Of a stretch of DNA of 64,000 bases, positions 1 to 64,000 are shown one piece after another (the first letter of the stretch is position 1; each line of letters begins with the position of its first letter). The stretch covers positions 1,550,001 through 1,614,000 of the forward strand of contig NZ_CP109104.1 of assembly GCF_035917675.1 (NCBI RefSeq), read 5' to 3'. The notes beneath the pieces are model-generated. The model was not told the DNA's origin, made no database searches, and saw only the letters and a list, made by a program, of their open reading frames with translations. The stretch is from Streptomyces sp. NBC_01775 (lineage in GTDB: Bacteria; Actinomycetota; Actinomycetes; Streptomycetales; Streptomycetaceae). Position numbers and translations under genes: made by a program.

Positions 1-948
1 ACCAGCCGGCACAGCGCGGCCTCGCTGCGGCGGACCGTACTGCCCCGGCTGCGCAAGGCCGCCGACGCGATGGAGCGGGCGCTGCGCGAGGCTCCGCCCC
101 CCGAGGCGCCGCCCGCCGCTGCCGCCCGGCTGGCGGCGTGGACGGGGGCCTCCAAGCTGGAGCTGGGCCGGGAGTTCGTGGAGTCGCTGGCCCGGGGGCT
201 GACCGTGCTCACCGCTTTCGGCGAGGAGCGTGGCACGCTGTCGCTGAGCGGGGTCGCCGAGGCCACGGGACTGTCCAGGGCGACGGCGCGACGCGCCCTC
301 ATCACCCTGGAACACCTCGGCTATCTCACCGCGTCCGAGCGGGCCTTCCGGCTCACCCCGCGCGTGCTCGCTCTCGGCTTTCCCGTGCTGTCGCGGCTGA
401 CGCTGCCGCAGATCGCGGCGCCGCACCTGACCTCGCTCGCCGAACGCGTCCACGACTCGGCGTCGATGGCGGTCCTCGCGGGTGACGACGTCCAGTACAC
501 GGCGCGCGTGGCCACCGGCCGCGTCATGAGCGTCGACGTCACCCTCGGCACCCGCTTCCCCGCCTACGCCACCTCGCTGGGCCGCGTCATGCTGGCCGGC
601 CTGCCGCCCGGGGAGCGCGAAGGGCGGCTCGCGGACGCGGATCCGCGCGCCCTCACCCCGCACACGGTCACCGCGCCCGCCCGGCTGGCCCGGCTGCTGG
701 ACCGGGTGGCGGAGGACGGGTACGCGCTCGTCGACGAGGAGCTGGAAGACGGGCTGCGCTCGCTCGCGGTCCCGGTGCGCGAGCGGGGCGGGCGGGTCGT
801 CGCGGCGGTCAACGTCGCCATGCACACCAGCCGCCGCACCCTGGAGGAGTGCGCCGGCGAGGTGCTCCCCGCGCTACGGGCAGCCGCGACGGCCATCGAG
901 GCCGACCTCCACATCGCGGGCCGCTTCGCGCGCGTCCCGGCGGTCTGA
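1..948 (+). CDS. Tandem-domain IclR-family transcriptional regulator (5' end outside window)
   Basis: The frame is open from base 1. Its first residues (TSRHSAASLRRTVLPRL) repeat the end of the protein itself (TSRRTLEECAGEVLPAL), so the window opens in the C-terminus of one IclR effector domain, fused to a complete second IclR unit. In the second unit a winged helix covers about residues 60-110 (counted from base 1; SLSGVAEATGLSRATARRAL) and an effector-binding domain follows to about 310. The ATG at 70 is therefore internal, not the start. Double IclR proteins are known in actinomycetes and several control beta-ketoadipate genes. It converges on the pca operon, so control of that operon is a reasonable inference but unproven. 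Confidence 0.85.
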   Translation, partial: TSRHSAASLRRTVLPRLRKAADAMERALREAPPPEAPPAAAARLAAWTGASKLELGREFVESLARGLTVLTAFGEERGTLSLSGVAEATGLSRATARRALITLEHLGYLTASERAFRLTPRVLALGFPVLSRLTLPQIAAPHLTSLAERVHDSASMAVLAGDDVQYTARVATGRVMSVDVTLGTRFPAYATSLGRVMLAGLPPGEREGRLADADPRALTPHTVTAPARLARLLDRVAEDGYALVDEELEDGLRSLAVPVRERGGRVVAAVNVAMHTSRRTLEECAGEVLPALRAAATAIEADLHIAGRFARVPAV

Positions 949-978
949 GGTGCCACCGCTTCGCGCTGACCGCCCGGC

Positions 979-1052
979 GCCGGTGAGCCACCGTCAGGAA
1001 GGGCCGGTGAGCCAACGTCAGGAAGGGCCGGTGAGCCACCGGGTCAGGAAGG
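979..1052. repeat. Three tandem copies of a 24-26 bp unit at a convergent gene end
   Basis: Copies lie at 979-1002, 1003-1026 and 1027-1052; the first two differ at one base and the third has two extra bases. The third copy encodes the C-terminus and the second carries the stop of the hydrolase on the minus strand, so the other copies look like duplications of that gene's 3' end lying in the space between the convergent genes. Confidence 0.8.
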
Positions 1053-2820
1053 TGAGATAGCCGGGCGCCAACCGGGTGCCGCTGTCCGTCCGGACGCGGT
1101 GGTCGGCGCCGGGGAACACCCGCGCGGTCAGCGTCGCGGCGGGATGGCGGCCGGGAGCGCAGGCCGTGGTGGTGAACAGCTGGACGCTCTCGGCGACGGG
1201 GACCAGCGGGTCGGCGCCGCCGAACAGCGCCAGGTGCGGACAGCGCAGACGCAGGGTGTCCGGAAGGGGGTCGTGGTCCTGCTTGCGGCCGAGGAACCGC
1301 CACATGCGCTCGTCCATCCCGGCCCAGTGGCCGTCCAGTGCGGGAGGCATCCCGGCGGACTCCACGAGCCGGGCCGCCTCGGCGAAACCGGCGCCACGCC
1401 GGGCCGCTTCGCAGACGCGGTCGTAGAGGGCGAGGGTCTCGTCCACGACCTGTTCGCTCGCCGCCGCATCCCGCAGGACGGTGGCCAGCGCGTGCCGTTC
1501 CTGGAGCGCGGGGGTCGTCCCCGGGCAGCTGTTGGTGACCACCCACGGCAGGTCGTCGCGGGCGGCAGCGGCGCGCAGAACGAGCCAGCCGCCCTCGCTG
1601 TGGCCGAACAGCCCCACCGCGTCGGCCCGCACCCCGGGCCGCGTGCGGAGGAAGCCCAGTGCGGCAGCGGCGTCGGCGGCCAGGTCGTCCATCGACGCCT
1701 CGCGCCAGTCGCCGGACGACCCGCCGACGCCGCGCTTGTCGTACGACAGCACGGCGAACCCCGCGTCCACCAGGTGGCGGCGGATCGGGGGGAAGTACGC
1801 GTCGTTGTGCCGGTCGCTCGGCCCTGACCCCCCGACCATCACCACGCCCGGGACCCCCGGCCCGTCCCGCTCGGGCACCGCCAGCGACCCCGTCAACACC
1901 CCGGCGCCGCCCGGGAACGAGACCTCGTACGGTTCCGGATCACTCGGCATCGGCCCAGTCTCGCAAAAGTCCGCCCGCGCGTGTTCGGGCGGGACGGCGG
2001 CCGGGGCGTCGGACACGCCCGTGTGCGGAGCCTCCGTCGGCGCCAAGTGCCCGCGCAGGGCGGCGAGTACGTGGCCCGGGCGCTCGACGTTCGCCAGGTG
2101 CGCGGCGCCCGGCACCTCGGTGAGCCCGGCGCCGGGGATGCCGTCGGCCAGCTCCCTCGCGTGGGCGACGGGCGTCGCGGGGTCCTCGCGGCCCGCGACG
2201 ACGAGCGTGGGCACGGTGACGCGCGACAGTTCGGCACGCAGGTCGAAGGCGGCCAGCGCCTCGCACAGCCGGGCGTAGGCCGCCGGGTCGGCGGCGCGCG
2301 TGTCGGCGACCAGCGCTCGCGCGGCCTCGTCCACGGCGAAGTCCGGGGTGAACCAGCGGCCCGCCGCGCTGTCGGCCACCGCCCCCGTGCCCTCGGCCCG
2401 GACGAGCGCGGCGCGCTCGTGCCAGCCCTCTGGCGGCCCGAAGTGCGCCGAGGTGCACAGCAGCGCGAGGGAGTCGAGCCGCTCCGGGTGGTGGACGGCG
2501 AGCCAGGTGCCCACGGCGCCGCCCAGCGAGATGCCCGCGTAGGCGAACCGTTCCAGACCCAGCGCGTCCGCCAGGGCGAGCACGCCCTCGCCCAGCCACG
2601 CGACGCTCACCCCGTCCGCCGGCGTCTCGGGGGCCGCTCCCCCATGCCCCGGCAGCTCCCACCGCACCACGCGACGGTCCCGCGCCAGCCCGGCGGCCTG
2701 CGGCTCCCACACCCGCGAGGGGGTCCCCAACGAGGGCCCGAGCACCAGGGCGGGTGCCTCCCGGGGTCCCTCGGCGCGATGCCGGGGCAGCCACCGCTTC
2801 CTGGCGCTGTCGATCGTCAA
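1018..2820 (-). CDS. PcaL-like fusion: 3-oxoadipate enol-lactonase plus a second alpha/beta hydrolase
   Basis: 600 aa. Residues 1-260 are a PcaD-type 3-oxoadipate enol-lactonase with nucleophile elbow AGISLGG and terminal His in GAAHLANVERP. After a linker of about 30 residues, residues 290-600 form a second alpha/beta hydrolase of dienelactone-hydrolase/S9 type (FGHSEGG, FGGADPLVP, GADHRV). In Streptomyces PcaL the second half is normally 4-carboxymuconolactone decarboxylase (PcaC), which is absent here. The TTG start overlaps the pcaB stop (TTGA) and is preceded by GGGGGGAGCG. An internal ATG near 1949 lies at the domain boundary and might start the second domain separately, but its ribosome site is weak. 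Last gene of the pca operon. Confidence 0.85.
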   Translation of the reverse strand: MTIDSARKRWLPRHRAEGPREAPALVLGPSLGTPSRVWEPQAAGLARDRRVVRWELPGHGGAAPETPADGVSVAWLGEGVLALADALGLERFAYAGISLGGAVGTWLAVHHPERLDSLALLCTSAHFGPPEGWHERAALVRAEGTGAVADSAAGRWFTPDFAVDEAARALVADTRAADPAAYARLCEALAAFDLRAELSRVTVPTLVVAGREDPATPVAHARELADGIPGAGLTEVPGAAHLANVERPGHVLAALRGHLAPTEAPHTGVSDAPAAVPPEHARADFCETGPMPSDPEPYEVSFPGGAGVLTGSLAVPERDGPGVPGVVMVGGSGPSDRHNDAYFPPIRRHLVDAGFAVLSYDKRGVGGSSGDWREASMDDLAADAAAALGFLRTRPGVRADAVGLFGHSEGGWLVLRAAAARDDLPWVVTNSCPGTTPALQERHALATVLRDAAASEQVVDETLALYDRVCEAARRGAGFAEAARLVESAGMPPALDGHWAGMDERMWRFLGRKQDHDPLPDTLRLRCPHLALFGGADPLVPVAESVQLFTTTACAPGRHPAATLTARVFPGADHRVRTDSGTRLAPGYLTFLTRWLTGPS

Positions 2821-4295
2821 CGCTCCCCCCGCACAGCTCGCGACCGGCGCAGCGCACGGTCCGTCAGAGCGGGGGCGGCGCCCGTGCAGGCGGCCGGATC
2901 GGTCAGCCGGGTCAGCTCGGCGTCGCTCAACACGCCCGCCGACGCGGGTTCTTCGCGCAGGGCCGCGCTCAGCTCCAGGCCCTCCTCCGCTACGCGACGC
3001 GAGGCGCGGGTGAGGGCCTCACGGGCTGTGGCGCGGTCCGTGAGCGCGGAGAGGGCGGCGGCCAGGCGTTCGGTGGTGATCAGGCCACCGGTCGCGTCCA
3101 GGTTGCGGCGCATACGGGCGGGGTGGACCCGCAGCCCCTCGGCGAGGTCGGCCGCGGTCGCCGCGGCGCCGCCGGACAGGCGCAGCGCCTCGCGCAGCGG
3201 CTGCCATTCGGCGTGCCACGCACCGGGCGGGCGTTCGTCCTCGGCGACGAGCGCCCCGTACAGCACCCCGGCGAGCGCCGGGACCTGGCGGGCCGCCGAG
3301 GCGATCAGCGTGGCGCGGACGGGGTTGGCCTTGTGCGGCATCGCGGACGAGGGCCCGCCGCCGGACTCGCTCACCTCGCCGGTCTCCGTACGGGAGAGGA
3401 CGAGCACGTCGGCGGCGAGTTTCCCCAGCGCCCCCGCCGTGAAGGCGAGCGCGCCCGCGAGGTCCGCGACGGGGGTGCGCAGAGTGTGCCAGGGCAACGC
3501 CGGCTCGGCGAGCCCGGTCTCGGCGGCGTACGCGGCCGGCAGCCGCAGCTCCGCGCCCCGCCCCGCGGCTCCCGCCCCGCCCGGCCCGGCGAACGCCGCG
3601 AACGCAGCCAGCGTTCCGGCCGCGCCGCCCAGTTGGACGGGCAGGGCCGCGCGCGCGGCGTCGAGCCGCTCGGCCGCGTCCAGCACCAGTGCGCGCCAGC
3701 CCGCGGCCTTGAGTCCGAAGGTGGTGGGGACGGCGTGCTGGGTCAGCGTCCGGCCCGGCATCGGGGTGTCGCGGTGCGCCGCCGCGAGGCGGGCGAGCGC
3801 GTCGGCGGTGCGGTCCAGGTCCGCCAGCACCGGCCGCAGGGCGCGCGAGGCCACCAGCATGGTGGCGGTGTCGAGGATGTCCTGGCTGGTGGCACCCCGG
3901 TGAACGAAGGCCGCCGCGTCCTGGTCGCGGGCCGCTACCGCCGCGGTGAGGTCGGCGACCAGCGGAATGACCGGGTTGCCGCCCGCGCGGGCGCGGGCGG
4001 CCAGGTCGCGCGCCGGGTACGCCACGTACACAGCCGTGTCGGAGGCGACATCCGCGAGCACCTCGGCGGCGGCGGAGGGGGCGAGTCCGGTCGCGGCCTG
4101 GGCGCGGGCCAGCGCCACTTCGGCGTCGAGCAGCGCCCGGACGTACGCGGTGTCCCCCGTCGCCGCCTCGACGGCCGACCCCACTCGCACGGGCGACAGC
4201 AGCCCGAGGTCGGCGGCGGGGTCGAGGCCGGCGGCCGGGTCGAGGCCCGGGGCGGGGTCGAGACCGGCGGGGTCCGGAGGTTCAGTCGAAGGCAA
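2817..4295 (-). CDS. pcaB: 3-carboxy-cis,cis-muconate cycloisomerase
   Basis: About 492 aa, fumarase/aspartase superfamily. It converts 3-carboxy-cis,cis-muconate to 4-carboxymuconolactone in protocatechuate breakdown. The superfamily signature is GGGPSSAMPHKANPVRAT, about two thirds along; TSQDILDTA is the upstream conserved region. I chose the TTG at 4295, 14 bases inside the pcaG end, because GAGGAG sits 10 bases upstream; the ATG at 4364 would add residues that are only pcaG read in another frame. The N-terminus is odd: three GLDPA repeats encoded by short tandem DNA repeats, about residues 10-25, before the conserved fold begins at LLSPVRVG. Confidence 0.92.
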   Translation of the reverse strand: MPSTEPPDPAGLDPAPGLDPAAGLDPAADLGLLSPVRVGSAVEAATGDTAYVRALLDAEVALARAQAATGLAPSAAAEVLADVASDTAVYVAYPARDLAARARAGGNPVIPLVADLTAAVAARDQDAAAFVHRGATSQDILDTATMLVASRALRPVLADLDRTADALARLAAAHRDTPMPGRTLTQHAVPTTFGLKAAGWRALVLDAAERLDAARAALPVQLGGAAGTLAAFAAFAGPGGAGAAGRGAELRLPAAYAAETGLAEPALPWHTLRTPVADLAGALAFTAGALGKLAADVLVLSRTETGEVSESGGGPSSAMPHKANPVRATLIASAARQVPALAGVLYGALVAEDERPPGAWHAEWQPLREALRLSGGAAATAADLAEGLRVHPARMRRNLDATGGLITTERLAAALSALTDRATAREALTRASRRVAEEGLELSAALREEPASAGVLSDAELTRLTDPAACTGAAPALTDRALRRSRAVRGER

Positions 4296-4917
4296 GGAAG
4301 ACCGTCTCCTCGTGCACGCCGTCGTCCTGGAGCCGGATGTCGAAGCGGCGGACGGGCGGACCATGCGGGGCGGGGGCCGCAGCCGGGGTCGTCAGCAGCG
4401 TGGCGCGCCGCCTCGGCTCCAGCGAGGCGAGCAGCGGCTCGGTCTCGGGGTCGGTCAGCTCCGGGAGGTAGGCGCGGGTGTGGAGGTGGTGCAGCAGCCC
4501 GCGCGCGAAGACGATCAGGGCGAGGTACGGAGCTCCGCCGGGCGGCAGCGTCCGCACGCTGTAGTGGCCGTCGGCGTCGGTGGGGACGCGGCCGAAGCCG
4601 GTGAAGCGCACGCTGTCGCGGCCGACGGTCTCGCCCGTGACCGGATTACGGCGCAACGAGCCGGGCGCCCCGGCGCGGGAGCCGTCGGGTCCCGGCTGCC
4701 AGACCTCCACGAGCGCGTCGGGGACCGGCTCCCCGGCCCCGTCGGTGACCCGGCCGTGCAGGGTGAACGCCTCGGGGTGTCCGGGCGGCGCGAGGTCGCC
4801 GCCGCCGGTGAAGGGGAGCGCGTAGCCGTAGAACGGGCCGACCGTCTGGGAGGGGGTGGGAGACAGCTGCCCGGTCGCCGCGGACGTGGGGTCAACTGTC
4901 GGCGCGGGCCTGCTCAT
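4282..4917 (-). CDS. pcaG: Protocatechuate 3,4-dioxygenase alpha subunit
   Basis: About 211 aa, intradiol ring-cleavage dioxygenase fold. With PcaH it forms the iron(III) enzyme that opens protocatechuate to 3-carboxy-cis,cis-muconate. The N-terminus has the family pattern TPSQTVGPFYGYALP, and the beta-sandwich includes VPDALVEVWQPGPDG and RVPTDADGHYSVRTLPPG. The alpha subunit lacks the iron ligands, as usual. The ATG at 4917 overlaps the pcaH stop as ATGA, which supports translational coupling and equal subunit synthesis. Longer upstream starts would only be pcaH read out of frame. Confidence 0.93.
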   Translation of the reverse strand: MSRPAPTVDPTSAATGQLSPTPSQTVGPFYGYALPFTGGGDLAPPGHPEAFTLHGRVTDGAGEPVPDALVEVWQPGPDGSRAGAPGSLRRNPVTGETVGRDSVRFTGFGRVPTDADGHYSVRTLPPGGAPYLALIVFARGLLHHLHTRAYLPELTDPETEPLLASLEPRRRATLLTTPAAAPAPHGPPVRRFDIRLQDDGVHEETVFLAFD

Positions 4918-5714
4918 CGTCGCTCCTCTTCGGGCATGGGCCGGCTCTCCTCGGTCCAGGTCGCGGACGGGCCGTCGAGGACGATGTCCCAGCGGTATCC
5001 GAGCGACCACTCGGGGGTGGACAGGCTGTGGTCGTAGGCCGCCACGAGGCGCTCGCGGCCCGCTCCGTCGGTGACGGACTGGAGGATGGGGTCGTAGGGG
5101 AAGAGTGGATCGCCGGGGAAGTACATCTGGGTGATGAGCCGCTGGGCGAAGGCGTTGCCGAACAGCGAGAAGTGGATGTGCGCCGGGCGCCACGCGTTGG
5201 TGTGGTTGCGCCAGGGATAGGCGCCGGGCCTGATGGTCGTGAACCGGTAGCTCCCCTGATCATCCGTCAGGCAGCGGCCGGCGCCGGTGAAGTGGGGGTC
5301 GAGCGGCGCGGGGTGCTGGTCTCGCTGGTGCGCGTAGCGTCCCGAGGCGTTGGCCTGCCATATCTCCACCAGCTGGCCCCGCACCGGCCGCCCGGCCCGG
5401 TCGAGGACCCGGCCCGTGACGGTGATGCGCTCCCCGAGCGGCTCCCCGAGGTGCTGCCGGGTCAAGTCGCTGTCCAGCGCGGTGACATCGGTGACACCGA
5501 AGACGGGCCCGGTCAGCTCGACGGCCTCCGGGTCGCCGCCCGCCGGGACCAGGGGCCGCTTGGGGTGGCGCAGCGCGCTGCTGCGGTAGGGGGCGTAGGA
5601 GCGGGCGGGGTGGTGGCTCGTGGGGCCGCCGTCCGCGACGGCGCGTGCGTACGCGTCGCGCGCGGCGGCGATCTCGGCGCTGACGCCGTCCTGGGTGAGT
5701 GGGGTGGTGGTCAT
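4914..5714 (-). CDS. pcaH: Protocatechuate 3,4-dioxygenase beta subunit
   Basis: 266 aa, catalytic iron-binding subunit of the intradiol dioxygenase. Visible are the N-terminal region YAPYRSSALRHPKRPLVP, the core GQLVEIWQANASGRYAHQRD, YRFTTIRPGAYPWRNHTNAW with tyrosine and histidine ligand candidates, and RPAHIHFSLFG, which carries the HxH ligand pair. First gene of the operon pcaH-pcaG-pcaB-pcaL-like. A ribosome site (GGAGAGG) lies about 10 bases before the ATG. A perfect palindrome about 140 bases upstream is the probable repressor site. Substrates would be plant-derived aromatics such as 4-hydroxybenzoate or vanillate once converted to protocatechuate. Confidence 0.95.
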   Translation of the reverse strand: MTTTPLTQDGVSAEIAAARDAYARAVADGGPTSHHPARSYAPYRSSALRHPKRPLVPAGGDPEAVELTGPVFGVTDVTALDSDLTRQHLGEPLGERITVTGRVLDRAGRPVRGQLVEIWQANASGRYAHQRDQHPAPLDPHFTGAGRCLTDDQGSYRFTTIRPGAYPWRNHTNAWRPAHIHFSLFGNAFAQRLITQMYFPGDPLFPYDPILQSVTDGAGRERLVAAYDHSLSTPEWSLGYRWDIVLDGPSATWTEESRPMPEEERR

Positions 5715-5856
5715 ACAGTGCCCGCCTCTCCTGCCTCGCCTGCGCTGTCTGCCTCGCCTGGGCCGCCGGCATCGCGTGCCTGGCCCGAGCCGCCCGTGCC
5801 GGTCGGCCGCGCCGCCCCCGTCATCGCCCCGGCGGCAACACTCCGCTGTTCGCCTG

Positions 5857-5872
5857 GTGAAATTAATTTCAC
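5857..5872. promoter_or_regulatory. Candidate operator of the pca operon
   Basis: A perfect 16-bp palindrome, GTGAAATTAATTTCAC, in otherwise GC-rich DNA, about 140 bases before pcaH. Palindromes of this kind are typical for MarR or IclR regulators of pca genes. Its position downstream of a possible promoter would fit repression. The binding protein is not shown by the sequence. Confidence 0.6.
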
Positions 5873-5884
5873 GCGTTCAACGGG

Positions 5885-5914
5885 AGTCTGTGTCGCGATC
5901 CATGACCGTGTCAA
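5885..5914 (-). promoter_or_regulatory. Possible promoter of pcaHGB
   Basis: On the minus strand TTGACA (5914-5909) is a consensus -35 box. The -10 region about 17-18 bases on (CAGACT, 5890-5885) is a poor match. The palindrome at 5857-5872 would fall near the transcription start. Confidence 0.35.
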
Positions 5915-6362
5915 CGAGTCGCGTCACCGCCACTGCGGCCGGGCTGGACCTGCGCCTCTCGGCGTTCGTCGGGCCGGATCACGTCCGCCAGGTACGAGAC
6001 GGGCTCGACCAGGTCGGTCTTCGAGCACTCGTGCCACCCGGTCAGATCGCGCAGTTCGCCGCGGTGCCGCTTCGCGGCGCGGGAGGTGAAGTCATGGAAC
6101 CCCAGCTCGGACGCCCGAGCCTACGGCCCCGTCAGGGCCTGGGCAGCGGCAGGCCTGGCGGCTGCGGGTACCGCGGGTGCGCGTCGGGCACTGCGCACGG
6201 GACGAGGAAGCGCAGGTGGAACGCCTCCTTTGTGGCATGCAGCCGCAGCCGTACGGCGGGCTGTTCCCAGTCGGGTCCGTCGCCGGCCGGCCGCGGACGG
6301 CCCGGGAGTGAGCAAGCGCAGCGGCTCTCCAGCGCGGTGGCGGAATTCGCGTCGCTCCTGGC
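5915..6362 (-). other. 450 bp without an intact gene; possible decayed coding remnants
   Basis: No complete gene is supported. Two minus-strand stretches read like protein but lack plausible starts. One, about 5945-6115, contains FHDFTSRAAKRHRGELRDL and TGWHECSKTDLVEPVSYLAD. The other, about 6135-6362, directly follows the DUF2000 stop in an open frame and contains WEQPAVRLRLHATKEAFHL and VPDAHPRYPQPP before a stop. I recognise neither family. Next to two clear pseudogenes, they may be fragments of disrupted genes. Confidence 0.4.
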
Positions 6363-6851
6363 TCAGGGCATGAGGGGAAGCTTGCCAATGATCTTGTCGA
6401 CCCGGTTGCGCGGGCCGACGATGCTGACCGCGCAGTACTCGATGTCTTCGGTCTGGGTCTTGCCCACGACCGCGATGAAGTCGCTGTAGACGCGGGTGCT
6501 CTGGGCGGCGGCGGGCACGTCGGCCACGAAGGTGTCGGTGCGGGATGCCGCCTTGGCACGGATGGCACGCAGCGTGGCGGAGTCGGCGACGAGCACCGAG
6601 CAGCCCGTCCAGGGCAGGCCCGGGTGCACTACGCCTTCCGCGTCGGCGGCGTTGGTGCCCAGCAGGCCGGGGACCGAGGTCACGGTGGGGGCCGCGGCGC
6701 AGACGGCGGCGTTGGCGGCCCGGCCAGGCGGAAGGCCGGAGTCGACGACCACGACCCACTTCAGCCGGGCCTGGCGGGTGGACAGGGAGTAGTCCATTTC
6801 CTCGGGCGCGAAGCCGACCGCCGTCGTCTCGGGAGCGTTCACCACAGACAT
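6363..6851 (-). CDS. DUF2000 family protein
   Basis: About 162 aa. The pattern RQARLKWVVVVDSGLPPG, AANAAVCAAA, GLLGTNAADAEG and HPGLPWTGCSVL fits the DUF2000 family, small soluble proteins related in fold to peptidyl-tRNA hydrolase 2; no biochemical role can be assigned. The ATG at 6851 is chosen because AAAGAGGATC lies just upstream; longer in-frame starts would run through the decayed EamA gene. Together with the truncated exporter and the Lrp regulator, this recalls loci where an Lrp protein sits beside a DMT exporter and a DUF2000 gene, but the link here is inference. Confidence 0.75.
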   Translation of the reverse strand: MSVVNAPETTAVGFAPEEMDYSLSTRQARLKWVVVVDSGLPPGRAANAAVCAAAPTVTSVPGLLGTNAADAEGVVHPGLPWTGCSVLVADSATLRAIRAKAASRTDTFVADVPAAAQSTRVYSDFIAVVGKTQTEDIEYCAVSIVGPRNRVDKIIGKLPLMP

Positions 6852-6889
6852 GTGATCCTCTTTGCTCGTTCGTCCAGGTAGGGAAAAGG

Positions 6890-7207
6890 CTAGGCAGACG
6901 TGCGGAACTGCGACGCCGGTTGTGAACTTCGTTCGCCGGATGCGAGAGGTTCGAGGGTTTCGGCGGACGTGATGCGCCTGTCGCGGGAAATCCCCGGCAT
7001 CCGTGCGGAGCGGAAGAACCGGGGCGGCAGGCAGATGGTGAACATCCCCAGGATCAGCCCGCCCACGACCAGCCGCCAGCCCCCCAGGGCCGTCGGCGTC
7101 ATGGGGCTGGACGCCAGCACCTGAGCGGGGCCGACCGTGCCCCACAGCACGGCCGCGCCAAGCACCAGCCCCGCACCGAGCAACGGGCCGTTCGTTCGTG
7201 TATCCAT
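6890..7207 (-). pseudogene. Truncated EamA (DMT superfamily) exporter, first two membrane helices only
   Basis: The first 55 or so residues (GPLLGAGLVLGAAVLWGTVG, then ALGGWRLVVGGLILGMFTI) match the start of an EamA-type drug/metabolite transporter, which normally has about 10 helices and 290 residues. After residue 57 the sequence becomes hydrophilic and Arg/Ser-rich and stops at about 105 aa, so the rest of the gene has been lost. It is divergent from the Lrp gene at 7281, the usual arrangement for an Lrp-controlled exporter. Confidence 0.75.
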
Positions 7208-7280
7208 AGCCAGCGACACTGAGTAAAATCCCAAGCAACGCAGCCAGTAGCCGCACTTCGTACGCCGTAGGGACGATTTC

Positions 7281-7775
7281 ATGGAACTTGATGCGCTGGA
7301 CCTGGCCCTGCTGCGGGAGCTACAGAACGATGCACGGCAGACCAACCGCGACCTCGCAGCCAAGACCGGGGTCTCCCCTTCCACGTCGCTAGAGCGGGTA
7401 CGGCTGCTGCGCGAGCGCGGCGTGATCACCGGCTACCACGCCGCCCTGGACCTCGACGCGGCCGGCCGGCCCGTCCAGGCACTCATCTCGGTGCGCATCC
7501 GGCCCCCGGCCCGCGCCGTCATCGAGGGGTTCCGGGAATGGGCCGCACGCCTGCCAGAGGTGATCGGCCTGTTCGTCACCTCCGGCACGCACGACTTCCT
7601 CCTGCACATCGCCGTCGCCGACGTCGACGGCGTGTACGCCTTCGTCATCGACCGCCTCACCGAACGCAGAGAAGTCGCCGACGTGCAGACCACCATGGCC
7701 TACGAGCACGTCCAGTCCCGCCGCATCGAGCCGGCCGGCCCCGATCGACCCCGCTTCTCACGCAGAGCCCGCTGA
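7281..7775 (+). CDS. Lrp/AsnC-family transcriptional regulator
   Basis: 164 aa, usual family length. The N-terminal helix-turn-helix (about residues 8-52, NRDLAAKTGVSPSTSLERVR) is followed by a RAM/AsnC effector domain (about 70-145, including VIGLFVTSGTHDFLLHIAVADVD). Such proteins form octamers and respond to amino acids. It is divergent from an EamA exporter fragment and followed by an aminotransferase remnant, so its original targets on both sides appear to have decayed. Whether it retains a distant role is unknown. Confidence 0.9.
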   Translation: MELDALDLALLRELQNDARQTNRDLAAKTGVSPSTSLERVRLLRERGVITGYHAALDLDAAGRPVQALISVRIRPPARAVIEGFREWAARLPEVIGLFVTSGTHDFLLHIAVADVDGVYAFVIDRLTERREVADVQTTMAYEHVQSRRIEPAGPDRPRFSRRAR

Positions 7776-8303
7776 CGCGCCCTCCGGGCCAATGGGACGA
7801 ATCTGTCACCCCGCAGCTGTCCGCGCACGCGCGCACCCCCGGCTACCACCCCTTCGGCCTGCCGGAGCTGCGCGCCACCGCCGCCGAACGGTTCACCCGG
7901 CGGGGCCTGGCCACCGTGCCCGAGCAGATCCTGGTGACCTCCGGCGCGCAGCACACGCTCTCGCTCATCCTGGGGCTGCTGTGCCGCCCCGGCGACCGCG
8001 TCATGACCGAGAACCCGTCCTGCCCGACGCGCTGGAGGCCCTGCGCCGTGCGCGGTCGCGCACCGTGTCCGTGCCCGTGACGGACGCCGGCTGGGACATC
8101 GGGATCATCGAGTCCACCCTGCGCCGGACGGTGCCTCAACTGGCCTTCCTGATACCCGACTTCCACAACCCGACCGGCTGCCTCATGCCGCAGCGCGAGC
8201 GGGCCCGTGTCCGTCCGACATGGGCGGCTCGGTCCTGGACCAGCTCGTGGCCCTCGCCGTGCCCTTCCCGTCCGCCACGCGACGGCCGAACTGGGTGGCC
8301 TGA
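7776..8303 (+). pseudogene. Decayed MocR-type PLP-dependent aminotransferase, frameshifted and truncated
   Basis: Three pieces of an aminotransferase class I/MocR-type domain lie in different frames. First, YHPFGLPELRATAAERFTRR, then QILVTSGAQHTLSLILGLL and GDRVMTENPS. Second, after a loss of one base near 8020, LPDALEALRRARSRTVSVPV and PQLAFLIPDFHNPTGCLMP. Third, after a deletion near 8215, SDMGGSVLDQLVALAVPF to a stop at 8303. The lysine region and the winged-helix domain are missing. It starts directly behind the Lrp gene. It cannot give a working enzyme as it stands. Confidence 0.8.
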
Positions 8304-8354
8304 GTGGGCGGTGGTGCGGTTGTTCACCAGCGGTGCGGGTGATTCACTGCCCGT

Positions 8355-8711
8355 ATGAGCGACGCTGCTGCCAAAGAGCTGTACCGCCAGTGGATCGAAG
8401 AGGCCTGGAACGGCTCGGCCGACGCCGTGCGCGAGCTGGTGTCCGACGATTTCGTCGGACACTGGCCCGAGCACGACGTCCACGGCCCCGGCGAGCTGGC
8501 CGAAATGATCTCCCATACCCATGGGATGTTCACGACGCTGCGCTTCGAGGTGCAGGTCGGCCCCTTCGCGGGCGACGGCTATGTGGCGGGCCGGTGGACA
8601 GGGCGCGGCGGGACGGACGACGGCGTGACCACCTTCTTCGGCAACGACATCCTCCAGGTCCGCGACGGCCGCTTCACCGAGTACTGGGTCGCCTCCGTCC
8701 AGACCGGCTGA
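8355..8711 (+). CDS. SnoaL-like (NTF2-fold) ester cyclase-type protein
   Basis: 118 aa, the size of single-domain SnoaL-like proteins. Diagnostic features are the N-terminal helix with LYRQWIEEAWNG, the segment LVSDDFVGHWP, the GPGELAEMISHTHGMF region and the terminal strand DGRFTEYWVASV. Family members range from polyketide cyclases to isomerases and proteins of unknown role, and with no biosynthetic genes nearby no substrate can be proposed. Monocistronic; the convergent oxidoreductase ends 34 bases further on. Confidence 0.75.
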   Translation: MSDAAAKELYRQWIEEAWNGSADAVRELVSDDFVGHWPEHDVHGPGELAEMISHTHGMFTTLRFEVQVGPFAGDGYVAGRWTGRGGTDDGVTTFFGNDILQVRDGRFTEYWVASVQTG

Positions 8712-8744
8712 ACGGCCTGCCGAACCGAGAAGACCGCAGGCGGG

Positions 8745-9707
8745 TCAGGAGGCAACGCGCAGGACGAGTTTCCCTCTGGTGCGGCCCGTCGCGCTCCGCC
8801 GGTGGGCCTCGGCGGCCTTCTCCAGCGGCAGTACGTCCTCGACCTCGACATGGATCTCGCCGTCGTCGATGAGCCGCGCGAGACGGTCCAGCGCGTGCCC
8901 GTCCGGCTCGACCAGGAAGCCGGTGGCGCGCAGCCCGCGCTCCCGCGCCGTGCCCAGCAATTCCTCCGAGACGCCCGAGGGGACGGCGATGAGCAGCCCG
9001 TCCCCGCGCAGGGTCTCCAGGGAGCGGGTGCTCGTGTGGTCGATGCCGTCGCCGACGAGATCGATGACGACGTCCACCTCGCTCACCAGGTCCTCGAAGC
9101 TCTCCTTGGTGTAGTCGATGAGCTTGTCGGCGCCCAGCTCGTACAGCCAGGCGTGCTTGTCCTGCCGCGCGGTGCCGATGACATGCGCGCCCAGGTGCTC
9201 GGCGAGCTGGACGGCGAAGTGGCCCACTCCCCCGGCGGCGGCGTGCACGAGGACCCGTCGGCCCTCCTGGACGCGGGCGGTGTCGACCACCGTCTGCCAG
9301 GCGGTGAGCGCCGCCAGCGGCACGCCCGCCGCGCGGTCGTGGTCCAGCGACTCCGGTTTACGGGCGAACTGCCGTGAGGGCGCGGTCACATACTCCGCGT
9401 ACGCGCCTGCCTCGCGGGGGAACCACGGCATGCCGTAGACCTCGTCCCCGGGCTGGAGGGTGTGGACGCCGAAGCCCACCTCCTCCACCACGCCGGAGAC
9501 GTCCCAGCCGACGGTGAAGGGGGGATCGCCCAGGACGGCGGCCATGCCGCTGCCGGAGCGGGTCTTGATGTCGACCGGGTTCACCCCGGCCGCCACCACC
9601 CGCACCAGCACCTCGGTCGGCAGAGGGCGGGGCTTCGGCTTATCCACCGGCTTCAGCACCTCTGGCCCGCCGAAGGCGTCCTGGCTGATCGCGCGCATCG
9701 TGGTCAT
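8745..9707 (-). CDS. NADP-dependent zinc-free alcohol dehydrogenase/quinone oxidoreductase (MDR)
   Basis: 320 aa, medium-chain dehydrogenase/reductase. The GroES-like part has VLVRVVAAGVNPVDIKTRSG, and the Rossmann part has LVHAAAGGVGHFAVQLAEHL (about residues 150-170) for NADPH. The catalytic-zinc cysteine and histidine of true alcohol dehydrogenases are absent, so it is a quinone-oxidoreductase-like enoyl or quinone reductase acting on an unknown compound. The leader holds a tandem duplication that creates a short upstream open frame overlapping the start codon (see the repeat at 9697-9742). Confidence 0.9.
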   Translation of the reverse strand: MTTMRAISQDAFGGPEVLKPVDKPKPRPLPTEVLVRVVAAGVNPVDIKTRSGSGMAAVLGDPPFTVGWDVSGVVEEVGFGVHTLQPGDEVYGMPWFPREAGAYAEYVTAPSRQFARKPESLDHDRAAGVPLAALTAWQTVVDTARVQEGRRVLVHAAAGGVGHFAVQLAEHLGAHVIGTARQDKHAWLYELGADKLIDYTKESFEDLVSEVDVVIDLVGDGIDHTSTRSLETLRGDGLLIAVPSGVSEELLGTARERGLRATGFLVEPDGHALDRLARLIDDGEIHVEVEDVLPLEKAAEAHRRSATGRTRGKLVLRVAS

Positions 9708-9742
9708 GCTCTTCCCCGGATCGTGGTCATGCTCTTCCCTGG
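9697..9742 (-). repeat. 23-bp tandem duplication carrying ribosome site and ATG twice
   Basis: Two 23-bp copies (9697-9719 and 9720-9742) differ at one base; each contains GGGAAGAGC followed by ATG. The downstream ATG (9707) starts the oxidoreductase. The upstream ATG (9730) opens an 8-codon frame (MTTIRGRA) whose TGA overlaps the oxidoreductase ATG as ATGA. This could couple translation or act as a leader peptide. Confidence 0.7.
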
Positions 9743-9757
9743 TGGCTGGGTCCCGGC

Positions 9758-10189
9758 TCAGTAGTCCGCGGACAGCGCGTCGACGAGTTCGCCGGTGTCC
9801 GGGTGGGGGAGGGTGCGGGCGACATCCGCGACGGCCACCATGCCGACGAGTCGGTCCCCGTCGATCACGGGCAGGCGGCGCACCCGGTGCTGGGCCATGG
9901 TCGCGAGCACGTCCTCGGGGCTGTCATCGGCGCCGATGGTGACGGCCTCGTGCTGGCCCAGGCTGCCTGCGGAGAACTCGGCGGGGTCCCGGTCGGCGCC
10001 GTACACCTTCACCACGAGGTCACGGTCGGTGACCACGCCCTTGAGCTTGTTGTCCTTGCCGCAGATGGGCAGCGCGCCCACATCCAGCTCCTTCATCAGC
10101 CGAGCGGCGTCCGCCGCCGTCTGGTCGGTACGCACACAGTCGGCGCCGCTGGTCATGATGTCGCGGACCGTGTTTGCCATCGTGGTCAT
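9758..10189 (-). CDS. CBS-domain-pair protein
   Basis: 143 aa, consisting only of two CBS domains: about residues 8-60 (DIMTSGADCVRTDQTAADAA to VVTDRDLVVKVY) and 75-132 (AVTIGADDSPEDVLATMAQH to LVGMVAVADVART). CBS pairs bind adenine nucleotides and act as energy sensors; free-standing ones of this size are common in Streptomyces as stress proteins. The ATG at 10189 is seven bases after AGGAGG. No partner is encoded next to it. Confidence 0.9.
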   Translation of the reverse strand: MTTMANTVRDIMTSGADCVRTDQTAADAARLMKELDVGALPICGKDNKLKGVVTDRDLVVKVYGADRDPAEFSAGSLGQHEAVTIGADDSPEDVLATMAQHRVRRLPVIDGDRLVGMVAVADVARTLPHPDTGELVDALSADY

Positions 10190-10382
10190 CGCTGATCCTC
10201 CTGCTTCGGTGCTCGCGCTCGTTCACTCGTGTCGGGGCTGCCTCGATGAGGCGGCGTCCCCCGGGTTGCCAGCCGCCCGAGGGCTGAAACGCCAGGGACG
10301 GACAGGGAGGGAGGGGGCGGGGGCCGGGAGGGGTGGTCCGGGCGCACTGGCCACCGTCGCGCGGGGGCGTCTAGGCTGGCGG

Positions 10383-10578
10383 TGCAGCTGGTTCGCCCCG
10401 TCCGCCAGACGGGAGGCGTCGTAAGAGGGAACCCGGTGGGAGTCCGGGACTGCCCCGCAGCGGTGAGCGGGAACGACCGCCGTCATGAGCACTGGGTCCG
10501 TACGGTCCCGGGAAGCGACGGCCAGTAGGTGCCCGCCGGGAGACCGGCAGGCGCGCCCGCGAGTCCGAAGACCTGCCC
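10383..10578 (+). promoter_or_regulatory. Cobalamin riboswitch upstream of metE
   Basis: Conserved elements appear in order: GAGGGAACCCGGTGGGAGTC and GGGACTGCCCCGCAGCGGTG (10434-10463), ACTGGG (10491), GGGAAGCGACGGCCAGTAGG (10509-10528), a B12-box-like region with GGGAGACCGGC (10539) and the closing GCGAGTCCGAAGACCTGCC. Adenosylcobalamin binding would shut off the cobalamin-independent methionine synthase when the vitamin is available. About 200 bases separate the aptamer from the metE start, room for a terminator or ribosome-site switch. Confidence 0.92.
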
Positions 10579-10778
10579 GTTGCCCGCACGCGGCCGACCG
10601 CGTGCGGTCCCCGGTGACCTCGAGGGCGGGTCGGGGGCGCTCCGGACACCATCCGGGGAGTCGCACAGCAGGGCGGACAGGCGCGCACAGCCGGGCGCAC
10701 CATCCAGCCGTGCCACCACCCTTCGCGTCCTCGTCCCGCACCGGGACCGCTGGAGACACGCTCGCGAAGGAGAGTTCC

Positions 10779-13103
10779 GTGACAGCCGAGTCCGCAGCCG
10801 CGGCAGCGCACGCCACCGTGTACGGCTACCCGCGCCAGGGCCAGAGCCGGGAGCTGAAGAAGGCCATCGAGGGGTACTGGAAGGGCCGCGTCAGCGCGGA
10901 CGCCCTCCGGGAGACCGCCGCCGGCCTCCGCCGTGCCACCTGGCGGCAGCTCGCCGACAGCGGCATCCACGAGGTGCCCACCGGGGACTTCTCGTACTAC
11001 GACCACGTCCTGGACACCACCGTCATGGCCGGCGCGATCCCCGACCGGCACCGCGCGGCCGTCGAGGCCGACGCGCTGGACGGCTATTTCGCGATGGCCC
11101 GCGGCACCCAGGAGGTGGCACCGCTGGAGATGACCAAGTGGTTCGACACCAACTACCACTACCTGGTGCCCGAACTGGGCCCCGACACCGTCTTCGCCGC
11201 CGACTCCACCAAGCAGGTCGCCGAGCTGAAGGAGGCCCTCGCGCTCGGTCTGACGGCCCGGCCCGTCCTCGTCGGGCCCGTCACCTACCTGCTGCTGGCC
11301 AAGCCCGCGCCCGGGGTCGCGCCGGACTTCGAACCGCTGACCCTGCTGGACCGGCTCCTGCCCGTCTACGCGGAGGTCCTCGCCGACCTGCGGGCCGCGG
11401 GCGCCGAGTGGGTGCAGCTGGACGAGCCCGCGCTCGTCCAGGACCGCTCCCCCGCCGAGCTGAACGCGGCGGGCCGCGCCTACCGGGAACTCGGCGGACT
11501 CACCGACCGGCCCAAGCTCCTGGTCGCCTCCTACTTCGACCGGCTCGGGGACGCCCTGCCCGTGCTGGCCAAGGCGCCGGTCGAGGGCCTCGCGCTGGAC
11601 TTCACCGGCCCCGCGGCGGCGAACCTGGACGCACTGGCCGCCGTGGGCGGGCTGCCCGGCAAGCGGCTGGTCGCCGGGGTCGTCAACGGGCGCAACATCT
11701 GGATCAACGACCTCGAGAAGTCCCTGGCCACCCTCGGCACCCTGCTCGGCCTCGCCGGCCGGGTCGACGTCTCGGCCTCCTGCTCGCTGCTGCACGTCCC
11801 GCTGGACGCCACCGCCGAGCACGACATCGACCCCGAGATCGCCCGCTGGCTCGCCTTCGCCCGCCAGAAGACCGGCGAGATCGTCACCCTCGCCCGGGGC
11901 CTGGACCGGGGCACCGGCGCCGTCGCCGCCGAACTCGCCGCCAACCGGGCCGATCTGGCCTCGCGCGAGGGCTCCGCGCTCACCCACGACCCCGCCGTGC
12001 GCGCCCGCGCCGCCGCCGTGACCGACGCGGACACCCACCGCTCCCCCGCCTACCCTCAGCGGGCCCCCGCGCAGCGCGCCCACCTGGGGCTGCCGCTGCT
12101 GCCGACCACCACGATCGGCTCGTTCCCGCAGACGGCCCAACTGCGCACCGCGCGGGCCGACCTGCGCGCCGGCCGTATCGACGCCGCCGCGTACGAGGAG
12201 CGCATCAAGGCCGAGATCGGCGAGGTGGTGGCCTTCCAGGAGGAGACCGGCATCGACGTGCTGGTGCACGGCGAGCCCGAACGCAACGACATGGTGCAGT
12301 ACTTCGCCGAGCAGCTCAGCGGCTATCTGGCCACGCAGCACGGCTGGGTGCAGTCCTACGGCACCCGCTACGTACGCCCGCCGGTGCTGGCCGGGGACAT
12401 CTCCCGTCCCGACCCGATGACCGTGCGCTGGACGTCGTACGCGCAGTCGCTGACCGAGCGGCCCGTCAAGGGCATGCTGACCGGCCCCGTCACCATGCTG
12501 GCCTGGTCCTTCGTGCGTGACGACCAGCCGCTCGGCGACACGGCGCGGCAAGTGGCCCTCGCCCTGCGCGACGAGGTGACCGACCTGGAGGACGCCGGCA
12601 CGCCGGTCATCCAGGTCGACGAGCCGGCGCTGCGCGAGACCCTGCCGCTGCGCGCCGCCGACCGCGCCGGGTATCTGGCCTGGGCGACCGAGGCGTTCCG
12701 TATCACCACCGCCGGGGCGCGTCCGGACACCCAGATCCACACGCACATGTGCTACGCCGAGTTCGGCGACATCGTCCAGGCCATCGACGACCTGGACGCC
12801 GATGTCATCAGCCTGGAGGCGGCCCGCTCCCATATGCAGGTGGCCCGCGAACTGGCCTCGCACGGCTACCCGCGCGAGGCAGGCCCCGGCGTCTACGACA
12901 TCCACTCCCCGCGCGTCCCCGGCGCCGGAGAGGCCGCGGCCCTGCTGCGCAAGGGACTTGAGGCCATCCCCGCCGACCGCCTGTGGGTCAACCCCGACTG
13001 CGGCCTGAAGACCCGCGCCTGGCCCGAAACCCGGGAGTCCCTCCGCAATCTGGTGACCGCGGCGCACACGGTCCGCGCGGAACTCCCCACCCCCACGGAC
13101 TGA
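10779..13103 (+). CDS. metE: Cobalamin-independent methionine synthase
   Basis: About 774 aa, full length. It transfers the methyl group of 5-methyltetrahydropteroyl-triglutamate to homocysteine without B12. Two homologous barrels are present; the C-terminal one holds the catalytic zinc ligands: His and Cys of HTHMCYAEF (Cys about 657), a Glu, and Cys of NPDCGLKTR (about 740). GEPERNDMVQYFAEQL and GPVTMLAWSFVRDD are further signatures. The GTG at 10779 follows GAAGGAGAG by a normal spacing; upstream in-frame starts would lie in the riboswitch leader. Regulated by the cobalamin riboswitch. A strong hairpin follows the stop. Confidence 0.97.
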   Translation: MTAESAAAAAHATVYGYPRQGQSRELKKAIEGYWKGRVSADALRETAAGLRRATWRQLADSGIHEVPTGDFSYYDHVLDTTVMAGAIPDRHRAAVEADALDGYFAMARGTQEVAPLEMTKWFDTNYHYLVPELGPDTVFAADSTKQVAELKEALALGLTARPVLVGPVTYLLLAKPAPGVAPDFEPLTLLDRLLPVYAEVLADLRAAGAEWVQLDEPALVQDRSPAELNAAGRAYRELGGLTDRPKLLVASYFDRLGDALPVLAKAPVEGLALDFTGPAAANLDALAAVGGLPGKRLVAGVVNGRNIWINDLEKSLATLGTLLGLAGRVDVSASCSLLHVPLDATAEHDIDPEIARWLAFARQKTGEIVTLARGLDRGTGAVAAELAANRADLASREGSALTHDPAVRARAAAVTDADTHRSPAYPQRAPAQRAHLGLPLLPTTTIGSFPQTAQLRTARADLRAGRIDAAAYEERIKAEIGEVVAFQEETGIDVLVHGEPERNDMVQYFAEQLSGYLATQHGWVQSYGTRYVRPPVLAGDISRPDPMTVRWTSYAQSLTERPVKGMLTGPVTMLAWSFVRDDQPLGDTARQVALALRDEVTDLEDAGTPVIQVDEPALRETLPLRAADRAGYLAWATEAFRITTAGARPDTQIHTHMCYAEFGDIVQAIDDLDADVISLEAARSHMQVARELASHGYPREAGPGVYDIHSPRVPGAGEAAALLRKGLEAIPADRLWVNPDCGLKTRAWPETRESLRNLVTAAHTVRAELPTPTD

Positions 13104-13112
13104 CCCCTGCGC

Positions 13113-13153
13113 GGGGCCCGGCCGGGACGCACATGCTGTCCCGGCCGGGTCCC
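13113..13153 (+). terminator. Hairpin terminator after metE
   Basis: Perfect 12-bp arms CCCGGCCGGGAC (13117-13128) and GTCCCGGCCGGG (13138-13149) around a 9-base loop, extended by GGG/CCC outside a mismatch. It starts about 10 bases after the metE stop; no U-tract follows, as is common in Streptomyces. Confidence 0.75.
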
Positions 13154-13217
13154 GCGACGGGCAGCAGGGGCCGTAGGGTCGGCCGGGACTGCTGGGTGAG
13201 GGGAAGGTGGCGGCACG

Positions 13218-14825
13218 GTGACGACGGTCAACGGCGCTCAGGCGCTGGTCAGAACGCTGGTGGACGCGGGTGTGACCACGTGTTTCACCAATCCGGGCAC
13301 ATCCGAGATGCACTTCGTGGCCGCCCTGGACGCGGTGCCGGAAATGCGGGCCGTCCTCACCCTGTTCGAGGGGGTCGCCACCGGCGCGGCCGACGGTTAC
13401 GCGCGCATGGCGGGCGCCCCGGCCGCCACGCTGCTGCACCTTGGGCCCGGACTGGGCAACGGGCTGGCGAACCTCCACAACGCGCGCAAGGGCAACGTCC
13501 CCGTCGTCAACATCGTCGGGGACCACGCGACGTACCACGCCCGCCACGACGCCCAGTTGCAGTCGGACATCGAGACGGTGGCCCGCAACGTGTCCGGCTG
13601 GCTGCGCACCTCCGCGAGAACGGAGGACCTGCCGCGCGACGCGACGGAGGCGGTCGCCGCCGCTGCCGGGCCGCCGGGACAGGTGGCCACGCTCATCCTG
13701 CCCGCCGATGTGTCCTGGGGCGAGGGGAAGCGGGACGGGAACGGGGACCGGGACGGGGCCACGCCCGGAACGCAGGCGGAGCCCGCCCAGGTCACCCCGC
13801 CGTCCGGCCAGGTCCCGGAGAGCGCGGACCTCGCTCCCCTGGTGCGGGCACTGCGCTCCGGCGAGCCCGCGGCGCTCCTGCTCGGCGGGTCGGTGTGCGA
13901 GGCCGAGTTGGCGGCAGCCGCCAAGGTCGCCGCGGCCACCGGAGCCACGCTGCTGGTGGAGACCTTCCCCACCCGGCTGGAGCGGGGCGCGGGGCTTCCC
14001 CCGGTGGAGCGGATGGCGTATCTCGCGGAGATGGCCTCGGCCCAACTGGAGGGCCTCACCCACCTGGTGCTGGCCGGCGCGAAGCCGCCCGTGTCCTTCT
14101 TCGCCTACCCCGACAAGCCCAGCGTCCTGGCACCCGAGGGCTGCCGGCTCCACCGGCTGGCGGCGCCGGGCGTGCGGTCGGCACCTCGCCTGGAGGCGCT
14201 GGCCGAGGCGCTCGGCGCGGCCGACGCGGCGTATCCGGTGCAGCCGGCCGCCCGGCCCCGGCCGCCCACCGGGGCGCTGACGGCGGAGACGGTCTGCCAG
14301 GCCGTCGGAGCCGTACTCCCGGAGGGCGCGATCGTCTCCGACGAGGCGCAGACCTCCGGCATCTTCCTCCCCGGCGCCACCGCCGGAGCTCCCCGGCACG
14401 ACGTGCTGAGCCTGACCGGCGGCGCGATAGGCCAGGGGCTGCCGGTCGCGGTCGGCGCGGCGCTCGCCTGTCCGGACCGTCCCGTCCTGGCGCTCCAGGG
14501 GGACGGAGCCGCGCTCTACACCGTTCAAGCGCTGTGGACGATGGCGCGCGAGCAGCTCGATGTGACGGTCGTCCTGCTCAACAACCGTTCGTACTCGATC
14601 CTCACCATGGAGCTGGCCCGCGTGGGTGCCGGTGATCCGGGCCCCCGGGCCAAGGCCCAGCTCGACCTGAGCGGGCCCGGCCTCGACTTCACCGCGCTCG
14701 CCACCGGCTTCGGCGTCCCCTCCTCCCGGCCGGACACGGCGGAGGACTTCACCGCAGCCCTCGCACACGCCCTGGCCACCCCGGGCCCCCACCTGATCGA
14801 AGCGGTGATCCCCGAGATCTTCTGA
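13218..14825 (+). CDS. Thiamine-diphosphate-dependent enzyme, acetolactate synthase large-subunit-like
   Basis: 535 aa with the three-domain plan of the acetolactate synthase/benzoylformate decarboxylase family. The N-terminal pyrimidine domain has CFTNPGTSEMHFVAAL and the activating Glu in LFEGVATGAADGYARM (about residue 50). The C-terminal diphosphate-binding domain has GDGAALYTVQALWTMAREQ about residue 427 and LLNNRSYSIL. It lacks a neighbouring small regulatory subunit, so biosynthetic acetolactate synthase (IlvB) is unlikely; a 2-oxoacid decarboxylase or carboligase is possible. A Gly/Asp/Asn-rich linker near residue 175 is encoded by short GGGACG-type repeats. GTG start. Confidence 0.85.
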   Translation: MTTVNGAQALVRTLVDAGVTTCFTNPGTSEMHFVAALDAVPEMRAVLTLFEGVATGAADGYARMAGAPAATLLHLGPGLGNGLANLHNARKGNVPVVNIVGDHATYHARHDAQLQSDIETVARNVSGWLRTSARTEDLPRDATEAVAAAAGPPGQVATLILPADVSWGEGKRDGNGDRDGATPGTQAEPAQVTPPSGQVPESADLAPLVRALRSGEPAALLLGGSVCEAELAAAAKVAAATGATLLVETFPTRLERGAGLPPVERMAYLAEMASAQLEGLTHLVLAGAKPPVSFFAYPDKPSVLAPEGCRLHRLAAPGVRSAPRLEALAEALGAADAAYPVQPAARPRPPTGALTAETVCQAVGAVLPEGAIVSDEAQTSGIFLPGATAGAPRHDVLSLTGGAIGQGLPVAVGAALACPDRPVLALQGDGAALYTVQALWTMAREQLDVTVVLLNNRSYSILTMELARVGAGDPGPRAKAQLDLSGPGLDFTALATGFGVPSSRPDTAEDFTAALAHALATPGPHLIEAVIPEIF

Positions 14826-14921
14826 ACCCTTGGGCCCCGCACCCGTCGCCTCCTTTGCCGAGGCAGGTGATCATGGAGGTGGAAGGCGGGTACGCGGGCG
14901 GGACGGAGGAGGTGGAAGCGG

Positions 14922-15674
14922 ATGACCTGGCCCGAGGAGCGGGCGGCCGAAGCGCGTGATCTGGCGGCGCTCGACACGGCGCTGACCGACTGCCGGGCCT
15001 GTCCCCGGCTGGTGGAGTGGCGGGAGGAGACCGCGCGAGTGAAGCGGCGCGCGTTCGCGGACTGGGACTACTGGGCGCGGCCCGTGCCCGGGTTCGGGCC
15101 GCCGGACGCCCGGATGCTGCTGGTGGGCCTGGCCCCGGCGGCGCACGGCGGCAACCGCACCGGCCGGATGTTCACCGGGGACCGCGCGGGCGACGTGCTC
15201 GTCGAGGCCCTCCACTCGCTGGGGCTCGCCGACCGGCCCACCTCCACCCACCGGGGCGACGGGCTGGAGCTGCGCGGCGTGCGCTTCACCGCGCCCGTGC
15301 ACTGCGCCCCGCCCGAGAACAAGCCCACCCCCGGCGAACGGGACACCTGCCGCCCCTGGCTGGCCCGCGAGCTGGAGCTGCTGCGGCCCACCGTACGCAG
15401 CGTCGTGGCGCTGGGGGCCTTCGGCTGGCAGGCGTTGCTGCCGGTGCTGCGCGCAGCGGGCTGGGAGGTTCCGCGCCCCCGCCCGGCCTTCGGCCACGGC
15501 GCCCGCGTCGTGCTGCCGCACAGCGGCGACGGCCCCGACCTGGCGCTCTACGGCTGCTACCACGTCAGCCAGCAGAACACCTTCACCGGCAGACTGACCC
15601 CCGCCATGCTGCGGGATGTCCTCGGCACGGCGGCCGAGGAGGCCGGTATCCCCGTGGGAGGGGACAGGAGTTGA
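14922..15674 (+). CDS. Uracil-DNA glycosylase, family 5 (UDGb type)
   Basis: 250 aa. The N-terminus has CRACPRL and further cysteines near residues 128 and 143, fitting the 4Fe-4S cluster of family 4/5 enzymes. Motif 1 is GLAPAAHGGNRTGRMFTGD (about residue 68); the family 5 enzyme lacks the catalytic polar residue of family 1, and Ala-Pro-Ala-Ala-His-Gly-Gly fits it. Motif 2 is GCYHVSQQNTFTG (about residue 210). It excises uracil and other deaminated bases, a relevant task in a high-GC genome. GGAGG lies just before the ATG. It converges with the TetR gene, 8 bases apart. Confidence 0.88.
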   Translation: MTWPEERAAEARDLAALDTALTDCRACPRLVEWREETARVKRRAFADWDYWARPVPGFGPPDARMLLVGLAPAAHGGNRTGRMFTGDRAGDVLVEALHSLGLADRPTSTHRGDGLELRGVRFTAPVHCAPPENKPTPGERDTCRPWLARELELLRPTVRSVVALGAFGWQALLPVLRAAGWEVPRPRPAFGHGARVVLPHSGDGPDLALYGCYHVSQQNTFTGRLTPAMLRDVLGTAAEEAGIPVGGDRS

Positions 15675-15682
15675 GCGCTGCC

Positions 15683-16273
15683 TCAGCGCGATCGGCGTAG
15701 ACCCGCGATGAGGATCTCGACCAGTCGACGTGCGTCGTAGCGGGGGTTGTTGCCGGCGCCCGCGCAGAGGCCACCGACTCCACGCATGAGCTCGTAGGCA
15801 TCCATGCCGGAGCGGATCTCGCCCGAACCGGCCGCGGCGTCGAGCAGTTGGGTGCACACGGGCACGAGCCGCTCGAGGAAGTAGGAGTGCAGGGGGTCGA
15901 AGCAGGGGTCGTCGGACTGCAACACGGCGGCGAGTCCCTGTTTGGTGACCACGAAATCGACGAAGAGGTCGATCCATCGCCCCAGTGCGGCGTATGGAGT
16001 CGCGCTGGTCGCCAGCAGGTCGGGGCCGGCCTCGGCGAGGGCCTCGACCTGGTGCCGGTAGACGGCGACGATGAGATCCGCCCGCGTCGGGAAGTGGCGG
16101 TAGATCGTGGCCGTCCCGACGCCGGCCTTGGCCGCGATGTCGCGAATCGGCGCCTCCACGCCTGACGCGACGAAGACCGCGGCGGCCGAGTCGAGCAGTA
16201 CCTCCTCGTTGCGTCGCGCGTCCGCCCGTTTGGGCCTGGGTGCGCGTCCTGCGCCCCGATCGCTGCCGCTCAC
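15683..16273 (-). CDS. TetR-family repressor, divergent from an alpha/beta hydrolase
   Basis: About 196 aa from a GTG at 16273. Helix-turn-helix: APIRDIAAKAGVGTATIYRHFPTRADL (about residues 37-63, quoted in its recognisable parts VGTATIYRHF and DIAAKAG). The ligand domain resembles the SACE-7040-like C-terminal domain (WIDLFVDFVVTKQGLAAVLQ). The gene is divergent from the hydrolase at 16410 with two inverted repeats between the starts, the usual layout for a repressor of itself and its neighbour. Longer in-frame starts exist but would cross the operators. Confidence 0.88.
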   Translation of the reverse strand: MSGSDRGAGRAPRPKRADARRNEEVLLDSAAAVFVASGVEAPIRDIAAKAGVGTATIYRHFPTRADLIVAVYRHQVEALAEAGPDLLATSATPYAALGRWIDLFVDFVVTKQGLAAVLQSDDPCFDPLHSYFLERLVPVCTQLLDAAAGSGEIRSGMDAYELMRGVGGLCAGAGNNPRYDARRLVEILIAGLRRSR

Positions 16274-16317
16274 CGCACCGTCCCCTTCGCTACCGACTTC
16301 ACTATCGACTTCACTAA

Positions 16318-16359
16318 ACGGTACACCGTCCCGTATATTCGATCCGGGACAGCGTCCCG
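16318..16359. promoter_or_regulatory. Two inverted repeats, candidate TetR operators
   Basis: ACGGTACACCGT (16318-16329) and CGGGACAGCGTCCCG (16345-16359) lie between the divergent TetR and hydrolase starts, in a stretch of reduced GC content. Half-sites of the form CCGTC/GTCCCG recur nearby (ACGGGAC at 16373), so the array may bind several dimers. Confidence 0.6.
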
Positions 16360-16409
16360 TTTCTTGGTACCCACGGGACACGAGCGCCGAAGCGAAGGAA
16401 GAACTCTCC

Positions 16410-17354
16410 ATGACCGCATCAGACATGGCGACGACGGACGTGGCCATCACCGCACCCGCGCCTGTCGTCTCGGTGAAGCCGGTGGCGCTGGAAGCACCGG
16501 GCCGTGGCGAGGACCTGCGGGTGAGGGTCTCCGCACCGACGACCGGGAGCGAACTGCCCGTCGTCGTCTTCTCGCACGGCTTCGGCTCGTCGCTGAACGG
16601 CTACGGCCCCTTGGCCGACTTCTGGGCCGCGCACGGTTTCGTGGTGATCCAGCCCACCCATCTGGACTCCAGGACAGTGGGCCTCCCGCAGGACGATCCC
16701 CGCACCCCGCGGCTCTGGCGTTTCCGCGTCGAGGACACGAAGCGGGTCCTCGACCAGCTCGATCTGCTGGAAGCCGCCGTTCCCGGACTCAGGGGCCGCC
16801 TCGACCGAAGCCGCATCGCCGCGGCCGGCCACTCCTTCGGCGGCCAGACGGCGGGCAATCTGCTGGGCCTGCGCGTCCTCGATCCGGTGAGCGGGGAGGG
16901 AGAGGACCTGTCCGACTCGCGGATCAAGGCAGGCGTGCTGCTCGCCACGGCCGGAAAGGGCGGAGCTGACCTGACACCGTTCGCAGCCGAGCACTTCCCG
17001 TTCATGAACCCGGACTTCGCGAACATGACCACGCCGGCCCTCGTGGTCGCCGGGGACAAGGACGACCTCCCGCTGTCCGTCAGGGGACCGGAGTGGCTTG
17101 CCGACCCGTACTTCCTGAGCCCGGGGGACAAGAGCCTGCTCACTCTGTTCGGGGCGGAACACTCGCTCGGCGGGATCGCCGGCTACGAGGCCCAGGAGAC
17201 GACGGACGAGAACCCCCGGCGCGTCGCACTGATCCAGCGGTTCACGTGGGCCTACCTTCGCCATGCACTCGGCATCGACGACGCCGGCTGGACGGCGGCG
17301 CAAAAGGCCCTGGCGGAGAGCGCCGCCCCGATGGGCCGGCTCGAATCCAAGTGA
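16410..17354 (+). CDS. Chlorophyllase-like alpha/beta hydrolase
   Basis: About 314 aa. Oxyanion region VVVFSHGFGSSLNGYGPLAD (about residues 52-71), nucleophile elbow AGHSFGGQTAGN (about 140), acid region VVAGDKDDLPLS and histidine in FGAEHSLGG. This is the dienelactone-hydrolase/chlorophyllase-related group of secreted or cytosolic esterases; no signal peptide is visible. The ATG at 16410 follows GAAGGAAGAA. It is probably repressed by the divergent TetR protein and induced by an ester or drug-like ligand, which is inference from layout. Confidence 0.85.
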   Translation: MTASDMATTDVAITAPAPVVSVKPVALEAPGRGEDLRVRVSAPTTGSELPVVVFSHGFGSSLNGYGPLADFWAAHGFVVIQPTHLDSRTVGLPQDDPRTPRLWRFRVEDTKRVLDQLDLLEAAVPGLRGRLDRSRIAAAGHSFGGQTAGNLLGLRVLDPVSGEGEDLSDSRIKAGVLLATAGKGGADLTPFAAEHFPFMNPDFANMTTPALVVAGDKDDLPLSVRGPEWLADPYFLSPGDKSLLTLFGAEHSLGGIAGYEAQETTDENPRRVALIQRFTWAYLRHALGIDDAGWTAAQKALAESAAPMGRLESK

Positions 17355-17371
17355 AGCCCTGATTCCGTGCG

Positions 17372-17845
17372 CTACCGAAGCGGCCCGCGCTCGTCCACGT
17401 AGACGTCGGACTCCGCCAAGAACGCCCCGGCGCGCACCGGACCATAGGCGATGTTGAACGTGTCCAGCCAGTACGACCAGTCCTGCGTGCCCGCCATACT
17501 GCTGAAGCGGTAGTTGAGCTGCCAGCGGGCCCACTGCCCCGGCGCCAGGCGCACAGCCGGCGGCCGGCGCCGGCGGGGCGGCAGGCCGAGAAACGGCTGA
17601 ACGCGGGGATGGATCCGCAAGCGGCCCTCGGCTTCCCGCAGTTGGACGTCGACGCGCCGCACGTCTTCCTGGCTCTCGCGCGGCACGAAACCGTCCCGCT
17701 CGCGCATGCGCACCACGTGCGCGGTGGAGGGCTCCAGCGGCGGTACGGCGAAGCCGACCGGGGTCGCGTTCCGCCGGGCCGCCATCTCGCCTCCCCGGGA
17801 CGCCTTCGTCCAACTCGTCCGTACCCACTGGACGGTGATCTCCAC
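17372..17845 (-). CDS. Hypothetical protein, conserved-looking, 157 aa
   Basis: I do not recognise the family. It begins MEITVQWVRTSWTKASRGGE, has a charged middle with several short Arg-rich stretches, and a C-terminal part rich in aromatics (GQWARWQLNYRFSSMAG, DWSYWLDTFNIAYGPV). No signal peptide or membrane segment. The frame is preferred because of its aromatic and acidic composition and an acceptable ATG start with CGTGGAG upstream. It converges with the hydrolase, 17 bases away. Confidence 0.6.
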   Translation of the reverse strand: MEITVQWVRTSWTKASRGGEMAARRNATPVGFAVPPLEPSTAHVVRMRERDGFVPRESQEDVRRVDVQLREAEGRLRIHPRVQPFLGLPPRRRRPPAVRLAPGQWARWQLNYRFSSMAGTQDWSYWLDTFNIAYGPVRAGAFLAESDVYVDERGPLR

Positions 17846-17914
17846 GGGTTCTCCCCCACTCTGCGGGCGTCGGCCCGACCGTACGCGCTTTCAACCGGCC
17901 GCCCCGGGCCCGTC

Positions 17915-17963
17915 GTTCGCCGTTCGGCGTTCGGCGTTCGGCGTTCGGCGTTCGGCGTTCGGC
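17915..17963. repeat. Heptanucleotide tandem repeat
   Basis: Six perfect tandem copies of GTTCGGC (17922-17963), preceded by one imperfect copy (17915-17921). It lies between the hypothetical gene and the zinc-ribbon TetR gene. Slippage-prone simple repeat; no function visible. Confidence 0.9.
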
Positions 17964-18055
17964 GGGAGGTGGCGAGGACGCCCCTCCCCCACGGTCACGC
18001 GGAACGCCTCGTCGTGCGAGGCCATCGCGGCCCGCATGACCGTGCCCGCCCCGCC

Positions 18056-18943
18056 TCATCGCGGCTCCCGTGCCCTGCGCCGGTGGGCCTTCTGCCGGCA
18101 GGCGGCCCCGCAGAACCGGGCGGGGCGGCCGGTTCTGGCGGCGGGGACGGGAGCGCCGCACAGCTCGCAGGATTGTGTTTCGTTACGGTGCCCGTCGCCG
18201 CCACTCCGGGTTTCGTTATCCATTTTCGTTACGGCCCGCTCCGCACGCAGCCCGTCGCACACGACAGCCGTCAGCACCCCGGCCCCGGCGCCGCCCCCGC
18301 CTCCCTCGCTCCCGTCCTCCGCCTCGCTCCCGTCGCCCCCCTTGCGTCGCTGTTCCATCGCCGCACACCCCACCAGCAGCGCCTGCACCTCGGCGGCCGT
18401 GACATCGGATCTGACCGCACCGGCCGCCTGGGCCCGGTCCAGCAGCGTGGCCAGGATCCGGCCGAACTCGCGCCGGGCGTCCGGCATGGCCTCCGGCGCG
18501 CGGCCGTCCGGGGCCTCGCGGGCGAAGGCCTCACACAGAGCACGGTTGAGGGAGGCGCGCTCCACCACCCGCGTGACGAAACCGAAGAACACCGCCCCCG
18601 CGTCCGCCCCCTGCGGCGCCGCACGCCCACCGCCCCCAACGTCCCCACGACTCCCGGCGTCCCCGGCGCCCCCACCGCACCCGGCCGCGATCAGCTCCCG
18701 GCCCTCGGCGACGAATTCCTCGACGCTCTCGGCGATGACCGCCTCGAACAGCTCCCTCTTGGAGGGAAAATGCCGGTACACCGTTCCGGGGCCCACCCCC
18801 GCGCGCCGGGCGATCTCGCCGAGGGGCGCCATCCGGCCCTCGGCCGCGAACGACGCCCTGGCCGCCGCCAGCACCCGTGCCCTGTTCCGCCGGCCGTCGG
18901 CCCGCCCCGCCTGGGCCGGCGGCGAAGCCGCCTCCTGCGTCAT
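18056..18943 (-). CDS. TetR-family regulator with C-terminal zinc ribbon
   Basis: About 295 aa, some 90 residues longer than a typical TetR protein. Residues 20-65 form the helix-turn-helix (MAPLGEIARRAGVGPGTVYRHF). A Gly/Ala-rich insertion follows near 90-110. The ligand domain ends near 220 (LLVGCAAMEQRRKGG), followed by an acidic Gly-rich linker. The C-terminus is a Cys4 motif: CELC, 15 residues, then CGAAC, with CRQKAHRRR behind, as in short zinc-ribbon proteins common in Streptomyces. It is divergent from the NmrA gene it probably represses. The frame is continuous, so the ribbon is a genuine fusion unless a sequencing error removed a stop. Confidence 0.85.
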   Translation of the reverse strand: MTQEAASPPAQAGRADGRRNRARVLAAARASFAAEGRMAPLGEIARRAGVGPGTVYRHFPSKRELFEAVIAESVEEFVAEGRELIAAGCGGGAGDAGSRGDVGGGGRAAPQGADAGAVFFGFVTRVVERASLNRALCEAFAREAPDGRAPEAMPDARREFGRILATLLDRAQAAGAVRSDVTAAEVQALLVGCAAMEQRRKGGDGSEAEDGSEGGGGGAGAGVLTAVVCDGLRAERAVTKMDNETRSGGDGHRNETQSCELCGAPVPAARTGRPARFCGAACRQKAHRRRAREPR

Positions 18944-19020
18944 GCCCTGTTCCCTCCACCGATCCGGCCCGGTTCGCTCCACCGGGCCGCACTGCTCCAC
19001 CGGACCGCACTCGGCCTTAC

Positions 19021-19070
19021 TTGACAACCGGGTCGCGCATTCCGCTACGTTAACCGGGTTGCTCGTTCCG
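19021..19070 (+). promoter_or_regulatory. Promoter and direct-repeat operators of the NmrA/TetR pair
   Basis: TTGACA at 19021-19026 is a consensus -35 box for the NmrA gene; a weak -10 (CTACGT or TACGTT) follows near 19045-19051. Two 19-bp direct repeats (19026-19044 and 19052-19070; core AACCGGGT and ATTCCG/GTTCCG) start 26 bases apart and cover the promoter, probable repressor sites. Confidence 0.55.
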
Positions 19071-19090
19071 ATTGTATCCCGGAGGATCTC

Positions 19091-19999
19091 ATGTCCACGG
19101 CCAGGAGCACCATCCTCGTCACCGGCGCGACCGGCCAGCAGGGCGGCGCCACCGCGGCGTGCCTGCTCGCCGGCGGCTGGCACGTCCGCGCACTCACCCG
19201 TAACGCTTCGGGGGCAGCCGCGCGCGCTCTCGCCGGGGCGGGCGCCGAGGTTCTGGTGGGCGACTTGGACGACCCCGCCTCCCTCCGCGCCGCCGCTGAG
19301 GGAGCCCACGGTGTCTTCAGCGTCCAGCCCACCCCCGGCATGCCCGGTCTCCCCGAGGACTACGGCCCCCCGGACGAGGTGCGCCGGGGCCGTGAGGTGG
19401 CGGACGCCGCACTCGCGGCGGGCGTCGGCCACCTCGTCTACGCCTCGGCCTTCGGCGCCGATCAGTCCAGCGGGCTGAGCACACTGGAGAGCAAGCGCGA
19501 GGTCGAAGAGCACATCGGCTCCCTCGGCATCTCCTCGACGGTGCTGCGCCCGTCCTCCTTCATGGAGAACCTGCTCCACCCCGTGTGGGGCCTGCGGGAC
19601 GGTGCGCTGGCGACGCCCTACGAGCCGGACACCCGCCAGCAGTTCATCGCCCTCGCGGACATCGCGGCCTTCGCGGCCCTCGCGTTCGCGGCCCCCGCGC
19701 GCTTCCGCGGACGCGCGCTCGACCTCGCGGGCGACACCCTCACCCCGCCCGAGACGGCCGCGGCGATCAGCCGCGCCACCGGGCAGACCGTCCCCTACAT
19801 CCAGATCCCCATCGAGGCCGTCCGCGCACAGAGCGAGGAGGCGGCGCGGGGCATCCAGTCGCTCAACGACGGCCTGTACTCGCTGGTCGACACCGAGGCG
19901 CTGCACGAACTCCACCCCGGCCTGCTGACCTTCGACGCCTGGCTGGAGCGCACCGGCGCCGCCGCCCTCACCACCGTGCTCGCGCCCGCATCCCGCTGA
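19091..19999 (+). CDS. NmrA-like NAD(P)-binding protein
   Basis: 302 aa, atypical short-chain dehydrogenase. TILVTGATGQQGGATAACLL (about residues 7-26) is the dinucleotide-binding turn, followed by VRALTRN, which would contact the cofactor. Further family signs are LVYASAFGADQSSGLSTLES, the tail of the SDR core, and LRPSSFMENLL. The active-site Tyr-Lys pair is not evident, as in redox-sensing NmrA proteins, so it may sense NADP or reduce quinones. It is divergent from the zinc-ribbon TetR gene, with a promoter and repeats between. Confidence 0.9.
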   Translation: MSTARSTILVTGATGQQGGATAACLLAGGWHVRALTRNASGAAARALAGAGAEVLVGDLDDPASLRAAAEGAHGVFSVQPTPGMPGLPEDYGPPDEVRRGREVADAALAAGVGHLVYASAFGADQSSGLSTLESKREVEEHIGSLGISSTVLRPSSFMENLLHPVWGLRDGALATPYEPDTRQQFIALADIAAFAALAFAAPARFRGRALDLAGDTLTPPETAAAISRATGQTVPYIQIPIEAVRAQSEEAARGIQSLNDGLYSLVDTEALHELHPGLLTFDAWLERTGAAALTTVLAPASR

Positions 20000-20074
20000 C
20001 CGGAAGGAGCTGACGGGAGAGGCCGGCGGGGAGGGGGAAGATACGGGTGGCCCGCTGCCGGGCGTCCTGCTTGG

Positions 20075-20515
20075 ATGCCGGGCATGCGCAGAGACTTGCC
20101 GGAGGGCTACGAGATCTCGACCGACCCCGCCCGCCTCGACACCGACCTGATCCACCAATGGCTGTCGCAGGACGCCTACTGGTCGCGCGGACGCACCCGG
20201 GACAAGCAGCTCGCGGCCATCGAGGGGTCACTCAACTTCGGGATCTACGACGGTGCGTCCGGCGCCCAGGTCGGCTATGCCCGCGTGATCACCGACCGGG
20301 CGGTCTTCGCGTATCTGTGTGACGTCTACATCGCCCCCGACAGCCGGGGCAAGGGGCTGGGTACGGCGCTGGCGACCGCCGTACGGGACCACCTCGCCCC
20401 CTACCGCCTCGGCCGCGTCATGCTGGCCACCGCGGATGCCCACACCCTCTACGCCAAGCTGGGCTTCGCTCCCCTGGAAGATCCCTCGCTCTGGATGGTG
20501 CTGGGTGACCAGTGA
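20075..20515 (+). CDS. GNAT-family N-acetyltransferase
   Basis: 146 aa. YISPD-like core: LCDVYIAPDSRGKGLGTALA (about residues 84-103) holds the acetyl-CoA pyrophosphate loop (RGKGLG), and HTLYAKLGFAPL is motif B. Its N-terminus (DLIHQWLSQDAYWSRGRTRD) matches the group annotated as GNAT acetyltransferases acting on small amines; the substrate is unknown. An alternative ATG three codons downstream (20084) is possible. Lies alone, convergent with the cation exporter. Confidence 0.88.
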   Translation: MPGMRRDLPEGYEISTDPARLDTDLIHQWLSQDAYWSRGRTRDKQLAAIEGSLNFGIYDGASGAQVGYARVITDRAVFAYLCDVYIAPDSRGKGLGTALATAVRDHLAPYRLGRVMLATADAHTLYAKLGFAPLEDPSLWMVLGDQ

Positions 20516-20610
20516 CCGGATGGTGCCGGGTGAGCGGTGAGCGGAGCGCAGCCGCACGGCGGCGGACGCGTCCCCTCCTTCGCTGACGGGGCGCCCCGAA
20601 CGCCGTCGCC

Positions 20611-21636
20611 TCACGCCTCCCCCTCCAGCTCCTCCAGACGGCGGTCCAGTGCCGCACGTTCGCGGACGGCGTGGAGGCGGTCCTCGTGGGAGGCGTCGAT
20701 GATGTCGAGGAAGATCTGGTCGAGGCCGGGACACTCCTCGCTCAGCCCGCGTTTGATGCGGACGAGCGCGATCTCGACGGCTTCGCTGTCCAGGTCCGGA
20801 ACGAGGTCGACGCGTGCGGCGAGCATCACCGAGTCGGGCCCCAGGTGCATGGTGAGGGCCGCGGTGACGGTGTCGATCTCGGGCTGTGCGTCAAGGTAGT
20901 CGCGGACGCGGCGCTGCATGGCCGGATCCGCCGCCTCGCCGATCAGCTGAGCCTTGGCGCTCCGGCCGAGGGCGTACGCGATGTAGACCAGCAGCGTCCC
21001 GATGAGCAGCGAGGCGACCGCCTCGTAGACGACCTCGCCGGTGACCATGTGGAGCCCCACCCCGACGAGCGCGAGCACCACACCGAGGCAGGCGGTGCCG
21101 TCCTCGGCGAGGACCGTGCGCAGCGCCGGGTCGTTGCTGCGCCGCACCTCGGTCGCCATGTCCCGGCCCGCCGCACGGGCCTGCGCGCGCACTTGGAGCA
21201 GGGCCCGCACCAGCGAGGCGCCCTCCGCCAGCAGCGCGACGAACAGCACCACCAGCCCGACGGCATAGCCGGTCATCGTCTCGGAGCTGCCCGAGCTGAG
21301 GGCCTCGAAGCCCTGGAAGAAGGAGAAGCAGCCTCCTGTGACGAAGATCCCGACGGCCGCGATCAGCGACCAGAAGAACCTCTCCTTGCCGTAGCCGAAC
21401 GGGTGCCCGGCGTCGGCGGGCCGCTTGCTGCGCTTGAGCGAGGCGAGAAGGAAGACCTCGTTGAGGCTGTCGGCGACCGAGTGCGCCGCCTCCGACAGCA
21501 GCGCCGGGGAGCCCGAGAGCAGACCACCGGCCAGCTTGGCCACGGCGATCAGCAGATTGGCTCCCAGTGCCACCCAGACGGTGACCTTTGTCTCGCCGTC
21601 CCTGCCCGTGTCCGCCCGCGCGTCCTGCCCGCTCAT
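20611..21636 (-). CDS. Cation diffusion facilitator (CDF) transporter
   Basis: About 341 aa. Six membrane helices in the first 220 residues; helix 2 carries the metal-site pattern in LLSEAAHSVADSLNEVF and the linker has HPFGYGKERFFWS, both CDF signatures. A C-terminal cytoplasmic domain of about 90 residues (VTAALTMHLGPDSVMLAARV) is the ferredoxin-like dimerisation domain. It exports zinc, iron, manganese or cobalt by proton exchange. The ATG at 21636 is chosen because GAGAGGGAGC precedes it; a GTG ten codons upstream (21666) is the alternative. Confidence 0.9.
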   Translation of the reverse strand: MSGQDARADTGRDGETKVTVWVALGANLLIAVAKLAGGLLSGSPALLSEAAHSVADSLNEVFLLASLKRSKRPADAGHPFGYGKERFFWSLIAAVGIFVTGGCFSFFQGFEALSSGSSETMTGYAVGLVVLFVALLAEGASLVRALLQVRAQARAAGRDMATEVRRSNDPALRTVLAEDGTACLGVVLALVGVGLHMVTGEVVYEAVASLLIGTLLVYIAYALGRSAKAQLIGEAADPAMQRRVRDYLDAQPEIDTVTAALTMHLGPDSVMLAARVDLVPDLDSEAVEIALVRIKRGLSEECPGLDQIFLDIIDASHEDRLHAVRERAALDRRLEELEGEA

Positions 21637-21827
21637 CGGCTCCCTCTCGGCGTCGTCGTCGCTCACCGAGGCCAGGTACCCCCGAGGCGGGGGCCGAGAC
21701 GGGGAAGTCCGGGGGCGCGGGACCCGCTCACGGGGTCACGCGGGGATTGTTCGAGTCCCGGGCGCTCAGGCTTCCGGATACCTGGGACGTCTCAGGGCTT
21801 CATGGGCCCCGGGGTGCCGCACGGGCC

Positions 21828-22034
21828 TCAGACACTCCCCTGGGACGTGTCGGGCCCGTGCTGCCCGCCGCCGTCGGTGCCGGCGCCCGCACCGACGCCG
21901 GCGCTGATCTTCCGCAGGTCGTCGGACTGTGCCCGCACCCCTTCGGCGGCCTCACGAGCCGCGGCCAGCACGTCGCCCTGTTCTTCGATGAGGCTGTCGT
22001 AGATCGGCGCCCCGGGTTGGTGATCGGTCGGCAT
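21828..22034 (-). CDS. Small hypothetical protein, 68 aa
   Basis: Starts MPTDHQPGAPIYDSLIEEQG, with GGGAGGACC in good position upstream of the ATG at 22034. The first 45 residues look helical and acidic (DVLAAAREAAEGVRAQSDDL); the tail is Gly-rich (GAGAGTDGGGQHG). I do not recognise a family beyond similarity in style to small Streptomyces proteins beginning in this way. Divergent from the LppU-like gene. Confidence 0.6.
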   Translation of the reverse strand: MPTDHQPGAPIYDSLIEEQGDVLAAAREAAEGVRAQSDDLRKISAGVGAGAGTDGGGQHGPDTSQGSV

Positions 22035-22222
22035 GGCGGCCGGTCCTCCCTGATACGTATGGATGTTCCATGGCCGTCGCGTAGACGACCGGTAGAGGAC
22101 CATACGCGCCTCCGGCCGGGACCGGGCCCTCGGGGGAGCGGGAGGCGGCACGGCAGGATAGCGTGCACCGGTCAACATCGCGTTGATCTTCATCAGTCGG
22201 CACGCCCACGGGGGATAGAGCC

Positions 22223-22759
22223 ATGTCCGCACCACCGCCGTACCACAACCAGCAGCCGCAGCAGCCGTACGGCTACCCGCAGCAGGGACACCCGCAGCAG
22301 TACGGACAGCAGCCCTACGGGCAACAGCCGTACGGCCAGCAGCCCTACGGGCAGCAGCCTCCGCCGCCGCGCGGGCCGCAGCGTCCGCAGCAGGCGAGCC
22401 CGCTGCGCGGGCTGATCGCGGCCGTCATCGTCCTGGCGATCTTCGGGGGCGGCGGCTGGTACGTGTGGAAGTACAACACCGACCCCAACGGCGGAAAGGC
22501 CAAGGCCGAGGCGTCACAGTCGGCCAAGGCCGAGGAGGACAAGAAGTACCAGCCGAACAAGGGCGACTGCGTCAAGATCAAGGACCCGCAGGGCGACCCG
22601 GTGGCGGAGATCGTCGACTGCGGCTCTTCCGAGGCCGAGTACAAGACGGGCGAGAAGCTGTTCGGCCCCGGCAAGGAGTGCCAGGCCCCCTACGACTACG
22701 GCATCCAGTACTCGGGCCGCCGCACCACCGACTTCACGCAGTGCTTCACCAAGATCTGA
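22223..22759 (+). CDS. LppU/SCO3897-like membrane-anchored protein
   Basis: 178 aa. N-terminus of Pro/Gln/Tyr-rich cytoplasmic repeats (five copies of GQQPY-like units, residues 8-45), one membrane helix (about 58-82, LIAAVIVLAIFGGGGWYVW), and an extracytoplasmic domain with four cysteines (GDCVKIKD, VDCGSSEAEY, GKECQAPYD, TQCFTKI), likely in two disulfides. This layout fits the actinomycete LppU family; the role is unknown. A QPYG-rich N-terminus is common in such proteins and may promote self-association. Monocistronic. Confidence 0.8.
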   Translation: MSAPPPYHNQQPQQPYGYPQQGHPQQYGQQPYGQQPYGQQPYGQQPPPPRGPQRPQQASPLRGLIAAVIVLAIFGGGGWYVWKYNTDPNGGKAKAEASQSAKAEEDKKYQPNKGDCVKIKDPQGDPVAEIVDCGSSEAEYKTGEKLFGPGKECQAPYDYGIQYSGRRTTDFTQCFTKI

Positions 22760-23178
22760 GCCGGCCCGGCCCGATCCGCGACGGGCGCTACCGTCCCGGA
22801 CGCGGCCGGGCCGCCGTCCCGGCCTGCTGCTCGCGGCGGGGCCGCGGCAAAAGCGCGGCCCAACTGCGGTAGGCACACGACCAGCCGTCCGGTCTCCGTC
22901 CCGGGCAGGCCGGGGCACCCGGCCGGGGCCGCGCAGGACCAGCGGGGCGGGGAAGCCGTGGAGCGGCCCCCGCCCACGGGACGCGGTGGCCGATACCCGC
23001 CCGCCCCCGCCGAGGTGGATCACCGGCGCCTCGCAGCGGCCCCCGGCTGCCCGCTCTGCCGTCCACGCCGTCGACCAGCGCACAACCGACGCCGTTCCGG
23101 AGCGGCGTCTCGCCCGGTTCTTCGCCGGCCACGACCACATGGTCGCGGCACCGGAGGAGTGGGCGCGCGTCGCTCTCC
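22760..23178. other. 420 bp without a supported gene
   Basis: Open frames exist on both strands but none combines a plausible start with recognisable sequence. One plus-strand stretch, ending where the inverted-repeat element begins, reads PERRLARFFAGHDHMVAAPE and may be the tail of a gene interrupted by the element; I cannot name it. No remainder of the mmpL gene was found here. Confidence 0.4.
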
Positions 23179-23370
23179 GGCCTGTCCGGCGGATCCTTCT
23201 GTTGCCCTCTCTCTGGGTGCTGAGCAGGGGGTGCCCCTGCCTGCACTGTGCAGAGTGCGAGTGGGTGGGGGCTGGTCGCGCCCACGCGGCGAAGCCGCAT
23301 GTATGACACAGCACCCCGCCCCCTCGGGACTCGCACCCGCGCCGGGCACGCATGATCCGCCGGACACGCC
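23179..23370. mobile_element. MITE-like element, copy 1 (192 bp)
   Basis: Ends are 17-bp inverted repeats: GGCCTGTCCGGCGGATC (23179-23195) and GATCCGCCGGACACGCC (23354-23370), one mismatch. The body is nearly identical to that of copy 2 (24962-25153) and in the same orientation; it contains the palindrome CTGCACTGTGCAG. No transposase is encoded, so it would be mobilised in trans. Its last base forms part of the TetR stop codon. No clear target duplication was seen. Confidence 0.8.
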
Positions 23371-23954
23371 TAGCCGTTCACCAGCGCGGCCACCAAGCGC
23401 TCCATGAGGGGCCGTGGGTCAGTCGTGCCCGGCCAGCTCGTCATCAGGAGGTGGTGGGCGGTGCCGACGACGGCGAGGGCCGCGGTGTGCGGGTCGGCGG
23501 TCTCCGCGATCCGACCGAGCCTCTGTTCGACCTTCAGGTAGTCGGTGACGGCTTCCTGGATCGCGGTGAAGCCGGGCGCCCCGCCTTCAAGAGCCTCGCG
23601 GATGCGCAGCGTGGCGGCGGGGCGGGTCATGGCGAGGCCCGACACCGCCGGGCCGCCGGAGTCGAACAGCGCGAGGACGACGGCGTCGAGGTTCCGCGCC
23701 ACGGTGCCCTGCCCGGCGAGTCCCGACAGCGCCCGTGCCTTCACAGCCGTCCGGGCGAACCGGTCCAGGCACAGCTCGGCGACGAACTCGTCGAGCCCCG
23801 CGAAGTGCGCGTGCAGCAACCCCTTGGCGCAGCCCGCCTCGGTGGTGACGGCCCGGCTGGTGAGCGCGCCGGGCCCGTCCCTCTCCACGACGCGCTCGGC
23901 CGCCGCGAACAGCCGCTCGCGTACGTCCGGTGTCGCCACTCCACGCGGTGACAT
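23370..23954 (-). CDS. TetR-family repressor of the element-flanked cassette
   Basis: About 194 aa from the ATG at 23954. Helix-turn-helix residues about 22-45 (SRAVTTEAGCAKGLLHAHFA; the central turn is Cys-Ala-Lys rather than the common Val-Ser), then a ligand domain (HTAALAVVGTAHHLLMTSWP). The stop TAG takes its final base from the end of the adjacent mobile element. Divergent from the methyltransferase gene with two operator-like repeats between, so it probably represses both genes and responds to a substrate of the methyltransferase or a toxic compound; this is inference. Confidence 0.88.
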   Translation of the reverse strand: MSPRGVATPDVRERLFAAAERVVERDGPGALTSRAVTTEAGCAKGLLHAHFAGLDEFVAELCLDRFARTAVKARALSGLAGQGTVARNLDAVVLALFDSGGPAVSGLAMTRPAATLRIREALEGGAPGFTAIQEAVTDYLKVEQRLGRIAETADPHTAALAVVGTAHHLLMTSWPGTTDPRPLMERLVAALVNG

Positions 23955-24027
23955 GGGCCTCTCTTCCGTCCTGCTTCTCTCGCCCTCAAGGGGCACAGCT
24001 CGTGGATGGTAGCGGGGATTGCCAGTT

Positions 24028-24062
24028 TGGGCACACGCCCATACTGTTTGGGCGCACGCCCA
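24028..24062. promoter_or_regulatory. Two operator-like palindromes 21 bp apart
   Basis: TGGGCACACGCCCA (24028-24041) and TGGGCGCACGCCCA (24049-24062), each preceded by TT, lie on the same DNA face two helical turns apart between the TetR and methyltransferase starts. They are strong candidates for the TetR binding sites. Confidence 0.7.
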
Positions 24063-24091
24063 TTCTCCGTCATCCACCGCAGGAGGCACCC

Positions 24092-24961
24092 GTGCCGGAC
24101 GTCGTCAACATCGAGCAGGCACAGGCATGGAACGGCCCCGAAGGCACCCACTGGGCCCGTAACCAGGACCGCTGGAACGCCGTGAACGAGGGCTTCAACG
24201 AGCCACTGCTCGACGCCGCCGGGATCACCGGGGACCACCGGGTCCTCGACCTGGGCTGCGGCTCCGGACAGACCACGCGCCTCGCCGCGCTCAGAGCGCC
24301 CCGAGGGCACGCGCTGGGCCTCGACCTGTCCGGCCCGATGCTGGCCGAGGCGCGGGCCCACGCGGAGCGGGAGGGCATCACCAACGCCTCTTTCACACAG
24401 GGCGACGCGCAGGTGTACCCCTTCGAAGCGGGCGCGTTCGACGCGGCGATGAGCCGCTACGGGGTGATGTTCTTCGCCGACCCCGTAGCGGCCTTCGGCA
24501 ACGTCGGCCGGACCCTGCGGCCCGGCGGGCGCCTCGCGTTCGTCTGCCCGGCCGATGCCGCGCTCAACGGCTGGGTGGCGGCGATGGCGACGTTGCACGA
24601 CTTCCTGCCGGCCGGCGACTTCGGCCGGCCGGGGCTGCCCGGCATGTTCTCCCTGGCGGCCCCGGACCATATCCGCGCGGTCCTCGCCGCGGCCGGATTC
24701 ACCAGCGTCACCGTCGACCAGGCACAGGCGTACGGGACATGGGGACACGGAGCCGAGGACGCGGCGGAGTTCCTGCTGGGAACAGGCCCCGGGCGCCACT
24801 TGATGGAGCAGGCCGACGCGACCGCACGAGTCCGCGCCCGCCGCACCCTGACGGAACACCTGCGCGCCCACGAGGCGGCGGACGGCACGGTCCGACTGCG
24901 CAGCACATCGTGGCTGGTCACAGCGGACCGCCCGGCCGGCCCTGCCGGACAGAGCGGCTGA
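24092..24961 (+). CDS. Class I SAM-dependent methyltransferase
   Basis: About 289 aa. Motif I VLDLGCGSGQTTRLA (about residue 50) binds S-adenosylmethionine; GLDLSGPMLAEARAHA and GDAQVYPFEAGAFDAAMSRY are motif II regions; RTLRPGGRLAFVCP is motif III. It belongs to the methyltransferase 11/25 type used on small molecules; the substrate is unknown. The GTG at 24092 follows AGGAGG (24081-24086). The stop codon is immediately followed by the second mobile element, so the gene fills the cassette exactly. Confidence 0.88.
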   Translation: MPDVVNIEQAQAWNGPEGTHWARNQDRWNAVNEGFNEPLLDAAGITGDHRVLDLGCGSGQTTRLAALRAPRGHALGLDLSGPMLAEARAHAEREGITNASFTQGDAQVYPFEAGAFDAAMSRYGVMFFADPVAAFGNVGRTLRPGGRLAFVCPADAALNGWVAAMATLHDFLPAGDFGRPGLPGMFSLAAPDHIRAVLAAAGFTSVTVDQAQAYGTWGHGAEDAAEFLLGTGPGRHLMEQADATARVRARRTLTEHLRAHEAADGTVRLRSTSWLVTADRPAGPAGQSG

Positions 24962-25153
24962 GGCGTGTCCGGCGGATCTTTCAGTTGCCCTCTTTCCTGG
25001 TGCTGAGCAGGGGGTGCCCCTGCCTGCACTGTGCAGAGTGCGAGTGGGTGGGGGCTGGTCGCGCCCACGCGGCGAAGCCCCATGTATGACACAGCACCGC
25101 GCCCCTTCGGGGCTCGCCCCGGCGCCGGGCACGCATGATCCGCCGGACAGGCC
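24962..25153. mobile_element. MITE-like element, copy 2 (192 bp)
   Basis: Same length and orientation as copy 1. Ends are GGCGTGTCCGGCGGATC (24962-24978) and GATCCGCCGGACAGGCC (25137-25153), one mismatch. The first base follows the methyltransferase stop directly; at the right end it cuts the mmpL gene after about 92 codons. A hairpin made of GCCCCTTCGGGGC-like sequence lies inside. Confidence 0.8.
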
Positions 25154-25430
25154 GTAGGGATGTGGCCGCACGCCGCGCGGCCGGGGTGCGGACGCCGCCG
25201 TCCGCCTCGGCGACGGCCACCAGATCGGGGCTCCCGGCGCGGACGTCGCGGTCGAGAAACGACTCGGCCCGCACCGATCCGGCTCCCGCCGGGTCGTAGC
25301 CGCCCGGCGAGAAGGCCGTACCCACGCCGAAGCCGAACACGGCGAGCGCGGCGAACATGGCGAGCAGCGGCGCGAGCACGGCCGATCGCCGAGCAGCCGG
25401 CGCGGTCTGCCGTACGCGTAGGCGGCGCAC
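25154..25430 (-). pseudogene. Truncated MMPL-family transporter, N-terminal 92 codons
   Basis: From the ATG at 25430 the protein begins with an Arg-rich segment, a membrane helix (APLLAMFAALAVFGFGVGTA) and FSPGGYDPAGAGSVRAESFL, then LVAVAEADGGV, which is the usual beginning of an MMPL exporter of about 700 residues. The frame then enters the mobile element and ends about 60 residues into it. The rest of the transporter is absent from the window, so element arrival or recombination deleted it. Confidence 0.75.
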
Positions 25431-25834
25431 CGGGCGAGCGGGCCGGAATTCTCCGCCTCTCCCGTGTCCCTACTCTTATGCCCTTCACGGGAGAGGCGAC
25501 GGGATCGGGAACGGAATACTTATTGCGGCCGGAGAGATGCGGGCCGTTCGGCCTCTTTTCTCTCGCGCATTGCGGGCCGAACGGGCGAACGGGCGACGCT
25601 TCCCCGGGGCTGTGGTTTTCGGCCGCGCGGGGACCGTGGCCCAGGGTGCACCGGATATCGCACCTCCGTCACACGTCAGTGTGAGAATTTCCCCCCGGGC
25701 CGCACCGATAGTTTTTCTCGCCGATATGGACAGTACTGTCATCGGCCGAGGGCGAGCGAGCATGCGGTGTCGCGGCGAAACCAATTCCCTCGCGCATTCG
25801 TCAGGTCCCTGAAACACGCACATCATGAGGTTCC
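25431..25834. promoter_or_regulatory. Palindrome-rich intergenic region between mmpL remnant and the next gene
   Basis: 400 bp of lower GC content without a gene. It holds a 13-bp perfect inverted repeat, CGCCTCTCCCGTG and CACGGGAGAGGCG, separated by 19 bases (25454-25498); a near-perfect repeat around GGCCGTTCGGCC and GGCCGAACGG (about 25547-25589); TCACACGTCAGTGTGA (25669-25684); and the 12-bp palindrome GACAGTACTGTC (25729-25740). Several regulators or RNA hairpins could act here; none is identified. Confidence 0.6.
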
Positions 25835-26470
25835 ATGCTGTGGCCCACGCATTTCCTCCTGGGCGAGAAGGATCTCGTCTTCCGGCGGTCCGGGGAGATC
25901 ATGAAGCCGGTCTCGCTGTTCGTCTCCCCCGCGACGAGGATGCTGCTGAGCAGCGAGGGGCTCACCACCACGCTCCTGGGCGCCTTGGTGGGCAGCCGGG
26001 TGCGGGTACGGCACGCGGAGTGCCGGCGGGTGCCGGGCAGCGCGGCACCCGCCGGGGCCGCCACGCTGCTGGGCGCCGGTGACAAGAGCCAACTGCTCGT
26101 CAGGTGCTCGCAGTTGAGCACGGACGTGGACGGGAACGGGAGCGGGAACGGGGACGGGAACGGGGACGGGGACGGGCCCACCGTGTCGATGAACCTGGTG
26201 GTGGCCCGGCTGGAGAAGTGCGCGGGGCTCGAACGCTGCCTCACCGACGCCACGGTTCCGCTGGGCGAGGCACTGCACGGCGTGGGCACGGGTCATCGGC
26301 GCACGGTCCTGGATGTGGGTTGCCGCCCGTGGCCGGAGGCCGCCGGCCGGCTCGCGGCCTTCAAGACGTACGTCCTGTGGCACCGCGACGATCCGGTGCT
26401 GGCGATCAACGAGCTGTTCAACCCGGATCTCGTCCCGGCGGCGGTACGCGGCGCGGGGCATTCGCGGTGA
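25835..26470 (+). CDS. Chorismate-pyruvate lyase-like protein (UbiC/DUF98 type)
   Basis: 211 aa. KPVSLFVSPATRMLLSSEGL, followed by TTTLLGALVGSRVRVRHAE, resembles the N-terminal part of DUF98 chorismate lyases (two-layer lyase fold), and YVLWHRDDPVLAINELFNPD resembles the terminal strand with its Glu. Those enzymes turn chorismate into 4-hydroxybenzoate or 3-hydroxybenzoate and pyruvate. The middle contains a low-complexity insertion of alternating Gly with Asn and Asp (about residues 98-113) coded by hexamer repeats. GAGG lies seven bases before the ATG. The assignment rests on weak resemblance. Confidence 0.5.
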   Translation: MLWPTHFLLGEKDLVFRRSGEIMKPVSLFVSPATRMLLSSEGLTTTLLGALVGSRVRVRHAECRRVPGSAAPAGAATLLGAGDKSQLLVRCSQLSTDVDGNGSGNGDGNGDGDGPTVSMNLVVARLEKCAGLERCLTDATVPLGEALHGVGTGHRRTVLDVGCRPWPEAAGRLAAFKTYVLWHRDDPVLAINELFNPDLVPAAVRGAGHSR

Positions 26471-26717
26471 GCGCGACCGCCACAAGGCGCCGTGAGTACG
26501 GCGGGCCTCCTACGGGCCTGCCGGAGTGGCGGGCACGGCGCTCGCCTGCTGGTTCACCCTGCCGGCTCCCGCGCTGCGGCTGCCGCGGGAGCCCTCCTCT
26601 CAGCAGGCGAGCACCTGTTCAACCGGCCTTCCATCCAGCCCGTTCTCGTCCTCACCTCCTTCGCGTGCCCGCTTGTCCTGCCACCCCGAACCGTCCGCCC
26701 GCGCTCGCGGGTTCAGC

Positions 26718-28997
26718 TCAACCGGCGGACTTTCCGGATGACTTGGGGTGGGTCAGGTCGTAGAAGACGGCGTCGCCGACGGTGACCTTCTTGTAGTGCT
26801 TCTGCACCCACGAGCTGATGCTGGAGGAAGTACCCGATCCGCCGGGGCCGCCGCCGCTGCCGCCGCCCGAGCTGCCGACGAAGTAGTGGATCTTCCCTTC
26901 CCGCACGTACTTCTTGAAGCCCGCGAGCGTCGGATACGGGTCGCTGCCGTTGAAGCCACCGAGCGCCATGACCGGCTTGCCGGTGGCGAGTTGGTAGCTG
27001 GCGGCGTTCTGGGAGCCGACCGCCGCCGCGGCCCAGATGTAGTCCCCCGCGTTCTTCTCCAGCAGCTTCTCGGCCTTGGAGTTGACCTGGCTCCCGTTGA
27101 GGAGACCGCCCATGCCGCCACCGCCGCGCATGCCGCCACCGCCGCCGGGGCGCGCGCCTCGCGCGTTGGACTTCCCCTTGCCCTGGCCCTGTGCCTTGCC
27201 CTTGCTCTGTCCCTGGTTGCCCTGGCCGCCCTGGGGAAAGCCGCCCTGGCCGGGGGTGCCGCCGGGCATGCCGCCGTTGCCCTGAGCCGGGGGCCGGCCC
27301 TGGCCGTTCTGCTGGTTCTTGCCGGTGTTGCCGTTGGCTGTGTTGTTGGGGTTGTTGCCGTTGTTGCCGTTGCCGCCCGGGGCGCCCTGCGGGGGCTGGA
27401 AACCGCCGCCCCGGCCCGGGCCGCCTGGACCACCGGGGCCGCCGGGGCCGCCGCGCGCGACGGCGGGGCCCGCCGTCACGATGGAGCCGGTGTGCGGGGT
27501 GGCGACGGTGTTCAACGTGTAGGCCACCGGCCCCGCGGCCATCGCCACGAGGCCCAGCGCCGCCACGAGCCAGGACACGCGCCGGGGCGCGGCCGTCCGA
27601 CGCGACACCCGCGTCTCCGCGAGCAGCGCCACCGCCGCGACGAGGCCCACGGCGAGCACCGTCCAGCGCAGCCACGGCAGCCAGCCGCCGGCGCGGCCGA
27701 GCAGCACGGCGGACCAGACCGCCGTACCGGCGACCGTCACCGCCAGGGTCGCCGAAGCGGCCGGGTGGGCGCGGCGGCGCCACAGGGTGACCGCGCCCAT
27801 CGCGACGAGGGCGCAAATGTAGGGCGCCAGCGCGATGTTGTAGTACTCGTGGAAGATCCCGGACATGAAGCTGAAGGTGGCCGCCGTCATCAGCAAAGAG
27901 CCGCCCCAGGCCAGGAACGCCGCGCGCTCCCCGTCCGTACGCGCGGCGCGGCGCGTCACGACCAGGCCCGCGGCCAGCAGGACCAGCGCGGCGGGCAGCA
28001 GCCAGGCGATCTGGCCGCCCATGGAGTCGTTGAAGAGCCGGCCCAGGCCCGTCTCGCCCCAGCCGCCGCCTCCGCCACCGCCGGGTCCACCGCCACCGGG
28101 ACCGCCGCCGCCCTTGGGGCCGCCGCCGACGCTGCCCGTCTCCTCACCGGTGAGGCGGCCGAGGCCGTTGTAGCCGAGGGTCAGCTCCAGAAAGCTGTTG
28201 TGCTGCGAGCCGCCCATGTACGGGCGGGAGGCGGCGGGCCACAGTTCGGCCAGCGCGACGTACCAGCCGCAGCTCACCACCATGGCCAGCCCGCCGAGCA
28301 GGAGTTGACCCGTGCGGCGCAGCGGGCGGCCGGGGGCACACACCAGGTACACGATCGCCAGCGGCGGGAGGATCAGCCACGCCTGGAGCGTCTTGGTCAA
28401 GAAAGCGAGGCCGAAGCAGATTCCGGCCAGCACCAGCCACTTGGTGCGGGCCTGTTCCAGCGCGCGCAGGACGCAGGCGATCGCCGAGACCATCAGCAGG
28501 CACAGCAGCGCGTCCGGGTTGTTGAAGCGGAACATCAGCGCCGCGACCGGCGTCAGGGCCAGCAGCGCCCCCGCCAGCAGGCCGGCGCCGGGTCCGAAGC
28601 GCCGCCGTACCGCCGCGTACAGCACCGCGACCGTGCCCACGCCCAGCAGGGCCTGCGGCACGAGGATCTGCCAGGAGCCGAGCCCGAAGAGGCGTACCGA
28701 CAGCGCCATCGGCCACAGCGCCGCCGGGGGTTTGTCGACGGTGATGGCGTTGCCCGCGTCGAGCGAGCCGAAAAGCATCGCCTTCCAGCTGGCGCCGCCC
28801 GCCTGGGCGGCGGCCGAGTAGAAGGAGTTGGCGTATCCGGAGGCGCCGAGGCCCCAGAGGAACAACGCGGCGGTGGCCGCCAGCAGGGCCCAGTAGGCGG
28901 CCCGGTCCCGGCGCGAGAGCGGCGCTGTACGGGGGTGCGCGTCGTCCGGGACGGCCTGGTCCGGCGGGTGAGGGTGCGCGGAGGCGAGGGTGGTCAT
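26718..28997 (-). CDS. Family 39 glycosyltransferase with long Gly/Asn/Gln-rich extracellular region
   Basis: 759 aa integral membrane protein, ArnT/PMT-like. Catalytic-loop type sequence near the first helix (YANSFYSAAAQAGGASWKAM, VDKPPAALWPMALSVRLFGL) fits lipid-phosphate-sugar-dependent mannosyltransferases. About ten helices extend to residue 500. A Gly-rich stretch occurs near 290-310, and residues 500-640 are a low-complexity Gly/Pro/Asn/Gln tract ahead of a soluble C-terminal domain (GDYIWAAAAVGSQNAASYQL, GGFNGSDPYPTLAGFKKYV). The start overlaps the stop of the GT2-GtrA gene by 4 bases (ATGA), so the lipid-linked donor and its user are translated together. Confidence 0.88.
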   Translation of the reverse strand: MTTLASAHPHPPDQAVPDDAHPRTAPLSRRDRAAYWALLAATAALFLWGLGASGYANSFYSAAAQAGGASWKAMLFGSLDAGNAITVDKPPAALWPMALSVRLFGLGSWQILVPQALLGVGTVAVLYAAVRRRFGPGAGLLAGALLALTPVAALMFRFNNPDALLCLLMVSAIACVLRALEQARTKWLVLAGICFGLAFLTKTLQAWLILPPLAIVYLVCAPGRPLRRTGQLLLGGLAMVVSCGWYVALAELWPAASRPYMGGSQHNSFLELTLGYNGLGRLTGEETGSVGGGPKGGGGPGGGGPGGGGGGGWGETGLGRLFNDSMGGQIAWLLPAALVLLAAGLVVTRRAARTDGERAAFLAWGGSLLMTAATFSFMSGIFHEYYNIALAPYICALVAMGAVTLWRRRAHPAASATLAVTVAGTAVWSAVLLGRAGGWLPWLRWTVLAVGLVAAVALLAETRVSRRTAAPRRVSWLVAALGLVAMAAGPVAYTLNTVATPHTGSIVTAGPAVARGGPGGPGGPGGPGRGGGFQPPQGAPGGNGNNGNNPNNTANGNTGKNQQNGQGRPPAQGNGGMPGGTPGQGGFPQGGQGNQGQSKGKAQGQGKGKSNARGARPGGGGGMRGGGGMGGLLNGSQVNSKAEKLLEKNAGDYIWAAAAVGSQNAASYQLATGKPVMALGGFNGSDPYPTLAGFKKYVREGKIHYFVGSSGGGSGGGPGGSGTSSSISSWVQKHYKKVTVGDAVFYDLTHPKSSGKSAG

Positions 28998-30469
28998 GCG
29001 CGGGTCCGTTCGTCGTGTTCAGCCGGGACGGGGGCGTCAGCCGGGACGGGGGCGGGGGTGGGGGTGGGAGCCGACGCTGGTCCGGGCGAGGGAGCGGCTG
29101 CCCGCGGCGGCGCGGGCTGGAAGACCCAGGTACGGAAGAGGAGGAAGCGCACCACGGTCGCCGCGAGGTTGGCGACGACGAGGACGGCGAGCTCGCTGCC
29201 GTGCGAGGCAGCCGCGTCGGCGGCGTCCAGCGCGGCCAGCGAGCCGCTGGTCAGCGCGAGCCCGACGGCGAACACCACGAGGCCCTGCGCCTGGTGCCGC
29301 ACCGCGCGGTCTCTGCCCCGTACGCCGAAGGTGAGCCGGCGGTTGGCGGCGGTGTTGGCGAGGGCCGACAGCAGCAGCGCCAGCGCGTTCGCCACCTGGG
29401 CCGCCGCCGCGGTGCGCAGCAGCGAGTACAGCGCGAGGTAGAGCAGCGTGCTCACCACACCGACGGCGCAGAAGCCCAGGAGCTGGCGGGCGAGTCCGCC
29501 GGGCACACCGGGCAGTTCGCGGTCACGGGGGTCGTCGCCGAAGGGACGGCGCAGCCGCGCCAGGGGCAGCGCCCCAGTGGCCAGCGCGCGCCCGACGCGC
29601 CATACACCCTTGAGGTCCGCGACGGCGGTGGAGACGAGGTCGACACGGCTGTCGGGGTCGTCCACCCAGTCCACCGGGACCTCGTGGATGCGCAGCCCGG
29701 CGCGCTGGGCGAGAACCAGCAGCTCGGTGTCGAAGAACCAGCCGGTGTCTTCCACCAGCGGCAGCAGCCGCGCGGCGACCTCGCCCCTGATGGCCTTGAA
29801 GCCGCACTGCGCGTCGGAGAAGCGGGCGGCCAGCGAGCCGCGCAGGATCAGGTTGTAGGCCCGCGAGATGACCTCCCGCTTGGCTCCCCTGACGACCCGG
29901 GAGCCGCCCGCCAGGCGGGTGCCGATGGCCAGGTCGGAGTGGCCGGAGATGAGCGGGGCCACCAGCGGCAGCAGCGCGTTGAGGTCGGTGGACAGGTCGA
30001 CGTCCATGTAGGCGCGCACCGGCGCGTCCGAGGCGCCCCATACGGCGCGCAGCGCCCTGCCCCGGCCCTTTTCCTCCAGCCGTACCGCCCGCACCTCCGC
30101 GTACGCCTCCTCGAGCGCAGCCGCCACCTCGGGAGTGCGGTCCACGCTGGCGTTGTCGGCGATGGTGATGCGGAAGCCGTAGGGGAAGTTGCCGGTGAGG
30201 AAGGAGTGCAGGCGCCGGACGCAGGCTTCGAGTCCGGCCTCCTCGTTGTAGACGGGGACGACCACGTCGAGCACCGTCTGTGTGGGAGGGAGCGCCGGGA
30301 GGTGGCGGCGGGCGGGAAGGGCTTCCCCCGCGGGCGCGGCCTTCCCGGCGAGCGGGGTCTTTCCTGCGAACGCGGCCTTTCCGGCGGGCAGCGCCCGCCC
30401 GGTGGGCTCCGCCACGGTGCCCGGGGGCCCGCCGGCGCTCCCGGTGGTGAGGGTGATGTCGGTTTGCAT
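28994..30469 (-). CDS. Bifunctional GT2 polyprenyl-phosphate glycosyltransferase and GtrA flippase
   Basis: 491 aa. After an N-terminal tail of Ala/Gly/Lys repeats (about 15-55) comes a GT2 domain with DVVVPVYNEEAGLEACV, the DxD region YMDVDLSTDLNALLPL, and QCGFKAIRGE, like dolichol-phosphate mannose synthase. After about 330 a GtrA domain of four helices follows (LLGFCAVGVVSTLLYLALYS; ANTAANRRLTFGVRG), typical for flipping lipid-linked sugars. It would make and turn over the polyprenyl-phosphate-sugar used by the neighbouring GT39 enzyme. Fourth-to-last and last genes of a two-component operon. Confidence 0.9.
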   Translation of the reverse strand: MQTDITLTTGSAGGPPGTVAEPTGRALPAGKAAFAGKTPLAGKAAPAGEALPARRHLPALPPTQTVLDVVVPVYNEEAGLEACVRRLHSFLTGNFPYGFRITIADNASVDRTPEVAAALEEAYAEVRAVRLEEKGRGRALRAVWGASDAPVRAYMDVDLSTDLNALLPLVAPLISGHSDLAIGTRLAGGSRVVRGAKREVISRAYNLILRGSLAARFSDAQCGFKAIRGEVAARLLPLVEDTGWFFDTELLVLAQRAGLRIHEVPVDWVDDPDSRVDLVSTAVADLKGVWRVGRALATGALPLARLRRPFGDDPRDRELPGVPGGLARQLLGFCAVGVVSTLLYLALYSLLRTAAAAQVANALALLLSALANTAANRRLTFGVRGRDRAVRHQAQGLVVFAVGLALTSGSLAALDAADAAASHGSELAVLVVANLAATVVRFLLFRTWVFQPAPPRAAAPSPGPASAPTPTPAPVPADAPVPAEHDERTRA

Positions 30470-30495
30470 GACACCGACGCTCGCGAGCCGCGCTG

Positions 30496-32121
30496 TCAGT
30501 CCCTTGTGCTGAAGCTGTGCTCCGCCTGTGAGTTCCCCTCGGACGGGGACGAGTCCGCCCCGGACGCGGGCAGGCGTCCCTCGGGCGCGGGCAGGTGTCC
30601 CTCCGATGCGGGCGAGGGCCCCTCTGGCGCTGGTGGGTTCCCCTCGGGCGCGGGCAGGTGGACGGTGCAGACGGTGCGGCCGGGCGCGCTCGTCACCGAC
30701 ACCTCTCCCCCGTGTGCCGTGACGACGGCCCGCACGATGGCCAGGCCGAGGCCGGTGCTGCCGTGCGCGCGGGAGCGCGAGGGGTCGCCGCGCGCGAAGC
30801 GTTCGAAGATGTGCGGCAGGGTCTGCGGCGGGATGCCGGGCCCGTCGTCCTCGATCCGCACCACCACGCCGCCCTCCCCCGCCTGGCGGACCCGCGCCGT
30901 CACCACCGTGCCTTCGGGGGTGTGGGTGCGGGCGTTGGCCAGCAGGTTCACCAGTACCTGCTGGAGCCGGGGCGCGTCACCGCGCACCAGTGCCGCCTCC
31001 TCGGGCAGGTCCAGCCCCCACCGGTGCCCGGGTCCCGCCGCGCTGGCGTCGCTCACCGCGTCCACGACCAGCGGCGACAGGTCGAGCGTGAGGGTGCTCA
31101 GCGGACGTCCGGTATCCAGCCGGGCGAGCAGCAACAGGTCCTCGACCAGGCCCGTCATGCGCGTCGACTCCGACTCGATGCGGGAGAGCGCGTGCCGGGT
31201 GTCGGGGCCGACGGGTTCGCGGCCCCGGTGGGTGAGTTCGGCGTAGCCGCGGATCGAGGCCAGCGGGGTGCGCAGTTCGTGGCTGGCGTCGGCGACGAAG
31301 CGGCGTACTCGCAGCTCGCTCTCGTACCGCGCGGCCAGCGCTGAACCGACGTGGCCCAGCATTCTGTTGAGCGCGGCGCCCACCTGGCCGATCTCGGTGC
31401 GCGGGTCGGTGTCCCGCTCCGGGACCCGTTCGTGGAGCACCACCTCGCCCTGGTGCAGCGGGAGTTCGGAGACGCGTGTGGCGGTCTGGGCCATGCGGCG
31501 CAGCGGGCGCAGGGCCATCCGTACGCTGGCGGCGCCCGCGATCCCCGCGGCTACCAGCCCGGCCGCCGAGACGCAGACCTCGACCACCACCAGCGTGCTG
31601 AGGGTGTCCTCGACCTGGGCGGTCGGCAGCCCGACGAGCAGGGTGCCGCCCTCGACCGGCTGGGACGTCATCCGGTAGCCGCCCGCGTGGGGGACGTCCA
31701 CGCTGTGTGTCGCGCCGTCGAGGGGGACCTGTTCGAGCGCGTTGGTCTGCTCCCGGCTGAGCTGCTCGGCGGCGACCCGGGGCTCGGAGGTCTCGCTCTG
31801 CACGCTGATGCCGCCGCGCTCGACGCTGTCGCCGTCCCCTCCCCCATCCCCGTCGTGGTCGGGGATGAGTGCGCCGATCGTGCCCACAGGCTGCCCACCC
31901 ATGACGAGAAACCGCAGGTCGACAGGGTGCGGGGGCCTGTCCCTGCCGGGCGGCGGTCCTGCGGCACGCCGGGCGACGTCGGAGAGCTGGGTGTCGAGCT
32001 GGCTGCCGAGGTACGAGTGCAGGGCGATCGTCGTCACCATGCTGATGACCGCGGCGACCACCGCGATCAGCGCGACGGACGAGACGACCAGCCGGGTCCG
32101 CAGCGAGCGGGGCTTGCTCAT
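30496..32121 (-). CDS. Two-component sensor histidine kinase with PAPEG-type C-terminal tail
   Basis: 541 aa. A first membrane helix (LVVSSVALIAVVAAVISMV), an extracytoplasmic domain of about 140 residues, a second helix near 180-200 and a HAMP linker (ALRPLRRMAQTATRVSELPL). HisKA: FVADASHELRTPLASIRGYA with His phosphoacceptor about 284; ATPase: LVNLLANARTHTPEG, EDDGPGIPP, GSTGLGLAIVRAVV. The last 50 or so residues repeat PAPEG/PASEG units. The start codon is preceded by CCTCCTCCC, not a Shine-Dalgarno, so initiation may rely on coupling to the response-regulator gene 10 bases upstream. Confidence 0.92.
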   Translation of the reverse strand: MSKPRSLRTRLVVSSVALIAVVAAVISMVTTIALHSYLGSQLDTQLSDVARRAAGPPPGRDRPPHPVDLRFLVMGGQPVGTIGALIPDHDGDGGGDGDSVERGGISVQSETSEPRVAAEQLSREQTNALEQVPLDGATHSVDVPHAGGYRMTSQPVEGGTLLVGLPTAQVEDTLSTLVVVEVCVSAAGLVAAGIAGAASVRMALRPLRRMAQTATRVSELPLHQGEVVLHERVPERDTDPRTEIGQVGAALNRMLGHVGSALAARYESELRVRRFVADASHELRTPLASIRGYAELTHRGREPVGPDTRHALSRIESESTRMTGLVEDLLLLARLDTGRPLSTLTLDLSPLVVDAVSDASAAGPGHRWGLDLPEEAALVRGDAPRLQQVLVNLLANARTHTPEGTVVTARVRQAGEGGVVVRIEDDGPGIPPQTLPHIFERFARGDPSRSRAHGSTGLGLAIVRAVVTAHGGEVSVTSAPGRTVCTVHLPAPEGNPPAPEGPSPASEGHLPAPEGRLPASGADSSPSEGNSQAEHSFSTRD

Positions 32122-32130
32122 GGGAGGAGG

Positions 32131-32943
32131 TCAGCCTTCCGGTGTCGCCGGTGTCGCGGCCTTGATGACGTACCCGGCGCCGCGCCGGGTGTGGATCATC
32201 GGGGTCCGCCCGGCGTCGATCTTGCGGCGCAGGTAGGAGATGTACAGCTCGACGACGTTGGCCTGGCCGCCGAAGTCGTAGTTCCAGACCCGGTCCAGGA
32301 TCTGGGCCTTGCTGAGCACCCTGCGCGGGTTGCGCATCAGATAGCGCAGCAGCTCGAACTCGGTGGCGGTCAGCTGTACGTCGTCGCCGCCGCGGGTGAC
32401 CTCGTGACTCTCCTCGTCCAGCACCAGGTCGCCGACGACGAGCAGCGAGGCGTTCCGCGCGGTGGCGGCGCCCGCCCGGCGCAGCAGTCCGCGCAGCCGG
32501 GCGACGACCTCCTCCAGGCTGAAGGGCTTGGTGACGTAGTCGTCGCCGCCGGCCGTCAGCCCGGCGATCCGGTCCTCGACCGCGTCCTTGGCGGTGAGGA
32601 AGAGCACCGGCACCTGTGGGACCTCCCGCCGCAGCTTGCTGAGCACGGTGAGCCCGTCCATGTCGGGCAGCATCACATCCAGCACCACCGTGTCGGGGCC
32701 CCAGGCGCGGGCCGTACGCAGCGCGGAGGCGCCGTCCCCCTCCGCCCTGACCTCCCAGCCCTCGTAGCGCAGTGCCATCGACAGCAGCTCGCTCAGCGAG
32801 GGCTCGTCGTCCACCACGAGCACCCGCACCGGTCCGCCGTCCTGCCGCCGCAGCCCCGTGCGCACGGGCGCGGGCGTGGCGGGGTTGGTGGGTGCGGGGG
32901 CGTGCGGGGGCGCGGGCGGGGAGACGGCGGAGGGATCGCTCAT
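32131..32943 (-). CDS. OmpR-family response regulator
   Basis: 270 aa. After a Pro-rich N-terminus of about 35 residues, the receiver domain shows VLVVDDEPSLSELLSMALRY, phosphoacceptor Asp in DTVVLDVMLPDMDGL (about 85), and TAKD and DDYVTKPFS. The winged-helix DNA-binding domain ends VELYISYLRRKIDAGRTPM. First gene of the operon RR-HK-GT2/GtrA-GT39, so it probably controls glycosylation of envelope proteins or lipids in response to an external signal. Confidence 0.94.
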   Translation of the reverse strand: MSDPSAVSPPAPPHAPAPTNPATPAPVRTGLRRQDGGPVRVLVVDDEPSLSELLSMALRYEGWEVRAEGDGASALRTARAWGPDTVVLDVMLPDMDGLTVLSKLRREVPQVPVLFLTAKDAVEDRIAGLTAGGDDYVTKPFSLEEVVARLRGLLRRAGAATARNASLLVVGDLVLDEESHEVTRGGDDVQLTATEFELLRYLMRNPRRVLSKAQILDRVWNYDFGGQANVVELYISYLRRKIDAGRTPMIHTRRGAGYVIKAATPATPEG

Positions 32944-34935
<1,992 letters not shown>

Positions 34936-34956
34936 GGGACGCGCCCGGGTGCCGCC

Positions 34957-35436
34957 TCAGTGACCGGGCAGCGCACACACCGTGTCGAGGCCCAGCACGT
35001 GGTTGAGCCGGCCGAACGCCAGCCACGAGCCGATGCTCATGCTCAGCTCGACGATCTGGGTCTGGCTGTAGTGCGCTGTCATCCGGGCCCAGAACGCGTC
35101 GTCCAGGCCATGGTGATCCAGGGCGTACCGCTCGGCGTACTCGGCGGCCAGCCGGGTGCGTGCGTCGAACGCCTCGGTGGTACGCCACTGGGTCACCGCC
35201 TCGGCGAACCCCTCCTCGACCTTGTGCCCGTCCCGCTCGGTGCGCCAGTCGAGGCAGAAGGCACAGCCGTTGATCTGCGCGACGCGCAGCCGCGCCGACT
35301 CGAACTCGCGCAGGCCGAGGGTGGTGTGGGCGTACACCGCCAGCGAGAACTCCGCAGCCGCGGGCCCGATGCCGGGCACCATCTCGCCCCACACGTACCC
35401 GATCGGGTCCTTGCCTTCGGGGATGTCGATGTTCAT
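34957..35436 (-). CDS. Carboxymuconolactone decarboxylase/AhpD-family protein
   Basis: 159 aa, one alpha-helical domain. The redox pattern RVAQINGCAFCLDWRTERDG (CxxC near residues 58-61) and LAAEYAERYALDHHGLDDAF are typical of AhpD-like alkylhydroperoxidases, not of PcaC itself. The CxxC lacks the third His of classic AhpD motifs (Asp-Trp instead). It could handle peroxides or be a decarboxylase. It overlaps the upstream dehydrogenase stop by four bases (ATGA), so the two are coupled. Convergent with choA, 21 bases away. Confidence 0.88.
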   Translation of the reverse strand: MNIDIPEGKDPIGYVWGEMVPGIGPAAAEFSLAVYAHTTLGLREFESARLRVAQINGCAFCLDWRTERDGHKVEEGFAEAVTQWRTTEAFDARTRLAAEYAERYALDHHGLDDAFWARMTAHYSQTQIVELSMSIGSWLAFGRLNHVLGLDTVCALPGH

Positions 35437-36530
35437 GACCGCTTCCTTCCTGGTTCGCCGGGTCGGCCGAGTCCGCCGGCTGCGGGCCGCAGCGGCACAT
35501 CCAGCGCGTCGTAGAGGCCGGGCTCCGCGTCCACGAGCCAGTCGATGGCGCCCACCAGGCGGGCGGCGGCGGTCGCGTTGCCTCCGGCGGAGCGGTTGCC
35601 GTCCTCGTCCATGGCCTCGACGGTGACCTCGATGCGGGGCGCGCCCTCGATGACGACCCGGTGCGCGCCGACCCCGTCGGGCGGCGTGGGCCAGTCGGGC
35701 GCGCAGGACGGGTGGACGCGGGTGACGTGCTCGACGACGAGGCGGGGTTCACCGCCCACGATCCCCTGCACCTCGAACCGGACGGCGCCCTGGGTGCCCG
35801 CCTCGAACGCGCCCATCGTCCGCGTGCGCACGGTCTCCTGGAGGGGGCGCCGCTCCAACGTCTCGCGGATCTCCTCCAGTTCGAGGCCCAGCGCCCTGGC
35901 CATCAGCCGTAGCTGCCCGCCCCACACCATGGCCGGGACCGTGGGCGCGATCATCGGCGGCTCGTAGTCCATCGGCTGGCCCATGCCGACCAGATACCGG
36001 ACCGCGTCGGGCTGGTCGTAGGTGGAGTAGTCGAAGATCTCCTGGCAGCGGATCACGTCCACGGTGGTGCCGAGCCCGCTGATCAGCAGCGGCAGTACGT
36101 CGTTGCCCCAGCCGGGGTCGACGCCCGAGACGAACAGCGAGCCACCGCCCTCCGCGACGGCTGCCAGCACCGGCTCGCGCAGCTCGGGCGGGGCGCTCTC
36201 GGGGTCGTAGAGCGCGTAGAGGGAGGGGGTGACGACCACGGCCCCGGCGCGGACAGCGCGCAGGATGTCGGCCAGGGCCTCCTCGGGCCGGATGTCCCCG
36301 GAGGCGGCGTAGACCACCGCGCGGGGTCCCTCGGCCAGGACCGCCTCGACGTCGTCGCGCGCCGCGACTCCCACGTCACGGCCGAGCCCGCCGAGGTCGC
36401 CCGCGTCACGGCCGGTCTTCTCCGGGCTGTGGACGAGGACGGACGCCAGGTTCAGCGCCGGATGGGCCGCCACGGCACGGATCGCCGCGCGCCCGACATT
36501 GCCGGTACCCCAGACAACCGTGGAAATCAT
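35433..36530 (-). CDS. DapB-like NAD(P)H-dependent dehydrogenase
   Basis: 365 aa. An N-terminal Rossmann fold (TVVWGTGNVGRAAIRAVAAH, residues 4-23; SVLVHSPEKTGRDAGDL) and a C-terminal catalytic region (FVSGVDPGWGNDVLPLLIS, then RCQEIFDYSTYDQPDAVRYL) match the dihydrodipicolinate reductase-like group that includes 2,4-diaminopentanoate dehydrogenase. Relatives are frequent in actinomycete steroid or aromatic catabolic operons, with unknown substrates. It lies between an EthD gene and the CMD-family gene. Confidence 0.85.
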   Translation of the reverse strand: MISTVVWGTGNVGRAAIRAVAAHPALNLASVLVHSPEKTGRDAGDLGGLGRDVGVAARDDVEAVLAEGPRAVVYAASGDIRPEEALADILRAVRAGAVVVTPSLYALYDPESAPPELREPVLAAVAEGGGSLFVSGVDPGWGNDVLPLLISGLGTTVDVIRCQEIFDYSTYDQPDAVRYLVGMGQPMDYEPPMIAPTVPAMVWGGQLRLMARALGLELEEIRETLERRPLQETVRTRTMGAFEAGTQGAVRFEVQGIVGGEPRLVVEHVTRVHPSCAPDWPTPPDGVGAHRVVIEGAPRIEVTVEAMDEDGNRSAGGNATAAARLVGAIDWLVDAEPGLYDALDVPLRPAAGGLGRPGEPGRKRS

Positions 36531-36626
36531 GCGCGGAGGGTAGCGAGAGGGCGTATCGGTTCATAGTGCCGTGCCCCGAAAAAGTCACCGCCGGATCCGG
36601 GCCGGGGCGGTCCGGGGCCCGGCTGT

Positions 36627-36989
36627 TCACCCGGGGACGTCGGCGTCGCCGAGGAAGACCCGCTCTTCGGTGAGGTAGAACTCGCTGCGGCTCATGTCGA
36701 TGAAGCCCTGTTCGTCGGGGCGGATCGTCTCGCGGTACTCCGTCGACCGGATCAGCCCCTGGATGTCGTCCGGGCTGTCGAACCACTGCCGTACGACGGC
36801 CTCGAACCGCGTCTCCGCGACCCCGGGAAAACCCAGGGGCTTCGGATACTCGGCGGTGTAGCGCCGCACATACCTCCGGGCGGCGGCGGTCGAGGCGACC
36901 ATCGGCGCGTGGCGCTCACGGTGATGCTTGAGGAACTCCTCCCTCGACAGCTCCGGTAAACGGCACAGCAGGCTCACGAGGATGACCAT
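36627..36989 (-). CDS. EthD-domain protein
   Basis: 120 aa, dimeric alpha-beta barrel type. LVSLLCRLPELSREEFLKHH followed by RERHAPMVASTAAARRYVRR is the EthD N-terminal half, and FEAVVRQWFDSPDDIQGLIR its C-terminal half. EthD proteins assist the degradation of ethers and other substrates, with unclear chemistry. First gene of a three-gene operon (EthD, DapB-like, CMD-like), 97 bases before the next gene. Confidence 0.85.
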   Translation of the reverse strand: MVILVSLLCRLPELSREEFLKHHRERHAPMVASTAAARRYVRRYTAEYPKPLGFPGVAETRFEAVVRQWFDSPDDIQGLIRSTEYRETIRPDEQGFIDMSRSEFYLTEERVFLGDADVPG

Positions 36990-37251
36990 GCGCCAAGGCT
37001 AGCCCGCGCCCAGGCCGGCTCGAAGCGCTTGCCTGGAGCCGATATTCACGACGGCAGGCGCCGAACCCTCACCGGTGACGACTTGCCCAAGGTGCCGTGC
37101 TCAGCGGTCCGCCGCGGCCTGCGTCGCCGGCGAGATCCGGCTGGGAATCGGCGCCGACGGCCGGCGGTGGATACGCGCCGCCTCCGTACTGGGAAGGGGA
37201 ACCGTACCGGGACACCCCGTCGCGGGGAGAAAACAGTGCTAGAAAATCGTC

Positions 37252-40077
37252 ATGAAGGTTCCATTTGCACCAAAGAGGCGCGATTCATTCCATCTCTCCG
37301 GTGGCCCCGCGCGTGATCAAGGTGAGTCCGCGGGTTCGGGGCCGCGCACTCTGCTGAGTCCGCGCAGTGCCGCCGGGCAGGTGTTCGTTTTGCAGATCGT
37401 GATCGTGGTGCTGTTGATCGCGGCCTCGGTGACGGCCCTGGTCCTCCAGGCGGGGCGCGACAGCAGGCGGGGGGCCGAGCGTCAGTCGCTGACCGCCGCG
37501 GAGACGTTCGCGAACGCCCCGGGCACGGCCCGGGCGTTGAAGAGCGGGCATCCGACGGCCGTGCTACAGCCGCGTGCGGAAGCAACGCGGAAGAAGGCAG
37601 GCCTGACCTTCATCGTTGTCACGGACACCAACGGAATCCGCTATACGCACCCCGACCCGAAGCGGATCGGGAAGAAGTTCATCGGCACCATCAAACCGTC
37701 ACAGAAGGGCCGCACGACCGTCGAGCAGGCCCCCGGGCTGTCCCTGCCCGCGGGCAGCGGACCGGTCATCCAGGCGGTGGTCCCGGTGACCGATGACCGC
37801 GGCTCGGTCATCGGTCTGGTGTCCGCCGGGATCAAGGTCCGCCACGTGATAAGCCTGTCCGACCGGCAACTGCCGATCATCTTCGGCACCGGGGCGGTCG
37901 CGCTCGCCTTGTCCACCCTCGGGACGGCACTGGTGGCCAGACGGCTGCGTCGGCAGACGCACGGTCTTGGGCCGGCGGAGATGACGCGGATGTACGAGCA
38001 CCATGACGCGGTGCTGCACGCGGTCCGGGAGGGAGTGCTGATCATCGGCGCCGACGGGCGGCTGCTGCTGGCCAACGATGAGGGGCGGCGGCTGCTGGAA
38101 CTGCCGGCGGACGCAGAGCAGCGCCAGGTGGGGGAGCTGGAGCTGAACGCGGACATGGCGAGACTGCTGGCATCGGGTGAGCCGGCCACGGATGAGGTGC
38201 ATCTCGTAGGGGATCGGTTGCTGGCGGTCAACATCCGGTCCACTGCCCCGTACGGCGGTCAAGCAGGCTGGGTGGTGACGTTGCGAGACACCACAGAGCT
38301 GTCGGCGGTCACCGGACGGGCTGAGGTGGCGCGGGAGCGGCTGACGCTCCTGTACGACGCCGGAGTGCGGATCGGCACCACGCTGGATGTGGTGCGTACC
38401 GCGCAGGAGTTCGCAGAGGTGGCGACCCCGCGGTTTGCCGATATCGTCACCGTCGATCTGCTGGAGCAGGTGGAACGGGGCGGGGAGCCGACCAGGACGG
38501 CGGACATGCGCCGTACGGCGATCAGCGGCGGGCACCAGGAACGGGAGGCGCTCCACCCGGTCGGAGAACTGATCACCTTGTCGCCGGCGGCGCCGCAGGC
38601 GCGAGCCCTGGAAGCAGGGCGGGCAGCGCTGGAGCAAGACCTGAGACAGGCGCGGGGGTGGCGCGATCAGGACCCCGACCGGGCCCGCAGGGCACTGGAG
38701 TTCGGGATGCATTCGCTGGTGACGGTGCCGCTCCGGGCGCGCGGTGAGGTGCTGGGGATGACGGATTTCTGGCGCACGGGGGATTCGCCGCCGTTCAAGG
38801 AAGAAGACCTTTCCTTCGCGGAGGAGCTGGCGGCGAGGGCGGCGGTGGCCATCGACAACGCCCGCCGCTTCACCCGTGAGCACATGATGGCGGTGACCCT
38901 ACAGCGCAGCTTGCTGCCGCAGGGGGTACCGGAACAGAACGCGCTGGAGGTGGCCTGGCGGTATCTGCCGGCCGAAGCCGGGGTGGGCGGGGACTGGTTC
39001 GACGTCATCCCGCTGTCGGGCGCCCGGGTGGCGCTGGTGGTCGGTGACGTGGTCGGCCACGGATTGCACGCCGCGGCGACGATGGGACGGCTGCGCACCG
39101 CGGTACACAACTTCTCCGCCCTGGACCTGCCCCCGGACGAGCTGCTCGGGCACCTGGACGAACTGGTCGCTCGCATCGACAGCGACGAGATCGTGGGCGA
39201 CCATCCGCAGGGCCACGCCGAAGCGGTCACGGGAGCGACCTGTCTGTACGCGATCTACGACCCGGTCACGGGAGTGTGCACGGCGGCGCGAGCGGGACAT
39301 CCGCCGCCGGCGATCGTGCATCCGGACGGGAGCGTCTCCTATCCGGAAGTGCCCGCTTCGCCTCCTCTCGGCCTGGGCAGCAACCCCTTTGAAACCACCG
39401 AGCTGCGCCTGTCCGAGGGCTCACGACTTGTGCTGTACACCGACGGGCTGATCGAGAACCGCAATCGGGACATCGACACCGGGCTGGGTCTGCTGCGCGA
39501 GGCGCTGGAAGGGGCGGAGCGTACGCCGGAGGAGACATGTCAGGCGGCGATCGAGGCGATGTTGCCGGCGCACCCATCCGATGACATCGCGCTGCTGGTG
39601 GCGCGCACACAGTTGCTCGACCCCTCCAGAGTGGCGCATTGGGAGGTGCCGCCGGATCCGGCGGCGGTGGCCCCGGTCCGTGCGGAGTGCGTGGCGCAAC
39701 TGCAGGCGTGGGGGCTGACGGACATCGGGTACACCACGGAACTCATCCTCAGCGAGCTGATCACCAACGCGATCCGATACGGATCGCCTCCGGTCAGGGT
39801 GCGGCTGCTGCACTGCCGCAAGCTGATCTGCGAGGTGTCGGACGGGTCCAGCACCTCGCCACATGTGCGAAGGGCAGCCACCACGGAGGAGGGCGGACGT
39901 GGGCTGTTCTTGGTCGCGCAGCTCGCCCAGCGGTGGGGTACGCGGTACTTGCCGGGTGGCAAAGTCATCTGGACCCAACAACCGCTGAACAACGGTGCCG
40001 GTGCCGGTGCCGGTGCCGCAACGAGCGACGCGCTCACCGAAGCCCTCCTCGACCAGTTCGACGATCCCGCCCTCTGA
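37252..40077 (+). CDS. Multidomain SpoIIE-type phosphatase with sensor, PAS, GAF and C-terminal HATPase domains
   Basis: 941 aa. Domains in order: membrane helix (about 45-65), a PDC/CACHE-like extracytoplasmic sensor (65-205, LTFIVVTDTNGIRYTHPDPK), second helix (about 207-228), PAS (245-340), GAF (365-555), PP2C/SpoIIE phosphatase (580-790, VGGDWFDVIPLSGARVALVV, DVVGHGLHAAATMGRL, LVLYTDGLIENRNRDIDTG) and RsbW-like HATPase (800-920, TTELILSELITNAIRYGSPP, EEGGRGLFLVAQLAQRW). It can both dephosphorylate and perhaps phosphorylate anti-anti-sigma proteins, linking an outside signal to SigB/F control. The ribosome site is weak: GGGGAGA lies about 20 bases before the ATG. Confidence 0.9.
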   Translation: MKVPFAPKRRDSFHLSGGPARDQGESAGSGPRTLLSPRSAAGQVFVLQIVIVVLLIAASVTALVLQAGRDSRRGAERQSLTAAETFANAPGTARALKSGHPTAVLQPRAEATRKKAGLTFIVVTDTNGIRYTHPDPKRIGKKFIGTIKPSQKGRTTVEQAPGLSLPAGSGPVIQAVVPVTDDRGSVIGLVSAGIKVRHVISLSDRQLPIIFGTGAVALALSTLGTALVARRLRRQTHGLGPAEMTRMYEHHDAVLHAVREGVLIIGADGRLLLANDEGRRLLELPADAEQRQVGELELNADMARLLASGEPATDEVHLVGDRLLAVNIRSTAPYGGQAGWVVTLRDTTELSAVTGRAEVARERLTLLYDAGVRIGTTLDVVRTAQEFAEVATPRFADIVTVDLLEQVERGGEPTRTADMRRTAISGGHQEREALHPVGELITLSPAAPQARALEAGRAALEQDLRQARGWRDQDPDRARRALEFGMHSLVTVPLRARGEVLGMTDFWRTGDSPPFKEEDLSFAEELAARAAVAIDNARRFTREHMMAVTLQRSLLPQGVPEQNALEVAWRYLPAEAGVGGDWFDVIPLSGARVALVVGDVVGHGLHAAATMGRLRTAVHNFSALDLPPDELLGHLDELVARIDSDEIVGDHPQGHAEAVTGATCLYAIYDPVTGVCTAARAGHPPPAIVHPDGSVSYPEVPASPPLGLGSNPFETTELRLSEGSRLVLYTDGLIENRNRDIDTGLGLLREALEGAERTPEETCQAAIEAMLPAHPSDDIALLVARTQLLDPSRVAHWEVPPDPAAVAPVRAECVAQLQAWGLTDIGYTTELILSELITNAIRYGSPPVRVRLLHCRKLICEVSDGSSTSPHVRRAATTEEGGRGLFLVAQLAQRWGTRYLPGGKVIWTQQPLNNGAGAGAGAATSDALTEALLDQFDDPAL

Positions 40078-40374
40078 CCCACGGGAACGCAGCGGTGCGT
40101 CAGCACGCCGGCGCCCTGACGTGCGCATGGACCGGTGCCGTACGGCCGCTCAAGCAGCGCTGGGGCTGCTTTACGGGGGGGCAGATCCAGTGGATGCGCG
40201 ACCCGTCGGTGGGCATCGCCGCGATTGCCGAGACGTTCGCGCGGGTGCTCGCCCCCGGCAGGCTCCGATTCCGCTGGAAAGACAGACCGTACGGGCGGTG
40301 GAGGACCGTCCCCGGTTCAAAGCCGGCTCCGATCTCCGCGCGCGCGGCGCCGGGCGCCGGCGTCGGGCGCCCGG
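40078..40374 (+). other. Intergenic 297 bp with an unidentified coding-like stretch
   Basis: No start-to-stop gene is supported. A plus-strand stretch reads KQRWGCFTGGQIQWMRDPS, then IAAIAETFARVLAPGRLRFR and WKDRPYGRWRTVPG, coding-like but without start codon or recognisable family. It may be a gene remnant. No terminator hairpin was clear. Confidence 0.3.
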
Positions 40375-40986
40375 TCAGTCCGACACCATCTGGAGAAGCG
40401 CCGTGCCGTCCTTCCCGGTCGCCACCTGGATCACCACGGCGTCGGGCTCGGCGCTCGGCCGGGCGGTCCCCACCCGGCCGCACGAATTGCCGCCGCCGTT
40501 GCTGCGGACAACGGTGATGCAGCCCTGTCCCGGGCCGCCGGCCCCGCCCTCGGACCGGCCGTTGCCCGACTTCACCGTGTACTCGACCTTGTTCGGGCCG
40601 ACCTCGGTCACGGACAGCGTCGCCCGGCCGCCCGGACCCTTGAAACGGATCTTTACCCGTTCGGACACCGCGATCTCGCAGTTGCCGTCCGCGCAGGCTC
40701 CGGTGTCCCGCCCGTCCGCCGCCGACACCGAGGGTTTCGCCGAGGCGGCGCGATCGCCGGACGGGCTCCCCGAGGACGCGGAGCGGGACTTCGACCCGCC
40801 ACCGGCGCCCGAGGACTCCCCGTCGGCCTGGTCGGACCCTCCACAGCCGACCACCGTCAGCGCGGTCAGCAATGTCAGCGCAAGGGCTGCCCCCGGCTGA
40901 TACGTACGCGCACTTCGCGCACTGTGTGCTCTGTGCGCAGAGCGCTCCGAAGTCGTCGCGGCGCCAGCCGAAGTCGTCCCGGCCAT
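40375..40986 (-). CDS. Secreted lipoprotein of unknown function
   Basis: 203 aa. A signal peptide ends in the lipobox TVVGCGG (Cys about 48), so it is membrane-anchored after lipidation. A Ser/Gly-rich spacer follows, then a small beta-rich domain (about 95-200) with GACADGNCEIAVSERVKIRF, ATLSVTEVGPNKVEYTVKSG and GQGCITVVRSNGGGNSCGRV; four cysteines after the lipobox could form two disulfides. Fold and partner are unknown. Its N-terminus has Ala/Ser-rich repeats (HRAHSARSAR). Monocistronic. Confidence 0.7.
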   Translation of the reverse strand: MAGTTSAGAATTSERSAHRAHSARSARTYQPGAALALTLLTALTVVGCGGSDQADGESSGAGGGSKSRSASSGSPSGDRAASAKPSVSAADGRDTGACADGNCEIAVSERVKIRFKGPGGRATLSVTEVGPNKVEYTVKSGNGRSEGGAGGPGQGCITVVRSNGGGNSCGRVGTARPSAEPDAVVIQVATGKDGTALLQMVSD

Positions 40987-41225
40987 GATGCTCCCCCGTG
41001 TTCTGCGTGCCTCGGCTCAAATGTTCGGTTGCCAGTCTTCCCCCGCGCCTTCGCCCCCACTCCTTCCGACTCCGCTCGTGCGCGCGGCTCAGCGGGCCAT
41101 TGTCAGCGGTGGCCGGTCGCCGAACGAAACAAATAGCACCTCCGGCCGCCTCCCCGCACCCGTCCGTCTCCTCTCGCAGGTCCCCGTCCGTCTCCTCGCA
41201 CAGGTCACGGCCTAAGCTGCCCGCC

Positions 41226-41573
41226 ATGACGGCTCCCGACGACCACCACCCCGACGACCGGGAGGGCTTCGCCCTCCGGTGGCAGACCTCGACCCCGAGT
41301 GAACGGCGCACACTGATGCGTCAGGGCCGGGAGTCGCCCGAGACGGCCCGGCAGGCCTCCATGCTGGCGGGCGTGCTCTTCGCGGCCGGTGGGATCGCCG
41401 CGACGGCCAAGGCCGTCAACCGGCATGAATCGCCCCTGGTGATCGGGGGCTGTGTGGCGGCGGTCGTCCTGTGCGCGGCGATGGCGGAGCTGAGCCGCCG
41501 GGGCCGTACGCGGGTCGGCATGACACTGATGGTCGTCGGCCTCATCACGCTGAGCCTCGTCGAAACGCTGTGA
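41226..41573 (+). CDS. Small integral membrane protein, 115 aa
   Basis: Cytoplasmic N-terminus (FALRWQTSTPSERRTLMRQG) followed by three hydrophobic segments: ASMLAGVLFAAGGIAATAKA, VIGGCVAAVVLCAAMAEL and VGMTLMVVGLITLSLVETL (about residues 43-62, 72-89 and 97-115). Charged RRGRTR between segments 2 and 3. I do not recognise a family. ATG at 41226. Located between a lipoprotein gene and an amine oxidase-like gene. Confidence 0.6.
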   Translation: MTAPDDHHPDDREGFALRWQTSTPSERRTLMRQGRESPETARQASMLAGVLFAAGGIAATAKAVNRHESPLVIGGCVAAVVLCAAMAELSRRGRTRVGMTLMVVGLITLSLVETL

Positions 41574-41749
41574 GGGTGGGCGGCTTGTGAGGGTGGGCGG
41601 CTGACGCCGCCGAACGCCCCCTCCGCGTCCCGGTGTCCGGCAGCACGCGGCCCCTCCGGAGTTGTGCGTGAGTGAGCGGCGAACCCGGGAAGGATGCGTC
41701 CGTTCACGCCCTGCGGGCCCACCGCGGGCAACCACCGGAGGGAGACAGC

Positions 41750-42850
41750 GTGCGTGTCATCGTCATCGGAACCGGGGTCGTCGGCGCGGCGGCAGGCTAC
41801 GAGCTGGCCCGTTCCGGCGTGGACACCGTCCTGGTCGACGCCGTGCGGGAGGGCGGGGCCACCTCGGCGGGCGCCGGGATCATCTGCCCCTGGTCGAGCC
41901 GGATGACCGACCCCGACTACTACCGGATGGCGGTGGCCGGAGCCGAGCACTACCCCGGCCTGCTGGAGACCCTCGCGGAGGACGGCGAGACGGAGGTCGG
42001 CCATCGCCGGGTCGGCGCGCTGCGGCTGCTCTTCCCCGAGGAGGCGGAGAGCGTCCACTCCTCGGTGACCGCGCGCGCCGCCGCCTCCGCGCCGGCCGGG
42101 GAGGTCTCCCTGATCGACGGGGCCGAGGCCGCCGCGCTCTTCCCGCCGCTGCGCCACGAGGGGCCGGTCCTCCATGTCACGGGCGGCGCGCGCCTGGACG
42201 GACGGCTGCTGCGCGAGGCCCTGCGGCGGGGCGCCGTACGCCACGGAGCCCGCCTCGTCGAGGCCGAGGCCCGCATCGAGGCCGGGGGCGAGCGTGTACG
42301 CGCGGTGCACGCGGACGGGGAGCGCCTGGCGGCGGACGCGGTGATCGACGCGGCGGGCGCGTGGTCGGCCGGACTCCTCGAACCCCTGGGCGTACGGCTG
42401 CCGGTGGCGCCGCAGCGCGGGCAGCTCGTCCACCTGCGGCTGCCCGGGACCGACACGTCGCGGTGGCCGGTGCTGCTGCCCCCGACCAGCCACTACCTGC
42501 TGGCCTTCGACGACTCGCGGGTCGTGGTGGGCGCGACCCGCGAGGAGGGCAGCGGGTTCGACCACCGCGTGACGGCCGCCGGGCTCGCCGAGGTCCTCAA
42601 CGAGGCCCTGGCGGTGGCCCCCGGACTGGCCGGGGCCACCCACCTGGAGACCCGCGTCGGCTTCCGCCCGACGGGCCCCGACCCCCTTCCGCTGCTCGGC
42701 ACGGTGCCGGGGCTGCGCGGCCTCGTCATCGCCAACGGACTGGGCTCCTCGGGGCTGACGATGGGGCCGTACGCCGGATCGCTGGCGGCCCGGCTCGCGC
42801 TCGGGGCCGAGCCCGGTATGGACCTGAGGGCGTACGACCCGCTGCGCTGA
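41750..42850 (+). CDS. FAD-dependent D-amino-acid dehydrogenase-like oxidoreductase
   Basis: About 366 aa, DAO family. The GTG at 41750 follows GGAGGGAGA; RVIVIGTGVVGAAAGYELAR (residues 2-21) is the FAD dinucleotide-binding fold and GGATSAGAGIICPWSSRM continues it. The C-terminus LVIANGLGSSGLTMGPYAGS carries the second FAD contact. No membrane anchor or cysteine for covalent flavin was seen. The substrate may be a D-amino acid, sarcosine or glycine; there is no context to decide. An upstream ATG-initiated extension has no ribosome site. Confidence 0.85.
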   Translation: MRVIVIGTGVVGAAAGYELARSGVDTVLVDAVREGGATSAGAGIICPWSSRMTDPDYYRMAVAGAEHYPGLLETLAEDGETEVGHRRVGALRLLFPEEAESVHSSVTARAAASAPAGEVSLIDGAEAAALFPPLRHEGPVLHVTGGARLDGRLLREALRRGAVRHGARLVEAEARIEAGGERVRAVHADGERLAADAVIDAAGAWSAGLLEPLGVRLPVAPQRGQLVHLRLPGTDTSRWPVLLPPTSHYLLAFDDSRVVVGATREEGSGFDHRVTAAGLAEVLNEALAVAPGLAGATHLETRVGFRPTGPDPLPLLGTVPGLRGLVIANGLGSSGLTMGPYAGSLAARLALGAEPGMDLRAYDPLR

Positions 42851-42875
42851 GCCGGCCGCTCCCACCCCCGGACCG

Positions 42876-43700
42876 TCAGGCGGCGGGCCTGCGCCCGGCG
42901 CGGCCCTCGTGCTCGACCCGTCGGCGCACGTCCTGGCAGGTGCGGGAGAGGAGACGGGAGACATGCATCTGGGAGATGCCCAGCTCCGCACCGATGCTGG
43001 ATTGCGTCATGTCGCGGAAGAACCGCAGGTACAACACCTTGCGCTGGCGCTCGGGCAGCGCGCGCAGGCAGGGCTTGACGGCCTCCCGGGCGACGACGGC
43101 GTCGAATCCGGGCTCGGTGCTGCCGAGGGCGTCGGCGAGCGAGAGGTCGTCGTCGGCGCCGCTGGGCGAGGCGTCCAGGGACAGGGAGCTGAAGCTCTCC
43201 AGCGCCTCCAGGCCCGTCTTGACGTCCTCCTCGGACAGCCCGCTGTGCTCCGCTATCCGCTCCACGCTCGGCGAACGGCCGTCGATGCCGGTGTTCAGCT
43301 CCTTGACGGAGGCGCGGACCTTGTTGCGCAACTCCTGGATACGGCGCGGGACGTGGACGTCCCAGGTGTGGTCGCGGAAGTGACGCCGGATCTCCCCCAC
43401 GATGGTCGGGACGGCGAACGGCACGAACGGCGTGCCGTGCGCGGGGTCGTAGCGGTCGACGGCCTTGACCAGACCCAACGCCGCGACCTGCTCCAGATCC
43501 TCCAGCGTCTCACCACGGCTGCGGTACTTCGCCGCCAGCCGGTGTGCCATAGGCAGCCATGCCTCCACCAGGCGCTCACTCAGGGCCTGCCGCTCGTGGC
43601 CCTCGGGCAATGCGGCCAGCCGCCTGAAGTCCTCGCCGGTGTCAGGGGCGTCGTCGTGGCTGTGGCGCGCTCTCTGGGGGCGATACCGTACGGCGCACAT
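42876..43700 (-). CDS. SigB/SigF-type alternative sigma factor
   Basis: About 274 aa, sigma-70 family group 3. Region 2: EDLEQVAALGLVKAVDRYDP and PFVPFAVPTIVGEIRRHFRD; DVHVPRRIQELRNKVR follows as region 3 entry; region 4: LPERQRKVLYLRFFRDMTQS and LGISQMHVSRLLSRT. This matches the stress/differentiation sigma factors of Streptomyces (SigB, F, G, H, I, K, L, M, N group), whose members use an RsbW-type anti-sigma factor. The ATG at 43700 follows GGAGGAGC. A sister gene lies just upstream on the same strand. Confidence 0.94.
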   Translation of the reverse strand: MCAVRYRPQRARHSHDDAPDTGEDFRRLAALPEGHERQALSERLVEAWLPMAHRLAAKYRSRGETLEDLEQVAALGLVKAVDRYDPAHGTPFVPFAVPTIVGEIRRHFRDHTWDVHVPRRIQELRNKVRASVKELNTGIDGRSPSVERIAEHSGLSEEDVKTGLEALESFSSLSLDASPSGADDDLSLADALGSTEPGFDAVVAREAVKPCLRALPERQRKVLYLRFFRDMTQSSIGAELGISQMHVSRLLSRTCQDVRRRVEHEGRAGRRPAA

Positions 43701-43971
43701 CGGATCGTGCTCCTCCCGGTGTTGTTGCGGTTGGGACCGTCGCGGGAGGGATGGCGCAGAGCACACCCGGGGCGACCCATGCGGCCGACTCCCGCGGATG
43801 TGCCTGCGCTCTCAAGCACTGGGTCCCCTTGTGTCCGCCTCCGCAAGGGCCAAACGGTCCCAACTCCATTTCTTTTCCTGAACCCGCCGGGGCGCCGGGG
43901 CGGGCCTCAACCGAGGTGCGCACGGCCATAGTCGGGGGGGACGGGGGCGGGGCGGCGCCGTCCGCGAACGC

Positions 43972-44004
43972 GCGGACCCGCCGGCCGACAGCCGGCGGGT
44001 CCGC
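43972..44004 (-). terminator. Strong hairpin terminator after the second sigma-factor gene
   Basis: A perfect 14-bp stem, GCGGACCCGCCGGC and GCCGGCGGGTCCGC, with a 5-base loop (CGACA), about 35 bases beyond the stop of the sigma gene at 44038. It separates the two sigma genes, which therefore are probably transcribed independently. Confidence 0.85.
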
Positions 44005-44037
44005 CTCGAATGTGGGGGGGGGAAGGGCCCCGCGCCG

Positions 44038-44931
44038 TCAGTCCGTGGCCAGCAGCCCCTGCCGCAGTCCGCCGATGATGCGGCGCAGCACGCGGGAGAC
44101 CTGCATCTGGGAGACGCCGATGTGCTCGCCGATCTCTTCCTGGGTGCGCTCTTCCACGAAGCGCAGGTGCAGCACCAGGCGGTCGCGGTCATCGAGCTGT
44201 TCGATCAGCGGGGCGAGGGTCTGGAAGTCCTCGACGAGTTCCAGCGCGTGGTCGTCCTCACCGAGCACCTCGTACAGGCTGCCGTCCTCGCCGGGGCCCT
44301 GCGCGTCGGCGGGGCTGAGGAGGGAGTCGAGGGAGGAGGAGTGGTATCCGTTGGCCGCCTTGCGCGCCTCGGTGACCTCCTCCTCGGTGAGGCACATCAG
44401 CTCCGCGAGTTCGCCGTCGGTGGGCCGGCGCCCGAGCCGCGAGCTCAGCTCCTCGCCCGCGCGGGCCAGCTGGATCCGGGCCTCCTGGAGGCGCCGGGGC
44501 ACGTGGACGGACCACTTGGTGTCACGGAAGAAGCGCTTGATCTCCCCGACGATGTAGGGCACGGCGAAGGAGGTGAACTCCACTTCCCTGTCGACCTCGA
44601 ACCTGTCGATCGCCTTGATCAGCCCGATCGTGCCGACCTGGACGACGTCCTCGCGCTCCTCACCGCTGCCCCGGAACCGGGATGCCGCGTAGCGCACGAG
44701 GGAGAGGTTCATCTCGATGAGGGTGTGGCGGACGTACTGGTACTCGCGCGTCCCCTCCTCCAGTTCGGACAGGCGCGCCAGAAACTGGCGCGAGAGCTCC
44801 CTCGCGTCCATGGGCGCCACGGCGCTCGGCTCCTCGACGAACGGGAGCGAGGGGGCAACCGGAAGACTGCGGTCACAGCTCTCGTCGGCGTCTGTCGCGG
44901 GCGTCGCCGTCATGGATGCCATATCGCTCAT
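44038..44931 (-). CDS. SigB/SigF-type alternative sigma factor, second copy
   Basis: About 297 aa from the ATG at 44931 (an ATG 29 codons upstream and another 3 codons downstream are possible). Region 2: REDVVQVGTIGLIKAIDRFE and VEFTSFAVPYIVGEIKRFFR; region 3: KWSVHVPRRLQEARIQLARA, RPTDGELAELM; region 4: LDDRDRLVLHLRFVEERTQE and IGVSQMQVSRVLRRIIGG. It differs from its neighbour in an N-terminal Asp/Pro-rich extension and a Ser-rich insertion (SSSLDSLLSPADAQGPG). The anti-sigma-like gene lies just upstream and may control one or both. Confidence 0.93.
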   Translation of the reverse strand: MSDMASMTATPATDADESCDRSLPVAPSLPFVEEPSAVAPMDARELSRQFLARLSELEEGTREYQYVRHTLIEMNLSLVRYAASRFRGSGEEREDVVQVGTIGLIKAIDRFEVDREVEFTSFAVPYIVGEIKRFFRDTKWSVHVPRRLQEARIQLARAGEELSSRLGRRPTDGELAELMCLTEEEVTEARKAANGYHSSSLDSLLSPADAQGPGEDGSLYEVLGEDDHALELVEDFQTLAPLIEQLDDRDRLVLHLRFVEERTQEEIGEHIGVSQMQVSRVLRRIIGGLRQGLLATD

Positions 44932-45155
44932 CCCCACAAGTGCAGATCGTTTTTCGGACGTGCTGCGGTTCCCCGTGGTACCGCCTCTGCCCGAGAACTC
45001 TGCACGCATGCTTGCCATGAGGCAATAATTTTCCGCGGCCTCGGTCCAGTGATGACGCGGGGGCGTGCGAAGGCTCGGGAGGCATCTGAAGGTTGGGGCC
45101 CGAGATCCGAGGACGGCGACGTCAGCGCGAAGGCGGCATCAGCGCGAGTCCGGCA

Positions 45156-45578
45156 TCAACGCGGGGGCGACGTCAGCGCGACGGTGACCGAGATGCGCTT
45201 GCCCCGCTCCCCCAGGTCGGTCACCGTGATGTCCCGCGCGAGCTTCGTGATCATGCGCCAGCCGTGCCCGCCGACGTGGAGGCGCCCCGAGGGAGTGGTC
45301 GCCGGGAGCAGTTCGGGCACCTGCCTGCTGCCGTCGCTCATGTGCAGGGATACGGCTCTGTCCGTCAGTTCGGCCTCGAAGACCGTGATGCCCCCGGCGT
45401 GCAGCATCGCGTTGGAAGCCAGTTCGGACGCCACCAGCAGCGCGTCGCCCACCACGTCCTCGCGGCCCGCCAGGGACCACTCGCGCAGCAGGTGTTCCAC
45501 CTCCCGACGCACCTCGGCCGGGCTGCCCACCTCCTTGGGCCCGATGCTGACGGAGGCGCTTCCCCGCTCATGTGCCAT
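45156..45578 (-). CDS. RsbW-like anti-sigma factor/ATP-binding protein
   Basis: About 140 aa from the ATG at 45578, with GGCGAGAG before it. HATPase_c_2 features: EVEHLLREWSLAGREDVVGD, the N box in LLVASELASNAMLHAGG, and the G-box region LHVGGHGWRMITKLARDITV. Such proteins phosphorylate an anti-anti-sigma partner on serine and bind a SigB/F-type sigma factor; no STAS partner is encoded next to it. The preceding Arg-rich sequence of the longer reading frame looks untranslated. Same direction as the sigma genes at 44038 and 42876, 224 bases apart. Confidence 0.88.
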   Translation of the reverse strand: MAHERGSASVSIGPKEVGSPAEVRREVEHLLREWSLAGREDVVGDALLVASELASNAMLHAGGITVFEAELTDRAVSLHMSDGSRQVPELLPATTPSGRLHVGGHGWRMITKLARDITVTDLGERGKRISVTVALTSPPR

Positions 45579-45713
45579 CTCTCGCCTCGCTGTTCCACCC
45601 CGCTGTTCCTCAGCACCTCTCCCCGGCTGCGACGGACCTCTACGAGCCCGCCTCGCGGCTGGCCTGCGGCGGCGCCTGGCCTGCGGAGTGCGTAGGAATT
45701 CTCTGCCGTCCGC

Positions 45714-45738
45714 ATGACCGGGAATATTCACCGTAAAC
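45714..45738 (-). promoter_or_regulatory. Possible SigB/F-type promoter of the anti-sigma gene
   Basis: On the minus strand GTTTAC (45738-45733) and GGTCAT (45719-45714), 13 bases apart between the hexamers, partly match the GTTT/GGGTAT boxes of SigB-type promoters. It lies about 135 bases before the anti-sigma start in an AT-richer spot of a 378-bp divergent intergenic region. If real, it would place the anti-sigma factor under its own target. The -10 match is imperfect. Confidence 0.3.
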
Positions 45739-45956
45739 GGCCTCGGCACACGATTACGCGACGCGACCTCCGCACGATCGCGCGGTGCGGGGCAGCCGGC
45801 CGAGCGGTCCGGTGCCGCGGAGACGCTCGGGTCGGGCGCTTCGGCTGATCTTCGGCGCCTCGCCGCATAAGCTCGCGGGGTCCGCCCGCTGACCGGTGCA
45901 CATCAGCCGGCGTTCCAGCGTGGGCAGGTTTTGCGCGGCAAGCAGGAAGGGCACTC

Positions 45957-48092
45957 GTGGGGCTGCCGGAAAAGGACCGGAGGGGCGCAGGCGTCGGGGC
46001 CACGGAGGTGGCGGGCGGAGTGAGAAACGGCGAGGACTCGCCCGAGGACACCGCCGGCGGGACGGGCGTGAGGCCCTCACCGCCGGGCGGGCTGATGGAC
46101 GTGCTCGCGGTCGGGGCCGTGGTGCTGGACAGCCGGGGCCGAATAGTGCTGTGGAGCCCACAGGCCGAACAATTGTTCGGTTACAGTCCGCAGGAAGCCC
46201 TGGGCCAGTACGCCGCCCGCCTGCTCGTGCCTCCGCAGAACGTCGAGCTGGTGCTGCACCTGTTCGACCAGGTCATGCGTGAGGGCAAGGAGTGGGCCGG
46301 GGTCTTCCCCGTGCGCTGCAAGGACGGCAGCACCCGGCCCCTGGAATTCCGGAACATGCGGCTGCGCGACGAGCAGGGCGCCGCCTACGCGCTCGCTCTG
46401 GCCACCGACCGGGCCACCTTGCGCGTGGTCGAGCGCAACCTGGCTCTCGCGGCCCGCGTCGTGGACCAGTCCCCGCTGGGCGTCGCGATCCTGGACACCG
46501 ATCTGCGGTACGTCTCGGTCAACCCGACAATCGCCCGCTTCGACGGCTTCAGCCCCGAGGAGCACCTGGGCCGGACCGTCCGCGAGATCCTGCCCCCGCG
46601 GCACGCGGACGACGCCGAGGGTGTGCTGCGCCACGTGCTGGAGACGGGCGAGTCGGTCATCGACCTCGAAGTGCTGGGCGGGGCGACCCCGAACGGTGCG
46701 GGCCAGGCCTGGTCGGTCTCGGTCTACCGGCTGGAGGACACGGCGGGGCTGCCGCTGGGGCTGTCCGTCTCGGTCACCGACATCACCGCGCGCCACCGCG
46801 CGGCGCAGCAGGTCGAACACGCACGCAGCCGCCTCGCGCAGGTCGCGGAGGCGTCGGTGCGCATAGGCACGACGCTCGACCTGGAGCAGACCGCCCGGGA
46901 GCTGGCGGAGGTCGCCGTGCCCGAACTGGCCGACATCGCCGCCGTGGACGTGCTCGACGTCGCCGTGCAGGACCGGCCCGTGCGGATACCGGCCGAGGAG
47001 ACCGCCGCCTTCCGGGCCCTGGCGCTGGTCCCCGCGTATCCGACGATCGCCACGAACGCGGCCGACGAGCCGGGGACGGTGGCCCACTACGGCGCCGACC
47101 GGCTGGTCACCCGCTGTGTCGCCACCGCCGAGCCGGTGCGGGTGCCGGTCGTGAGCAAGGCGGACCTGCGCGGGATCGCCCGCGACGAGGAGGCCGCCGC
47201 GATGCTGTCCGAGGCCGGGGTGCACTCCTATCTCGCGGTGCCCCTGATCGCCCGGGGAGAGGTGCTCGGCGCGCTCGACCTCAAGCGGGCCCGCAACTCC
47301 AGACCCTTCAGCGAGGACGACGTCGTCCTGGCGTGCGAGCTGGCCGCCAGAGCCGCCGTCTGCATCGACAACGCCCGCCTCTACCGCCAGCAGCACGACA
47401 TCGCGCTCACCCTCCAGCGCAGCATGCTCCCCACCCCGCCCAGCGAGCCCAAGGGGCTGCGTGTGGCCTCCCGCTACCAGCCGGCCGGGGCGCTCAGCGA
47501 GGTCGGCGGCGACTGGTTCGACGTACTCGACCTGAGCGAGGACCGCACCGCACTGGTGGTCGGCGACGTCATGGGCAGCGGCATCAACGCCGCCGCCACC
47601 ATGGGCCGGCTGCGGACGGCCACCCAGACCCTCTCCCGGCTGGCGCTGCGCCCGGCCGACGTGCTCGGGCACCTGGACGAGATCACCACCGGCCTCGACC
47701 CCTACTTCGCCACCTGCCTGTACGCCGTGTACGACCCGCACCGCCGCCGCTGCCACATCGCCACGGCCGGGCACCTGCCGCCCGTCCTCGTCCCCGCGCG
47801 CGGGGAGCCCCGGCTGCTCGACCTGCACACCGGGGCGCCGCTGGGCACCGGCGCCGCGGAGTACCACACGCTCACCGTGGACCTGGAGGTCGACGACCGG
47901 CTCGTGCTCTACACGGACGGGCTCATCGAGACCCGCAGGGACGACATCGACGAGCGGCTGGAGGTGCTGTTGGACCTGCTGCGCGGTCCGTCCGTCTCCC
48001 TGGAGGAGACCTGCGACCACCTCCTGACCTCGCTGCGCCAGCCGGACAACCACGACGACGTCGCGCTGCTCATCACCAGCCCCCGCGACTGA
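45957..48092 (+). CDS. PAS-PAS-GAF-SpoIIE (PP2C) phosphatase
   Basis: 711 aa from the GTG at 45957 (AGGAAGGG upstream). Two PAS domains (about 40-150, LDSRGRIVLWSPQAEQLFGY; 160-280, DTDLRYVSVNPTIARFDGFS), a GAF domain (290-480, HSYLAVPLIARGEVLGALDL) and a PP2C/SpoIIE domain (495-710, VGGDWFDVLDLSEDRTALVV, DVMGSGINAAATMGRL, LVLYTDGLIETRRDDID) with the acidic metal ligands present. No membrane segments, unlike the phosphatase at 37252, so it would sense an internal cue. It is divergent from the anti-sigma gene and likely works on the same partner-switching pathway. Confidence 0.92.
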   Translation: MGLPEKDRRGAGVGATEVAGGVRNGEDSPEDTAGGTGVRPSPPGGLMDVLAVGAVVLDSRGRIVLWSPQAEQLFGYSPQEALGQYAARLLVPPQNVELVLHLFDQVMREGKEWAGVFPVRCKDGSTRPLEFRNMRLRDEQGAAYALALATDRATLRVVERNLALAARVVDQSPLGVAILDTDLRYVSVNPTIARFDGFSPEEHLGRTVREILPPRHADDAEGVLRHVLETGESVIDLEVLGGATPNGAGQAWSVSVYRLEDTAGLPLGLSVSVTDITARHRAAQQVEHARSRLAQVAEASVRIGTTLDLEQTARELAEVAVPELADIAAVDVLDVAVQDRPVRIPAEETAAFRALALVPAYPTIATNAADEPGTVAHYGADRLVTRCVATAEPVRVPVVSKADLRGIARDEEAAAMLSEAGVHSYLAVPLIARGEVLGALDLKRARNSRPFSEDDVVLACELAARAAVCIDNARLYRQQHDIALTLQRSMLPTPPSEPKGLRVASRYQPAGALSEVGGDWFDVLDLSEDRTALVVGDVMGSGINAAATMGRLRTATQTLSRLALRPADVLGHLDEITTGLDPYFATCLYAVYDPHRRRCHIATAGHLPPVLVPARGEPRLLDLHTGAPLGTGAAEYHTLTVDLEVDDRLVLYTDGLIETRRDDIDERLEVLLDLLRGPSVSLEETCDHLLTSLRQPDNHDDVALLITSPRD

Positions 48093-48164
48093 CCGGCCGC
48101 ACCCGGGGCCCTGCGGGGCCCGGGCAGGACCTGAACGGGAGCCGTGCGACACCCGTGCGAGGCT

Positions 48165-48539
48165 TCAGCCCCAGAGGGCCTCGGCCAGGGCCGTGCCGGT
48201 GAACGCGGCGCCCAGGCCCGCCACCACGCTGGCGAGGACGTTGGCGGCGGCGTAGAAGCGCGCTCCCCTCTCGGCCAGGCGCAGGGTCTCGTAGGAGAAG
48301 GTCGAGTAGGTGGTGAGGGCCCCGCACAGCCCGGTGCCCACCAGCAGCTCCGTCCGCGCACCGGCGGCGCCCGCGAGGAGCGCACCGGTGACCAGTCCGA
48401 GGACGAGACAGCCGAAGATGTTGACGAGGAAGGTCCCCCAGGGGAAGACGCTGTCGTGCCTGCTTTGCACCATCCGGTCGAGCAGATAGCGCGCGGGGGC
48501 TCCCACCATGCCGCCCAGGACGACGAGCGCCCAGTTCAC
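48165..48539 (-). CDS. crcB: Fluoride exporter subunit CrcB/Fluc, second gene
   Basis: About 124 aa, four membrane helices. GAPARYLLDRMVQ, PWGTFLVNIFGCLVLGLVTG and GLCGALTTYSTFSYETLRL are CrcB/Fluc signatures (the last holding the Thr/Phe lining). The GTG at 48539 overlaps the stop of the partner gene (GTGA). Two-gene CrcB sets form a heterodimeric channel that expels fluoride. Confidence 0.94.
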   Translation of the reverse strand: MNWALVVLGGMVGAPARYLLDRMVQSRHDSVFPWGTFLVNIFGCLVLGLVTGALLAGAAGARTELLVGTGLCGALTTYSTFSYETLRLAERGARFYAAANVLASVVAGLGAAFTGTALAEALWG

Positions 48540-49033
48540 CGGGCCTCCTGGTGGCGGGCGACGCGGCGGACGACGCGGCGGGTGACGCTCGCCGTCGCCC
48601 ATACCGAGACCAGCGCGATGACCAGGGTGAGAGCCAGATAGCCGAGCGCCGCCTCGGCCGCGCCCTGGTCGGCCAGCCGCTGGATGTCCACGGCGTAGGC
48701 CGAGAAGGTGGTGAAGCCGCCGAGCACGCCCGTGCCGAAGAAGGGCCGGACCAGCGGGTGTGCGGCCCACACCTCCGTGCTCACCACCATGAAGACGCCG
48801 ATGACGGCGCATCCGGCGGCGTTGACCAGCAAGGTCGTCCAGGGGAAGGCGCCCCCCGCGGTGGGCCAGGCCAGCGCGGCGGCGTAGCGGGCCGCCGCAC
48901 CCAGGCCCCCGCCCGCCGCGACAGCCGCGACGACAGGGAGCTGGCCGCGCCACAGTGGCGTCCGCTGGGCGGGAGCGTGGAGGTCGACATCGGGGTCGAT
49001 GGGTTCTTCGGTCCTCGACGGGGCCTTCGCCAC
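48536..49033 (-). CDS. crcB: Fluoride exporter subunit CrcB/Fluc, first gene
   Basis: 165 aa. An N-terminal tail of about 40 residues with many charges precedes four helices. Signatures: GLGAAARYAAALAWPTAGGA, PWTTLLVNAAGCAVIGVFMV and TGVLGGFTTFSAYAVDIQRL. The C-terminus ends in an Arg-rich tail overlapping the start of the second gene by 4 bases. I saw no fluoride riboswitch upstream. Confidence 0.93.
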   Translation of the reverse strand: MAKAPSRTEEPIDPDVDLHAPAQRTPLWRGQLPVVAAVAAGGGLGAAARYAAALAWPTAGGAFPWTTLLVNAAGCAVIGVFMVVSTEVWAAHPLVRPFFGTGVLGGFTTFSAYAVDIQRLADQGAAEAALGYLALTLVIALVSVWATASVTRRVVRRVARHQEAR

Positions 49034-49308
49034 GGCTCTCTCCTACTCGCCTGCCTCGGGCGCGAACACGGCGCGCCGTCCACGAGTAGGGACCGTTGGC
49101 GGCCGGTGTGCCGCGGTTGGGTGCGGCGGGCCCCACCGCCGCGCGAATCCGCACGGACCCGCACCCGACAGTTTACGTGCCCCCTGCCCCACCCCGCTCC
49201 CGGACCACTTCCGCACGCCGGCGCCGCACGGCGCACTCCCGCTTGTCGGCCGCTGCCACACCTGTTTGACTGCACATCGTCAGTCTCACTCTCGGTGGGG
49301 AGGGCCCC

Positions 49309-51942
49309 GTGGAGATCACCCGAAGACGCGTCCTGTCCCTCCTGTCCGCCACCGGACTGGCGGCGGTGCTCCCCGCCCACGCGGCGACGGCCGAGGCCGC
49401 CCCGCTGCCCACGGGGCCGGCCGCCGGGCCCGAGCGGCTGCTGACCAACGCCGTGGGCATGGCCGCCGGTACGTCCGCCTCCAACTCACGCGCCGAGACC
49501 GCCGCCAAGCTCGCCGCCGTCACCGAGGCCGCCGTCTCGCATCTGGCCGCCATGGAGGCGGCGGGCGAGGACGAGCTGTTCTCCGGGCTGCCGCTCGGCA
49601 CCGACGACGCGAACCTCAACACCACCTTCCGGCGGCTCTACGAGATCGCGCTCGCCACCCGGACCCCCGGCCTCGGGCCGCTCCCCGGCCATCCGGACCC
49701 GGCCGCCGTCCAGCGCCGCGTCATCGACGCGCTCGTGCGGCTCCACGAGCGCTACTACGGCGACCAGGACAAGGGCTATTACGGCAACTGGTTCAACTGG
49801 GAGATCGGCATCTCCACCAGCGCCACCGCCACCCTCGTCCTCCTCGCCGATCAACTCGCCGACCAGCGGCCGGAGTTGACGCGCACCTACCTCGCCACCA
49901 TGGACGCGTACCTGCGCAACGGCAAGGACGGTGACGTCGACCTCGACTCCCGCTTCCACACCGGCGCCAACCTCGCCGACATCACCACCAACCGGCTCCT
50001 CCAAGGCGCCCTGACCGGCGGATCCGCCGGCGAGGCACGTATCCGCAAGGCGCTGGAGGACCAGCTCACCGTCTACGCCACCGTCGATCCCTACGCCCTC
50101 AAGCACGGGGTCACGGACGGCTATTACGCGGACGGCTCGTTCATCCAGCACCACTCGGTCGCCTACACCGGCTCCTACGGCAAGGGGCTGCTGACCCGCG
50201 TCGTGCAGACCCTGAAGCTCCTCGACGGCACGGGCTACGCGGACACCTCCGCCCTCGTCCCCGTCATCCACCGCTGGGTGGCCGACGGCTTCGCGCCCGT
50301 GATCTTCGAGGGCTGGATGATGGAGATCGTCAAGGGCCGCGCGGTGTCGCGTACGGGCACCGGTTACTCGGACACGGCGGCGGTCGCCGAGGCCGTCACC
50401 GATCTGTCCGCGTACGCGGCGGGCGAGCGTGCCACGGCGCTCAAGAGCTATGTGAAGCACCTGCACACGGCCTCGCGTCCGGCGCCGGACCCGGCGCGCT
50501 TCGTCTCCCCGCTCACCGTCGTGCGCTACGCCGACCTGCTGGCGGACGACTCCGTCCCGGCCGCCGACCTCAACCCGGCGGCGCGCCATACGGCGTTCAA
50601 CGCCATGGACAAGACGGTGCACCGCCGCCCCGGCTACGCCTTCGCGCTCTCCCGCAGCTCGGAGCGGATCAGCAAGTACGAGTACATGAGCGGTGAGAAC
50701 CTGATGCCCTGGTTCCAGGGCGACGGGGCCCACTACCTCTACCTGGCGGGCCAGGACCAGACCCAGGCGTACGGCGTCGACCACTTCACCACGGTCTCGC
50801 CGTACGGGCTCGCCGGTGTCACCGCGCCCGTGGAGCGGCGCCGCACGGTGCCCGAGCTGTACGGCACGCCGTACTACGACAACCCGGACCACCCCCTCCA
50901 CTTCACCGCGTCCTCGGAGTCGCAGAACACGTACGTGTACTTTCCGCGCGGCACCAGCCGGCACTCGGGCGGGGCCGTGCTCGACGCGTACGGCGCGGCC
51001 GGAATGGTGCAGTCCGACGACTTCGCGTACGCGGATCGCGCGCGGCTCCCGGACGACTTCACCGTCTACCGCAACGCGACGGCGACCAAGTCGTGGTTCC
51101 TGCTGGACGAGGAGATCGTCGTGCTCGCGGCGGGCGTCGGTGACCGCGCGGGCCGCGCGGTCACCACCACGGTCGACGCGCGCATCGCCGCACCGGACGA
51201 CCGCGTCACCGTCACCGGAGCCCGCCCGGACGGCACCCGCTGGTCCCCCGGCGGCGGCAGCGGTCCGGACACCGGGCGGCTGCGCTGGCTGCGGTACGCG
51301 AACCACACCCGGGGCACCTCCGTCGGCTATCTCTTCCTCGGCACCGGGCACCCGGTCACCGTCGCGCTGGAGTCCGTGACCCGCAGCCGCCGCGTCGTCC
51401 GCACGGCGAATCCCGACACGGCCGTCACCCGCCAGGTCTTCGGCGCCTCCTTCCGGCAGGCCCCGCACGCGGGCCAGGTCGCGCTGGCCTACGCGCTCCT
51501 CCCGCACGCCACCGAGTCCGCGCTGCGGGCGTACGGACAGGAGGGGAAGGAGGGTGAGGAAGGCGGGGACGGCCCGCTCGCCGTCCTCGCCAACACCCCG
51601 CGCCTCCAGGCCGTCCGTCACACGGGCCTCGGTCTGGTCGCCGCCAACTCCTTCACCACCGGCCACCACTCCGTCGCGGGCCTGCGGCTCGACGGGCCCG
51701 CCTCGGTGCTCGTCCGCCACGAGCGCGCCAAGGGCCGGCACCGGGGCCGGATCACGGTGGCCGCGTCCGACCCCACGATGCGCCGCCCGCACCTGAGCGT
51801 CCTCCTCCGAGGCCGCCGGCTGACCGCCGTCACCGCCGACCCCGGGGTGAAGACCCGCCCCGTCCCGGGCGGCACGCTCCTCCGCTTCCCCACCCACCAC
51901 GCCTACGGCCGCACCTTCACGGTCACCTTGCGGGAGCGCTGA
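49309..51942 (+). CDS. Secreted polysaccharide lyase family 8 (hyaluronate/chondroitin/xanthan lyase type)
   Basis: 877 aa from the GTG at 49309. Tat-type signal with RRRVLSLLSATGLAAVLPAH. The N-terminal alpha/alpha-toroid domain holds the catalytic candidates Asn in RFHTGANLADITT (about 220), and His and Tyr in DGSFIQHHSVAYTGSYGKG (about 281 and 286). The central super-sandwich (RRPGYAFALSRSSERISKYE) and C-terminal beta domains follow the PL8 plan. The length is about 100 residues above the commonest secreted Streptomyces hyaluronidases. It depolymerises uronic-acid-containing polymers by beta-elimination; the exact substrate cannot be fixed. Confidence 0.92.
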   Translation: MEITRRRVLSLLSATGLAAVLPAHAATAEAAPLPTGPAAGPERLLTNAVGMAAGTSASNSRAETAAKLAAVTEAAVSHLAAMEAAGEDELFSGLPLGTDDANLNTTFRRLYEIALATRTPGLGPLPGHPDPAAVQRRVIDALVRLHERYYGDQDKGYYGNWFNWEIGISTSATATLVLLADQLADQRPELTRTYLATMDAYLRNGKDGDVDLDSRFHTGANLADITTNRLLQGALTGGSAGEARIRKALEDQLTVYATVDPYALKHGVTDGYYADGSFIQHHSVAYTGSYGKGLLTRVVQTLKLLDGTGYADTSALVPVIHRWVADGFAPVIFEGWMMEIVKGRAVSRTGTGYSDTAAVAEAVTDLSAYAAGERATALKSYVKHLHTASRPAPDPARFVSPLTVVRYADLLADDSVPAADLNPAARHTAFNAMDKTVHRRPGYAFALSRSSERISKYEYMSGENLMPWFQGDGAHYLYLAGQDQTQAYGVDHFTTVSPYGLAGVTAPVERRRTVPELYGTPYYDNPDHPLHFTASSESQNTYVYFPRGTSRHSGGAVLDAYGAAGMVQSDDFAYADRARLPDDFTVYRNATATKSWFLLDEEIVVLAAGVGDRAGRAVTTTVDARIAAPDDRVTVTGARPDGTRWSPGGGSGPDTGRLRWLRYANHTRGTSVGYLFLGTGHPVTVALESVTRSRRVVRTANPDTAVTRQVFGASFRQAPHAGQVALAYALLPHATESALRAYGQEGKEGEEGGDGPLAVLANTPRLQAVRHTGLGLVAANSFTTGHHSVAGLRLDGPASVLVRHERAKGRHRGRITVAASDPTMRRPHLSVLLRGRRLTAVTADPGVKTRPVPGGTLLRFPTHHAYGRTFTVTLRER

Positions 51943-51968
51943 CCCGCCGCGGGCCCCTCGGGGTGATG

Positions 51969-52871
51969 TCAGCAGGAGACGCTCTCGGCACAGTCCCGGA
52001 GGGCGTCGCGTACCTCCCGGCTCCAGCCCGGCCCGCGCTTTTGCCGTCGCTCCAGCGGGCCGGCCTCCGGCCGGGGGTTCCTCCGTTGCGGCGGCACCTG
52101 TCCCGCGGCCGGATCGCTCCCCGTCCCGGCCGGACCCTTGTCGATGATCTTCCCGATGGCCTGCGGGAGGCCCCGGTCCGGGAGGGGGAGGTCCAGGTCC
52201 TCGTCGACGAAGCCCACCATCACCGGCACGTACTCGATGAGCACCCGCAGCGGGTCGGGCAGGGACCGGCGGCGGCGCAGCCCGGCCAGGAGGCGCAGCG
52301 CCGTCGCGATCTCCAGCTCGGTCGACTCCGGGCTCAGCGTGGCGGGGGTGAGGGCGGTGTGATCCCGCCACAGGCCGGCCTCGCTCTCCTCCCCCAGGGA
52401 GCGGTGGTGGAGGTAGAGGCAGTAGGAGGAGACGGTGTCGGAGGCGCCTGCCGCGTACTGCCACCAAAAGCGCGCGCTGTCCTCGCAGTTGGCCAGGTAG
52501 AGGATGCCGCCCAGGACACGTGCTCCCGGGGGCTCCGGCAGGGCGCTGGTGAGGAACTCGCGCAGCGGTTCGAGAGCGCCGGGGCTCATGAGGAAGGTCT
52601 CACAGAGGGTTCGCAGGTGGCGTGCGGCCGGGTCGCGAGCGGCGTCGCGCCCCGTCTGCCCCGCCCCGACCGTGGTGGCCGAGCCGGGCACCTCACGGTC
52701 CGGCGCCGCACAGCCGGGCACCTCGAGGTCCGGCCCATCGTGTCCGGGCACCTCACGTCCCGCGAACCGTGCGGCGATGCGCTCCTCGGCGGCTTCGATC
52801 TCCGCCAGGGTGTACGGAGCCGTGGGCACCAGCCGCGCGCGCGACAGCAGGCGGTTTATGTCAGTGGTCAT
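51969..52871 (-). CDS. Hypothetical protein coupled to the ECF sigma factor
   Basis: About 300 aa, family unknown. Acidic, helical protein with an N-terminal segment EIEAAEERIAARFAGREVPG, a variable region with three REVPG/LEVPG-like repeats (45-65), and a core (90-230) with LRTLCETFLMSPGALEPLRE and DSARFWWQYAAGASDTVSSY. The C-terminal 60 residues are Pro/Arg/Gln-rich. It starts inside the sigma gene: the ATG at 52871 has AAGGGC upstream, an ATG two codons earlier (52877) is an alternative. No membrane helix, so it is not a classical anti-sigma factor, although the layout invites a regulatory role. Confidence 0.6.
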   Translation of the reverse strand: MTTDINRLLSRARLVPTAPYTLAEIEAAEERIAARFAGREVPGHDGPDLEVPGCAAPDREVPGSATTVGAGQTGRDAARDPAARHLRTLCETFLMSPGALEPLREFLTSALPEPPGARVLGGILYLANCEDSARFWWQYAAGASDTVSSYCLYLHHRSLGEESEAGLWRDHTALTPATLSPESTELEIATALRLLAGLRRRRSLPDPLRVLIEYVPVMVGFVDEDLDLPLPDRGLPQAIGKIIDKGPAGTGSDPAAGQVPPQRRNPRPEAGPLERRQKRGPGWSREVRDALRDCAESVSC

Positions 52872-53442
52872 CAGCATGCCCTTCTTCCTGCCGCATGTAG
52901 CCGCTGTATATCTCGCTCAGATGGCGCTTCGCGTAGCGCTCGGTGGACCGCACTCCCGCCTCGGAGATGCCCAGCAGATCCGCCGTCTCGGCAGGGCTGT
53001 AGCCCTCGCAGTAGCGCAGCCGGATGACCTCACGCTGGCGCGGGGCCAGGGACTGGATGGCGGAGAAGAGCCGCATGTTCTCCTCCAGTTGGCCGTACGG
53101 ATCCTCGGCGGTCCGCAGCGCGACCGTCCCGAAGACGGCGTCCTGTAGCTCCGAGAGCCGACGGCCCCGCTTGCGCGCGAAGTCCCTGATGGTGTTGCGC
53201 AGCACCGTCCAGGCGTAGGCGGCGGGATTCTCCGACTGCAACACCTTCGTCCACTTGTGAAGGAGCTTCTCGAACGCCTCGTCCACGGCTTCTTCGGCGT
53301 CGGCCCGGCACCGCAGATCGCGCTCCGCGCGACGGACGTAGGCGGGACGGTGCATCCGGTGGAAGGCGGAGAAGTCGAGCGGCAGACGCTCGGAGGCCGG
53401 CAGCCGGCCCGCGCGGCGGAGGGACGACTCTTCCTGCGTCAT
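52861..53442 (-). CDS. ECF-type RNA polymerase sigma factor
   Basis: 193 aa. Region 2: FHRMHRPAYVRRAERDLRCR, EAFEKLLHKWTKV and AYAWTVLRNTIRDFARKRGR; region 4: LAPRQREVIRLRYCEGYSPA, ETADLLGISEAGVRSTERYA. It has the typical size and lacks region 3. It overlaps the upstream small gene by four bases (ATGA) and the downstream gene by 11 bases, forming a three-gene operon. No zinc-binding anti-sigma factor with HxxxCxxC is encoded next to it. Confidence 0.88.
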   Translation of the reverse strand: MTQEESSLRRAGRLPASERLPLDFSAFHRMHRPAYVRRAERDLRCRADAEEAVDEAFEKLLHKWTKVLQSENPAAYAWTVLRNTIRDFARKRGRRLSELQDAVFGTVALRTAEDPYGQLEENMRLFSAIQSLAPRQREVIRLRYCEGYSPAETADLLGISEAGVRSTERYAKRHLSEIYSGYMRQEEGHADDH

Positions 53443-53609
53443 CGCCCCTCCCCGTCTCCCGGGGCCCCGCGGTGCAACTCCGTCACTCCGACGCGCACTC
53501 CAGCAGCCACCACGCGTCGCAGCAGGGCCACGGCGGGAGGGCCGAACACACGCAGGGCGAGCGCCGCCGTCACCAGATCGCGGGCCAACTCCTGTAGCTG
53601 GTTGTTCAC
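53439..53609 (-). CDS. 56-aa protein translationally coupled to the ECF sigma factor
   Basis: GTG start at 53609, stop overlapping the sigma ATG (ATGA). Sequence starts with VNNQLQELARDLVTAALALR and continues VFGPPAVALLRRVVAAGVRV, amphipathic and hydrophobic, perhaps helical hairpin. A longer upstream frame is rejected because it runs through the promoter-like region. No family recognised; it may be a coupling peptide, a small anti-sigma factor, or merely a leader. Confidence 0.5.
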   Translation of the reverse strand: MNNQLQELARDLVTAALALRVFGPPAVALLRRVVAAGVRVGVTELHRGAPGDGEGR

Positions 53610-53663
53610 GGACCTGTCAGACCTCTCCGGTCGTCGATCGAGGCACAACCCCCGCGCGCCCCG

Positions 53664-53931
53664 GAAGGTGAGGCTTTCACCTTCTGATGCTGGCGACGTT
53701 CCGGAGTGGCGCTTTCGTGCACGCGCCCGTCCGCATAGTTTCGGAGTCTGTCGCTCCCCTTCCGAGTTGGACCTCCTCCTGGCAGCTCTTTCACCGAGCA
53801 CACGGGGGAGACAGCGCTTGCCGCGCATATGTCGAATGAGTGTGCCAATCTCGCCCGCTTCAACGGATGGAGCTCGGCTCCTCGTGGACAGGAAAGAGCC
53901 GTGACGCGTCATGGGAGCCGTGACGCGTCAC
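53664..53931. promoter_or_regulatory. Inverted and tandem repeats upstream of the ECF sigma operon
   Basis: An inverted repeat GAAGGTGA-5-TCACCTTC (53664-53684) lies about 55 bases upstream of the small gene. Further on two perfect 10-bp palindromes TGACGCGTCA (53902-53911 and 53921-53930) sit 19 bases apart within a repeated GTGACGCGTCA context, within a 526-bp region (53613-54138) without a confident gene. They look like binding sites for a dimeric regulator on either side. Confidence 0.6.
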
Positions 53932-54138
53932 GGGAGCCGGGCGACCAGCCTCAAGGACACCAAAACACCCACCGGCCAGGGGGCGGCGCCGGGCGCTCCC
54001 GATCTGCCGACGTTTCCCCCGCTCCGAGCGGGCTACCCGACGAGTTCCGCCGCCTGACCGGCGACGGTCCCCGGCATCCGCTCCGGACCTCGTCCGGATT
54101 CCGGCCGGGGAATGACACAGGCACGACAAGGAGGCACC

Positions 54139-54267
54139 GTGTTCAAGGCCATCGCAGACGTGCTCCGCTCCATCGGCGGCGCAGTGGCCACCGTCGTCAC
54201 GCTCCCGTTCCGGGCGGTCGCCCGGCTCTTCGGCGGCGTGTCGGACAGCGCCCACGGCCGCCACTGA
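54139..54267 (+). CDS. LPFR-motif small protein, 42 aa
   Basis: GTG at 54139 after AAGGAGG (54128-54134). The product begins VFKAIADVLRSIGGAVATVV and continues TLPFRAVARLFGGVSDSAHG. The LPFR motif with an Arg-Leu-Phe-Gly-Gly sequence is a recurrent feature of very short Streptomyces proteins of unknown role. It probably forms an amphipathic membrane-associated helix. The gene is too short to be found by length thresholds. It lies alone between the divergent repeats and a HEAT-repeat gene. Confidence 0.8.
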   Translation: MFKAIADVLRSIGGAVATVVTLPFRAVARLFGGVSDSAHGRH

Positions 54268-54538
54268 CCCGGGAGCGGCGCGGGGGCGCCGGGGCCTGGG
54301 CACGTATCTCGCACGCGCCCGGGTCGCCGTGCTCGCGCCGCCGCCCACGATGCGGCCATGGACGCCACCCTCGCCCCGCCTTCCCCTCCCCTCCCGGGGA
54401 ACCCCGTTGAAGGCCACGTCGCGCGGGCGCGAGGATGGGCGGGACATCGCGAGGCTGGACGGACATGGGGATCCGGGACATGGAGACCGTCGAAGAGCCG
54501 ACGGACGGACTCGCCTCGCCATCGGCAGGGGGCGCCCC

Positions 54539-55036
54539 ATGAAGGCCGTGTCGGAGGCGGTGCGCGGCGCCGTGTCCGCAGCCCTGGAGTCGCTGACCGA
54601 CCGTGATCCGGCACGGCGGGACGTCGCAGCCGCTGAGCTGGGAGACCTGCTCCGCGGCTCGGCGCTCGACGCGGAGACCGCTCGCGTCGTGGCCGCCCGC
54701 CTGGTCGGCCTCACTCTCCGCGAACCCGTGACCCATGTACGCGAGTCCGCCCTGAACGCACTCGGCGAGGCGTTCAGCCGCCACGCCCTGCCCCTGTCCG
54801 TCGTCGAGCCGCTGGCCACCGCCTTGGAGTCCATGGCGGCGGAGCCCGAACTCCTGACCCACACCCTCTATCTCCTCGGCGCTCCCCGGAACCCGCGAGC
54901 CCGCCCCCTGATAGAGCCCTACCTCAGCCATCCCGATCCCCGCGTCCGCGAGGAAGCGGGCCTCGCTCTCGCCGAGTTCTCCGGGCCGAGGCGTCACGCG
55001 AGGGACGACGACGCGGTGGACGATGGGGACCGATGA
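54539..55036 (+). CDS. HEAT-repeat protein
   Basis: About 165 aa, all helical. Repeated helix pairs appear as DPARRDVAAAELGDLLRG, EPVTHVRESALNALGEAF, and PLIEPYLSHPDPRVREEAGL, which fit HEAT/PBS-lyase-type repeats. Such proteins act as adaptors or accessory factors. The ATG at 54539 follows GCAGGGGGCG. Its stop overlaps the start of a tiny downstream frame by four bases. Confidence 0.75.
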   Translation: MKAVSEAVRGAVSAALESLTDRDPARRDVAAAELGDLLRGSALDAETARVVAARLVGLTLREPVTHVRESALNALGEAFSRHALPLSVVEPLATALESMAAEPELLTHTLYLLGAPRNPRARPLIEPYLSHPDPRVREEAGLALAEFSGPRRHARDDDAVDDGDR

Positions 55037-55138
55037 GTCAGTACTACGACCTGGACAACCGCACCCTCGGGCCTTGAGGTGAACGAGAATCCGGTCGGCG
55101 GGCGGGCCCAGGAGCTGGCCCGCTCCATGCCACGCTGA
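55033..55138 (+). pseudogene. Tiny frameshifted gene coupled to the HEAT-repeat gene
   Basis: The ATG at 55033 overlaps the HEAT stop (ATGA) and gives MSQYYDLDNRTLGP, then a stop at 55075. Removing one C near 55072 would join it to LEVNENPVGGRAQELARSMPR ending at 55138. The combined 34-residue product looks coherent, so this may be a small gene broken by a base insertion, a sequencing error, or a programmed event. Confidence 0.45.
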
Positions 55139-55379
55139 CGGCGCCTCGCGGGCCCCGGCACCGGGCGTACCTCGTACGGCTGGAGCCGACCTTCGGCCTC
55201 ACCCCGCCCCGGACATCGGCGAAGGGCGGTGTACGGACGGCCTCGGCAGGGGGTGGCGGAGGGCGCCGGCTCGGCCGTGGGGTCGCAGGTTCGAGGTGTG
55301 TGCCGCAGGTCAGGACGCTGGCGGCCGGGTGGGGGAAATCCCCCGCGCCCGCTCGGAGGTCCGCGCGGTACCCTCACGC

Positions 55380-55841
55380 ATGGCCAAGATCATTATTCGT
55401 CCCGCAGAGCCTGTCGAGGCCGACCTGCTCACCGCGCTGACCCACCGCTCGAAGAGTCACTGGGGCTATGCCGAGGAAGTCCTGGAACACATGCGGGACA
55501 TGCTCACCGTCAGCCCGCAGACGATCCGGGACGGGCAGGTCGTGGTCGCGGAACGGAACGGCGTCGTGGCCGGTTACTACCAGCTCGACGGCGAGGCTCC
55601 GCACGGCGTGCTGGCCGACATGTTCCTCGACCCGGACGTGATCGGCACCGGCCTGGGCCGCATCCTGTGGCAGCACGCCACGGAGTCGGCCCGCGCCTCC
55701 GGTTTCCACACCCTGACCTGGGAGTCCGACCCCCACGCCGAGCCCTTCTACCTGCACATGGGAGCCGAGCGCATCGACAGCCGCGAAGTCGCCCCGGGCC
55801 GCGTGCTCCCCGTCATGAGGGCGACCCTCCACCCGGCGTGA
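55380..55841 (+). CDS. GNAT-family N-acetyltransferase
   Basis: About 153 aa from the ATG at 55380. IIIRPAEPVEADLLTALTHR at the N-terminus, HWGYAEEVLEHMRDML near residue 30, and the acetyl-CoA region LADMFLDPDVIGTGLGRILW (about 81-100), with FYLHMGAERIDS as the last motif. It belongs to the group with a substrate-side HWGY sequence, common in Streptomyces; the substrate is unknown. Terminator-like hairpin follows the stop. Confidence 0.88.
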   Translation: MAKIIIRPAEPVEADLLTALTHRSKSHWGYAEEVLEHMRDMLTVSPQTIRDGQVVVAERNGVVAGYYQLDGEAPHGVLADMFLDPDVIGTGLGRILWQHATESARASGFHTLTWESDPHAEPFYLHMGAERIDSREVAPGRVLPVMRATLHPA

Positions 55842-55869
55842 CCGCGGGCCACAGGAGGGCGCGGCGGGA

Positions 55870-55892
55870 GCCGGGGCATTGAAGGCCCCGGC
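55870..55892. terminator. Bidirectional hairpin terminator between convergent genes
   Basis: GCCGGGGC and GCCCCGGC arms around a 7-base loop (ATTGAAG), between the acetyltransferase and the secreted-protein gene, which converge. Confidence 0.65.
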
Positions 55893-55976
55893 CCCGCTCT
55901 TGAACTCCGCTGCGTTCCAGCAATGCCAGCAATGCGTATACCGCGGTCCCGCACCGGTCCGGTCCGGTGTGGAGCC

Positions 55977-56540
55977 TCAGCGCACGAAGACGTGGAAGGA
56001 CCTGGACGGCACGCCGCCCGCGATGGTCCGCAGTTCGTTGTTGCCCTTGAGAGCGAGCCGCACGCGCATGGTGTACGTGCCGTTGTGGTTCACGGGGACC
56101 CGGATCCGCAGAGTTGCCCACTTGCCACGCTGCTTCTGCTGAAGGAACGCGACGCTCTTCCGCGGAATTCCGGTGGCCTTGCCATAGACGCGGAATTCCT
56201 CCCACTTCCGGACGACCTTCTTGTTCGCGTGCGCCTCGTTCCTCTTGTGGTGCCCCTCGCCCCACCAGGGCGGCCCGTCGCCCCGGGGGTCGCCGGGAGC
56301 CATCTGCTGCTGCGCCGGCCTGGTCTGCTGTACCGGCCTGGTCTGCTGCCGGTCGGGGTCCGGGGCCGCCGCCTCGTCGCCGTACACGCCGGCGGCGGGG
56401 TCCTGCTGGGCGGGTGCGCCCTGGTGACCCCGCGACGGCATCGGCGAGTGGTCGGAGGCCACACCGGAGGACGCCCCCGCGCCGAGCACGCTCAGCGCGA
56501 GAATTCCGGTGGCCACCGGCCGAAAAAGGCTACGTCTCAT
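55977..56540 (-). CDS. Secreted protein of unknown function
   Basis: About 187 aa. Signal peptide MRRSLFRPVATGILALSVLG, probably cleaved after about residue 27-30. Then a Pro/Gln/Asp-rich linker with two QQTRP repeats (residues 58-85), and a C-terminal domain of about 80 residues (KKVVRKWEEFRVYGKATGIP, LRIRVPVNHNGTYTMRVRLA, GVPSRSFHVFVR) that looks like a single immunoglobulin-like or beta-sandwich domain. The ATG at 56540 is preferred over 56552 because GAGGAAAC precedes it. Function unknown; secretion and charge suggest a cell-wall role. Confidence 0.7.
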   Translation of the reverse strand: MRRSLFRPVATGILALSVLGAGASSGVASDHSPMPSRGHQGAPAQQDPAAGVYGDEAAAPDPDRQQTRPVQQTRPAQQQMAPGDPRGDGPPWWGEGHHKRNEAHANKKVVRKWEEFRVYGKATGIPRKSVAFLQQKQRGKWATLRIRVPVNHNGTYTMRVRLALKGNNELRTIAGGVPSRSFHVFVR

Positions 56541-56744
56541 GTGTTTCCTCATTCCGTCGAAGTGCGAGATCGCGAAGTGCGGATACCGCAGGTCTACGAA
56601 TAGCAAATCCGGCAATCCGGAGAGGCTGCCGACTCACGTGGCCACGCGATTCGCTGTGCGGCCGGCGGAGAATCCCTCCACTGACCGACCGTCACCCTCT
56701 CCGTGGCCCCGTTCGCCGTAACCCTGAGCGCCCTCGCCCGTGCT

Positions 56745-57701
56745 CTACGCCCTCGGCTTGGTTCCCCAGATCCGGACTCCGCTGCCGATCCGCAGCGTCT
56801 TCCAGAGGCGTCGGGCGTCGGCGTAGCGGAGATTGACACAGCCGTAGGAGCCGGGCGGGCTGTAGATGTTCTTGTACGTGCCGTGAATGGCCTGGCCCCC
56901 GCTGAAGTACTGGGCGAAGGGCATCGGCTGGTGGTAGAGCCGTGACCACTCGTTACGGACACGGCGCTGCACGGCGAAATTGCCCCTACGGGTCGCGTAG
57001 CCCCGCATTCCGGTGCGCATGGGCACCGCGGGGAAGACGACCTTGCCCCTCTCCCGCACCCACATGATCTGGCGGGTCAGATCCAGGCAGGCCACCCGCC
57101 GTCTCGACGACGGGCAGTGCCGGTCCGCGAGCAGCCGTCCGGGGTGGTGCGCCGCGAATTTCGCGTACGCCGCCCGGTAGGTGACCGGCCCCGCGAATCC
57201 GTTCGAGGGCGCGATGTTCTCCTTCTGCTGGAACTTCTGGATGGCGTCACAGTCCGCGGGCGACTGCTTGCCGTCCACCGGCAGGCGCAGATACTCCTCC
57301 ACTTTCGCCTGGTCCCGCCCCGTGCTGTTCGAGCACACCGGCCGCCGGCCCGTCTTCCCCTTCCGCACCTGCTCCCCCCGAGGCACGTACTCCACCCCGG
57401 GGCCGGAGTCCACGTGCTCGGCACCTGGATTCCGCTTCACGACGCCGCTCTCGCTGCGCTCCGCCTCGCTCAGCGGGGGGAACGCACCCTGGTCGGGGGT
57501 GTCCCGGCTGTAGGCGTTGCCGGGCGGGACGGGAATGCCCGGGACGAGGGACTCGTACGGAACCGGACGGGTGTCCGAGGCCGGTGAGGGGGGCGCGACG
57601 GCGCCCGCGGGAGCGGCCTCGAGGAGACCGAGCAGCAACAGCATCGCGGCAGCCGGCACACGGACGGCACGCGCGGAAAGGATGAACGGTGTGACAGGCA
57701 T
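56745..57701 (-). CDS. L,D-transpeptidase (YkuD domain)
   Basis: About 318 aa. Signal peptide with LPG-type helix AAAMLLLLGLLEAAPAGAVA, a linker, an unusual middle (PVCSNSTGRDQAKVEEYLRL, then QKFQQKENIAPSNGFAGPVT) that resembles a peptidoglycan-binding-like segment, and a C-terminal YkuD domain with the catalytic pattern IHGTYKNIYSPPGSYGCVNL (Cys at about 297). Ldt enzymes crosslink peptidoglycan stems 3-3. The cysteines CSN, CDA, CPS and CLD in the middle suggest disulfides. The ATG at 57701 follows GGGGAAAGG. Confidence 0.88.
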   Translation of the reverse strand: MPVTPFILSARAVRVPAAAMLLLLGLLEAAPAGAVAPPSPASDTRPVPYESLVPGIPVPPGNAYSRDTPDQGAFPPLSEAERSESGVVKRNPGAEHVDSGPGVEYVPRGEQVRKGKTGRRPVCSNSTGRDQAKVEEYLRLPVDGKQSPADCDAIQKFQQKENIAPSNGFAGPVTYRAAYAKFAAHHPGRLLADRHCPSSRRRVACLDLTRQIMWVRERGKVVFPAVPMRTGMRGYATRRGNFAVQRRVRNEWSRLYHQPMPFAQYFSGGQAIHGTYKNIYSPPGSYGCVNLRYADARRLWKTLRIGSGVRIWGTKPRA

Positions 57702-57873
57702 GCACGGCCTTTCCCCGCGAAACACACGGCCCAGCGCCGCATTCCCCGGATTCACCTGAGCGCCGCACGCCCTCTCTCTTTCGCGACCCGTGCGGAACAG
57801 ACAGCGCGCGTGTCATCCGGGCGGGGTCCTCGGGAGCCTGGTAGTCGGCGGGGGCGCGGCCGGGGGATGGCGC

Positions 57874-59490
57874 TCAGGCGGCCTCCGCCGCGCCGACGCG
57901 GCGGGGGTCGGCGCAGGCTCGGATCGTGCGGGTGGCGGGATCGAGGGTGAGGGCTTCGAAGTTGCCGGTGAGCGCGTTCCAGGGGTTGACGAGGCGGGTC
58001 CACAGGCGCTCGCGGTCCGCCCAGCCCCGCACCTCGCGCAGGACCTCGGGCGCGAAGCCCGCCTCCAGCAGGTTGCCCGGCTGCCAGCCCCGTTCGGGTG
58101 TGTGCGGGCGGGCGCCGAAGCGGGGGGCCTGTACGGACTCCTCGACGCTCATGCCGAAGTCGATCAGGTTCACCAGGTTCTGGAGGATGTTGGCGACCAG
58201 GGAGACCGAGGGCGAGCCGGAGACGATGACGGGCTGCCCGTCCCGCAGCACGATGTTCGGTGCCAGATAGACGGATGCCCGCTCCCCCGGGCCCGGCATC
58301 ACGCGCTGGAAGAAGGAGCCGCCGCCCGAGAGCTGGAAGCCCTCGCAGAACAGCCCGTTGACGAAGCCCGAGGCCATGTGCGAGTGGGTGAGCGAGACCG
58401 CGTCCCCGGCGGCGTCCACCACCGAGACGTGGATGGTGCCGGGCGAGGGCGGGGCGGCGCCGGGCGGCGGCGCCGTCTCCAGAAGCGTCATCCGGGTCCG
58501 GGCGTACTCCTTGGACAGCAGCGTCTCCAGCCGCTCGGGGTCCTCCGTGAGGTCGCGCCGCAAGGGCGGCGCGTAGTAGACGGTGTTGTGGGCCTGGATG
58601 AGGAGGCGCAGCGTCTCGGGTGCGGCGGTGGACGGTCCCAGCCGGGCCAGGTCCACGGTCTCCAGCATGTTCAGCGCCCCGATCAGCTGGACGCCGCCGT
58701 CGTCCGGCGGCGGGGACGCCACGATCTCCGCGCCCCGGTAGGTGCCGCGTACCGGCTCCTGCACGCGGACGCGGTACTCCTCGAAGTCCCGCTCGGTGAT
58801 GACGCCGCCGTCCGCGCGCACGGTCTGGGTGAAGGCGTGTGCGAATTCGCCGAGGTAGTAGTCCATGCCCTCGTCGCGCAGCCGCAGGAGGGTGCGCGCG
58901 GCGCGCGGCTGCCGGATCGTCTGACCCGGCACGGCGAGGTGGCCCTCGGGGAAGAAGACCTCGCGCATCTGTGCGGACGCGCCGAGGCGGGCCTGCTCGC
59001 CGTAGGCGATGCCGTAGAGGAACGGGTTGACCTCGAAGCCGTCCGTCGCGGCGGCGAGGGCCGGGGCCAGGAGGCGCCCCGTACTCAGCGTGCCGAACCG
59101 GCGCCGGGCCTGGTCGAACGCGGGCCACCAGCCGGGCACGGGCACCCCGCGCCCGCGCGTCAGGTCGGCGCCGGTGAAGTCGGGCAGCGGGGCCAGCGGG
59201 GCGTTGACGTTCCCGTTGAGGTAGGTGGCGGCGCCGGTGCGCGCGTCGCGGTGGAGCAGGCTGAGCCCGCCCGTCAGCGACGTCATGTGCGGCTCGACGA
59301 CGAGTTGGGCCGCCGCGGCGGCGAGGGCCGCGTCGGCCGCGTTGCCGCCTTCGCGGAGCACGTCGCGCGCGGCGCGGGTCGCCAGCGGATGCGAGGTGAC
59401 GGCCACCCCGTGCTCCCCGGCGACGAGCGGCTTCGGACCGTAGCGGGCGGGCGCGACGGGGTCGTTCCCCACGGAGGACGACGCGCTCAC
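57874..59490 (-). CDS. Gamma-glutamyltransferase family protein
   Basis: About 538 aa. GREGGNAADAALAAAAAQLVVE in the first half (REGGNAADAA near residues 48-57) and the autocleavage/nucleophile threonine in GTIHVSVVDAAGDAVSLTH (about 350) identify the Ntn-hydrolase family. The second Thr of the usual TTH pattern is Ile here. The GTG at 59490 overlaps the stop of the upstream transporter (GTGA). No signal peptide, so the enzyme is probably cytoplasmic. Fourth gene of hyuA-hyuB-MFS-ggt, so it likely hydrolyses gamma-glutamyl compounds after uptake; this is inference. Confidence 0.88.
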   Translation of the reverse strand: MSASSSVGNDPVAPARYGPKPLVAGEHGVAVTSHPLATRAARDVLREGGNAADAALAAAAAQLVVEPHMTSLTGGLSLLHRDARTGAATYLNGNVNAPLAPLPDFTGADLTRGRGVPVPGWWPAFDQARRRFGTLSTGRLLAPALAAATDGFEVNPFLYGIAYGEQARLGASAQMREVFFPEGHLAVPGQTIRQPRAARTLLRLRDEGMDYYLGEFAHAFTQTVRADGGVITERDFEEYRVRVQEPVRGTYRGAEIVASPPPDDGGVQLIGALNMLETVDLARLGPSTAAPETLRLLIQAHNTVYYAPPLRRDLTEDPERLETLLSKEYARTRMTLLETAPPPGAAPPSPGTIHVSVVDAAGDAVSLTHSHMASGFVNGLFCEGFQLSGGGSFFQRVMPGPGERASVYLAPNIVLRDGQPVIVSGSPSVSLVANILQNLVNLIDFGMSVEESVQAPRFGARPHTPERGWQPGNLLEAGFAPEVLREVRGWADRERLWTRLVNPWNALTGNFEALTLDPATRTIRACADPRRVGAAEAA

Positions 59491-60998
59491 GGCTGAGGGA
59501 CCTCCTTGACCTGATGACCGGCCTCCGGCCCGGATGAACCGGGCGCGGCGGGATCCGGAGCGGTGGCGCTTCCCGGGGCGGGGGTCCCTCCCGGAGCGGG
59601 GGCAGCCTCCGGCGCAGCCGGTTCGCGGAGGGCGTCGATCGCCTTCGGCAGGGCGAACGCGGCGACCAGCGCCGAGCCGAGGCAGATGGCGGCCATGTAC
59701 CAGCCGAAGGAGACCTCGGTACCGGTGGTTCCCACCAGCCAGGACGCCAGCAGCGGCGCTGTGCCGCCCAGCAGGGTGGTGCCCAGGTTGTAGTTGAGGG
59801 CCGCGGCCGTGCCGCGTACGTGGGCGGGGAAGCTCATCACGTAGGCGGTGGTCAGCGGCCCGCCGATGACGTTGTTGATGACCGTGAAGACGACGACGGC
59901 GACGAAGGCGAGTGCGAAGGAGCCCGATTCGATGGCGAGGAACGTCGGCACGGTGAACAGCACGAAGACGCCGTAGCCGAACACCAGCAGCCGCTTGCCG
60001 CCGTGCTTGTCGGCGATCCAGCCGCCCCAGATCGCGGCGGGCGCCCCGACGACGTACGTCAGGATCGCCGCGAGCAGCGCCTGGTCCTCGCCGAAGCCGT
60101 TTTGCACCAGCGCGGTGACGAAGTAGCTCTGGATCATGAACGAGCCGACACGCTGCCCGGCGCCGAGTCCGATGGCGCGCAGCATGTCCCGCCAGTGGCC
60201 GCGCACGGCCTCGCGGAACGGCGTCTGCTCGACCTGGTTGTTCTTGGCCTCCTCGAGGACCCGCTGGTATTCGGGCGCCTCCGTGGTGTGCCGCCGGATG
60301 TAGAGCGTGACCAGCGACAGCGGCGCGGCGAGCAGGAACAGCAGGCGCCAGCCCCAGGAGTTGAAGGCACCGGAGGGCAGCGTCACGATCAGGATGTAGG
60401 CGAGGACGGAGGCGATCAGCGGCCCGAGCGAGGTGGAGCCGACCGCCCACCCCGACAGGTAGTTGCGCTTCTTGCGGGGCCCGTGCTCCAGCAGGAAGTT
60501 GGTGGCCACGGTGTACTCCGCGCTCGCGCCGAGCCCCTGCACCAGCCGGCAGAGCGCCAGCAGTACGGGTGCCGCGACGCCGATGACCGAGTAGGCGGGG
60601 AGCACGCCGATGGCGACGGTGCCGATGGACATCAAGACGATGGTCACCGTGAGGACGTACCGGTGGCCCTTCACGTCGGCCAGCCGCCCCATGAGCGTCC
60701 CGCCGACGGGGCGTATCGCGTAGGAGAGGATCAGGCCGAGGTACGTCGAGATCAGCGCGACGGCCGGGTCTCCCCCGGGGAAGAACGTCCGCGACATGAC
60801 GACGGCGAGGATGCCGTAGAGGGCGTTGTCGTACCACTCGACGGCGTTGCCGAGCATCGCGGCCCAGAGCACCTTGCGCCAGGGCGAGCCGGAGCGCTGC
60901 TCTGCCTGCTCCGCGGCCGGGGGCGCGGGCAGGGGTGCGGGCGTGGGTGTCTCCTCCGCCGGGGAGGAACTGGCGGGTGGTGCGGGGGTGTTCGTCAT
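59487..60998 (-). CDS. MFS transporter, metabolite:H+ symporter type
   Basis: 503 aa, 12 membrane helices. WRKVLWAAMLGNAVEWYDNA opens helix 1 as in the MHS family, and the loop GRLADVKGHRYVLTVTIVLM is the characteristic MFS motif. A Pro/Ala-rich N-terminal tail (about 35 residues) and a Pro/Ala/Gly-rich C-terminal tail flank it. AGGAGG lies just before the ATG. It probably imports the substrate of the neighbouring gamma-glutamyltransferase and oxoprolinase-like proteins. Confidence 0.92.
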   Translation of the reverse strand: MTNTPAPPASSSPAEETPTPAPLPAPPAAEQAEQRSGSPWRKVLWAAMLGNAVEWYDNALYGILAVVMSRTFFPGGDPAVALISTYLGLILSYAIRPVGGTLMGRLADVKGHRYVLTVTIVLMSIGTVAIGVLPAYSVIGVAAPVLLALCRLVQGLGASAEYTVATNFLLEHGPRKKRNYLSGWAVGSTSLGPLIASVLAYILIVTLPSGAFNSWGWRLLFLLAAPLSLVTLYIRRHTTEAPEYQRVLEEAKNNQVEQTPFREAVRGHWRDMLRAIGLGAGQRVGSFMIQSYFVTALVQNGFGEDQALLAAILTYVVGAPAAIWGGWIADKHGGKRLLVFGYGVFVLFTVPTFLAIESGSFALAFVAVVVFTVINNVIGGPLTTAYVMSFPAHVRGTAAALNYNLGTTLLGGTAPLLASWLVGTTGTEVSFGWYMAAICLGSALVAAFALPKAIDALREPAAPEAAPAPGGTPAPGSATAPDPAAPGSSGPEAGHQVKEVPQP

Positions 60999-61040
60999 CG
61001 GACACCTCCTAGCTCTGTCCAGGGGCCTGGTGGCCAGGGG

Positions 61041-62705
61041 TCAGGGGCGAGCTGCGTCTTCGTCGGACGCCTTCGTCGTGACGGAGCCCTCTCGGCTGTC
61101 CCGCGCGGCTTCTTCCGGGTCCCGTTCGGCCGGGTCGCCGTAGCCGCCCGCGCCCGCCGTGATGACGCTGACGCGGTCGCCGGGCTGGAGCACGGTGCAG
61201 CCGCCGGTGACCGGCTGCGCCCCGTCGCTGAGTTCGACGGCGGCCGGCCTGCCGGACAGCCCGCCCGCCAGGCCCCAGGGCCGGGAGAGCCGGCGGCTGG
61301 TGTCGAGCTGGAAGCGCACGTCGTGCTCCTCCACCCGGAGGGTGCGCCGGATGCCCATGCCGCCGCGCGTCCGCCCGGCGCCGCCGGAGTCGGGCACCAG
61401 CTCGTACGCCTCGACGACCAGCGGGTATTCGGTCTCCAGCGCCTCGACGGGCAGGTTGGAGGTGTTGGTGACGTGGACCTGCACCCCGTCGAGGCCGTCC
61501 TTGGCCGCGCGAGCGCCGGAGCCGCCGCCGATGGTCTCCAGGTAGACGAAGTACCGGCCCGTCCTGCTGTCGAGGCCGGAGAAGTGCACGCCGGTGTTGG
61601 CGCCGTTGGAGGCGGCGGTGACCCGCTCGGGCACAGCGGTGGCGAGGGCGCCGTGGATGAGGTCGACCACGCGCTGACAGGTCTCGGTGCGGCCGTTGAC
61701 GGCCGCCGGTTCCACACAGTTGACGATCGAGCCGAGGGGCGCGTCGATCCGGATGGGCCTGTGCAGCCCGGCGTTCGAGGGGATGTCGGGGTCGACCAGG
61801 GTCTTCACCGCGTAGTACACGGTGGCGTACAGCGCCGTCCAGACCATGTTGACCGAGGCGCGCACCTGTGGCGGGTTGTCCGCGAAGTCGAAGCGCAGCT
61901 CGTCGCCCTCGACGGTCACCCGCAGCCGTAGCTCCAGCTCCTCCTCGCCCAGCTCGGGGCAGTCGAAGCGGTCGGTGAAGGTGTAGGTGCCGTCGGGCAC
62001 CTCGGCGATGGCGGCGCGCGTGCGGCGCTCGGTGTAGTCGAGCAGCGCGGCGGCTGTGGCGGTCATGGTGGTGCGGCCGTAGCGGGCCGTCAGTTCGCCG
62101 TACCGGTTCACGGCCAGCCGGTTCGCGGCCAGCTGCGCCCGGAAGTCGGCCTTCCGCTCGGTGGGCACCTGGCAGTTGGTGAGGACGAGCTGGAAGACGT
62201 CCTCGACGATGGTGCCCTCGCGGGCGAAGCGCACCGGCGGGATGCGGATGCCCTCCTGGAAGATGTGCGCGTGTCCCCGGTCGCCGAAGTCGGCGTGGTG
62301 GGCGAGGTTGGCGGCCCAGGCGGTCAGCTTCCCCTCGGCGAAGACGGGGGTGACCAGCACCATGTCCGGCAGGTGCGAGCCGCCGCCGGAGTAGGGGTCG
62401 TTGCTGAGGAACGTGTCTCCGGGGCGTATCTCCTCGGCCGGGAAGCGCTCCAGCACGGCGGCGACGACGCCGATGAGGGAGCCGAGGTGGATGGGGGAGG
62501 CCAGCTCGGCCTGGGCCAGCATGTGCCCGTCGGCGTCGAACAGGCTCGCCGTGCAGTCCCTTCGTTCCTTGATGTTGCTGGAGTAGGCGGCGCGGACCAG
62601 GGTCTCGCCCATCTCCTCGACGATGGAGGCCAGGGCCGAGCCCATGACTTCCACCAGCACGGGGTCGACGGCCCCTGCGGCGGTGCGGTGCGCGTGCGCT
62701 TTCAT
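61041..62705 (-). CDS. HyuB/5-oxoprolinase subunit B-like protein
   Basis: 554 aa, hydantoinase B family. VDPVLVEVMGSALASIVEEM near residue 14, RDTFLSNDPYSGGGSHLPDM-type pattern (GDTFLSNDPYSGGGSHLPDM) near 101-120, and GSIVNCVEPAAVNGRTETCQ (about 325) match N-methylhydantoinase/oxoprolinase B chains. It acts with HyuA, encoded just upstream in the operon, to open cyclic amides with ATP. The last 40 residues are charged and probably not conserved. Confidence 0.9.
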   Translation of the reverse strand: MKAHAHRTAAGAVDPVLVEVMGSALASIVEEMGETLVRAAYSSNIKERRDCTASLFDADGHMLAQAELASPIHLGSLIGVVAAVLERFPAEEIRPGDTFLSNDPYSGGGSHLPDMVLVTPVFAEGKLTAWAANLAHHADFGDRGHAHIFQEGIRIPPVRFAREGTIVEDVFQLVLTNCQVPTERKADFRAQLAANRLAVNRYGELTARYGRTTMTATAAALLDYTERRTRAAIAEVPDGTYTFTDRFDCPELGEEELELRLRVTVEGDELRFDFADNPPQVRASVNMVWTALYATVYYAVKTLVDPDIPSNAGLHRPIRIDAPLGSIVNCVEPAAVNGRTETCQRVVDLIHGALATAVPERVTAASNGANTGVHFSGLDSRTGRYFVYLETIGGGSGARAAKDGLDGVQVHVTNTSNLPVEALETEYPLVVEAYELVPDSGGAGRTRGGMGIRRTLRVEEHDVRFQLDTSRRLSRPWGLAGGLSGRPAAVELSDGAQPVTGGCTVLQPGDRVSVITAGAGGYGDPAERDPEEAARDSREGSVTTKASDEDAARP

Positions 62706-62726
62706 TGGGATTCCTGTTCGGTACGG

Positions 62727-64000
62727 CTACCGCTGCGGGGCGGCGGAGTCGGCGGCGTGGGTCGCGTGAGCGGCGTCGGGTACCTCGATGACGAGGTTGG
62801 AGTGCGCGTCGACGGTGAGCACGTCGCCGGGCAGCAGCACGGTGGTGGTGTCCATCTGCTCGATCACGGCGGGGCCTTCGACGCGGTTGCCGGGCCGCAT
62901 CAGCGCACGGTCGTGGACGGGCACCGGGGTGAAGCCGCCCAGCTCGGGCAGGTGCACGTCGCGGGCGCCGGTGAGCGAGGCGGTGGCATCCGCTCCCTGG
63001 GCCTCCTCGCGCGGCAGCTGCGCCCGGGGGACGGAGCCCACGGCGCGCACCCGGAGCGTGACGGCCTCGACGGGCTCCCCGGGCGAGTCGTATCCGTACA
63101 GGCGGCGGTGTTCGGCGCTGAAGGACTCCAGCACGGTGCGGACCGCCTCGCCGTCGAGGGCGCCGTCGGGGACCTGGACGGGGATCTCGTAGTTCTGGCC
63201 CGCGTAGCGCAGTTCGGCGGTGCGCTCCACGCTCCGGTCCCCGGGCGCGATCTCCTCGGCCTCGAACCAGTCCCGCGCCTCGGTGGCGAGCTCCCCGTAC
63301 AGCGTGCCGAGGCGGCCGGCCGAGGAGGAGTCGAAGGGCTGGATGCGGGTGCGGGAGAAATCCGCGCGGACATCCGTCATCAGCAGCCCGAGGGCCGATT
63401 GCGCGCCGGGGGTGGGCGGGACGAGCACGGTGCGCATGCCGAGTTCGCGGGCGAGCCGCGAGGCGTGCAGGGGCCCGGCGCCGCCGAAGGGCACGAGGGT
63501 GTAGTCGCGGGGGTCGTAGCCGCGCTGGACGGAGATGACGCGGATGGCGCGGGCCATGTTCGCGGTGACGACACGCAAGATGCCCTGCGCCGTCTCCTCG
63601 GTGCCGAGGCCCGCGCGGTGGGCCAGGCGTCCGACGGCGGCGCGGGCCGCGCCCTCGTCGACGGACATCCGGCCGCCCAGGAGCTGGGTGGGGTTGAGCG
63701 TGTGCAGCAGGACGTTGGCGTCGGTCACCGAGGCTTCGGTGCCCTTGCCGTAGCAGGCGGGGCCCGGGTCGGCGCCCGCGCTGGCCGGGCCGACCTTGAG
63801 GTGGCCGCCCGCGTCGACCCGGGCGAGCGAGCCGCCGCCCGCGCCGACGGTGTGGATGTCGAGCATGGGCGTACGGATGGGCCGCCCGTCCAGCTCCATG
63901 CCGGTGGTCACCTTCGGTACGCCGCCGCGCACGAGGGAGACGTCGGAGGAGGTCCCGCCCATGTCGAAGGTGATGAAGTCGGGGTGCCCGGCCGCCGCGC
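62727..64000 (-). CDS. HyuA/5-oxoprolinase subunit A-like protein (5' end outside window)
   Basis: At least 424 residues are visible; the start lies to the right of the window. The ATP-binding HITFDMGGTSSDVSLV-type motif (HPDFITFDMGGTSSDVSLV; near 63945) precedes GAGGGSLARVDAGGHLKVGP and YDPRDYTLVPFGGAGPLHAS, hallmarks of the hydantoinase A/oxoprolinase A ATPase. It ends 21 bases before hyuB. First visible gene of an operon with HyuB, an MFS transporter and gamma-glutamyltransferase. Confidence 0.9.
   Translation of the reverse strand, partial: AAAGHPDFITFDMGGTSSDVSLVRGGVPKVTTGMELDGRPIRTPMLDIHTVGAGGGSLARVDAGGHLKVGPASAGADPGPACYGKGTEASVTDANVLLHTLNPTQLLGGRMSVDEGAARAAVGRLAHRAGLGTEETAQGILRVVTANMARAIRVISVQRGYDPRDYTLVPFGGAGPLHASRLARELGMRTVLVPPTPGAQSALGLLMTDVRADFSRTRIQPFDSSSAGRLGTLYGELATEARDWFEAEEIAPGDRSVERTAELRYAGQNYEIPVQVPDGALDGEAVRTVLESFSAEHRRLYGYDSPGEPVEAVTLRVRAVGSVPRAQLPREEAQGADATASLTGARDVHLPELGGFTPVPVHDRALMRPGNRVEGPAVIEQMDTTTVLLPGDVLTVDAHSNLVIEVPDAAHATHAADSAAPQR

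Follow-up and report, generated by a model that had tools for sequence, protein, structure and literature searches.

Two short repeats fit with single-base precision around a divergent TetR/methyltransferase gene pair in the window, the stretch of 64,000 nucleotides from Streptomyces sp. NBC_01775 (NZ_CP109104.1, positions 1,550,001 to 1,614,000) analyzed here. This exact fit probably arose from MITEs derived from IS1648 (IS5 family) that inserted separately at the 3' ends of a self-regulated, horizontally shuffled gene pair. In the order of events that we propose, two family members would have inserted one by one, each at a 3' end of the pair, with the TA in CTAG as the target; CTAG is rare in this genome and almost confined to nongenic DNA. 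The b end, which starts with G, would rebuild a TAG stop codon from CTA, and copies would persist mainly between convergent genes, sparing coding sequence and promoters. The strong hairpins of the copies may double as gene-end structures, and the two copies, once they lay 1.6 kb apart in direct orientation, would have swapped their centers by gene conversion.

Geometry and mosaic structure of the two elements

The framed segment and its edges contain the following features (window positions).

22974..23171, + strand, remnant of the 3' part of a MarR-like gene, decayed; its similarity stops 7 bases before element 1
23179..23370, + strand, element 1 (el1), MITE copy; inverted ends 23179-23195 and 23354-23370
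23370..23954, - strand, TetR-family regulator gene; 194 amino acids from ATG, TAG stop at 23372-23370
23371..23372, TA of the CTAG target adjoining the right end of el1; part of the TetR stop codon
24025..24066, tandem 21-bp palindromic operator-like repeats TTTGGGCNNNNGCCCAT, two copies, conserved in relatives
24092..24961, + strand, class I SAM-dependent methyltransferase gene; 289 amino acids, GTG start, TGA stop
24962..25153, + strand, element 2 (el2), MITE copy; inverted ends 24962-24978 and 25137-25153
25155..25156, TA beside the right end of el2
25155..25430, - strand, start (92 codons) of an MMPL-type transporter gene, whose similarity breaks off at the outer end of el2

The first-pass annotation had described two 192-bp copies in the same orientation with 17-bp inverted ends, and both were located at the positions listed. 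The two copies are direct repeats of 192 nt on the + strand that align without gaps at 93% identity (13 of 192 positions differ), and their 17-nt inverted ends are 94% complementary in each copy. The 1591-base spacer and the exact fit to the stop codons on both sides are likewise borne out by the coordinates: the spacer (23371-24961) contains the TetR gene, the two tandem operator-like repeats, and the methyltransferase gene, base 23370 is common to the TetR TAG stop and el1, and the methyltransferase TGA ends at 24961, touching el2. The end types of el2 are swapped (b on the left, a on the right), and because of this swap the outer ends (el1 left and el2 right) form a perfect inverted pair of 18 bp, as do the inner ends. 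The left flanks read CTCC, not CTAC, at el1 and CTGA, without a TA, at el2; like the swapped end types, they speak against the separate insertions proposed here. Around the unit as a whole the outer flanks are CTCC and GTAG, which do not make up the target duplication that marks a composite transposon or mobile insertion cassette. When 40 places were drawn at random, 26% of the trials contained one or more pairs no farther apart than 1783 bp, and 6% contained two pairs closer than 2300 bp; the close spacing of el1 and el2, taken alone, is not improbable.

The 13 differences leave an identical run of 81 bp (P = 0.008 by random placement, the run having been noticed before testing). The left arm of el1 is 95 to 98% identical to those of L004, L005, L007, L009, L011, and L012, six other copies in the same genome, and 85% identical to that of el2; the center of el1 is 99% identical to that of el2 and 55 to 61% identical (gaps counted) to those of the same six copies. 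The right arms do not separate the subfamilies (identity of 0.90 between el1 and el2 and likewise between el1 and L004). From these alignments, el1 and el2 look like members of different subfamilies that share an identical center, i.e., like mosaics, and gene conversion between separately inserted copies would be the simplest reading of that center. A Campbell-type integration of a circle, with el1 as A-left/B-right and el2 as B-left/A-right, is suggested by the end types; it is disfavored because the arms of el1 fit one subfamily and those of el2 the other (clear for the left arms only).

A dispersed repeat family and its likely parent

A blastn search with el1 gave at least 43 matches at no fewer than 40 places in the same genome (9.34 Mb, 2 contigs), a lower bound, since 40 of 156 first-look candidates were scored; these 40 places were analyzed. 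Exact GGCSTGTCCGGCGGATC ends occur 19 times in this genome, four of them in the el1/el2 pair, and with up to 2 mismatches the pattern is found at 67 places, compared with 27 for a reversed control pattern. The copies are short, have terminal inverted repeats, are dispersed in large number, and are too short for a transposase; together with ends and a target common to IS1648-type IS5 elements, these properties uphold the MITE-like nature assigned at first pass. Within the family, subfamilies differ by central module and by arms. Folding z-scores of -5.3 and -6.6 were obtained for the two elements; a terminator scan found no site inside el1 or el2, and Rfam gave no match. Among titles and abstract beginnings we found no literature on this Streptomyces repeat, which is not proof of its absence from print, and a search for IS1648 with Streptomyces brought up only a Lactiplantibacillus study.

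In an alignment of 30 rows the canonical copy reads ..CTAC GGCCTGTCCGGCGGATCTTTC... ...GGGCACGCATGATCCGCCGGACACGCC TAG... CTAC stands directly before the left end in 11/30 aligned copies and TA in that position in 14/30; TAG directly follows the right ends of L001, L005, and L012 and lies one base further on in L004. Canonical copies, e.g., L004, L005, L012, and L157, are flanked by TA at either end, and the TA within CTAG would represent duplicated target bases. Since the right (b) end begins with G (read inward), CTA plus G remakes CTAG, so that a TAG stop codon at that place survives.

Genes around the copies were called with a home-made gene finder, and the CTAG background was taken from 464 kb of the same genome. 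Of the 79 CTAG sites in this background, 61 are intergenic, 13 overlap called stops, and 5 fall within genes; CTAG is rare in this genome and almost only found outside genes, and about one site in six overlaps a called stop. A called stop is touched, or shares one base, in 10 of the 40 copies (L001-L005, L011, L012, L016, L024, and L150; for L011 and L016 measured from the match end, for L024 and L150 from ends extrapolated by 4 to 5 bases), and this contact can be explained by CTAG alone. The bias to convergent gaps exceeds what CTAG alone would give: of the 30 copies that could be classified (those with both neighbors called; 10/40 were not classifiable, including L030, which lies inside a called gene), 17 are found between convergent genes, whereas the same holds for 11 of 60 CTAG sites classed as intergenic or edge (Fisher P = 3e-4). 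The neighboring gene ends are 3' ends in 53/70 cases. Selection against promoter damage or a role at gene ends may add to the target preference.

A second framed pair occurs in the same genome, where two copies flank the divergent PP2C/DUF456 genes (G000:C1:2095827-2098215, i.e., L387:2828-5216). The DUF456 stop directly abuts one element, the PP2C stop lies 100 bases past the end of the other match, and convergent genes are called beyond both copies. The framing differs from that of the TetR/methyltransferase pair in that these copies are inverted and the fit is exact at one of the two stops. Both 3' ends of a divergent pair point outward, so such a pair is the very arrangement that a habit of sitting at gene ends will frame.

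Ends of this type are common to an autonomous element, being present in exact or near-exact form in IS1648-type elements of other strains. In S. chattanoogensis, a family end bounds an IS5-type element 3 kb from that strain's own TetR/methyltransferase pair. IS1648 on SCP2 and its relatives have CTAG flanks and CTGTCCGGCGGATC ends and encode DUF4096 (PF13340) and DDE_Tnp_1 (PF01609) domains. We compared 17 loci, not chosen at random (15 of the 30 matches listed, from 56 matching records, plus two S. chattanoogensis regions). Two inverted ends were found at 14 of the 17, with CTAG on both sides in 12/14 (TTAG takes its place on one or both sides in L378 and L374); L372 and L373 have one end only, and L385 has direct ends. 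Six of the 14 two-ended loci are plain elements of ~0.95 kb (two of them, L375 and L377, from a single strain), and 7/14 hold ~370 to 730 bp of extra DNA. In L371, L369/L383, L380, and L386, an extra gene lies between the transposase gene and the outer end, with CTAG on both sides, and encodes Imm7 (L371), GNAT (L386), or proteins of no known family (L369/L383 and L380); L381/L382 have a 0.6-kb extension with putative frames. At the remaining locus (L374:2507-3130, on a plasmid of Streptomyces sp. NBC_00105), a DUF6506 gene between two IS1648-type ends replaces most of the transposase gene, of which only the start is left, and this locus looks like a mobile insertion cassette. The passenger units represent 6 distinct elements, 3 of them with a Pfam-recognized passenger (Imm7, GNAT, and DUF6506). 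As a separate observation, the two direct ends of L385 (2403-3230, S. chattanoogensis) enclose a different methyltransferase gene over most of its length; the frame called for that gene extends through one of these ends.

From their terminal sequences and flanks, we propose IS1648-type IS5 elements as a candidate transposase source for the MITE family, an assignment that is new here. The likeness to IS1648, e.g., on SCP2, lies in the terminal CTGTCCGGCGGATC and the CTAG flanks; IS1648 measures ~0.95 kb and has a transposase gene, whereas the window copies measure 192 bp and have none, and the outermost bases differ (CTAC-GGCC versus CTA-GGCG). Mobilization in trans, as the first-pass annotation had supposed, is plausible, but the genome of the strain itself yielded no transposase with matching ends in searches that covered two families of transposases and end pairs deviating at no more than 2 positions; among the 67 places, the only inverted end pair 0.3 to 5 kb apart was the outer pair of the window. 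An origin from IS630/Tc1-mariner elements, an idea based on a reference title given in PMC2170065 on transposition to TA in CTAG, was rejected: the two DDE_3 loci of this genome lack matching ends, and the matching ends that were found belong to IS5-type elements. Likewise, 10 DDE_Tnp_1_2 loci of this genome and 30 from 61 genomes of the genus (a subset, many more matches being listed in those genomes) showed no convincing end pair around the transposase gene.

Known systems were compared on the basis of article excerpts (PMC3189936, PMC2170065, PMC10969869, PMC5444012, PMC6542083, and PMC13367494). MITEPsy1 of Pseudomonas syringae is described as a 100-nt element with 18-nt inverted ends that inserts after CTAG or YTAA with a 4-nt duplication, and its six copies are divided equally among interrupted loci, intergenic sites, and the interior of other transposons, two in each (PMC3189936); it resembles the window family in short length, inverted ends, and CTAG target, and its sequence differs. 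Mobile insertion cassettes (MIC231 and others) are presented in the excerpts as passenger genes between transposon ends without a transposase (PMC6542083 and PMC5444012). Measured against these descriptions, L374, with its passenger between ends and no full transposase gene, fits better than the window unit, which has no duplication at its outer ends and was seen as a whole at one location. TIME-COMPs, composites bounded by two Tn3-derived MITEs and predominantly located on plasmids according to the excerpt of PMC13367494, are similar in that two MITEs frame genes in direct or inverted order; as described there they belong to the Tn3 family and are mostly plasmid borne, whereas the window unit is putative, IS5-type, and chromosomal.

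The gene pair elsewhere and the outer edges of the framed segment

Among solved methyltransferases, the best sequence match of the window protein is MitM (E = 1.7e-16). The TetR/methyltransferase pair was matched in 60 of 294 other genomes of the genus at E ≤ 1e-100, some matches being partial. None of 20 fetched pair regions (two of them short contigs) has a flank in common with the window, and none contains a family match at E ≤ 0.01; flanks are shared only within the groups L096/L097/L099, L098/L100, and L102/L103. In ~1.5-kb flanks of 11 more distant relatives, short weak family matches lie 68 to 214 bp from the pair in two cases (L037 and L079). In a second, overlapping set, the first 52 of 67 listed loci were compared, the remainder being matches that are short or distant. 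The TetR gene is divergent in 47 of the 52, lies in another arrangement in 3, and is missing from 2. The 47 divergent loci fall into 36 site clusters, all apart from that of the window, and their only family match at E ≤ 1e-3 is a 20-bp end, which lies at a distance of 3.07 kb from the pair in one locus. Two or more TGGGCN4GCCCA operators were found in 45/47 of these loci and in 31/32 pairs of another set that includes the window, and annotated plasmid copies of the pair exist. The pair is found at many sites without full elements and is therefore, judging from these sequences, a portable, self-regulated module independent of the MITE family. The TetR stop codon lies inside an uninterrupted CTAG in 10/20 regions and 15/47 loci; in the other 10/20 and 32/47 relatives it does not, which counts against the reading as separate insertions.

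The outer edges provide the best evidence against separate insertions. On the left, an alignment of 205 columns gives 74% identity between the MarR-like remnant and L199, where the gene is a MarR match. On the right, longer MMPL homologues cease to match the window at 25155, next to the end of el2 at 25153; a transporter homologue in the same genome has 738 amino acids and matches MMPL, and most of the homologues listed are open frames of ~730 to 1030 amino acids (range, 210 to 1588). A similarity search of the window for the remainder of the MMPL gene found nothing. This break is unexplained by plain insertion at the methyltransferase stop alone, and el2 at least has therefore served as a border of a rearrangement. 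Searches with the left flank (392 and 295 genomes) and with the right-flank protein (199 genomes) turned up no empty site. In 15 regions around left-flank matches, nothing else was common to the window neighborhood except a few weak protein matches, and the site of L005 was not syntenic in 121 genomes.

Alternative explanations and implications

The first-pass annotation had seen in the exact fit a cassette that moves as a unit. On that account, the 1975-bp unit would have jumped a single time into an MMPL gene, by means of an IS1648-type transposase acting in trans on the left end of el1 and the right end of el2, and a later deletion would have taken the remainder of the MMPL gene up to el1. 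The unit has suitable outer ends, which make a perfect 18-bp inverted pair and, among the 67 places, the only inverted pair of such ends separated by 0.3 to 5 kb; passengers are frequent in IS1648-type units (extra DNA in 7/14, and a gene replacing most of the transposase in L374), and the MMPL gene is cut exactly where the outer end of el2 lies. The left side, however, reads CTCC and shows no duplication, and the flank there is a MarR remnant rather than MMPL. Whole cassettes at different sites, which the annotation had proposed to look for, were not encountered, as the gene pair at its many other sites lacks full elements at its edges; moreover, el1 and el2 look like different subfamilies, and similar framing surrounds the unrelated, resident PP2C/DUF456 genes in the same genome. 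Composite movement is possible, its positive evidence being the truncation of the MMPL gene and the tendency of IS1648-type elements to carry passengers, and we regard it as unlikely.

The broken gene at the outer border of el2, the decayed gene beside the border of el1, and the mosaic copies with their identical center would also be expected if an incoming MITE-TetR-methyltransferase-MITE segment had crossed by homologous recombination with resident MITEs behind a MarR gene and in an MMPL gene. Within each element, both arms agree with a single subfamily, a distinction for which the right arms are poorly suited, so such an exchange would need its crossovers close to the element centers and between copies of the same kind; the homology would be very short, and the searches found neither donor nor recipient. 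We consider this exchange distinctly improbable. Finally, the repeats might be kept as terminator- or stability-like structures, with selection on position and no insertion preference. A convergent enrichment that exceeds the CTAG background and the strong folding are in keeping with this idea, but the inverted ends, the TA/CTAG context, and the IS1648-type ends point to transposition, and the terminator scan and Rfam were negative for el1 and el2; such an origin is very improbable. Separate insertion at gene ends, possibly with some terminator-like role acquired by the copies, is the reading that we prefer.

This reading implies that a transposon target rule can mimic a designed cassette, as an end that rebuilds TAG lets elements abut genes exactly. 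A bolder extension, which we hold to be doubtful, is that IS1648-type ends form a widespread non-autonomous cargo system of Streptomyces in which single genes or self-regulated gene pairs are captured between spare ends, either solo ends or those of MITEs, beside their stop codons and moved in trans; the TetR/methyltransferase pair would be one such unit after capture, and the stop-codon target rule would keep cargo genes intact. For this Streptomyces MITE family, the comparison provides a likely type of autonomous parent, and the passenger genes in the IS1648-type parent group make cargo capture testable.
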